Part shown: positions 1 through 39,189 of the stretch, in pieces
Numbering within the stretch: the first letter of the stretch is position 1
Layout: each line of letters opens with the position of its first letter
Source: an uncultured Pyrinomonadaceae bacterium
GTDB lineage: Bacteria > Acidobacteriota > Blastocatellia > Pyrinomonadales > Pyrinomonadaceae
Assembly (NCBI GenBank): GCA_902805935.1
Contig: CADCUR010000055.1
Location: 1 to 39,189, forward strand
DNA: 39,189 nucleotides
Direction: 5' to 3'
Program-made: the position numbers and the translations under genes
The notes under the pieces: model-generated
The model's input: the letters and a program-made list of their open reading frames with translations, nothing else
Databases searched by the model: none
What the model was told of the DNA's origin: nothing

Positions 1-48
1 ACACCGCACAATTTATACTCCAGCCTAGAGCGAAAAGTCAATAATGAT

Positions 49-76
49 TTGATTTTACGGGCGTTTTGTTTTATCT
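49..76 (+). promoter_or_regulatory. Possible sigma70-type promoter for the integrase (TTGATT-N16-TTATCT)
   Basis: TTGATT 49-54 and TTATCT 71-76, 16-nt spacing, about 50 nt upstream of ATG 129. Confidence 0.35.
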
Positions 77-128
77 TTGCGGTCGCGCAAGCTATGCGGT
101 GGAAATTTTTACACCGATTGGAGAATTT

Positions 129-1082
129 ATGGCGAAATTACTTGACCGGGTTCGCGCTCTGATGCGAATGCGGAATTATAGCTATGAAACCGAGAAACGA
201 TATGTTTATTGGATTCGCCGTTACATTGGCTTTCACAACATCAGAAATCCGGTTGAGATGAGCGTGCCGGAGGTCGAGGCGTTTTTGTCGCATATCGCGG
301 TCGAAGGCAGAGTTTCAGCTTCAACGCAAAATCAAGCACTTGCTGCGCTGCTTTTTCTTTACCGCGACGTTCTCGGCGTGGATTTGCCTTGGCTCGAAAA
401 ATTTACGCCGGCTAAGAAATCTGATTATGTTCCGGTCGTTCTAACAAAAGATGAAGTAAAACAAATTCTCGGACATTTGAAGGGAACGAACCGGTTAATC
501 GCCGACTTGCTCTACGGCGCGGGTCTGCGTCTAATCGAGGCTTTGCGGCTGCGCGTCAAAGATTTGGATTTCGGATTCAAACAGATAATTGTCCGCAGCG
601 GTAAAGGCGGCAAAGACCGTTTTACAATTTTGCCAACGAAGTTAATCGAACCGCTGCAGGAGCAACTGCGAATTGCCCGAAAATTACACGAAGCGGATTT
701 GCGGCGTGGGCTTGGGCGAGTCGAGATGCCGTTCGCGTTCGAAAGAAAATATCCGAATGCCCAGACCGAATGGGGCTGGCAATTTGTTTTCCCCTCGAGC
801 AAGTTGAGCGTCAACGCGCGCAGCGGCAATATGGGCAGGCATCACGTTTCGGCTTCGAGTCTGCAAAAGCCGTTCAAGGACGCGGTGCGGAAAAGCCGCG
901 TCCCGAAGAACGCCAGCCCGCACGCGCTTCGCCATTCGTTTGCCACGCATCTTTTGCAGGACGGCTACGACATCCGCACGATTCAGGATTTACTGGGACA
1001 CAAGGAAATTTCGACGACGATGATTTACACGCACGTTCTGCAAAACAACCGGCTCGGCGTGCGAAGCCCGATTGATGCTTAA
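129..1082 (+). CDS. intI: Integron integrase (IntI-type tyrosine recombinase)
   Basis: Tyrosine recombinase motifs ([60 protein letters not shown]) plus IntI-specific insert [21 protein letters not shown] and GRHH; ends GVRSPIDA as in IntI. ATG 129 has GGAG at 120-123. Confidence 0.9.
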
Positions 1083-1087
1083 AAATT

Positions 1088-3559
1088 TTAACTGACTGTT
1101 TTGGCTTCGGCTTTGTCCGGCTGGTGCGAATGATTAACGGCTTCATCCTCGACTTCGCCGCCGCGACTGATGGGAATTTCCGATGGATTGTCATAGCGCT
1201 GCAAACCGCGTTCTTCGGACTCTGCTTCAGCGGATTGAATCAATGTGCGGATTGAATTCGGCGGCGTGTAGCCCGGATAATCTACACGCGAATGATAAAT
1301 CGCCACCAAAGACTTAATCATCACTTCGCGGATTTGCGTCAGTTCGCGCAAGGTTAAATCGCACTCGTCGAGTTGGTCGTCCGCCAAAATCGCGTCAATG
1401 ATTTTCGTCACGATAAAGCGTATGTTTTCCGGCGTCGGCTCGCTCAAAGAACGCGCCGCCGCTTCGCAACTGTCGGCAATCATCATAATCGCCGCTTCTT
1501 TGAATTGCGGTTTCGGTCCCGGATAACGAAAATCATTTTCCGCGATTTCCTCGCCTTCACGGGCTTCCGCCTGCGCCTTTCGCAAAAAATAATGCAGCGT
1601 TCTGGTGCCGTGATGCTGCGGAATAAAATCAATAATGCGCTGCGGCAAGCCCATTTCCCTGCCCAATTTTACGCCGTAGGTGACGTGGCTGATAATGATC
1701 TTCGCGCTCTGCGCCGGTTTCAGACGGTCGTGCGGATTTTTGCCCAACTGGTTCTCGACGAAATGTTCGGGCGCGGCGGCTTTGCCGATATCGTGATAGA
1801 GCGCGCCAAGCCGTGCCAAGAGCGCGTTGGCGCCGACGGCGCGGCAGGCGTCTTCGGCTAATTGCCCGACGGCGTGCGAATGCTGATTCGTTCCAGGTGC
1901 GCGCAGTGCGAGTTGTCCGAGCGCGGGCAAATCGGCGTTCGATAATTCCAACAATTTTACATCGGTTAAAATGCCGAACGAATTTTCGCAGAGCGGCAGA
2001 AAAACCGCCGTCACCGCCGCCGTAATCAAACCGCTCGCCAAACCGCAACTCACTGCCAGCGCGACCGTGTTCAGAATAAACGGCTGCTGCGTGTAGCCGA
2101 GCAGGGCGACTGCCGCCGCCGCGCTCGCCAAACCGACCAGCGCGCCCGCCGTCGTGACCGATTGACGCGAGCGGTAGCGCCCGATGCCGTAAACAGCCAC
2201 CGCCGAAGTGATTGCCGTGTAAATTACGAATTCCAAACTTTTCGGCGCGAGCAGTCCGGCGACGAGCGATAAAAAAAGCCCTGTGAAAAGCGCCGTTCGC
2301 CGGTCGGCGAGCAGCGTCATCAAAAGACTTCCGAAAGCAAACGGAATCGCCAGCGCCCACAGCGTCGGGTCATTCAGCGGAGCTTTGACGTTCTGCGCCG
2401 CAGTAAACTCGGCGAGACGAAAAAACACCGCCATCAAAGCCGTCTGCGCTAAAACGATAAAACCGAAAAGTGCAAAGGTTTTTCGCTCGGACAAAACCAG
2501 ACGCGGCATAACTCCGCGATGCTCGATGAATTTCCACGCCACCCAAAACAACGCGGAGACGAGCGCGAGCAAACCGAAAAAACGATTCAATCGGCGCGTC
2601 GAATCGCTGTAGCTGCGAATGGCGGCGATTTGCGCGAGCGCGGCGGGCGTGATCGTGTCGCCTTCGCGCACAATCGTCTGCCCGCGTTTAAGGGAAATTG
2701 TCACTGGCATCACCGTTTTCTCAATTGCCTGACGCGCGTTTTCGGTCGCCGCTGAGTCGAACACGACGCTCGGCTGAATCAGCGGCGCGAGCGCCGCATT
2801 GAACGCTTCGACTTCCGCCTCTGACAAACTTCTGATTCGCCTGAGTCCGTCCTTTAAATTGTTTCTCGCTTCGGAAAGCGCGGTCATATTGCTTTCCGGC
2901 ATTTTTACGATTGATTGCTGGTTCGGTTTTTGCCGGTCGTTGAGCGTGATTTCTTCCTGAAAATACTGCCGGTCCTGGTCGCCGTAAATCGAACCGTCGG
3001 CATTTTCGCGCAAAACTCTGGTTACTGCTTCGAGCTCGTTTGCGCTGAATTTTCGCGCCGCAAAAATTTTGCCGGCTTCCGCGCCGCCCGCGCCCGTCCA
3101 GGCGATTTGCGCCTCAGATTTTTCGTTGGCGTTCGCCTTTGAATTGGCGTTTGTCTTTGTGTTAGCGTCTGCGTTTTCACTTTTTCTGGCTAGATTTTCC
3201 CACGCCGAACGAAAGCTCTGGACGGCTTCGTCCGCGCGTTTCGATTCGTAAACGAAAATCGGCTGGACGCTCGTCCGCGCCGATTCTCTGATTCGTTCGG
3301 TTTCTTCGGCGTCGTTGACGGAAATATCGGCGGGAGAAATAACGCTTTCGCGGGCGATGTCGCCTTCCTTATACGGCTCGACGGCGGCGCGCCAAAACGG
3401 ATTGTTGATTAAAAACGTGGTCAGCGTACATAAAAAGGCAAAGCCGAGCCAAAATTTTCGCTCTTCCGACAAATTTTCAAACGGATGCGCGAAAAATCCT
3501 CGCGCACTCCGGCGAATTTCGGATAAAGGCGTTGCCAAATCTTGAAGACGCTTGCTCAT
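1088..3559 (-). CDS. pgpH: PgpH/YqfF-like 7TM HD-domain phosphohydrolase (possible c-di-AMP phosphodiesterase)
   Basis: N-terminal TM and extracellular region, multiple TM helices, then HD motif NQHSHAVGQLAEDACRAVGANALLARLGALYHDIGK and HHGTRTLHYF. Confidence 0.85.
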   Translation of the reverse strand: MSKRLQDLATPLSEIRRSARGFFAHPFENLSEERKFWLGFAFLCTLTTFLINNPFWRAAVEPYKEGDIARESVISPADISVNDAEETERIRESARTSVQPIFVYESKRADEAVQSFRSAWENLARKSENADANTKTNANSKANANEKSEAQIAWTGAGGAEAGKIFAARKFSANELEAVTRVLRENADGSIYGDQDRQYFQEEITLNDRQKPNQQSIVKMPESNMTALSEARNNLKDGLRRIRSLSEAEVEAFNAALAPLIQPSVVFDSAATENARQAIEKTVMPVTISLKRGQTIVREGDTITPAALAQIAAIRSYSDSTRRLNRFFGLLALVSALFWVAWKFIEHRGVMPRLVLSERKTFALFGFIVLAQTALMAVFFRLAEFTAAQNVKAPLNDPTLWALAIPFAFGSLLMTLLADRRTALFTGLFLSLVAGLLAPKSLEFVIYTAITSAVAVYGIGRYRSRQSVTTAGALVGLASAAAAVALLGYTQQPFILNTVALAVSCGLASGLITAAVTAVFLPLCENSFGILTDVKLLELSNADLPALGQLALRAPGTNQHSHAVGQLAEDACRAVGANALLARLGALYHDIGKAAAPEHFVENQLGKNPHDRLKPAQSAKIIISHVTYGVKLGREMGLPQRIIDFIPQHHGTRTLHYFLRKAQAEAREGEEIAENDFRYPGPKPQFKEAAIMMIADSCEAAARSLSEPTPENIRFIVTKIIDAILADDQLDECDLTLRELTQIREVMIKSLVAIYHSRVDYPGYTPPNSIRTLIQSAEAESEERGLQRYDNPSEIPISRGGEVEDEAVNHSHQPDKAEAKTVS

Positions 3560-3620
3560 ATCTGCGATCGGTATTTAGTTTTCGATTTTTTCGTTTGCCG
3601 GCTTGTATTGTCTTATTAAG

Positions 3621-3653
3621 CCAAAAACTAAAAACTAAAAACCAAAAACTAAA
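3621..3653. repeat. Heptamer array (CYAAAAA)n, about 5 units
   Basis: CCAAAAA CTAAAAA CTAAAAA CCAAAAA CTAAA, running into the hflX stop codon (3649-3651). Confidence 0.8.
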
Positions 3654-5352
3654 CTGCCACAGGATGCAAATTTGAAGTCATAACTTTGCCGACGACTTCC
3701 CCGATTTTTTCCACTAAAGGTTTTAATGTTTGTGATTGAATAGCTGAAATTGCCACGCTTTCGGCTTGTTTGTCAAGCCAAAGCTGCCGCTGTAGAGATT
3801 CTAAAGAAATTTCGTCGAGCAAATCCGCTTTATTTAAAACGACCAGACGCGGGATATTGTTTAACTCAAGATCGAGCAAAATTTTATCAACCGACTCGAC
3901 GTGTGCCAATGCCTGCGGACTCGCCGCGTCAACGACGTGGACGAGCAAATCGCTGTCCGAAATTTCTTCGAGCGTAGCGCGAAAGGCGGCGACTAAAGTT
4001 TCCGGCAAATCGCGGATAAATCCGACCGTATCGTTGATGATAATTTCCTGCTCAATCGGCAGACGCAGACGGCGCGATGTCGGGTCTAAGGTGGCGAACA
4101 TTTTCTTTTCCGCGTAAACCTTGCTCTGCGTCAAAGTGTTCAGCAAAGTTGATTTTCCGGCGTTCGTGTAGCCGACTAGAGAAATAATCGGCACGTCGCG
4201 GCGCATTCTTTCCTTACGACGCTGCTGCCGCTGCTTTCGCAGATTCTCGACTTGTCGTTCGAGATGCGAGATTTTATCGCGCACGCGGCGGCGATCGGTT
4301 TCGAGCTTCGTTTCGCCCGGTCCGCGTCCGCCGATGCCGCCCGCGAGTCTGGAGAAAGCCGAATTTTGTCCCTGCATCAAACGCGGCAAAAGATATTTTA
4401 ACTGCGCGAGTTCGACTTGCAGTTTCCCTTCGCTCGATTGAGCGCGCTGGGCGAAAATATCGAGAATCAACTGCGGTCGGTCAATCACCTTCAATTCGGT
4501 CGCTTCGGACAAAGAGCGAACTTGCGTGGGCGAAAGCTCCGAGTCGAAAACGATTAAATCCGCTCCTAAACGCATCGCTCTGATCAGCAGTTCTTCTAAT
4601 TTGCCGCGTCCCAAAACGGTTTTCGGGTCAATCTTCGGGCGGCGCTGAATGATTTTGTCCAGCACAATTACGTCAGCCGACAGCGCGAGTTCTTCGAGTT
4701 CGGTCATTGATTCTTCGGCTTCGGACTGATAGCCGTCGGTTACGCCTACTAAAATCACACGGTCGCGCGTCGTCTGTTTGTTGCGCGCCGTTAGACGATT
4801 TCGCGCCATCTCGTTTTCCAAGGAATTTATCAAATTGATAAAATTCGTGTCGAGATGCGCGGGAATCGTCGGCGCTAAAAATTCGTAAGAAAGCGATTGG
4901 CTTTCGGTCTCTAATTTTTCGGCGGTCGTCGGCAGCAGATGCGCCGAATAGACGTTGTTCGGCAAACCGGTTTCGCGGTCAACCTGAATCGTCGCCATTA
5001 AATCGAGCCGCAAAAGAGCTAAGTCGGTCAAATCATCCTGCGTTAATTTTTCCCCTGAAAACTGCGTGTGAATGCAGCGCAGACCGCGAAAACGGTCGGC
5101 GGAAACGCGGGCGCGTCCGAAGTCCGGCATCTCGATGCGCTTCGCCGTGCCGACCATCACGTATTCGACTTGTCCCTTGCGGTTGATAAGGACGCCGATT
5201 TGTCTGCCCGTCTCAAAAGATATTTCCGTGAGCTGCCGTGCGAGTTCCGGCGAGACGATTTGTTCGGGCGCGACGCGCCGTGTGGCGAGCCGCTCGATGC
5301 GTTTTAACTGATTTTGTTTTAAGCCTTGCGTAAAGCCGCTGATGTTACTGAT
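3649..5352 (-). CDS. hflX: GTPase HflX; true start probably at non-canonical ATC 5350-5352 (ORF track begins at GTG 5160)
   Basis: GLSPTQ-like N-terminal domain, SRLAGGIGGRGPGETKLE, G1 GYTNAGKSTLLN, G4 NKAD. In-frame extension reads SNISGFTQGLKQNQLKRIERLATRRVAPEQIVSPELARQLTEISFETGRQIGVLINRKGQVEYV, like the HflX N-terminus; SD GGAGG at 5364-5368. Confidence 0.85.
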   Translation of the reverse strand: MSNISGFTQGLKQNQLKRIERLATRRVAPEQIVSPELARQLTEISFETGRQIGVLINRKGQVEYVMVGTAKRIEMPDFGRARVSADRFRGLRCIHTQFSGEKLTQDDLTDLALLRLDLMATIQVDRETGLPNNVYSAHLLPTTAEKLETESQSLSYEFLAPTIPAHLDTNFINLINSLENEMARNRLTARNKQTTRDRVILVGVTDGYQSEAEESMTELEELALSADVIVLDKIIQRRPKIDPKTVLGRGKLEELLIRAMRLGADLIVFDSELSPTQVRSLSEATELKVIDRPQLILDIFAQRAQSSEGKLQVELAQLKYLLPRLMQGQNSAFSRLAGGIGGRGPGETKLETDRRRVRDKISHLERQVENLRKQRQQRRKERMRRDVPIISLVGYTNAGKSTLLNTLTQSKVYAEKKMFATLDPTSRRLRLPIEQEIIINDTVGFIRDLPETLVAAFRATLEEISDSDLLVHVVDAASPQALAHVESVDKILLDLELNNIPRLVVLNKADLLDEISLESLQRQLWLDKQAESVAISAIQSQTLKPLVEKIGEVVGKVMTSNLHPVAV

Positions 5353-5383
5353 AAATCTAAAATCCTCCGTAAACAGTAATCAA

Positions 5384-5389
5384 ATTATA
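5384..5389 (-). promoter_or_regulatory. Extended -10 element (TGTTATAAT) upstream of hflX
   Basis: Minus strand reads ATGTTATAATTTG just upstream of the GGAGG. Confidence 0.45.
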
Positions 5390-5509
5390 ACATATTGGAG
5401 GCGATTTGCAGCGGTGACAAAGGATAAACAAGAATGAAAAAAACAAAATCCAGTAATCTTTTTGTCGGCGTCCGTCGCCGTAAATTTTCCTTTTGCGTAA
5501 TCTTAAACC

Positions 5510-5537
5510 TCAAATCTTGAATCCAGAATCTCGAATC
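5510..5537. repeat. Heptamer array (TCAAATC TTGAATC CAGAATC TCGAATC) upstream of lexA-like gene
   Basis: Four consecutive 7-mers, constant AATC with variable leading bases. Confidence 0.65.
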
Positions 5538-5551
5538 TATACAATCGAGCA

Positions 5552-6169
5552 ATGCAGCCGCGCACGAAACGACAAAAGGAAGTCTTCGAATACATCAAGC
5601 AATACGTGGAAAAACACGGCTACGAGCCGTCGTACCAATTGATTGCCAGACAAATGGGAGTCAACTCGAAAGCCGGAATCGCCAAACACATCGAAGCTCT
5701 CGAAGCGCAGGGCTTGCTGGCGCGGCGTAGGGAAAACGGCAGTTTTTGGATTGATTTACGTCCCGCCGCAACTATCGCCGACGCGGTTTGCGAAGTCGAA
5801 TGGCTGATGATTCCGAAAGACGAAACCTACGTCGAAGATTGGGAAAGCCAACCGCTTTACGTGCCGAAATTTCTGCTCGGCAGCCACGACCCGGAAGATC
5901 TGCGAGCCTTTCGCGTGACGAGCGATGCGATGTTCGACCAGCATATTTGCGAAGGCGACGTTGCGCTGATTGAAAAACGCTCTTATGCGCGCGACGGCGA
6001 CATCGTTGCGGCATTGACCGGCAAACAAATCTTTCTCAAACAATTCTACCGCGACGGAGCGCACATCGAACTGCGTCCGGCAAACAACGACTACATAACT
6101 CTGAAACTTCCGGCAAACAAGGTGGAAATTTTAGGCGTTTATCGCGGACTCATCAGACCGTTTGTTTGA
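5552..6169 (+). CDS. lexA: LexA-family repressor, apparently lacking catalytic serine and cleavage site
   Basis: LexA-like winged helix (RTKRQKEVFEYIKQYVEKHGYEPSYQLIARQMGVNSKAGIAKHIEALEAQGLL) and S24-like C-terminal fold (LRAFRVTSDAMFDQHICEGDVALI; VEILGVYRGLIRPF). Confidence 0.85.
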   Translation: MQPRTKRQKEVFEYIKQYVEKHGYEPSYQLIARQMGVNSKAGIAKHIEALEAQGLLARRRENGSFWIDLRPAATIADAVCEVEWLMIPKDETYVEDWESQPLYVPKFLLGSHDPEDLRAFRVTSDAMFDQHICEGDVALIEKRSYARDGDIVAALTGKQIFLKQFYRDGAHIELRPANNDYITLKLPANKVEILGVYRGLIRPFV

Positions 6170-6243
6170 AAACCTGTTTGGAAATTGAAAGTTCAGTTAG
6201 AAACTTTGAAGAATATTTCCTTATGTCAACAGAACTTTTGATC

Positions 6244-8448
6244 TCAACGGCTCTTTCTGCCTTTGCCCGCTGTTTTCTTTTTTCCCTTACCTTTTGCAGG
6301 CGCGGATGTACGGTTTGATTTCCCGGCAAACTTTCCGAAAGCCGAACCGGAAGCATTTTCAGATTTCGCTTTGCGGCGCGGACGATCTTCAGAAAAATCC
6401 GAATCGAATTTCGCGGCGCGGCGCGGTCGCTCAATCTGTTTATCAAAATCCGCCGGTTTTTTGCGGCGCGGTCGGTCTTCGGGCAAAGCGAGCGGCGAAG
6501 TCAATTTGCTTCTCGACGGAACTTTACGCGGCGGTCTATCGCCCGTTGTGTTATCGAACGGTGCGGCAAAAGTGTTTATGGGTTTCGCTTTGCGCGATGG
6601 TTTCGATTCAAACGTATTTGCCGATTTCGCATTTCGGCGCACATCATCCTCAAACCGATTAGCTAATTTGGCAACCGGGCTTTTATTTTCCGGCTGGCGA
6701 CGCGGCGGTTTCTCCCGCGCTTCGTTTCTTTGATTCGATTCGCGCGGTCGGCGCGTTTGCCGTGAAGAATCCGTCAGCGCGTCGTGCGACGAGGCGAGGC
6801 GAATGTTGGCGTTTTGTCCGCGAATGCGCGTGCTGCTCATCTGCGTCAAGACTTGCTCGACTAATTCGGAAGGCACATCAACGAATGTAAAACGGTCGTA
6901 AATATCAATCGCGCCGATAGCCTTGCCCGGCACGCCGCCTTCATTGGCGATGGCGCCGACAATATCTGCCGGACTGATACGATGACTGCGCCCGACATCA
7001 ACGAACAGCCGCGTCATATTTTCTTCGCGGAAGGAAAATTGTTCGACCTTCGGCTCGACCGGAACTTCCAGAGGCTTATCGCCCGCGCCCAAAAATGCGG
7101 CAGCGGCAGCGATTTCCGACATATCGCAGCCACTTTCTTCCGCTAATTCCTCGATTAAAGATAAGTATAAATCCAATTCTTCATCTTTGAGCGTTTTCAA
7201 GATTCGCTCTTTGAATAAATTGATGCGGCGCGAAGCGACATCGGCTTGCGTCGGCAATTTCATCGGCGGAATTTGCTGTTTGATATAGCTTTCGATGTCG
7301 CGTTTCATACGCTGCTGGCGCGGCGTGACGAAAAGAACCGCCGTCCCTGTCCGACCGGCGCGCGCCGTGCGCCCGATGCGGTGAACGTAAGATTCGGCGT
7401 CGCCCGGCATATCGTAATTGATGACCGACGCGATGCGCTCGACATCCAGCCCGCGCGCGGCAACGTCGGTCGCCACGACGATTTCGACGCGCCCGTCGCG
7501 CAGACGTTTTATCAAAGCCTCGCGCTGAGCCTGGCTCAAATCGCCGTGCATCGCTTCTGCCGCATAGCCGCGCGCCTGCAATTTATTCGTCAAAGAATCA
7601 GCGCCGATTTTCGTGCGGTGGAAAATCAAAACCGCTTCGCCCGCCGCCGTTTCCATTTCCAAAAGGCGAGTCAGCGCGTCGGTTTTCTGATTCTCGGTGA
7701 CGTTGATGTAAAACTGTTTGATGTTCGGCACGGTCATCGTTTTGCGCTCGATTTCGATGTTGACCGGATCAATCAGATACTTTTCGGCAAGCCGCCGAAT
7801 CTGGCGCGGCATCGTCGCCGAAAATAAAGCCGTCTGTCTTTCGGTCGGCGTGTGCGATAAAATCCATTCGACATCTTCCTCGAAACCCATCCGCAGCATC
7901 TCGTCGGCTTCGTCCAAAATGACCATTTTCAAACCGGATATATCAATCGTTTCGCGTCGCAAATGATCCATCACGCGTCCCGGCGTGCCGACGATAATTT
8001 GCACGCCGCTTCTTAAATGTTTGATTTGCTGCGAGATTGCCTGTCCGCCGTAAACCGGCAGCACGCGCACGCCGCCCTTAAATTTCGCGTAAGTGTGAAA
8101 CGCTTCGGCGACCTGAATCGCCAATTCGCGCGTCGGAACAAGAACCAAAACCTGCGCCTTGCGGCTCGCGGCTTCGAGTTTTTCAAGCGCCGGCAAAGCG
8201 AACGCCGCCGTTTTTCCCGTTCCCGTCTGCGCCTGCCCGACAATATCACGCCCCGTCAGCAAAACCGGAATCGTTTTTAACTGAATCGGCGACGGCGTTT
8301 CATAACCGACTTCCTTTAGCGCCCGCAACAACTCCGCGCTCAAACCAAACTGCTCAAACGGATTTTCCCGCCTCGCTTCGACTTCGGCGTTTTCATTCGT
8401 ATCCGTTTCCTCAAACGGCGTCTTTTCGATAATTTCTTCAGTCTGCAT
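6244..8448 (-). CDS. deaD: DEAD-box ATP-dependent RNA helicase (DeaD/CsdA-like) with DbpA-type RNA-binding domain and basic low-complexity tail
   Basis: AQTGTGKTAAFALP, PTRELA, DEAD, SAT, HRIGRTARAGRTG; C-terminal RPRRK-rich tail. ATG 8448 preferred over TTG 8478. Confidence 0.93.
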   Translation of the reverse strand: MQTEEIIEKTPFEETDTNENAEVEARRENPFEQFGLSAELLRALKEVGYETPSPIQLKTIPVLLTGRDIVGQAQTGTGKTAAFALPALEKLEAASRKAQVLVLVPTRELAIQVAEAFHTYAKFKGGVRVLPVYGGQAISQQIKHLRSGVQIIVGTPGRVMDHLRRETIDISGLKMVILDEADEMLRMGFEEDVEWILSHTPTERQTALFSATMPRQIRRLAEKYLIDPVNIEIERKTMTVPNIKQFYINVTENQKTDALTRLLEMETAAGEAVLIFHRTKIGADSLTNKLQARGYAAEAMHGDLSQAQREALIKRLRDGRVEIVVATDVAARGLDVERIASVINYDMPGDAESYVHRIGRTARAGRTGTAVLFVTPRQQRMKRDIESYIKQQIPPMKLPTQADVASRRINLFKERILKTLKDEELDLYLSLIEELAEESGCDMSEIAAAAAFLGAGDKPLEVPVEPKVEQFSFREENMTRLFVDVGRSHRISPADIVGAIANEGGVPGKAIGAIDIYDRFTFVDVPSELVEQVLTQMSSTRIRGQNANIRLASSHDALTDSSRQTRRPRESNQRNEAREKPPRRQPENKSPVAKLANRFEDDVRRNAKSANTFESKPSRKAKPINTFAAPFDNTTGDRPPRKVPSRSKLTSPLALPEDRPRRKKPADFDKQIERPRRAAKFDSDFSEDRPRRKAKSENASGSAFGKFAGKSNRTSAPAKGKGKKKTAGKGRKSR

Positions 8449-8510
8449 AAATAGAATTCTTCTGATAATAAAATACAAGATTATGGATTTTCAATCAGGT
8501 ATCTTTAAAT

Positions 8511-8537
8511 TAAAAAAGCAGCCCGCCGTCAGACTGC
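8511..8537 (-). terminator. Intrinsic terminator downstream of the 78-aa ORF
   Basis: Minus strand GCAGTC-TGACGGCG-GGCTGC followed by TTTTTTA. Confidence 0.6.
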
Positions 8538-8572
8538 ACTTGCTTTCAATCTTTTTTGTCGTCCGGCGCGAA

Positions 8573-8809
8573 TCAGCTTTTCGACTGCCGGTGCGGAATG
8601 CCCAACCGCCGCAGCATTCGTTCGAGCAGGTAAGATTCACCCATTCCTTCGTCGGCAAATGAAACGCCCGCCGGAACTTTGTTGTAAATCGCCTCATACG
8701 CCTGATGTTTGGCATCCTCGCTGATATCCAATGCGCGTATCGCGTTGATCACCGTGTCCTTGTCAATCGAATCGTTTGAGACGACATAGGGAATGTTGAT
8801 AAAAACCAT
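8573..8809 (-). CDS. Hypothetical 78-aa protein
   Basis: ORF with sensible composition, in an otherwise intergenic space with a terminator downstream. Confidence 0.55.
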   Translation of the reverse strand: MVFINIPYVVSNDSIDKDTVINAIRALDISEDAKHQAYEAIYNKVPAGVSFADEGMGESYLLERMLRRLGIPHRQSKS

Positions 8810-9028
8810 TGCATTATCTTAACACGTTTCCGCCCGAAAACCTTTTGCCTTATGCGGCGCGGCGCGAATCTTTCGAGATTCAAGCGAAAAACTTACTTAT
8901 TAACACGCACGATTCGGCGCAGTAAGTCACCTGGAAATCGAGACGCGGAAAATTCGCCGGACGGCAATTTTCAGAGATGCGTCCGGCTGTAATGAAAGCC
9001 GCGAACCGGTTTTTTGAAAAAATCGTTT

Positions 9029-9436
9029 TCAGAGATTCGCCGAATAGCCATCCGCGAACAGCGCGTCGTATTCGTCGGGCAAAGTTCCGCGCATTTTGGC
9101 GAACTCGCCTTCGGAGATGGCTTCGCGCATCACGGCGAGAACCGCGACGGCGTAGCTTTTTGCCGTCGCCGCGTCTTGCAGTCCGCTTCGCTCCGCCGTC
9201 CGCCTGACGAATTCGTCCACGCCGAAACCTTCGCCTGTCGCGTTAGGGTCACTTTTGTGTTCGGTGATAAAAGCTCCGATCTCTTCAGGTAGCTGCGCCG
9301 CGAGTTTGGCGGGCGCGTTGCCTGCCAAGTGGTCTGCCAGAGTTTGCAAAGTTGCACGCACGGAATTTTTTGCTTCCTCCGCCGATTCGACTCGGATGCG
9401 TTGCTGAACTTCGCTTATAAATTCGTGATCCTGCAT
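9029..9436 (-). CDS. DUF2267 domain protein
   Basis: MQDHEFISEVQQRIRVESAEEAKNSVRATLQTLADHLAGNAPAKLAAQLPEEIGAFI...GEFAKMRGTLPDEYDALF. Confidence 0.8.
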   Translation of the reverse strand: MQDHEFISEVQQRIRVESAEEAKNSVRATLQTLADHLAGNAPAKLAAQLPEEIGAFITEHKSDPNATGEGFGVDEFVRRTAERSGLQDAATAKSYAVAVLAVMREAISEGEFAKMRGTLPDEYDALFADGYSANL

Positions 9437-9581
9437 TTTGTTGTTAATCAGAAAAAGCGGCGACCGGCTCAAAACCCGTTCCGACATTTCCGTTTTCGAT
9501 TCTTTCTCCTTAGTTGGTATTTTCCTTTTTCTGCCGACGCTTTTCAAGGCTGAGCATCAAATTCAATTCCGCTCGTCTCAA

Positions 9582-9701
9582 AAACACTTCATCACCCTGC
9601 AAAAATACGCCGCTCAAGCCGAAGCGATTCCATTTCCCGAAGGCGTGTCTGACGTTGACACGCCGGCGGACTATGAAAATTTGACAAAAAAAATCAGGTG
9701 A
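9582..9701 (+). pseudogene. 3' remnant of a MobA/MocA-type nucleotidyltransferase gene
   Basis: KHFITLQKYAAQAEAIPFPEGVSDVDTPADYENLTKKIR resembles the C-terminus of these enzymes (DVDTPEDYxxL); no start or N-terminal domain upstream. Confidence 0.5.
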
Positions 9702-10374
9702 TGAATTTATAGCCCAAACCGTGAACGGTTTGAATAAACTGCGGATGTTTCGGATTCGCTTCGAGTTTTTGCCGCAGCCACGCGACGTGAACGTCAACCG
9801 TGCGCGTCGTCGGCATCGCGTCGTAGCCCCAAACCGCATCGAGCAATTTATCGCGCGAGTGAACCGCGCCGCGATTTTCAATCAGAAATTGCAAGAGCTT
9901 AAATTCAATCGCCGAGAGTTCGACCGGCTGATTATTTTTGCTGACTTCGGCGCGGCGAAAATCAACCGAAACGTCGCCGAAACGAAAAGCGTCGGGCGTA
10001 TTTCCGTTCGTGTTCGGCGAACGCCGCAGCAGCGCCTCGATTCGCGCCAGCAGTTCCAGCATTTCAAACGGCTTGGTCAAATAATCGTCCGCGCCGAGCT
10101 TCAAGCCGAGAACTTTGTCGAGCGTTTCGCCTCTTGCCGTGAGCATCAAAATCGGCGTCGTGACGTTCTTCTGCCGCAAATCGCGGCAGACATCCAAACC
10201 GTTCCGCTTCGGCAGCATCACGTCTAAAATTATCAAATCGAAAGATTCGGCGAGCGCGTAAGACAATCCGCGCTCGCCGTCGGTCGCGCTGCGCACGTCG
10301 AAGCCTTCGCTCCGCAAACGGTCGGTCAGGGTTAAAATCAAACCTGCTTCGTCTTCGACCAATAAAATTTTCAT
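9694..10374 (-). CDS. OmpR/PhoB-family response regulator
   Basis: Receiver domain (LLVEDEAGL, DLIILDVMLPKRNG, LTARGE, DDYLTKPF) and winged helix (TRTVDVHVAWLRQKL, VHGLGYKF). Confidence 0.95.
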   Translation of the reverse strand: MKILLVEDEAGLILTLTDRLRSEGFDVRSATDGERGLSYALAESFDLIILDVMLPKRNGLDVCRDLRQKNVTTPILMLTARGETLDKVLGLKLGADDYLTKPFEMLELLARIEALLRRSPNTNGNTPDAFRFGDVSVDFRRAEVSKNNQPVELSAIEFKLLQFLIENRGAVHSRDKLLDAVWGYDAMPTTRTVDVHVAWLRQKLEANPKHPQFIQTVHGLGYKFIT

Positions 10375-10386
10375 ATCGGTTTAAAG

Positions 10387-10466
10387 GCGAAAAAGTGAAA
10401 GGATGAAAAAGTAAATCGGCGACCCGCCACAAACTATTTTACCTTTTCACTTTTCCGCTTTTTCGC
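10387..10466. repeat. Imperfect inverted repeat of octamer-like A-rich units between RR and HK genes
   Basis: GCGAAAAAGTGAAAGGATGAAAAAGTAAA (10387-10415) vs reverse complement of right arm (ending 10466) GCGAAAAAGCGGAAAAGTGAAAAGGTAAA; 23/29 identical. Confidence 0.7.
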
Positions 10467-12279
10467 TTTTCAGTTCAATCGTGAACCGGCTTCCCTTTCC
10501 GATTTCGCTTTCGACATTTATCTTCCCGCCGTGCGCCGCGACGGTTTGCCTGACCAAACTCAAGCCCAAACCGCTGCCGTGAATCTGTTCGTCAACGACG
10601 ATTTTTGAACGATAAAACGGCTCGAAAATATGTTTCAAATCTTTCGCCGCGATGCCGATGCCTCGGTCTTCGACGCAAATTTTTATATGCCCGCCGCCGT
10701 TTGTCGCCGAGATTTTCAGCCGAGAGTTTCCATTCGAGTATTTAACCGAATTGACGATTAAATTCTGAATTGCCTGAGTTAAGGCTTTTTCATCAGCCGT
10801 GACGGTCGGCAGATTCTCGGCGATTTCTTTTTCAACCGTAAAACCTTTTTCTTTTATCAAAGGCTCGCATTCCGCGAGCGCGTTTTCGACAATTTTTTCA
10901 ACTTCCGTTTCGCGCCGTAAATCATATCTTCTCTTTCCCGAACGCGCGCCGGCGAATTCCAGAATCTGTTCGACCATTGCCGAAAGTTTGACGCCTTCGC
11001 GTTTGATAAGCGCGCCGTATTGCGCGATTTGATCGGCGTTTTGCACCACGCCGTCCGTTAAGTTTTCGCCCGCCGAACGAATCACGGCGAGCGGCGTGCG
11101 AAACTCGTGCGACACGGCTGAAACGAAATCCATCTGTCGCTGCGCGAGCCGCTTAGCGCGCCAAGCGGACACGAAAATCAAACAGACGCTGACCGCGAGC
11201 AGCAATAAAATGCCGAAACTGACAGCCAGATTTTTGCGCCGCTCGTTCAAAACAAATTGTTCGATTGAACCCGCCGAGTGCTGCGCCTTCAACTGCCATA
11301 CGCCTTCGTTCGGCAAATTTTCGCCGTTGAAAATTCTGACCTGCGGTTTCTCGTTTTTCAATACCTGCAATTCAATTTGATTCGTTTTGTTCGGCGCGGC
11401 GGCTTGTCTTGTGCGCGTTTCGAAACGGCTAAAAACCATGCTCTGTTTTGTTTCGCCCGGCGCTTTCGGAAACAAATTACGGTTGGCGAAAAATATCAGA
11501 TTTTCCGGCGAGAGATTGAAAATTTTGACATTTGCGTCGGCGCCGGTCAGATTACCGGTTTGAAAAATTGATTGATTGTCTTCACCCGCGACGGCGAGTT
11601 TGTAACTGTTGCCCGCATCGTCGGGAAAATACCTGTTGACCAGTTCGGGAAGAATTTGATTTTTAATCACGCTCGCGTCGAGTTCGATGACTAAAACGCC
11701 GCGCTGTTTCGGAATCTCGAACGGCATTGTCGGCATCGTTCCAGGATTGTCTTTATTGTTTCGCGGAAGCGGAATGGAGATTTTCCTGACGCCTTTTTCC
11801 GCATCGTGAATCGGGAGCAGCAGCGCGGGAATTTCTTCGGCAATCAACCGGGAGTTGGCTTCGCTGAATAATTTCGGCTTGAGCCGGTTTAGATTTTCCG
11901 TCCACTGCGCCAGTTCGAAAATGCGGCTTTCCCGGTTGAACCGAGAAACAGTTTGAGTGTCGGTTTCGATGAAATAAAAATCTCTGACTAAGTTTTGATA
12001 CGCCGTTTTTTCGCGCCAGAATTCGTAGCGCAGATTAAACTCGCCCCAGTTTTTTTCGCGCCAAACCGCCGCGTCGAGTTGAAAATTAAAATAAGCGTTT
12101 TGAATCTCGCGGTTAAAATCTTCGGCGAACCGCTGCGCGTCAATTTCCAGTCTTTTCTGCATTCGCTCGCGCTCGTCGTCGCTGATTTTTCCGAGCCATC
12201 TATACTGCAAGCCCGCCAGCGCGCCGAGCAAAATTAAAAGCACGGCGACGATTGAAATTGGAAACCAAGAACGCTTCAT
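10447..12279 (-). CDS. Sensor histidine kinase
   Basis: VSAVSHEFRTPLAVIRSAGENL (H box), NLIVNSVKYS (N box), VEDRGIGI, GSGLGLSLV; partner of the adjacent response regulator. Confidence 0.93.
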   Translation of the reverse strand: MKRSWFPISIVAVLLILLGALAGLQYRWLGKISDDERERMQKRLEIDAQRFAEDFNREIQNAYFNFQLDAAVWREKNWGEFNLRYEFWREKTAYQNLVRDFYFIETDTQTVSRFNRESRIFELAQWTENLNRLKPKLFSEANSRLIAEEIPALLLPIHDAEKGVRKISIPLPRNNKDNPGTMPTMPFEIPKQRGVLVIELDASVIKNQILPELVNRYFPDDAGNSYKLAVAGEDNQSIFQTGNLTGADANVKIFNLSPENLIFFANRNLFPKAPGETKQSMVFSRFETRTRQAAAPNKTNQIELQVLKNEKPQVRIFNGENLPNEGVWQLKAQHSAGSIEQFVLNERRKNLAVSFGILLLLAVSVCLIFVSAWRAKRLAQRQMDFVSAVSHEFRTPLAVIRSAGENLTDGVVQNADQIAQYGALIKREGVKLSAMVEQILEFAGARSGKRRYDLRRETEVEKIVENALAECEPLIKEKGFTVEKEIAENLPTVTADEKALTQAIQNLIVNSVKYSNGNSRLKISATNGGGHIKICVEDRGIGIAAKDLKHIFEPFYRSKIVVDEQIHGSGLGLSLVRQTVAAHGGKINVESEIGKGSRFTIELKSEKAEK

Positions 12280-12501
12280 AACAGTTGGCGGCGGTCGGCA
12301 ACCGGCAGTTTTACCTCGTTGACCGCGCGCCCGGAATTTATCCTACTGATTCTTTTTTCGTCTGTAAATGGTTTTACAAAACATTTTACATTCTTAACAA
12401 ATTCTTTGCCTTCTCTTAATCACCCGCCGGATTTTGTTTGCCATACTCGATACTGTCAAAAGACAAAATGCAAAAATTCAATTTCTGTGGAGGTTTTAGC
12501 A

Positions 12502-13530
12502 ATGAAAAAATTCATTATTTCTATTTTATGCGTGGCGGTGTTTTTTATCGGGTTGGGCGGTTTAATCGAGGACGCGGGCGCGCGTTTCAAATCCGACGAA
12601 CGCGCTCTCGAATTAATCCGTCAGGCGCAGACGGCAATCGGCGGCGAGGCTGTCGTGCGGAACGTGCGAAGTATTTCAATCGCGGGCAGCGCGGCGAAGA
12701 CTTTCGATTTTGACGGCACGCCGAGAACCGTGCCGGGCGAATTGGAAATCAATCTTCAACTGCCGAATCAATTTGCCAAAACGTTGAAGCTGCGACGCGA
12801 GGACAACTCGACCGAAGGCAAAAACGGCGAAATTAAAGAAGATGTCAAAGTTATCGTGATGAACGGCGAAGGCGCTCCGATTTTCAAACGAATTGACCCG
12901 AACGGAGAAAAACAAAACGTGGTCATCGTGAGAAAAGACAGTGCGGGTAAAATTTTATCGGGCGATAAAAGCACGGACGGGAAAGCCGAGAGAATCTTAG
13001 CGGACGGAAACATTAATTTTCTTAGAGCGAACGGCAATTTTCGTCAGAACGAAATGTTTCGCACCGCTTTAGCGCTGCTTTTAACCGCGCCGCCGGAAAC
13101 TGATTTTATATACGCGGGCGAAACGGATGTTGACGGAAACATCTGCGATATTGTCGAAGCGAGAGCCGGCGATTCGGCGGTCAAACTTTTCCTCGACAAA
13201 TCTTCGCACCTGCCCCGTATGATGAGTTATCAGGGACGCAAGCCGATGATTTTCCGCATCAAAAAAGACGAGCTGAAAACCGAATCGGATGCGCGAGTTT
13301 TGGAGCGTAATCTGAGCGATTCCGAGATGGCGGAGTTTCAAATCAGATTTTCAGATTATCGCGCGGTCGGCGGCATTCTGCTGCCGCACCGCTGGACGCA
13401 AACTGTGGGCGGCAGCGCGGACGAAACCGTTAATGTGACGAGCTATGAAATAAATCCGGCGGACATCGCTGAGAAGTTTCAAAACTCGCCGCCGAAGGTT
13501 TTGATTAGAACGGATAGAAAGGCGCAGTAA
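12502..13530 (+). CDS. Secreted protein of unknown function (LolA/outer-membrane-lipoprotein-sorting-like)
   Basis: Signal peptide MKKFIISILCVAVFFIGLGG; SD GTGGAGG at 12487-12493; beta-rich body. Confidence 0.6.
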   Translation: MKKFIISILCVAVFFIGLGGLIEDAGARFKSDERALELIRQAQTAIGGEAVVRNVRSISIAGSAAKTFDFDGTPRTVPGELEINLQLPNQFAKTLKLRREDNSTEGKNGEIKEDVKVIVMNGEGAPIFKRIDPNGEKQNVVIVRKDSAGKILSGDKSTDGKAERILADGNINFLRANGNFRQNEMFRTALALLLTAPPETDFIYAGETDVDGNICDIVEARAGDSAVKLFLDKSSHLPRMMSYQGRKPMIFRIKKDELKTESDARVLERNLSDSEMAEFQIRFSDYRAVGGILLPHRWTQTVGGSADETVNVTSYEINPADIAEKFQNSPPKVLIRTDRKAQ

Positions 13531-13557
13531 TTTTTCGACGAGCAAAAATCGAAGAGG

Positions 13558-13639
13558 AATTAACAGAGACGAAGCGAATGAAATGGACAAAAATCAAAAA
13601 GATTTAAGAACCCTTTCAACCGCTTCGTCTCTGTTAATT
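13558..13639. repeat. 19-bp perfect inverted repeat between convergent genes
   Basis: AATTAACAGAGACGAAGCG (13558-13576) and CGCTTCGTCTCTGTTAATT (13621-13639), 44-nt spacer. Confidence 0.95.
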
Positions 13640-13658
13640 TTATTACGTTAAGACGCAG

Positions 13659-15821
13659 TTACATCGTTGCCAGCACCGCGCGGATTTCGCCGTAGCTGTA
13701 AGCCTCGCCTAAAGATTCCTTAACGGGCGCGACAGCGAAACCGGCGTTTAGACGAATAATCGCATTTCTTATCGCTTCGATTTTATTCACATGAACGAGG
13801 TCGTCGAGCGCCACTTCGCCGCTCGGAATAAATCTGACGAGATGCGTCTCGACCGTGCTGATTGCAATTCCGCGCGATTCGGCGATTTCAGGAATTGAAA
13901 GCCCAGATTTGAACATATCGAGCGAAACATCGTAGGTGGTTTGCCCGCTCTGGTCGCGCTTCGTCCGTGTTTTGATTTCGCGTTTCGGCGTTTTCAGATT
14001 GATGCGCGAAGTCAAATTGTTCCGGTCGCAGTAATCTGTAATCGCTTCTAAAAAATCAGCGCCGTATTTCTGAAGTTTCAAATCGCCGACGCCGGAAATT
14101 TTTCGCATCTCGTCTTCGCTCTGCGGCAAAAACGTCGCCATTTCAATCAAGGTCGCGTCCGAGAAAATAACATACGGCGGCACATTTTCTTCGCGGGCGA
14201 AAACGGTTCGCACTTGCCTGAGTTCGTCGAACAAATCTTTGAGATATTCGTGTTCGAGTTTCGAGACGAGCGACTTTTCCCGTTTGTCTTCTTTAATCGT
14301 GACCTTGAACAACTCGACGCGCTCGGTGCCGCGCAGCACGTCCATACTTTTTTCCGTTAAAACAATGGTCGGGTATGTTCCTTCGGTTTGTTTCAGGTAA
14401 CCCTGCTCGATTAAATCCTTAAAATAATCGAACCAGTTGTTTTTTGAAACGTCCGCGCCGACGCCGTAAGTTTTCAAGTTTTTGTGTTCGTCCCGAATCG
14501 TCTTCGCCTGCGAGCCGCGCAGGAAATCAATCAGATAGCTCAAGCCGAAACGCTGCCCGGTGCGGTAAACCGCGCTCAATGCTTTTTGCGCGATAATCGT
14601 GCCGTCGAATTTTTCAAACGTCGTGTTGCAGTTGTCGCAATGCCCGCAGTCTTCGGTCAATTCTTCGCTAAAATAATTGAGAAGAAATTTTCGGCGGCAA
14701 GTTTTCAAATCGCCGAACGCGCCCATCGTGTTCAGTTTTTTGAGCATTATTTCGGTTTGCGATTTATTGCCTTCGACTTCGGCGAAACCTTTCAGTTTGT
14801 TGATGTCGCCCCAACTGAAAAACAACAGCGCTTCGGACTCTAAACCGTCGCGTCCGGCGCGTCCGGTTTCCTGATAATAGCTTTCGATGTTTTTCGGCAA
14901 ATCCATATGCACGACGAACCGCACGTTCGATTTGTCAATGCCCATTCCGAACGCGATTGTGGCGACGATGATTTTCACTTCGTCTTTTAAAAATAATTCT
15001 TGATGCTTGTCGCGCATTTCCTTGTCGAGACCGGCGTGATAAGCGAGCGCGTCGAAACCTTCGTCGCGCAAATCCGCCGCCAGACTGTCCGCCGAATTGC
15101 GGCTCAGACAATAAACGATGCCGCTTTCCGCACGGCGCGATTCGAGATATTCGAGCAGCCGGGCGTAGGAATTTCGCTTCGGCTCGATCTTGTAAAAAAT
15201 ATTCGGACGATTAAAACTCGAAACAAACAGCGCGGCGTTTCTGATAGCTAATCGTTCGACAATATCGTTCCGCACCAACTTATCGGCGGTCGCCGTCAGC
15301 GCAATTAAAGGAACGTCCGGGAAATACCTTTTTAGTCGTCCGAGCTGAATGTACTCGGGTCGAAAATCGTGTCCCCAACTCGAAATACAATGCGCTTCGT
15401 CAATTGCAAACAGCGATACGTTGATTGATTTCAAAAAGTCAATAAACTGGTCGCCCGACTGAAGAAGACGTTCGGGCGCGACGTAAAGCAGTTTTAATTT
15501 GCCGCTTCTGACGGCTTGGAAAACTTCGGTCTGCTCGCGCCCGGTTTGCGTCGAATTCAAAAACGCGGCTTCGACGCCGTTATTTTTCAGCGCGTCAACC
15601 TGGTCTTTCATCAATGCGATGAGCGGCGAAATCACGACCGTTAAACCGTCGAGCATCAGGGCGGGGATTTGGTAACACAAGGATTTTCCGCCGCCGGTCG
15701 GCATCAAAACGACGCAATCTTTTTTTTGCAGCACGGCGTCAATCGCCTGCTCCTGATTCATCCGAAACGAATCGTAGCCGAACTGACTTTTGAGAATTTC
15801 TTTTGCCCGTGCGATGTTCAT
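13659..15821 (-). CDS. recQ: ATP-dependent DNA helicase RecQ
   Basis: FGYDSFRMNQEQAIDAVL, MPTGGGKSLCYQIPAL, DEAH, GIDKSNVRFVVH, ETGRAGRDG, CxxC zinc motif (CGHCDNC), C-terminal HRDC and HTH. Confidence 0.95.
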   Translation of the reverse strand: MNIARAKEILKSQFGYDSFRMNQEQAIDAVLQKKDCVVLMPTGGGKSLCYQIPALMLDGLTVVISPLIALMKDQVDALKNNGVEAAFLNSTQTGREQTEVFQAVRSGKLKLLYVAPERLLQSGDQFIDFLKSINVSLFAIDEAHCISSWGHDFRPEYIQLGRLKRYFPDVPLIALTATADKLVRNDIVERLAIRNAALFVSSFNRPNIFYKIEPKRNSYARLLEYLESRRAESGIVYCLSRNSADSLAADLRDEGFDALAYHAGLDKEMRDKHQELFLKDEVKIIVATIAFGMGIDKSNVRFVVHMDLPKNIESYYQETGRAGRDGLESEALLFFSWGDINKLKGFAEVEGNKSQTEIMLKKLNTMGAFGDLKTCRRKFLLNYFSEELTEDCGHCDNCNTTFEKFDGTIIAQKALSAVYRTGQRFGLSYLIDFLRGSQAKTIRDEHKNLKTYGVGADVSKNNWFDYFKDLIEQGYLKQTEGTYPTIVLTEKSMDVLRGTERVELFKVTIKEDKREKSLVSKLEHEYLKDLFDELRQVRTVFAREENVPPYVIFSDATLIEMATFLPQSEDEMRKISGVGDLKLQKYGADFLEAITDYCDRNNLTSRINLKTPKREIKTRTKRDQSGQTTYDVSLDMFKSGLSIPEIAESRGIAISTVETHLVRFIPSGEVALDDLVHVNKIEAIRNAIIRLNAGFAVAPVKESLGEAYSYGEIRAVLATM

Positions 15822-15825
15822 AAAC

Positions 15826-15954
15826 GGAACGCCGTCATCTTGACGGCAATAAGCGTCATTGCGACGCGCAGAGATATTTTACAAATTAAGATTTTTATCG
15901 GCTGCGGCAGCGTTTGCGCTCACATGCTCAATGCCGTCAGGATGACGGCGTTCC
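15826..15954. repeat. REP-like palindromic element, two inverted copies
   Basis: 15826-15848 GGAACGCCGTCATCTTGACGGCA and 15932-15954 TGCCGTCAGGATGACGGCGTTCC (22/23 to the reverse complement); each copy internally palindromic. Confidence 0.85.
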
Positions 15955-16925
15955 AACGCGGCGGCAATTTTCGGAACAATCTTTTTTGGCACTTCAATAG
16001 CGCCTGCGATGTGACGCGCTTCGGTAAAATGCCCAACCACGTATACGCCCGCGACGTTCGTCTCGAAAGTTTCCTCGTCGTAAACCGGAACTTGTCCGTA
16101 TTTTGAATCTTTCATTCGCACGCCGAGACGTTCGAGCATCGTCAAATCAGCGTCCGAGCCGATTAAAACGAAAACGACATCGTTCGGCAAAGTCTCGACG
16201 TTGCCGTCTTCATCTTTCAAGACAATTTCCTTTTCTTTAATTTCAACTACGCTGCCGAGAAAAAAAACGTCCAGACAATTTTTCTCTAACTGCGCTTCGA
16301 GCGGTTCTTTGACCCAATGTTTGATGCAGCCCTGTTTCGGGTCGGTTTCTTCCCAATCTTTGCGAAACGTCGCCAAAGTCGCAAACGCGCCTTCCTGCGC
16401 CAGAAACAACGCGGCTTCGCCCGCCGAATTTCCGCCGCCGACGACGAGCGCGTGTTTTTTGACATACGGATAAGTTTCGCGGAACAGATGATGCACCTTC
16501 GGCAAGTCTTCGCCCTTCACGTTCAAACGCCGCGGATGCTGCATCGCGCCCGTAGCGAATAAAACTTTACGCGATTCGTATTCGTCCTTTTCGGTTTTTA
16601 CGACAAATTGATTCTCGGAAATTTTCTCGACCGCGACGACCGCTTCTTCCCACTGAATATTGAGATTTTTTTCCAGAACAAACCTGGTGTAATAAGACAA
16701 TAATTCCTCGCGCGTCGGTTTTTCTCTTGCCGGAAAAAGCGTTTTCGGTTCGAGTTCCAATTCGTTGACCGTCGAGAAAACCGTCAAGCCGACCGGATAT
16801 TGGTAAATCGTATTGCCGATTAAATTTTTTTCCAGCACCAAATAATCGAAATTGAGTTTCTGCGCTTCGTAAGCGGCGGAAATTCCCGCCGGTCCGGCAC
16901 CGATGATTATCAAATCGTAAATCAT
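15879..16925 (-). CDS. ypdA: YpdA-family FAD-dependent oxidoreductase (bacillithiol disulfide reductase-like)
   Basis: LIIIGAGPAGISAAYEAQKL, VVGGGNSAGEAALFLA, GVYVVGHFTEARHIAGAIEVPKKIVP; YPVGLTVFST motif. Confidence 0.82.
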   Translation of the reverse strand: MIYDLIIIGAGPAGISAAYEAQKLNFDYLVLEKNLIGNTIYQYPVGLTVFSTVNELELEPKTLFPAREKPTREELLSYYTRFVLEKNLNIQWEEAVVAVEKISENQFVVKTEKDEYESRKVLFATGAMQHPRRLNVKGEDLPKVHHLFRETYPYVKKHALVVGGGNSAGEAALFLAQEGAFATLATFRKDWEETDPKQGCIKHWVKEPLEAQLEKNCLDVFFLGSVVEIKEKEIVLKDEDGNVETLPNDVVFVLIGSDADLTMLERLGVRMKDSKYGQVPVYDEETFETNVAGVYVVGHFTEARHIAGAIEVPKKIVPKIAAALERRHPDGIEHVSANAAAADKNLNL

Positions 16926-17197
16926 TTTCCGTTATCAAGTTTTTTCAATTCTTCCGTAAATTTTTCAATCTGCAATTGCGTGTTTTCAAGCTCGCGTTTA
17001 GATTCCAGATATTTTTCCCACTGGTTCGTGTTGGTCAAAGCCTTCGTCACGTCTTCGTCGAGCGCGTGCGCCATCAACGCCAGCAAATCGCTCAACGCTT
17101 CCTGATTTTTAAGCAGCGATTGAATAATTGTGTAAGCGAGTTTGGCGTTCGGCAAATCAATATCTAATTCGTTTTTATTCGTTTGGGCAGCATTCAT
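16922..17197 (-). CDS. Hypothetical 91-aa protein, predicted helical
   Basis: 4-bp ATGA overlap with ypdA start, implying translational coupling; coiled-coil-like C-terminus. Confidence 0.65.
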   Translation of the reverse strand: MNAAQTNKNELDIDLPNAKLAYTIIQSLLKNQEALSDLLALMAHALDEDVTKALTNTNQWEKYLESKRELENTQLQIEKFTEELKKLDNGK

Positions 17198-17200
17198 TTC

Positions 17201-17851
17201 TTACCAAATCTCCGTCAAATCCAATTCAAAATCTTTGAGAACATCTTCGCCCGAAACCGTCTTCGGATTTTCCAAAACTTCAACCGTTTTATCTATGCGA
17301 TAAATGTGAACCCGTTTTTCATAAGGGTCAACAAGCCAACCTAACCTCACGCCGTTCTCGATATACTCCTCCATTTTACTTTTCAGATTTTTCAAGCGGT
17401 CGGACTTCGGGCGCAGTTCGATGACAAAATCCGGCGCAATCCGCGAAAAGCGTTCGGCGCGTTCAACCTCGGAAAGCGCGAAGTATCTTTCACACAGAAT
17501 CCAAGCCGCGTCGGGCATTCGTTTCGCGCCGTTCGGCAGAGTGAACTTTGCCGAGGAATCAAAGCAAACTCCGCTTTTATCTTTTTTCGCCCAAATGCCG
17601 AGTTGAATATCAATATCCCAATTTTTTCTGCTTGTTTCAGGAAAAGGCGGCGGCATAATTTCAAAATCTCCGTCCGAGTTTGTTTCAATCCGTAAATCTT
17701 CATTAGCGGCATCAATCTCGAAAAGTTCTTGGTCGGAAAATTTCCGTCCGTTTATCTTCACGACGAAAAAAAAAGGTTCGGGAAGCTCGACTTGAAATTC
17801 GCCCAGTGTAAAAGTTTGTTTCTCTTCGGCTAAGTCTATTACTGTTGACAT
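17201..17851 (-). CDS. Uma2-family (DUF820) endonuclease-like protein
   Basis: Central nuclease-like pattern RMPDAAWIL...APDFVIELRPKSDRLKNLKSKMEEYIENGVRLGWLVDPYEKRVHIYR. Confidence 0.88.
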   Translation of the reverse strand: MSTVIDLAEEKQTFTLGEFQVELPEPFFFVVKINGRKFSDQELFEIDAANEDLRIETNSDGDFEIMPPPFPETSRKNWDIDIQLGIWAKKDKSGVCFDSSAKFTLPNGAKRMPDAAWILCERYFALSEVERAERFSRIAPDFVIELRPKSDRLKNLKSKMEEYIENGVRLGWLVDPYEKRVHIYRIDKTVEVLENPKTVSGEDVLKDFELDLTEIW

Positions 17852-17862
17852 AATCCGCTATT

Positions 17863-18762
17863 TTAACTTATTTGTTCGACAAACGGTAAATGCTTGACCG
17901 CCACCGTCGTTTCGCCGATTTTCAATCGCGTTCCTTCCGCCAGAAAGTCATAACGCACGAAAGCGAGCGCGATAAATCTTCCGAGAGTCGGCGAGAATGT
18001 GACTGAAGTTATGCGCCCCGCATTTTTGCCGTCGAGCGATTTCAGCTCGTCGCCCGGTTTCGCTTCCGCTTCCAAAATCAATCCGGTTAATTGTTTGGCG
18101 ATGTGTCCGCGAAAATGGATGCGGGCGATGATTTCCTGTCCGACGTAACAACCTTTGTTGTAACTGATTAAATTTTCGATGCCGAGTTCGGGAACGATTG
18201 TCGTTTCGTCGGCGTCAACGCCGTAAAGCGGCACGCCGTTTTCTATTCGCAGGACTTCATAAAGTTCATCGGAAATTACGACGGCGTTTTCGTTTTTCAA
18301 TGCGTTCGTAAAATCTTCCGCCGCGTCGTTCGGCACGAAAACGCTCGCGCCGAAATTACCGCGAAATTTGATAAAGTCGGGATTTGAAATCTGAGACTGC
18401 GAATTGAAGATTTCAAAATACCTGAAATTGTCCGATAAATCTTCGACGAAAAAATCGCCCGCGAAGGTAAAGCGAAACAAATTACGAAAAACCTTTTCGC
18501 GCGTGGCGGCTTCGGTTTCGAATAAAAGTTTATCGCCGCGCCGCAAAACGCCAACCGTCGCCAGCAGTCTGCCCTGCGCGTTCGGAAACGCGGCAAGCAT
18601 CTGCGCGCCGTCTTCGAGTTTCGCGGCGTCGTTCGTCATCAAACCGTTCAAAAACTGCGCGGCTTCCCTGCCCCAAACGGCGATCAGCCCGCGCGTCTGC
18701 TCGTAAAATCCGGCGCTGCCGGTGCGGATTAAGTTGTATTCGTCTATAAAATCTCGTTTCAT
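17863..18762 (-). CDS. ygfZ: YgfZ/GcvT-like folate-binding protein
   Basis: Signature NKGCYVGQEIIARIHFRGHIAKQLTGL. Confidence 0.88.
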   Translation of the reverse strand: MKRDFIDEYNLIRTGSAGFYEQTRGLIAVWGREAAQFLNGLMTNDAAKLEDGAQMLAAFPNAQGRLLATVGVLRRGDKLLFETEAATREKVFRNLFRFTFAGDFFVEDLSDNFRYFEIFNSQSQISNPDFIKFRGNFGASVFVPNDAAEDFTNALKNENAVVISDELYEVLRIENGVPLYGVDADETTIVPELGIENLISYNKGCYVGQEIIARIHFRGHIAKQLTGLILEAEAKPGDELKSLDGKNAGRITSVTFSPTLGRFIALAFVRYDFLAEGTRLKIGETTVAVKHLPFVEQIS

Positions 18763-19115
18763 CTACTCCTCAAAAGCGCGTCGTATTCTTTTTCGAAAAA
18801 TCCGGCGATGGCTCGGTCGCCGATCACCAAAATCGGACGCTTCAGAAAAGTATATTCGTTCGTCATTAAATCGACCATCTCGTCGTCGGAAAGCGTTTTG
18901 TCTTTTAATCCGAGTTCGCGGTATTTGACCGAACGCCGCGAGAAAAGATTTTCTGCGCCGCCGATCAGCGCCGCCAGCCGCTCGATTTCCGATCGGTCGA
19001 GCGGTTCTCGCTTGATGTCCCGAAAGTTCGTCGGCGCGACGCGGTGATAATCGAGCCGCCGCTTCGCCTTTTGACAGGTCGTGCATTCGGGCAGCCAATA
19101 AAAACTTGTTTCCAT
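18759..19115 (-). CDS. ArsC/Spx-family thioredoxin-fold protein
   Basis: YWLPECTTCQKAKRRLDYHRV...FSRRSVKYRELGL...LMTNEYTFLKRPILVIGDRAIAGF; ATGA overlap with ygfZ. Confidence 0.8.
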   Translation of the reverse strand: METSFYWLPECTTCQKAKRRLDYHRVAPTNFRDIKREPLDRSEIERLAALIGGAENLFSRRSVKYRELGLKDKTLSDDEMVDLMTNEYTFLKRPILVIGDRAIAGFFEKEYDALLRSR

Positions 19116-19310
19116 AACTCGTGTAAAATTTTCGGCTTCCGGCGTCCGCCTTCGATACTGCGCCCGGCACGAAATCAATACAAAAATTTATTTTCATCTT
19201 ATCATAAAATGCCCGAACGAATTTTCAGGCTACCGCCGCAAAAAATTTAATTCAGCAAATATAAGGGCTGTGTAATTTCACTGCCTCGGCGAGTTGTTTT
19301 TTCTCGTTTT

Positions 19311-19325
19311 TGGAACACGATTTGC
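19311..19325 (+). promoter_or_regulatory. Candidate sigma54-type (-24/-12) promoter for DUF2382 gene
   Basis: TGGAAC-ACGAT-TTGC; GG (19312-13) and GC (19324-25) separated by exactly 10 nt; one mismatch to TGGCAC-N5-TTGC. Confidence 0.4.
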
Positions 19326-19408
19326 ACCTGCTCGAATTTGAATGTAACAATCCGAAAACTCCCATAATGTTTAAACGCATTTATTGTTTTTGGAATAGGA
19401 GACCGGTT

Positions 19409-19858
19409 ATGGAAACGAATCAGAACGCAGCGGCGACGACCGCCGAGAAGTTTTCGGCGGAAATCGAAACGGTCAATGAAACGCTCGTCATTCCGGTTAT
19501 CGAGGAAGAAGCGTTTCTCGATAAACGAGTTGTTGAGACGGGCAAGGTGCGCATTTCCAAACGCGTCAGCGAACGCGAGGAATTGATTGACGAACCGCTT
19601 TTCCGCGAAGAAGTGACAATCGAGCGGGTCGCTGTCAACCAGTATGTTGACCAGCCGCCGCAAGTAAGGCACGAAGGCGACGTAATGATTATTCCCGTCG
19701 TGCAGGAGCAGCTTGTTATGCAGAAACGGCTCGTGCTGGTTGAAGAATTGCGCGTCAGAAAACAAATTGTCGAAACTCATCAACCGCAAAGCGTAACTTT
19801 ACGCCGCGAGGAAATTGATATCAAAAGAATTGCCGGGACGGAAAATTCCGGCGGTTAA
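19409..19858 (+). CDS. DUF2382 (YsnF/AvaK-type) domain protein
   Basis: TLVIPVIEEEAFLDKRVVETGKVRISKRV...REEVTIERVAVNQ; second half similar. Confidence 0.85.
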   Translation: METNQNAAATTAEKFSAEIETVNETLVIPVIEEEAFLDKRVVETGKVRISKRVSEREELIDEPLFREEVTIERVAVNQYVDQPPQVRHEGDVMIIPVVQEQLVMQKRLVLVEELRVRKQIVETHQPQSVTLRREEIDIKRIAGTENSGG

Positions 19859-19940
19859 ATTTAAGGGGCGGTTGCCGGACTTATAATTCGGCGATATTTG
19901 AAAGAACAAGGGAAACTTTAAGAAAAGGAGATTATTTATT

Positions 19941-20825
19941 ATGACACATACAGTAGTAGGTTTATTCGATAGCAAAACGGAAGCGCAGGCGGCGATGCGC
20001 GATTTAATGGCGGCGGGTTTCGCTGAAGAACATATTGATTTTTCAAACAGACGCTATGACGAAACGACGAGCGGCGCGGCGACAAGCAATACGACGACCG
20101 GCACGACCGGCGGCATAAGCGGTTTTTTTAATTCGCTATTCGGCGACGATTCAACCGAAGCGAGAAATTATACGAGCGTGGCGAGCGATGCGGAAGCGAT
20201 TTTAACGGTTCAAACCGATTCGGACGAGCGCGCCCGTCAAATCGCCGACATTCTCGACCGTAACGGCGCGGTTGATGTTGACGAACGCGCGGCTCAGTAT
20301 CAAGGAAATTACGCGCAAAGCGGCAGCACGACAACGGAAAACAGAACCACCCAGACCGGCGATATGACGCAAAACAGAACCGCCCAGACCGGTGACATGA
20401 CGCAAAACCGCACGGCGGCGACCGGCGATACGACGATTCCGATTATCGAAGAAGATTTGCAAGTCGGCAAGCGCCAAGTACAGGGCGGCGGCGTGCGTGT
20501 CCACAGCCGAGTGATTGAAAAACCGGTCGAAGAAACCGTGCGTCTGCGCGAAGAACATGTCGTCGTCAATCGTCATCCGGTTGACCGCGCTGTTACCGAT
20601 GCCGATATGGCGAGCTTTAAAGAGGGCGACATCGAGATCACTGAACGCTCCGAGCAAGCCGTCGTCTCGAAACAAGCCCGCGTCGTCGAAGAAGTTGAAA
20701 TCGGCAAACAGGTCAGCGAACGCGAACAAGTTGTAACCGATACAGTGCGGCGCACAGACGTTGATGTCGAGGAAATCGGGACTGATGTAACGACCGATGC
20801 CAACAGTAGAAGAGCGAACAGTTAA
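19941..20825 (+). CDS. General stress protein 17M-like N-terminus fused to DUF2382
   Basis: MTHTVVGLFDSKTEAQAAMRDLMAAGFAEEHIDF, then IPIIEEDLQVGKRQVQGGGVRVHSRVIEKPVEETVRLREEHVVVNRHPVDR. Confidence 0.87.
   Translation: MTHTVVGLFDSKTEAQAAMRDLMAAGFAEEHIDFSNRRYDETTSGAATSNTTTGTTGGISGFFNSLFGDDSTEARNYTSVASDAEAILTVQTDSDERARQIADILDRNGAVDVDERAAQYQGNYAQSGSTTTENRTTQTGDMTQNRTAQTGDMTQNRTAATGDTTIPIIEEDLQVGKRQVQGGGVRVHSRVIEKPVEETVRLREEHVVVNRHPVDRAVTDADMASFKEGDIEITERSEQAVVSKQARVVEEVEIGKQVSEREQVVTDTVRRTDVDVEEIGTDVTTDANSRRANS
20346..20432 (+). repeat. 33-bp in-frame tandem repeat (TxQTGDMTQNR)
   Basis: 20346-20378 TTQTGDMTQNR, 20379-20411 TAQTGDMTQNR, 20412-20432 TAATGDT. Confidence 0.9.
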
Positions 20826-20842
20826 TTAATTGAGAAACGAGT

Positions 20843-20881
20843 AAAAAAGCGCAGCGTGTTAGATAAACGCTGCGCTTTTTT
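20843..20881 (+). terminator. Intrinsic terminator
   Basis: AAAAAAGCGCAGCGT-GTTAGATAA-ACGCTGCGCTTTTTT, perfect 15-bp stem including the A/T tracts. Confidence 0.93.
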
Positions 20882-20899
20882 ATTAACTCAACAAAATTT

Positions 20900-21385
20900 T
20901 CAAGGCGCATCGTATCGGCAAATGATTCCTTTGCTTGAAACTTTCTCGAATCGTTCCTTTTTTACATCTGCGCGCCAAGCGTTAACTATTTTATAAGTCT
21001 TCGTCTTCGGCAGAAATTCAGCCTGCATGATTAAATCGAGGTTTTCTCTGCCGTTCTGCCGGCATCCCGAACTGTGCGAAAACAAAAATTCCTGATTGCT
21101 TTTCGGTTTGGAGAAAATCAAAACGTCTTTGACCTTCCAACTCGGAATGCCCTTCGGATCGCGCGCGGTGATTTTCTCAAGCCACAGCATAAATTTTCCG
21201 TCTTTGGAAAAACGCGACACGCCGTAGTTTTCATCCGAGAGCAATCCGCCGCCCAAATCCTTCGCGCCGTTCGGCAAAGTCGTGCTGTAAATCACGCCCT
21301 TATGTTCGTAGCCGATGTATTTTTTAGCTTGCGAAACGGCAGCCGTCGGCAGTGTGATGAACAAAAGCAAGAGAAATAATTTCAT
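20900..21385 (-). CDS. Hypothetical secreted protein
   Basis: Signal peptide MKLFLLLLFITLPTAAVSQA; ATG 21385. Confidence 0.6.
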   Translation of the reverse strand: MKLFLLLLFITLPTAAVSQAKKYIGYEHKGVIYSTTLPNGAKDLGGGLLSDENYGVSRFSKDGKFMLWLEKITARDPKGIPSWKVKDVLIFSKPKSNQEFLFSHSSGCRQNGRENLDLIMQAEFLPKTKTYKIVNAWRADVKKERFEKVSSKGIICRYDAP

Positions 21386-21517
21386 TTTCGTTGACCCGCT
21401 TCCCTGTATGCTCGGTCGCCGATTTTGCCGTTTATGCGGCTTAATCGAAATCAAACTTAAATTGTGCTAGATTCATAAATATAACGGCAAATTTCAAACG
21501 TGTAAACTTAAATTTTT

Positions 21518-22606
21518 ATGAACCAATTATCAGAACAAAATATCTTAACGGCTCTTAGCCGAATCATTGACCCGGATTTAAAAAAGGACATCGTCACGCT
21601 CGGCTTCGTCAATGATTTGGCGATAAGCGGCGGCGACGTTTCGTTTCGCATCGTCTTGACGACTCCGGCGTGTCCGGTCAAAGAAGCGTTCGAGGAAGAA
21701 GCCCGGCGGCTGGTCGGCGCAATCGAAGGCGTTGAAACGGTTCGCGTCACAATGGACGCGGTCGTTCCGCAAGGACGCGGCGTGGCGAACAACGTCGCGC
21801 TGCCCGGCGTGAAAAACATCATCGCGGTTTCATCGGGCAAAGGCGGCGTCGGCAAATCAACCGTCGCCGTCAATCTCGCGGTTTCGCTCGCGCTCGACGG
21901 CGCAAAGGTCGGCTTGATGGACGCGGACGTTTACGGTCCGAACGTACCTCTGATGCTCGGCATCGGAAATATTCAGCCGGAGGTAACAAGCCGTAATCAA
22001 CTCATCCCGCTCGAAGCGCACGGCGTGAAAATAATTTCGATGGCGGTTCTCGTTCCGCCCGACAAGCCGATGATTCTGCGCGGACCGATGCTGCACGGCG
22101 TCGTCAGGCAATTTTTAACCGACGTTGATTGGGGCGAACTCGATTATCTAATCGTTGATATGCCGCCGGGAACCGGCGACGTTCAATTATCTTTAGCACA
22201 ACTCGTTCCGGTGCAGGGCGCGGTTTTGGTGACGACCCCGCAAGCGGTTTCGCTCTCGGACGTGCGGCGCGCTTTAAAGATGTTCGAGCAAGTTTCGATT
22301 CCGGTACTCGGCGTGATCGAAAATATGTCATATTTCGTGCCGCCCGATATGCCGGATAAACGCTATGATATTTTCGGCGCCGGCGGCGGACAGCAATTGG
22401 CGAACGAATATAACATCAGGCTGCTCGGCGAAGTTCCGCTCGGTATGGAAGTGCGCGCAGGCGGCGACGCGGGCGTTCCGGTCGTGGTAGCGAATCCCGA
22501 ATCGCCGCAAGCCAAAGCGTTTCGCACGGTGGCGGAAGAAGTCGCCCGGCAGATTTCGATCGAAGCGATGAAGCCGGAACTCGTCATTATGTCGCGGGCG
22601 AGATAA
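21518..22606 (+). CDS. mrp: Mrp/ApbC-family P-loop NTPase with DUF59 domain (Fe-S carrier)
   Basis: N-terminal DUF59 region, SSGKGGVGKSTVAVNLAVSLA, DADVYGPNVPLMLG, DMPPGTGDVQLSL, GVIENMSYF. Confidence 0.93.
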   Translation: MNQLSEQNILTALSRIIDPDLKKDIVTLGFVNDLAISGGDVSFRIVLTTPACPVKEAFEEEARRLVGAIEGVETVRVTMDAVVPQGRGVANNVALPGVKNIIAVSSGKGGVGKSTVAVNLAVSLALDGAKVGLMDADVYGPNVPLMLGIGNIQPEVTSRNQLIPLEAHGVKIISMAVLVPPDKPMILRGPMLHGVVRQFLTDVDWGELDYLIVDMPPGTGDVQLSLAQLVPVQGAVLVTTPQAVSLSDVRRALKMFEQVSIPVLGVIENMSYFVPPDMPDKRYDIFGAGGGQQLANEYNIRLLGEVPLGMEVRAGGDAGVPVVVANPESPQAKAFRTVAEEVARQISIEAMKPELVIMSRAR

Positions 22607-22614
22607 GCTGATAT

Positions 22615-22686
22615 AAAAATTTAACAGGATAGATAAGCAAGATTGGGAAAAGTATTGATACTTTTTCCCAATCTTGTTAAATTTTT
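22615..22686. terminator. Bidirectional hairpin terminator between convergent genes
   Basis: CAAGATTGGGAAAAGTAT (22638-22655) pairs with ATACTTTTTCCCAATCTTG (22658-22676, one bulge); outer AAAAATTTAACA/TGTTAAATTTTT. Confidence 0.8.
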
Positions 22687-22694
22687 ACACCAGA

Positions 22695-25600
22695 CTATTG
22701 TCTATTGAAAGCCGCCGGAACTGCCCGATCATCAGCCAAGCCCCATTGCACGGTTCTGAAAGTTTCGCTGCCGAGCAGCAGAATATACCACGCGCCCGCG
22801 CGGAAAACCCCAATGTCCGTGCGACCGTCTCCGTTGTAATCGGCGGCGACGGGAACGTCGCCCGCCTGTCCAAACTGCCGCGCTTCAAAACCGCTGCCGT
22901 TTGCAGCGGCGAGATACCACGTTCCGGTTGACGGTCGGAAAACGGCGTAGTTGTCGCGCCCGTCGCCGTCGTAATCGCCCGCCGCGGCGATGTCGCCGAT
23001 TGTGCCGAAAGCCCGACTGCTGACCGAGTTGCTGCCGCTTTGCAGAACGAACCAGCCGCTGCTCGCTCCGGCGCGATACACGGCAAAGTCGGTTCGTCCG
23101 TCGCCGTCGTAATCGGCGGGAACGGGCTGGTCGGCTGCTGCGCCGAACGTCACTGCCTGCGACGTATTGCTGCCGCTGCGGAGAACATACCAGTTGCCTT
23201 CAGCAGCGCGGTAAACGGCGACATCGGCTTTGCCGTCGCCGTCGTAATCACCCGGCGTTGGAATGTCCGTTCCCAAACCCCAGCCGACCGACCGCACAGT
23301 GTTCGACTGGCTCTGCAAAATATACCAAACGCCGTCGCGGAACACGGCGTAATCCGCTTTACGGTCGCCGTCGTAATCGGCAGGCACTAATCGGTCGGCG
23401 GCAACGCCGAACTGTGCCGCCGACAGCGAATTATTCTGGCTGTTTTGGATATACCAAGTGCCGTTCGCCGGACGATAGATTGAAACATCGGCTTTGCCAT
23501 CGCCGTCAAAATCAAAGCCTCTGGCTGAACTTCCCGCTTGGTTGACAGTTAAAGTTCTAGCGCCAATCGTGATTGTGCCGCTTCGCAAAGTTCCGCTCGG
23601 ATTCGGCGCGACGGTAAAATTGACCGCGCCGTCGCCCGTCTGAGTCGGACTCGTTATTTGAATCCACGGCACACTGCTCGTCGCCAAATACGCGCAACTC
23701 GCGCCGGCAGTTACCGCCACGTTTCTCGCGCCGCCCGAAGCCGTGACGTTTTGTACCGTGCTACCCAACGCGAACGGACAGCCCGACGGTTGCTGAATCA
23801 GAAAAGTCTGCGAAAAGACACCGTTCGAGACGACAATCGAAGCGGTGCGTCCGGCGTTCATGTTCGGAGCGACCGTATAATTGACCGTTCCCAAACCTTC
23901 GCCGCTCGCATTTGATGTGATGCCGACGAAATTCGAGTTCGTCGAAGCCGTCCAAGGGCAACCTGTCGGCATATTGACCGTGAAATTGCCGTTGCCGCCG
24001 GTAATCGGAAAGCCCTGACTGGTCGGCGTAAGTGAGAACGTGCAAGCCGACGCGGAGGCAGTTAAAGTCAAACTCCAACTTGCCACCACGCCAGCGTTTT
24101 CGCCGTTGTCGTCCACGATAAATAATTTCCACACGCCGTTGGCGGGCGAGCCGTAAAATGCGTTCAAAGTCGTTCCCGTCACCGCGCCTTGCGGAGCAGG
24201 CGCGGGAAAGGCGTCGCCCGTTTCAAAGTCGGTCGGCTTATATGTGCCGGACGCGAGCGGCGCATTGTCGGGCAGTGAAGCGGTCGCCGCGTCGTCGAAA
24301 GTTAAACTCACGCCGCCGACTTCGGTCGTGCCGCCAACATCCGACATCAAAAGTATTCGCCTGCCGTTCGGCGCGACAAGCATTATATCCACGTCGTCCG
24401 GCGAGTTGTGGCTGAAGTTCGGGATATTGACGACGGCTTTCGTAACCGAACCTTCCAAGCCGCTGATAATCGTGTTCGACGGATACGGGTCGGAGATGCC
24501 GACTGACGGAATGGCGATGGCGTCCGTCGAAGTTTGGAGAATAATGCTCCAGCCGCCCGAAACGCTGCCGACGTTTTCGCCGTTGTCGTCAACCAAAAAT
24601 AATTTCCACGCGCCGTTCGGCTGGCTGCCGCCGAAGGCGGAAAGCCGATTGCCGCTCAAATCGCCGCCAGGCGCGGGCGCGGGAAATGCATCGCCCGGCT
24701 CGAAATCGGTCGGCTTGAAATTTCCTGACGAGAGCGGCGCGTTGTCGGGCAAGGCGGCGGTCGCCGCGTCGTCAAAAGAGATACTCAGATTGCTGACCGG
24801 ATTCGCGCCGCCGACATCCGACATCAAAACGATTTTCCGATTGTTCGGCGCGACGAGCATCAAATCAACGTCGTCGGGCGACGAATGGCTGAAGTTCGTC
24901 AAATTAACCTGCACGCCCGTCACCAAGCCGGTGTGATTGATAATCTCAATTTGCGACGGATACGGATCGGCAATACCCGAAGACGGAATCGAAATCGCGC
25001 TGCTGTTCTCGCCGGAAATAGCGTTTGTTACCCGCACCGAATCAATTCGCCAGCCGACATCGCCGACGACGTTATCCGTGCCTCTCAGCCATCGGAATTG
25101 AATGCTCTGCCGATGGGCGACAGGCGGTATATTAATTTCGGTCGTAACGTATCCGTTTGAATTATTTGTCCACGCCTGACGACCGGGAAGCGGGTTGCCG
25201 AAACCCGTGTTGAGCGTGCCGTTGTAACCGCCGGAAACAAAACTGCCGCCCGCCGTGATAATATCCTGAAAATTTCCGCTGTTGATTTTTATCTCCAAAA
25301 CGCCGCCGTCAAAATTATTTTCCATATCGTAGTGATGACGAAAAATTACTTTCGGCGAATTGCCGCCGATTCTGATGACTGGAGAAACGAGTTCGGCGGT
25401 GCTGACCGATGGCGGGTTGTTCGTGAAAACAGCGTTCGGCGGCGTGTCGGGCGTGAGCGTTGCTGTCACAAACGGCGTCGCGCCCGTTCCGGTGATTGCC
25501 GTCGTCCAATTCATCGGAAGCGCGGGCGCGGTTACGTTGTCGAAGTTTTCCGTATAGGCGGCAATCTGCGAGGCGACACTATTGTCCGCTACTTGGATAT

Positions 25601-26273
25601 TATCAATCCGCCAAAGGTTTCCGCCTCCTCCCTGGTTAGTTCCGTAACGCCAGCGAAAACGAATGCTTTGATTTAAAACGCTCGGCGGTAAATTGACTTC
25701 AGTTGTAATATAACCTGCTGAATTTCCCGTCCACACTTGCCTGCTCAGAAGCGGATTGCCGGTTGCGTTAGCATTCAAAGTTTGAATATAACCGCCAGTG
25801 ACGAAGCTGCCACCCGCCGCCAAAATGTCTTGAAACGCGCCGCCCGCGATACTGATTTCCAAAACGCCGCCGTCAAAGCCCGGAGCCGGTTCGGTTTGGT
25901 AATACTGCTGAAAAATCAATCTTGCCGTATTGCTGCCAATGGCAATCGGCGGCGAGGTCAACTCCGATGAGCCAGCCGTGGATGGATTGTTGGTCGCCAC
26001 GTGATTCGGCGGCGAAATTGCCGTGCCGACTCCGGTAGTAAATTGAAGATTTTGTCCGGTCGTCGAAGTCGTCCATCCCGCGGGCAAATTCGGCGCGGCA
26101 ACGCCGTCGAAATTTTCGCTGAACAGGGTGACCGAAGGATTTTGCGGCTCAGGCTGCGCTTCGACCTTAACCGGACGAAACGGAACGGCGAGAAAAACGA
26201 TTGCCAAAGCAAGACAAATGACTGAAAACTTCAAATGATTACTGAAACCAAATACCGGAAGATTTTTCAACAT
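22695..26273 (-). CDS. Large secreted modular protein: 2 MAM/J-anchor-like domains, 2 proprotein-convertase P-domains, BACON-like region, 6 FG-GAP/VCBS repeats
   Basis: N-terminal hydrophobic segment; duplicated (T/S)ENFD..WRID(N/S)(I/V)(Q/R)V units; duplicated DPYPS...SPDDVD(L/I)MLVAPN...W units; six DYDGDGKADxAVxR repeats. Confidence 0.85.
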   Translation of the reverse strand: MLKNLPVFGFSNHLKFSVICLALAIVFLAVPFRPVKVEAQPEPQNPSVTLFSENFDGVAAPNLPAGWTTSTTGQNLQFTTGVGTAISPPNHVATNNPSTAGSSELTSPPIAIGSNTARLIFQQYYQTEPAPGFDGGVLEISIAGGAFQDILAAGGSFVTGGYIQTLNANATGNPLLSRQVWTGNSAGYITTEVNLPPSVLNQSIRFRWRYGTNQGGGGNLWRIDNIQVADNSVASQIAAYTENFDNVTAPALPMNWTTAITGTGATPFVTATLTPDTPPNAVFTNNPPSVSTAELVSPVIRIGGNSPKVIFRHHYDMENNFDGGVLEIKINSGNFQDIITAGGSFVSGGYNGTLNTGFGNPLPGRQAWTNNSNGYVTTEINIPPVAHRQSIQFRWLRGTDNVVGDVGWRIDSVRVTNAISGENSSAISIPSSGIADPYPSQIEIINHTGLVTGVQVNLTNFSHSSPDDVDLMLVAPNNRKIVLMSDVGGANPVSNLSISFDDAATAALPDNAPLSSGNFKPTDFEPGDAFPAPAPGGDLSGNRLSAFGGSQPNGAWKLFLVDDNGENVGSVSGGWSIILQTSTDAIAIPSVGISDPYPSNTIISGLEGSVTKAVVNIPNFSHNSPDDVDIMLVAPNGRRILLMSDVGGTTEVGGVSLTFDDAATASLPDNAPLASGTYKPTDFETGDAFPAPAPQGAVTGTTLNAFYGSPANGVWKLFIVDDNGENAGVVASWSLTLTASASACTFSLTPTSQGFPITGGNGNFTVNMPTGCPWTASTNSNFVGITSNASGEGLGTVNYTVAPNMNAGRTASIVVSNGVFSQTFLIQQPSGCPFALGSTVQNVTASGGARNVAVTAGASCAYLATSSVPWIQITSPTQTGDGAVNFTVAPNPSGTLRSGTITIGARTLTVNQAGSSARGFDFDGDGKADVSIYRPANGTWYIQNSQNNSLSAAQFGVAADRLVPADYDGDRKADYAVFRDGVWYILQSQSNTVRSVGWGLGTDIPTPGDYDGDGKADVAVYRAAEGNWYVLRSGSNTSQAVTFGAAADQPVPADYDGDGRTDFAVYRAGASSGWFVLQSGSNSVSSRAFGTIGDIAAAGDYDGDGRDNYAVFRPSTGTWYLAAANGSGFEARQFGQAGDVPVAADYNGDGRTDIGVFRAGAWYILLLGSETFRTVQWGLADDRAVPAAFNRQ

Positions 26274-26748
26274 ACGATGCAGCTCCTTTCAAAATTGTCA
26301 GACGCGATGAGTTTATTGCCGAATCAAAGCCTGTTTTAAGAAAATTTACAACTGACGCTTCGACCGAAGACAGGAGCGTCACACCTTCAATAACCGCCGG
26401 AGATTGAAATCACTTTATTGAAATCTCTTTGCCGCCTTTCGCTGACCGAACGGCGGCGTTTGCACCGCTCATTCGAGGGCGGGCAGTCTAAATTCGCATC
26501 GGCTTCGCGGAGAATTATCGTGTTTGAAGCCGCTCCGAACGTCTGATTAGATTGGCATAGAAAATAAAAGTAAAAAGTATAGTCCGGGCATTATTAACCT
26601 TTTCGTGAAAAGTTTCAACAATTCGAACTAATAAATTTGCTTTTATTTAATAAAAGAGTTATAAAAAACTACTTTTTAACCGATTAACTCGCTTGCGGCG
26701 ATTATTTTAAGCGAAAATTTTTTGTTCGTGTGTGATGCAGATTACATT

Positions 26749-26907
26749 CGCCGACAAAATTTCGTGCTATTTTCTTGAAACAATCGTGAAAGCGCGGACG
26801 GAAACGTCTAAAGCGAGATGGTTTAACCCGCAAAGCAAAAGTTACCGGCAACGATTTCTTCCACTATCGTTGTTGAAAAATCGTAAGTTTACGAGGAGGA
26901 AATTGAG
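26749..26907 (+). promoter_or_regulatory. Structured 5' leader of DUF1800 gene (several small hairpins)
   Basis: GACG-GAAA-CGTC (26797-26808), CAACGAT...ATCGTTG (26849-26872), TCGTAA-GT-TTACGA (26881-26894) directly abutting SD GGAGG (26895-26899). Confidence 0.4.
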
Positions 26908-29106
26908 ATGTCGTCTGAATTTAACGTTCGCCGTATGCGCCTGTTTGTGCCGTCCGGCGTTTTATTTTGTCTGGCTTTCTTTATCGTCGGCGCGTCGGCG
27001 CAGGAAAATATTGACGCCGCGCCGGTGATTATCAGCGAAGCGAATTCGACCAGAGCATTAACCGCCGCGCCGAAAACGCGCAAACTTGACCAGAATGCGC
27101 GAGTTTTCAGTCCGGGCGGAAAAACGCGCATAACGGTGTTCGTCACCGGCGTCGAACTTTTGCCGGGCGAAGGCGCGACCGCCTTTCGCGCTGACGCGAC
27201 CGACGGGCGTTACAGCCGTTATCCGCTGCAAATCGTTTCGCTCGCGCCGACGCCAGAGCGTCCTTGGGTTTACGCTTTGACATTTAGATTACACGCCGGA
27301 ATGGGCGATGTCGGCGACGTTTTGCTGCGCGTTGCGTGGCGCGGAATGGCGAGCAACCGCGTGCGTATCGCCGTCGGACACGAAGGCGGCGGGCTGAAAG
27401 ACGACCCAGGCGCAGTTCCGACTCCGATGCCCGACACGCCGGTAACTTTCGGGCAGACGGACGCGCCCGGCTTGCCTTACACGGGCGACCGCGTGCGCTT
27501 TATGCACCAGGCGACTTTCGGCGCGAATCCGACGCTCGAAAATCAATTGCGCCGTCTCGGTCTTTCAACCTGGATTAGCCAGCAGATGGAAACCAAGCGC
27601 GATGCCGGTAATGCTATTCGTTATTCTACTTTCCCGATGCCGAATCCGCCGTTGATGGCAGACCTTAATCCGACCTGCACTATGAACGCAGTTTGCAATC
27701 GTGATAATTACACGATGTATCCGCTGCAAAACTGGTTTTTCCGTGAGGCTCTTTACGGCGAAGACCAGCAGTTGCGGCGGCGCGTGTCATGGGCGCTGCA
27801 TCAGATTTTCGTCGTATCGGGACGCGAAATAGTTCAGCCGAGCCGGATGGCTCCGTATATTAAGGTTTTGGACAAACACGCTTTCGGCAATTTCCGCAGT
27901 CTGCTCGAAGATATGACGCTGAATCCGGCGATGGGCATTTACCTGGATATGGCAAACAGCACGCGCCAGAATCCGAACGAAAATTACGCCCGCGAAATTA
28001 TGCAGCTTTTCAGCATCGGTCTGGATATGCTGAATCAGGACGGCACGCCGAAGCTCGACGCGCAGGGCAACCGCATTCCGAGCTACGACCAAAACACGGT
28101 CAACGGCTTTACCAAAGTTTTCACCGGCTGGCGGCTTTGCGCGACACCGGCGAATTGTCCGGGCAGCGTGACGGGAACCAGAAATTTCAAAGACCCGATG
28201 GAAATTATCGCGGCAAACCACGACAACACGGAAAAACAGCTTTTGAATTATCCCGGCGCGATTTCGACGATTCCCGCCGGACAAACCGCCGAGCAGGATT
28301 TGCAGGCGGCGCTGGATAACGTCTTTAATCACCCAAACGTCGCGCCGTTTATAAGTAAACTTTTAATTCAGCAACTCGTTACCAGCAACCCGACGCCGGC
28401 GTATGTCCGGCGCGTCGCCGACGTTTTCAGCGACGACGCGGGCGGCGGCGTTGAGCGCGGCAATCTGGCGAAAGTCATCCGCGCAATTCTCCTTGACCCA
28501 GAAGCGCGCGGCAACAACAAAACCGACCCGGATTACGGACATTTGAAAGAGCCGGTGATTTACGCGACGAATTTCCTGCGTGCGCTTAATCCAACGGCGA
28601 ACACGGGAGCAGCCGCAACCTGCAATGGTTTAAGCGAAGGCGCAATCAACGGCATAACATCACTTTTAGACCAAGACGTTTTCAACCCGCCGTCGGTTTT
28701 CAATTATTATCCAATGGATTACAGCATTCCGAACACGAATCTCGCTGCGCCTGAGTTCGCTATTATGACCACCGGAACGGCGTTGAAACGTCCGAACCTT
28801 ATCCACCAAATGATTGGACCCGGAACTGGTGGGGCAACGGGCATCGGCATCAATAACATACAAGGTATTACTTGCGGGACACGCGTTACTCTGACTCGTT
28901 ATCAAAACTTAGCGACTGCCGACCCGACCGGGACGTTGCTGGTTGAAACGTTGAACCGCGAATTGTTAAACGGCTCGATGTCGCCCGATGTCAGAACTCA
29001 AATGATGAATGCGGTCCAAGCCGTAGCGTCAACCAATGCATTGAGGCGAACGCAAACGGCGCTTTATTTGTTGCTTACTTCGTCGCAATACCAAGTGCAA
29101 AGATAG
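26908..29106 (+). CDS. DUF1800 domain protein
   Basis: DRVRFMHQATFGANPTLENQLRRLGLSTWISQQM; NYAREIMQLFSIGLDMLNQDG; HPNVAPFISKLLIQQLVTSNPTPAYVRRVADVF. Confidence 0.88.
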   Translation: MSSEFNVRRMRLFVPSGVLFCLAFFIVGASAQENIDAAPVIISEANSTRALTAAPKTRKLDQNARVFSPGGKTRITVFVTGVELLPGEGATAFRADATDGRYSRYPLQIVSLAPTPERPWVYALTFRLHAGMGDVGDVLLRVAWRGMASNRVRIAVGHEGGGLKDDPGAVPTPMPDTPVTFGQTDAPGLPYTGDRVRFMHQATFGANPTLENQLRRLGLSTWISQQMETKRDAGNAIRYSTFPMPNPPLMADLNPTCTMNAVCNRDNYTMYPLQNWFFREALYGEDQQLRRRVSWALHQIFVVSGREIVQPSRMAPYIKVLDKHAFGNFRSLLEDMTLNPAMGIYLDMANSTRQNPNENYAREIMQLFSIGLDMLNQDGTPKLDAQGNRIPSYDQNTVNGFTKVFTGWRLCATPANCPGSVTGTRNFKDPMEIIAANHDNTEKQLLNYPGAISTIPAGQTAEQDLQAALDNVFNHPNVAPFISKLLIQQLVTSNPTPAYVRRVADVFSDDAGGGVERGNLAKVIRAILLDPEARGNNKTDPDYGHLKEPVIYATNFLRALNPTANTGAAATCNGLSEGAINGITSLLDQDVFNPPSVFNYYPMDYSIPNTNLAAPEFAIMTTGTALKRPNLIHQMIGPGTGGATGIGINNIQGITCGTRVTLTRYQNLATADPTGTLLVETLNRELLNGSMSPDVRTQMMNAVQAVASTNALRRTQTALYLLLTSSQYQVQR

Positions 29107-29208
29107 TCAAGAAAGTAATCGTTCGGAGTTTTGTCAAAAAATCGGCAGACATTTAATTAACCAAGAGTTCCGCCGCCGGATGAGACTCCGAACCGAAGGA
29201 GAAATTTT

Positions 29209-30630
29209 ATGACAGACAGAAGAGAATTCTTAAAAACATCCTGTGCCGCATTGACTATGACGGCGTTGGCGACGCAGATGCGTCATTTCGGTTTGATAAA
29301 CGCTTTAGCGCAGAATGAGAATGTTGACGGCGGAGGCGACGGCGGAAATTATAAGGCTCTCGTATGCGTCTTTTTGTCGGGCGGCAACGACAGCAACAAC
29401 ACCGTCGTTCCGAATTACGACGCGGGTTACGCGCAGTATTCAGCGGCGCGAACGGCGCAGGGTCTGGCGATTCCGCGAGCGAATCTGCTGCCGATTTCGC
29501 CGCCGGCGATGAACGGCGACGCTTACGGTCTGCATCCGAGTATGACCGATTTGCACACGCTCTGGAATCAGGGAAAACTCGCCGTTGTAACCAATGTCGG
29601 AACGCTAATGCAGCCTTTGACGAGAGCGCAGTATCAATCCGGCGCGTCGCGCCCGATGCAGCTTTTCTCGCATTCCGACCAAGTTGATCAATTCAAGACG
29701 GCGATTTCCAATTATCGTTCGGCAATCGGATGGGGCGGCAGATTGTCCGACCGCACAGCGGCTCAGAATCCGGGCGCGGCGATTCCGATGATTAGCCAGA
29801 TTTCGACGGGCGCGAATGTTTTCACCGTCGGCAACACCTCGACGCCGCTGATTGTTGCGCCTGCGCCGACGCCGCTCAATCAGGTTTTGGCTTTGAACGG
29901 ATTCATCGCCGGAAACGCCGAAGATACGGCGCGGCGCAGCGCGATGAATAACATCCGCGCCGCGAATCTGGATTATTCGATGACGCAAGCCGCCAGCGTC
30001 ATCACGCAGCAGGCAATCAACGTCAGCACTCAGCTCAGCACCGATCCGGTTTTGACGGCGACGTTTCCGAACACGACGCTCGGTAATCAGTTGCGGCAAG
30101 TGGCGAAATTGATGAAATTCCGCACGCAGTTGAATATGAGCCGACAGGTTTTCTACGTCCAGCTCGGCGGCTTCGACACGCACAGCAGTCAGTTAAATCA
30201 ACACGCGACTTTGTGGACGCAGGTTAGTCAGGCATTAAAGGCGTTTTACGACGAAACGGTCGCACAAGGCATCGCCGAAGACGTAACGACGTTCACGATG
30301 AGCGACTTTAACCGCACGCTCAATCCGGCTGGTGCGGGTTCGGGCGCGGGTTCAGACCACGCTTGGGGCGGACATCATTTCGTGATGGGCGGCTCGGTTC
30401 TTGGCGGCAACTTTTATGGCAAACCGACCTCGAACGGTTCGATTTTCCCGACGCTGGTCAATGCCGGTCCCGACGATGCCGAAACGCGAGGGCGTATCAT
30501 TCCGACGGTCTCGGTCGAGCAATACGCCGCGACGCTGGCGCGTTGGTTCGGGCTTTCGCCCGCCGACATTCCGCTCGTCTTCCCGAACATCAATGCGTTC
30601 GGCGGCTCGGATTTGGGATTTATGATGTAA
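29209..30630 (+). CDS. DUF1501 domain protein with Tat signal
   Basis: TDRREFLKTSCAAL twin-arginine motif; LVCVFLSGGNDSNNTVVP; FYVQLGGFDTHSSQLNQH; SDHAWGGHHFVMGG. Confidence 0.9.
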   Translation: MTDRREFLKTSCAALTMTALATQMRHFGLINALAQNENVDGGGDGGNYKALVCVFLSGGNDSNNTVVPNYDAGYAQYSAARTAQGLAIPRANLLPISPPAMNGDAYGLHPSMTDLHTLWNQGKLAVVTNVGTLMQPLTRAQYQSGASRPMQLFSHSDQVDQFKTAISNYRSAIGWGGRLSDRTAAQNPGAAIPMISQISTGANVFTVGNTSTPLIVAPAPTPLNQVLALNGFIAGNAEDTARRSAMNNIRAANLDYSMTQAASVITQQAINVSTQLSTDPVLTATFPNTTLGNQLRQVAKLMKFRTQLNMSRQVFYVQLGGFDTHSSQLNQHATLWTQVSQALKAFYDETVAQGIAEDVTTFTMSDFNRTLNPAGAGSGAGSDHAWGGHHFVMGGSVLGGNFYGKPTSNGSIFPTLVNAGPDDAETRGRIIPTVSVEQYAATLARWFGLSPADIPLVFPNINAFGGSDLGFMM

Positions 30631-30641
30631 GTCAGTGGAAA

Positions 30642-30771
30642 GGAAAATCAGCCGCCGCTGTAGAGACGCGGCAGACAGTTTTAATAGTTGAAATCAAATT
30701 AAGCGTTGGCAGATGCGTTCGACCTAACATTTGCCGACGCTTAATCTCTGCTCGCCGCGTGCTGATTTTCC
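30642..30771. repeat. 130-nt nested palindromic element with 11-bp terminal inverted repeats
   Basis: GGAAAATCAGC 30642-52 / GCTGATTTTCC 30761-71; ACGCGG 30666-71 / CCGCGT 30755-60; ATTAAGCGTTGGCAGATG 30698-715 / CATTTGCCGACGCTTAAT 30728-745 (18 pairs, two GU). Confidence 0.85.
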
Positions 30772-30773
30772 GC

Positions 30774-30838
30774 TTGTGCATTTCTAATTGTCCGTGTAAA
30801 ATTTACAATAATGTAAAGATTCGAGAATTTCCGAATCT
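30774..30838 (+). promoter_or_regulatory. Candidate promoter and operator palindromes for Fe-S carrier gene
   Basis: TTGTGC-N17-TAAAAT; TGTAAA-A-TTTACA (30795-30807) over the -10; AGATTCG-N8-CGAATCT (30817-30838). Confidence 0.4.
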
Positions 30839-30871
30839 AAAACTTTTTATAGCGAGGAGAAATATTAAAAA

Positions 30872-31228
30872 ATGTCAGCAGTTGCAGCACCGACAGTGGA
30901 AATTAACGTGACGCCGAACGCGGCGGCGGAAATCAAAAAATTTATGGCGAGCGAAGAAGATTTGCCGGAAACGGCGGGGCTTCGCGTCAGAGTCGTGCCG
31001 GGCGGTTGTTCGGGTTTTCAATACAGTCTGAACATCGAGGAAGAATCGCGCAACGGCGACTTTATCGTCGAGCAGGAAGGCGTTCGTCTTTTCGTGGATA
31101 TGTTCAGCGGACAGTATCTGAACGGCATTCAAATTGATTACACATCGAATATGATGGGTTCAGGTTTTACGTTTGAAAATCCGAACGCGACCGGCGGCTG
31201 CGGCTGCGGCACTTCGTTTTCGGCGTAG
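30872..31228 (+). CDS. A-type iron-sulfur carrier (HesB/IscA/ErpA family)
   Basis: GLRVRVVPGGCSGFQYSLNIEEE; SGFTFENPNATGGCGCGTSF (conserved C...CGC cysteines). Confidence 0.93.
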   Translation: MSAVAAPTVEINVTPNAAAEIKKFMASEEDLPETAGLRVRVVPGGCSGFQYSLNIEEESRNGDFIVEQEGVRLFVDMFSGQYLNGIQIDYTSNMMGSGFTFENPNATGGCGCGTSFSA

Positions 31229-31249
31229 ATTTCAGGAATTTTTTATCAG

Positions 31250-31287
31250 GCGCGCGGCGATCATTATAGATTGCCGCGCGCTTTTTT
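31250..31287 (+). terminator. Intrinsic terminator
   Basis: GCGCGCGGC (31250-58), loop, GCCGCGCGC (31273-81), TTTTTT. Confidence 0.92.
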
Positions 31288-31571
31288 CGTTTCACTGTAA
31301 AGGTCTGCGCTGCAATTTTCCTGCCGAACGCAATTTGGAAACTTCAGATTTTTTGTTTTACGCTTTACCAAAACGAGCAAAATGTCGTAAAATTCTTTCA
31401 CCCTTCAATTGAGAGCATTCTTAAAAGAAACGAACCGTCGTATCAACTGGCAAATCTTGAAAGGCATTCTGGAATAAATTTCAAATGCGCGAGCTGTATC
31501 ATCAGTCAGATTTGCATTTTTTTTTTCAAAGCAATTGCTAACGGCAAGATAAATTAACAGGAAGTTTGAAG

Positions 31572-34500
31572 ATGAAAAATACTAAAAAATCGAAAAGATG
31601 GCTTTTGTTTTCATTGGCAGTCGCGCTTTTAACAGCCGCCGTCATTCAAGTAACGAATCACGCCGACGCGAATCAAACGGCGGAGCTAAGAGTTGTCCAA
31701 GAAAACAATGGATTTGCGTTAAGCGCTGGCGAACTCGTAGCGTTTCATCGAACCGAGCGAAGAATTTCCGACGCGCGGCTGATAAATTTGCCCGAGACAA
31801 CCGCACAAGTTTTTCTCTGGAACGAAGAAACCGCAAGCGGCGCCAAATCGCCGTTTTACGCCATCAGTTTGGACGGGAAAACCGTTGGAACGATTCGTGA
31901 AACTTCTTATGAAATGATGCTGCGTTACGGGAAATTCGACCCGTTGGCGACGATGCCGGAAACGCCCGCAAACTTGACGGCGCGAAGCGGCGCGAGCAGC
32001 GACGGCGTTTATATCGTGCAATTCGTTACGCAGCCGCTCGACGAATACCGCGATGCCGTTAAAACGCTCGGCGGCGAAATTTATATTTATCTGCCGAATC
32101 ATTCGTATATCGTCAAGATGAACGGCGAAACAAAACAAGCGGTGGAAAATCTGCCGTTCGTGCGGTGGGTCGGAAATTATCAGCCCGCTTATAAAATTGA
32201 AGAATACATCCACGAAGGCTTGGCGAACCGAACTTTGGACGCGGCGCGCTACAACATTATGGTTTTGCGGCGCGGCTCGACGATGCAGAATACGCTCTCG
32301 AATCGCATTCGCACGTTCGGCGGCAAAATTGATTTAACGATTCCCGAAGGCTTCAGGATGGAAGCGACGCTGACGGCGGAACAACTCGTCGCCGTCGCCA
32401 ACGAATCGGACGTTTTGTTCATTGACCGCTGGAGCGCGCCCGAACCGGATATGGACATTGTGCGAGCCGTCGGCGGAGCGAACTTTATCGAAAACACGAC
32501 CGGATTTAAAGGCGAAGGCGTTCGCGCCGAAGTGATGGACGGCGGGCTTTTGACGACGCACACGGATTTTAATTCGATGACGACCGCGCCGATTCTGCAC
32601 GGTGCGGTGAATGTTGACAGCCACGGCACGGCGACTTACGGCATCAATTTCGGGCGCGGCACAACTAATCCGATGGGACGCGGAATGCTGCCCGAAGCGC
32701 AGGGCATTATCGCCGGTTATCCGGCGCTCACTAACCGCTACACGCACACGGCGCAGCTTTTGCAAGACCCGTATAAAGCCGTGTATCAATCGAACAGTTG
32801 GGGCAACGCCCCGACGACTGCCTACAATACGATTTCGGCGGAAACGGACGACATTCTTTTTATCAATGATTTCACCTTGCTTAATTCGCAGAGCAATACC
32901 GGCAACCAAACCTCGCGTCCGCAGGCGTGGTCGAAAAACGTCGTTTCCATCGGCGGCATCAGCCATCTGAACACGGCGAGTTTGACCGACGACCGCTGGA
33001 CGAGCGCGAGCGTCGGACCCGCCGCCGACGGACGGCTCAAACCGGAGCTGGCGCATTTTTACGATTCGATTTTCACGACGACCAGCAGCAATAACGCCGC
33101 TTACACGAGCGGTTTTAACGGGACGAGTGCGGCAACGCCGATTACCGCCGGACATTTCGGAATCTTTTTTCAAATGTGGCACAACGGCGTTTTCGGCAAT
33201 CCGACCGCCGGAAGCGTTTTCGACAGCCGCCCGCATATGACGACCGCCAAAGCCGTGATGATAAACACCGCCGTCCAGTGGGATATGACGCTTCCCGGAG
33301 CGAACACGACCCGCGCGCGGCAGGGCTTCGGGCGCGCTGATCTGACGAATCTGTATAATCTTCGCAACAAAATGCTTATCGTTGACGAAACCGACGTTTT
33401 GACGAATCTGCAAACGAAAACTTACACGAAAACCGTTGCCGGCGGTTCGACCGACCCGTTGAAAGCGACGCTGGTTTACGCCGACCCGATGGGCAGCCCG
33501 TCGGCGACCCGCGCTCGAATCAACGATTTGTCTTTGAAAGTTATCGCGCCGGACGGCACCGTTTACTGGGGCAACAACGGTCTCGGCGTGGGCGGCGGAA
33601 TGTGGTCAACCTCGGGCGGCGCGGCGAACGTCGTGGACACGGTGGAAAACGTTTTCGTTCAAAATCCCGCGGCGGGAGAGTGGACGTTTGAAGTCATCGC
33701 TTCGGAATTAGTGCAGGACGCGCATCCGCAAACGGCGGGCGTCATTGACGCCGATTACTCATTTGTCGTCAGCGGCATCGTTAACCAACCGCAGGCGCCG
33801 CGCACCCGATTCGATTTTGACGGCGACGGCAAAGCCGACGTTTCCGTCTTTCGCCCGTCAAGCGGCGTTTGGTATCTGAACAATTCGCAAAGCGGTCTGT
33901 CTGCCGCGCAATTCGGCGCCGGCACAGATAAAATCGTTCCAGCCGATTACGACGGCGACGGCAAAACCGACATCGCCGTTTATCGCGGCGGAACCTGGTA
34001 TCTGTCGAGAAGTCAAACTGGTTTTACAGGCGTTCAGTTCGGCGCAGGCGATGACGTTCCGGTTCCGGCGGATTACGACGGCGACGGCAAAGCCGAGTTA
34101 GCCGTTTTCCGCCCGTCAAACGCCACCTGGTATTTTTATAACCTAACGACGAATCAAGCGAGCGCGACGGTTTTCGGTCAAGCAGACGACAAACCCGTTC
34201 CGGCGGATTACGACGGCGACGGCAAAGCAAACGCCGCGGTTTTCCGTCCGTCAAACGCCACTTGGTATACTTCGACGAATCCGGCGACCAATTATGGGGC
34301 GGTTCGGTTCGGCGATGCAGGCGATAAACTCGTTCCGGCAGACTACGACGGCGACGGCAAAGCGGACGTGGCGGTTTTCCGTCCGTCAAACGGCTCTTGG
34401 TATCTGCTGAGAAGTTCGCTCGGCTTTACGGGAATTCAATTCGGTTTAGGAACTGACGCGCCCGTGGCGGCTGATTATGACGGCGACGGCAAAGCTGATA

Positions 34501-34613
34501 TTGCGGTGTTCCGCGACGGCACTTGGTATCTTTCGAGAAGTCAGGCGGGATTTGCGGGCGTCCAGTTCGGCGCCTCTTCCGACAAAGCTGTTCCGAATGC
34601 TTTCGTTCCCTAA
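31572..34613 (+). CDS. Secreted S8-family (subtilisin-like) serine peptidase with 6 C-terminal FG-GAP/VCBS repeats
   Basis: Signal peptide; catalytic regions AEVMDGGLLTTHTDF, VDSHGTATYG, GFNGTSAATPITAG; six DYDGDGKADxAVFR repeats. Confidence 0.88.
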   Translation: MKNTKKSKRWLLFSLAVALLTAAVIQVTNHADANQTAELRVVQENNGFALSAGELVAFHRTERRISDARLINLPETTAQVFLWNEETASGAKSPFYAISLDGKTVGTIRETSYEMMLRYGKFDPLATMPETPANLTARSGASSDGVYIVQFVTQPLDEYRDAVKTLGGEIYIYLPNHSYIVKMNGETKQAVENLPFVRWVGNYQPAYKIEEYIHEGLANRTLDAARYNIMVLRRGSTMQNTLSNRIRTFGGKIDLTIPEGFRMEATLTAEQLVAVANESDVLFIDRWSAPEPDMDIVRAVGGANFIENTTGFKGEGVRAEVMDGGLLTTHTDFNSMTTAPILHGAVNVDSHGTATYGINFGRGTTNPMGRGMLPEAQGIIAGYPALTNRYTHTAQLLQDPYKAVYQSNSWGNAPTTAYNTISAETDDILFINDFTLLNSQSNTGNQTSRPQAWSKNVVSIGGISHLNTASLTDDRWTSASVGPAADGRLKPELAHFYDSIFTTTSSNNAAYTSGFNGTSAATPITAGHFGIFFQMWHNGVFGNPTAGSVFDSRPHMTTAKAVMINTAVQWDMTLPGANTTRARQGFGRADLTNLYNLRNKMLIVDETDVLTNLQTKTYTKTVAGGSTDPLKATLVYADPMGSPSATRARINDLSLKVIAPDGTVYWGNNGLGVGGGMWSTSGGAANVVDTVENVFVQNPAAGEWTFEVIASELVQDAHPQTAGVIDADYSFVVSGIVNQPQAPRTRFDFDGDGKADVSVFRPSSGVWYLNNSQSGLSAAQFGAGTDKIVPADYDGDGKTDIAVYRGGTWYLSRSQTGFTGVQFGAGDDVPVPADYDGDGKAELAVFRPSNATWYFYNLTTNQASATVFGQADDKPVPADYDGDGKANAAVFRPSNATWYTSTNPATNYGAVRFGDAGDKLVPADYDGDGKADVAVFRPSNGSWYLLRSSLGFTGIQFGLGTDAPVAADYDGDGKADIAVFRDGTWYLSRSQAGFAGVQFGASSDKAVPNAFVP

Positions 34614-34649
34614 CGATAATTTGCCGACGAAATTTATTTGCAGTGTTTT

Positions 34650-34679
34650 GGAGCGCGAAGTTTACGCGCTCCATTTTTT
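34650..34679 (+). terminator. Intrinsic terminator
   Basis: GGAGCGCG-AAGTTTA-CGCGCTCC-ATTTTTT. Confidence 0.92.
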
Positions 34680-35105
34680 GTTGGATAAAAGTTTTGGAAG
34701 CAAATGTTTATTGCGAGTGTCTTATGTCATACAAGGACAACTCGGAAGGCAGGCGAAAGGCGGAGAAGAGATTGGCGGAATTCCTCGACGCGGAGCCGTG
34801 CGCAGAAGTCGAGCCGGACAGAACGCCTGCCGTATTCAAAACAATTTCTTTTCGGCAATCAACTTTAATCGCCCGCCCGGATTTTTTACGCCGCTTGACA
34901 GCCCCGGCGGCGGCGGGCATAATTTATTTCAGTTCGCAATTAAACAATCATCCGACAATTTATTTCTTTATTTGAAAAATCCGAAAAATAGATTTTTAGG
35001 AACCGTGATTGTTTTAATTGTTTTTTAAAGATAGAGCGGAAGTTTAAGTTCCGTTCCTTCCCGAAACTTTCCCGACAAAAAAACTAAAATTTGGAGTTAT
35101 GCCTG

Positions 35106-35732
35106 ATGATTCTTTGTAAGTCTTTGTGTTTTTCCGTATCGTTCGTCTTGATTTACACCGCTGCCGTTTTTGCCCAGGAGCGTCCGCGCATCATTCCGAA
35201 TCAGCCGTCCGAAGCGATTAACCAGCCGATTAACAGAGCCGTTAAAAGACCAGTCTTAACCAATCAAATAACCGTTCAAAACCCTCCTTCTCTCGTCAAA
35301 AAAACCGGCTCGTCACAACCAATCAATTCGATTTCAGCCGCGCCTGCCGCTAAAAGCTACAGTTCTTCGTTTAATCAAAAATTACTGCAAGCCATTCAGA
35401 CGCGCCTCGGAATTCCGTATATTTACGGCTCGTCGGGACCGAATTCCTACGATTGTTCCGGTTTGGTGTGGAGCGTTTTTACGCAAGCCGGTTTTCCTTT
35501 CGAGCGTTCGAGCGCGAGAACTCTCTGGCAAAATTCCGTGTCGGTCGAGGGCGACGACCGTTATAAATTCGGCACGCTCGTTTTCTTCAATAACCTCGGA
35601 CACATCGGCATCGTTTACGACGACCGAGGTTTTTATCACGCCTCAAGCAGCCAGGGCGTAACATTTTCAAGATTCGACGGTTATTGGGGAAAACGCATCG
35701 TCGGCTTCCGGCGCATCGTTCTTCCGAATTAG
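35106..35732 (+). CDS. Secreted NlpC/P60-family (C40) peptidase
   Basis: Signal peptide; LGIPYIYGSSGPNSYDCSGLVWSVFTQAG; LVFFNNLGHIGIVYDDRGFYHASSSQGV. TTGGAG just upstream. Confidence 0.88.
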   Translation: MILCKSLCFSVSFVLIYTAAVFAQERPRIIPNQPSEAINQPINRAVKRPVLTNQITVQNPPSLVKKTGSSQPINSISAAPAAKSYSSSFNQKLLQAIQTRLGIPYIYGSSGPNSYDCSGLVWSVFTQAGFPFERSSARTLWQNSVSVEGDDRYKFGTLVFFNNLGHIGIVYDDRGFYHASSSQGVTFSRFDGYWGKRIVGFRRIVLPN

Positions 35733-35748
35733 TTTTTCCGCCCGCGCG

Positions 35749-35958
35749 TCAAATGACAAAACCCGGTCGGGTTTGATGTTCCTTGACTTCCCAAACAATC
35801 GCCACTTTTTCAATCGCCACGTAAGCGACTCGCTCGTCTTCATCGCGCAGATACAATAAACCGTTTTTCACCTCAACGACATCGCCTCTGACAGTCGGGC
35901 TTTGTCCGCACGAAATATCAATCTTTTTTCCAGTTAATTTTTTCAAAAATTCTTCCAT
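35749..35958 (-). CDS. Small beta-barrel-like (MM0924-like) protein
   Basis: MEEFLKKLTGKKIDISCGQSPTVRGDVVEVKNGLLYLRDEDERVAYVAIEKVAIVWEV. Confidence 0.6.
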   Translation of the reverse strand: MEEFLKKLTGKKIDISCGQSPTVRGDVVEVKNGLLYLRDEDERVAYVAIEKVAIVWEVKEHQTRPGFVI

Positions 35959-36041
35959 AATCTTCTCCTTTAGGAACGGCAACGATATTTATACGACAAA
36001 AATTAAATGTTGTAAAAATATTGTCGCCGCCGCTGTTCCGT

Positions 36042-37556
36042 TCACATTCGATTCTGATGCGCCGCCGCTCTGCCCGCCAATGCCCAACGACTGGCGGTTT
36101 GCTGCGTCTTGTCCGACTCGTTCGAGACGGTTTTCCGTTCTCCGGCGTTTGCCAAAACCGCTGCAATGACGGCTAAATCGCGCGCCGCCTCGTCAACTTC
36201 CCTCGCTTTTTTTCGTTCGGTAAAACGCCCGATGAAACCCGTGTCGAGATTTCCCGAAATAAATTCACTGTCCTCGACGATTTCACGAAAAAACGGCAAA
36301 GTCGTTTTGATGCCGCCGACTTCGTATTCGCGCAAGGCGCGGCGCAGGCGATCAATCGCTTCCTCGCGCGTTTTGCCGAAGACGGCGAGTTTGGAAATCA
36401 TCGGGTCGTAATAAATCGAAACCTCCGCGCCTTCGTAAACGCCGCCGTCGTCGCGCACGCCGCCGCCTTGCGGAACTCGTAATCGGGTAATTTTCCCGGG
36501 CGACGGCAGAAAATTATTTTCCGGGTCTTCGGCGTAAACGCGGCATTCAATCGCGTGATTTTCCCACTTGATTTCCTCTTGCGTAAAAGATAATTTCTCC
36601 CCGTATGCGACCCGAATTTGCTCGCGCACGAGGTCAATGCCCGTGACTAATTCCGTCACCGGATGTTCGACCTGCAGGCGCGTGTTCATTTCCAAAAAAT
36701 AAAACTCGCGCGTTTCGTCAGACACTAAAAACTCGACTGTTCCGGCGCCGACGTAATCAACCGCGCGCGCCACCTTTATCGCGCTCTCGCCCATCGCGCG
36801 GCGAAGTTCCTTTGAATTTATCGGCGACGGACATTCTTCGACGACTTTCTGGTGCCGCCTTTGAATCGAACATTCGCGCTCGCCCAGGTGAACGTAATTT
36901 CCGTGTTTGTCCGCAAAAATCTGAATCTCGATATGGCGCGGGCGCACGACCGCTTTTTCGACGTAAACTTCGTCGTTATTAAATGAAGCGAGCGCTTCGC
37001 CGCGCGCGGTTTCGTAAGCCGACTTTAAATCTTCCGCCGTTTCGACGAACCGCATTCCTTTGCCGCCGCCGCCCGCCGAAGCCTTGAGCATTATCGGATA
37101 GCCGATTTCCAGCGCGATTCGCTGCGCTTCCTCGTAAGTTTCGAGCGGTTCGGTCGTTCCCGGCACGACCGGCACATCGGCTTCAATCGCAATTTTTCTG
37201 GCAGAAATTTTTCCGCCCATCGCTTCCATCGCTTCGGGCGCGGGTCCAATAAAAACGATATTTTCCTTTGCCGCCAATCTGACGAAATCCGCGTTCTCCG
37301 ATAAAAAGCCGTAGCCCGGATGAATCGCTTCCGCGCCAGATTTTTTGACCGCTTCGATAATCTTTTCGCCGCGCAGATAGCTTTCCGACGATGGCGGCGC
37401 GCCGATAAAATATGCTACGTCCGCCATTCTGACATGCAGCGCGTCGCGGTCTGCGTCCGAGTAAACGGCGACTGATTTGATGTTCATATCGCGGCAGGCG
37501 CGAATGACGCGGCAGGCGATTTCGCCGCGATTGGCGATTAAAATCTTCTTAAACAT
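36042..37556 (-). CDS. accC: Biotin carboxylase subunit of acyl/acetyl-CoA carboxylase
   Basis: MFKKILIANRGEIACRVIRACRDM; KASAGGGGKGMR; LGERECSIQRRHQKVVEE; FYFLEMNTRLQVEHPVTE. Confidence 0.95.
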   Translation of the reverse strand: MFKKILIANRGEIACRVIRACRDMNIKSVAVYSDADRDALHVRMADVAYFIGAPPSSESYLRGEKIIEAVKKSGAEAIHPGYGFLSENADFVRLAAKENIVFIGPAPEAMEAMGGKISARKIAIEADVPVVPGTTEPLETYEEAQRIALEIGYPIMLKASAGGGGKGMRFVETAEDLKSAYETARGEALASFNNDEVYVEKAVVRPRHIEIQIFADKHGNYVHLGERECSIQRRHQKVVEECPSPINSKELRRAMGESAIKVARAVDYVGAGTVEFLVSDETREFYFLEMNTRLQVEHPVTELVTGIDLVREQIRVAYGEKLSFTQEEIKWENHAIECRVYAEDPENNFLPSPGKITRLRVPQGGGVRDDGGVYEGAEVSIYYDPMISKLAVFGKTREEAIDRLRRALREYEVGGIKTTLPFFREIVEDSEFISGNLDTGFIGRFTERKKAREVDEAARDLAVIAAVLANAGERKTVSNESDKTQQTASRWALAGRAAAHQNRM

Positions 37557-37674
37557 TGATTTTTATTTTTTGGTTTTTGATTTTTGATTTTTGGTTTTTA
37601 GTCCGTCGGCATTTAGTCGAGCATCGAATTCGCTCGATTTACTAAAAAATAAAAACCAAAAAATAAAAATCAAT
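37555..37674. repeat. Perfect 24-bp inverted repeat of A/T-rich heptamers filling the intergenic space between accC and its upstream gene
   Basis: ATTGATTTTTATTTTTTGGTTTTT (37555-37578) and AAAAACCAAAAAATAAAAATCAAT (37651-37674); inner TCGAGC (37617-22)/GCTCGA (37632-37). Confidence 0.95.
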
Positions 37675-37960
37675 CCAACATCGAATTTCCGTGATTTTTC
37701 GGGTCGAATCTGACGCCGACTTTCGCGCCCGGCGCATATTTTAACGGATTCTCGCGCTGCTCTTCGGTTAAAACCTCCGACGATTCAAAATCCACGCCCT
37801 GCACGCTGTAGAAGTAATAGACGATTTCTTCACCCGCCTCGGATGTTTCGCCGTCAATGATTGTGCCGTCGGTGATTCTGCCCCTTGTCTGCAAAAATTC
37901 CCGCCGCGCGGTTTCCGAATTAATCGTATTTTTAGATTTTAAAATATCGAAAAGTCCCAT
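37670..37960 (-). CDS. Hypothetical 96-aa protein
   Basis: MGLFDILKSKNTINSETARREFLQTRGRITDGTIID...; co-directional, 3 bp from next gene. Confidence 0.65.
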   Translation of the reverse strand: MGLFDILKSKNTINSETARREFLQTRGRITDGTIIDGETSEAGEEIVYYFYSVQGVDFESSEVLTEEQRENPLKYAPGAKVGVRFDPKNHGNSMLD

Positions 37961-37963
37961 CGC

Positions 37964-38404
37964 TTAATCCATTATCAAAGGCGGTTTGTTATATTTGGCG
38001 CGCAGTTCGTTGACCGCCGACAAAACCATCGGGCGGCGGATAAGTTTCGCTTCCAGCGGGCGTTTGCCCGGAACGTCCATCATTATTAATCCCAAAAGAA
38101 TCGTCGGAACGCCCGGTCCGGGCGTGAAAATCATTACGATTCCGGCGATTACGAGAAGAAAACCGACAACGTTTTTGACGATGAACGCCGTCCACCTGAC
38201 CGAGAAATGATTGTCCGTATTTATTTCCCTGACGTAAGACGAGCTGAAATAATCTGCCGGAATCTTTATCATCCCGATAACAATCAATCCGTAGCTGGCA
38301 ATTATCGTAATGACCGTAAATAACAGCCCCCAGGCGATAAGACTCCACGTCAGCGATTCCCAAAACCGCACGAGCCATTCCCAAATTCCTGAAAACAAAT
38401 CCAT
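37964..38404 (-). CDS. PGPGW-motif transmembrane protein
   Basis: Several TM segments; IVMIFTPGPGVPTILLGLIMMDVPGKRPLEAKL. Confidence 0.75.
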   Translation of the reverse strand: MDLFSGIWEWLVRFWESLTWSLIAWGLLFTVITIIASYGLIVIGMIKIPADYFSSSYVREINTDNHFSVRWTAFIVKNVVGFLLVIAGIVMIFTPGPGVPTILLGLIMMDVPGKRPLEAKLIRRPMVLSAVNELRAKYNKPPLIMD

Positions 38405-38445
38405 AACTGAGTTTTAGTTGCCGGATTTTAGCGACAAACCCGAAA

Positions 38446-39078
38446 CTAAATTTTCGCTTCCGTCTGCCGAAGTTCCTTCCAAATATAAAACATCCGGTGG
38501 ATGAACGTCCAAAGCGAGGCGATTGCCAGAACCCACAGCACCTGCGGCATCCGGTTAGCGAAAAACGAATCGGAATTCGGAAACGTCGAGAGTGCTCCGA
38601 TAATCAGCAGCACGATTCTTTCCGGTCGCTGGAGAAATCCGACGTTGGCTTTCACGCCGAAGCCTTCCGAACGCGCCGTCGCATAGCTGACCATAACCGA
38701 ACCGATCAAACCGACGCCCGCCAACGTGACGTTCAGAAGCGAATGATGCGGCGTGTTGCTGGCGTAAAAAATAATGATGCCGAGAAACGAAACCATATCC
38801 GAAAGTCGGTCGAGCGAAGAATCGAGAAATCCGCCGAATGGCGTGACTCTGCCCGATAGCCTAGCGACGTTGCCGTCAAGCATATCGAAAAGATTGGCGA
38901 CGATTAAAACAATTCCCGCCCAGAAAAATTCGCCCAAGCCGAACAAAACGCCGCAGCCGACGTTAATCGTAACGCCAATGACGGTTAAGACGTTCGGATT
39001 GATGCCGCCGAACGCCAGCCAGCGCACCATCGCATTGATGATTCGCATTGCCCCGCGTCCGATGCTGGCTCCAAACAT
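38446..39078 (-). CDS. CDP-alcohol phosphatidyltransferase
   Basis: Signature DGNVARLSGRVTPFGGFLDSSLD = DGxxARx8GxxxDxxxD; multiple TM helices. Confidence 0.92.
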   Translation of the reverse strand: MFGASIGRGAMRIINAMVRWLAFGGINPNVLTVIGVTINVGCGVLFGLGEFFWAGIVLIVANLFDMLDGNVARLSGRVTPFGGFLDSSLDRLSDMVSFLGIIIFYASNTPHHSLLNVTLAGVGLIGSVMVSYATARSEGFGVKANVGFLQRPERIVLLIIGALSTFPNSDSFFANRMPQVLWVLAIASLWTFIHRMFYIWKELRQTEAKI

Positions 39079-39189
39079 ACAAGTTCTTTCTTATCAGCTA
39101 CAAGATATAATAAAGTGTCGCACAGCAAGTAACGATTAAAGCCTGCTAATTCCGCAATACTCGAAACTAACACACAACAGCTACATTTT

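Follow-up and report, generated by a model that had tools for sequence, protein, structure and literature searches.

The textbook account of the bacterial DNA-damage response has self-cleavage of LexA as its switch. The locus described here raises the question of what becomes of LexA, and of the genes that answer to DNA damage, in a lineage whose LexA has lost the residues on which this switch depends. LexA has been replaced by other regulators in Deinococcus (PMC8072749), Bacteroidetes (PMC8565304) and Francisella (PMC13148647), and a non-cleavable LexA is known from Synechocystis, where the protein is not an SOS switch but regulates other genes and has been studied for its post-translational control (PMC7567884, PMC3091678, PMC4759255). 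In the literature open to us outside subscription journals we found no paper linking LexA with Pyrinomonadaceae, and no LexA-independent response in Acidobacteria.

Results

A LexA Protein Without the Means of Self-Cleavage

The window (the whole stretch of 39,189 nt that was analysed) contains an open reading frame that an initial annotation had assigned to the LexA family. This assignment is borne out by Pfam (LexA_DNA_bind, 59.2 bits; Peptidase_S24, 69.8 bits), by NCBIfam TIGR00498 for lexA (123.9 bits, above the cut-off of 110.95) and by comparison with sequences in the PDB, where phmmer pairs the protein with Thermotoga maritima LexA (3k2z) at 2.8e-28 and also matches Escherichia coli LexA. 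The features of the gene are:

5552–6169, plus strand: LexA orthologue of 205 aa, predicted to be non-cleavable (translation, Pfam, NCBIfam, phmmer, MAFFT)
5552–5746, plus strand: LexA winged helix-turn-helix DNA-binding domain, residues 1–65 (Pfam PF01726 at residues 1–59; column counts)
5783–5842, plus strand: linker AVCEVEWLMIPKDETYVEDW, replacing the Ala-Gly cleavage region (alignment, column counts of the clade)
5855–6139, plus strand: Peptidase_S24/dimerisation domain, residues 102–196 (Pfam PF00717; model matches LexA C-domains)
5927–5929, plus strand: GCG, codon of Ala126, aligned with the nucleophile Ser119 of E. coli (translation, phmmer, MAFFT)
6038–6040, plus strand: AAA, codon of Lys163, aligned with the catalytic Lys156 of E. 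coli (sequence, MAFFT)

The solved structures nearest to a model of the protein (mean pLDDT 83, pTM 0.57) are LexA proteins, that of T. maritima ranking first, followed by 1jhh, the S119A mutant from E. coli. Full-length TM-scores are low because of the domain orientation, and the C-domain taken alone reaches a TMt of about 0.8 to known LexA. Judged by both domains, TIGR00498 and its place in the tree, the protein is a LexA by descent, and it shares with canonical LexA (E. coli, T. maritima 3k2z; TIGR00498) the two domains, the fold and the conserved helix-turn-helix. Similar DNA was not found in plasmids.

What sets it apart from canonical LexA is the loss of the parts that cleave and are cleaved. 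phmmer pairs the VTSDAM region with VKGESM or VSGMSM, placing Ala opposite Ser119 of E. coli, and MAFFT agrees, with Ala at the nucleophile, Lys at Lys156 and the Ala-Gly missing; no alignment places a Ser at the nucleophile. The annotation had read an Ala nucleophile, a retained catalytic Lys and a linker devoid of Ala-Gly; translation and the two aligners confirm the first, translation and MAFFT the second, and MAFFT the third. A self-cleaving SOS repressor has the Ala-Gly bond, the Ser and the Lys; this protein has only the Lys, and as far as its sequence can tell it is unable to cleave itself by the known chemistry. The broader proposal that it is a non-cleavable regulator that keeps the DNA-binding and dimerisation fold stands as regards the absence of self-cleavage and the presence of the LexA DNA-binding and S24 domains. 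The annotation's further step, to a repressor whose derepression would use another signal, is a conjecture.

These features extend far beyond one genome. Our survey of 119 Pyrinomonadaceae genomes gave a LexA match in 92, in two groups: group A, which includes the protein of the window, and group B, at about 31% identity. Group A divides cleanly into 46 canonical orthologues, all with AAG, Ser and Lys, and 41 of which none has AAG. The Gly preceding Asp-Ser-Met (the GDSM motif) is present in 46/46 canonical proteins and lost in 41/41 of the others, in 40 of them to Asp or Asn. At the nucleophile position the 41 have 23 Ala, 15 Ser, 2 Gly and 1 Met, and within the genus of the window Ala occurs in seven of eight sequences, including that of the window, with Ser in one (L011). 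The DNA-binding domain is strongly conserved across cleavable and non-cleavable orthologues by column counts, and the non-cleavable proteins share a new linker motif, C-E-(I/V)-E-W-L-x-x-P, with W84 in 37/41.

That the linker was replaced by a newly conserved motif, and not merely scrambled, could suggest that another protease (e.g., ClpXP or a further protease of the S24 or M78 type) cuts it in trans, so that LexA would still be a damage-responsive repressor. HdiR and DdrO provide precedents, in that inactivation of a repressor, or its completion, can be left to other proteases (PMC8565304, PMC8072749). No protease gene is linked to lexA, however, and we regard this explanation as unlikely. 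An error of sequencing or assembly, or a misalignment at the nucleophile, might be suspected in an assembly of 317 contigs but is refuted by the Ala and the linker being common to independent genomes, with Ala in most congeners, and by the concordance of two aligners.

In the genome to which the window belongs (3.87 Mb, 317 contigs, 89.9% complete) a single lexA was found, and no second, canonical copy. Its other S24 matches, a 233-aa signal-peptidase-type ORF and a 112-aa S24/S26-like ORF, were rejected as a second lexA, being signal-peptidase-like and without the LexA DNA-binding domain. Group-B LexA is canonical and in several genomes adjoins an ImuA-like gene; seven genomes with non-cleavable LexA (G002, G003, G004, G006, G008, G030, G032) have a group-B match as well, in some of them only as a partial alignment, and none was found in the genus of the window. 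The regions upstream of group-B lexA (L056–L070, L122) contain a candidate operator of their own, TTCG-N6-TTCG, in 11/15. We also considered a loss of SOS mutagenesis, as the own genome lacks Y-family polymerases (PF00817), and rejected it since six congeners have one. The window itself further encodes an integron integrase (126–1082, plus strand; TIGR02249, 444 bits, cut-off 265).

Cleavage Was Probably Lost Once and the Gene Kept Under Selection

In a tree of group A from which the linker, Ser and Lys columns had been masked, the 41 non-cleavable proteins form one clade with an SH-aLRT of 92, slightly under the level starred by the program, and the cleavage state changes once. Within this clade the Ser needs eight changes and the Lys five. 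By this reconstruction a single loss of cleavage took place, in the common ancestor of about ten genera that make up a sub-lineage. Since the Gly is lost in 41/41 while the Ser varies, we suggest that the Ala-Gly linker and the GDSM Gly disappeared first or together in that ancestor, and that Ser and Lys changed afterwards, each more than once.

Such a gene could simply be decaying, LexA having little function left once cleavage was gone and now being on its way out. Branches are longer in the non-cleavable clade, Ser and Lys have been lost repeatedly, and many genomes of genus g22 are without any LexA orthologue that we could find, several of these being 97–99% complete. Against this, pairwise dN/dS is 0.08–0.18 in eight of nine non-cleavable pairs (dS was saturated in the ninth) and thus, at about 0.1, resembles the 0.03–0.12 of canonical pairs; the low values hold for both domains, the reading frame is open in nearly all of the genes, and the linker has gained a conserved motif with its W84. 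We therefore think decay improbable. Purifying selection on the non-cleavable lexA points to a protein that works although it is not cleaved, and we propose that it persists as a folded DNA-binding protein.

The lexA Locus

5517–5545, plus strand: putative promoter, TTGAAT (5517–5522), 17-bp spacer, TACAAT (5540–5545) (sequence)
3649–5160, minus strand: hflX-like GTPase gene, divergent from lexA (sequence, locus comparison)

The TACAAT ends 6 nt upstream of the lexA ATG. A −10-like hexamer 3–14 nt before the start is found in 28/34 non-cleavable vs 0/17 canonical group-A genes, and from its position the lexA mRNA is probably leaderless. The divergent hflX–lexA pair occurs at 15 of the 48 lexA loci compared, all 15 of the non-cleavable type and none canonical. 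It is only through their common intergenic region that hflX and lexA become candidate targets of LexA. When the upstream regions of 41 genes were searched for dyads and direct repeats, no operator of the non-cleavable LexA was found, only AT-rich or repeat-derived words.

A Palindrome at recA and Other Repair Genes

The own genome has recA, and upstream of it lies GTTTCA-N4-TGAAAC. This agrees with a consensus, GTT(T/G)CA-N4-TG(A/C)AAC, common to recA, ruvA, ruvB and genes for Rad52-like and Sak4-like proteins. We surveyed recA in 65 genomes, allowing both GTT(T/G)CA and TG(A/C)AAC, and found the palindrome (p≤0.02 vs shuffles) in 25/27 genomes with non-cleavable LexA, 16/16 with canonical LexA and 20/22 of the remainder. 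The last class comprises 20 g22 genomes lacking an orthologue of LexA, including two (G064, G081) with only a distant S24 match; 18 of the 20 have the palindrome. It also holds two g23 genomes (G086, G097) that do not qualify as LexA-less (group B is present in G097). As the shuffles preserve nothing but base composition, and some of the same regions had served to read the consensus in the first place, individual p-values are no more than a guide; stronger evidence comes from the constant position of the palindrome and from the test upstream of the XRE gene, described below.

It could be argued that the non-cleavable LexA still binds this palindrome, as a constitutive repressor or co-repressor relieved by something other than self-cleavage. 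Its DNA-binding domain is, after all, strongly conserved, and perfect palindromes at recA are commonest among the genera with non-cleavable LexA. On the other hand, the g22 genomes without LexA keep the palindrome, at scores about equal to those of g22 genomes that have LexA. LexA normally represses its own gene as well, yet in a control upstream of lexA the palindrome was found in just 1/68 cases at p≤0.05, which is chance level. Continued binding by LexA is accordingly a doubtful reading to us, and the comparison across genomes shows a predicted operator at recA that does not need LexA.

A pattern with up to one mismatch barely exceeds its reversed control, for which reason only exact sites were used in scanning the genus. 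In the own genome there are five exact sites (three for the reversed control), every one of them at a repair gene or the XRE gene: at recA, two between the XRE gene and a Rad52-like gene, one at a second Rad52-like gene and one at a Sak4-like gene. In genomes of the genus the palindrome was found at ruvA, ruvB, topoisomerase IB, Rad52-like and Sak4-like genes, and at a gene for an XPB-like helicase that is transcribed divergently from ruvB; in other congeners some exact palindromes fall inside coding regions, where they are without meaning. The nearly complete, LexA-less genomes G056 and G071 have exact sites at the XRE/Rad52-like genes, a RecA-like imuA and a DinB-superfamily gene, with further sites at ruvA in G056 and at recA in G071; the imuB that follows imuA is named from its position and, in G071 alone, from a weak match to the Y family. 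In the window the palindrome was not found, including near a RecQ-like helicase ORF (13659–15821, minus strand).

Some neighbours of the palindrome deserve mention. Rad52-like and Sak4-like families are best known from phages, and here two annealing proteins of the Rad52-like kind and one Sak4-like protein stand under what appears to be a chromosomal DNA-repair operator (L304, L311, L231, L313). A protein of about 190 aa without a Pfam match (L218:1259–1849, L225:1218–1775) is encoded divergently from topoisomerase IB, with the palindrome between the two. In LexA-less genomes, the palindrome is followed by a DinB-superfamily (PF05163/PF12867) gene at loci L303 and L307.

An XRE Regulator and Its Putative M78-Like Partner

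The intergenic region that holds two palindromes separates the Rad52-like gene from a gene for a 132-aa XRE protein (G000:C92:4160–4555). This protein is present in 108/119 genomes, LexA-less ones included, at 66–100% identity among full-length matches, and is more conserved than LexA. A palindrome lies within 260 bp upstream of its gene at all 27 readable loci and is perfect at 25. Its likeness to DdrO is weak and limited to the HTH (E about 0.005–0.01), and homology over the full length was not found.

Among the matches listed, an M78-like gene lies directly downstream of the XRE gene in 19 of the 23 canonical genomes examined, and away from it in all 14 non-cleavable or LexA-less genomes examined. 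The M78-like proteins are orthologous (50–87% identical), and in Foldseek searches a mycobacterial regulator and Deinococcus IrrE/PprI are the sole matches with a probability of about 1 (E 0.003–0.06). Despite the IrrE fold, they lack the HExxH of an M78 metalloprotease: the first His is replaced, so that the motif reads EExxH, in 11/11 aligned proteins (family L318–L334), in which E107, E108, H111, H116, E142 and E143 (L324 numbering) are invariant. The EExxH may be either a metal site with a Glu ligand or the mark of a dead protease retained as a sensor. In the own assembly, 89.9% complete, the partner was not detected, a PF06114 match there being weak (3.3e-4).

Discussion

We favor the reading, to which we give a probability of about 0.68, that LexA lost self-cleavage once and persists under selection, and that the genes of the DNA-damage response are run by the XRE protein with its M78-like partner. 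DNA-damage control would then most likely lie with a pair resembling PprI and DdrO, and this would have freed LexA from self-cleavage, a loss made tolerable because another regulator controls the genes in question. We suggest that the XRE protein most likely binds GTT(T/G)CA-N4-TG(A/C)AAC upstream of its own gene, recA, ruvA, ruvB and the Rad52-like and Sak4-like genes, as well as at the imuA–imuB palindrome of LexA-less genomes, and that it represses these genes until DNA damage, when the M78-like protein would inactivate it as PprI does with DdrO. LexA would by now regulate something else. For a wider version we see even chances, namely that the whole family runs its damage response without LexA, the autoregulated XRE protein and its EExxH partner of IrrE fold controlling recA, ruvAB, the single-strand annealing proteins and, in genomes devoid of LexA, ImuA–ImuB, while LexA, having lost cleavage once, would have taken a new role in some genera and vanished in others.

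Known systems resemble parts of this arrangement. Like the LexA of Synechocystis sp. PCC 6803, the protein of the window has no Ala-Gly bond and no catalytic Ser and keeps the DNA-binding domain. Unlike in Synechocystis, where Gly-Gly and Asp are found, it and its relatives have Ala, Ser, Gly or Met in the nucleophile position, together with a newly conserved linker motif; and whereas the Synechocystis protein was reported to be exceptional among 26 cyanobacterial genomes, the loss here spans a clade of about ten genera. The protein belongs to the Synechocystis type by resemblance in kind, which does not imply common descent of the loss.

With PprI(IrrE)/DdrO of Deinococcus (PMC8072749, PMC10904395) the family shares a LexA-independent palindrome, here a predicted operator, upstream of recA, repair genes and the XRE gene itself, and a partner protein of IrrE fold (3dte, 8slm). 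It differs in that the palindrome is another one, the likeness to DdrO is confined to the HTH, the partner is shorter and has EExxH, and the host is a family of Acidobacteriota. By this analogy, the XRE/M78-like pair would be a PprI/DdrO system only in the sense of working like one. DdiA of Myxococcus xanthus is likewise an XRE regulator in a LexA-independent DNA-damage response, but there it switches on dnaE2 and inhibits recX alongside a LexA that still functions (PMC12288472).

What is new here is the loss of cleavage throughout a clade, from a single origin, beside an alternative operator found family-wide. Cleavable, non-cleavable and absent LexA coexist in one family, in which the repair genes are tied to a different operator throughout. 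How a central stress response passes from one regulator to its successor, and what fate awaits the old one, is thereby made testable. The family includes the cultured relative Pyrinomonas methylaliphatogenes K22, and its candidate PprI/DdrO-like damage response lies outside the Deinococcus group.
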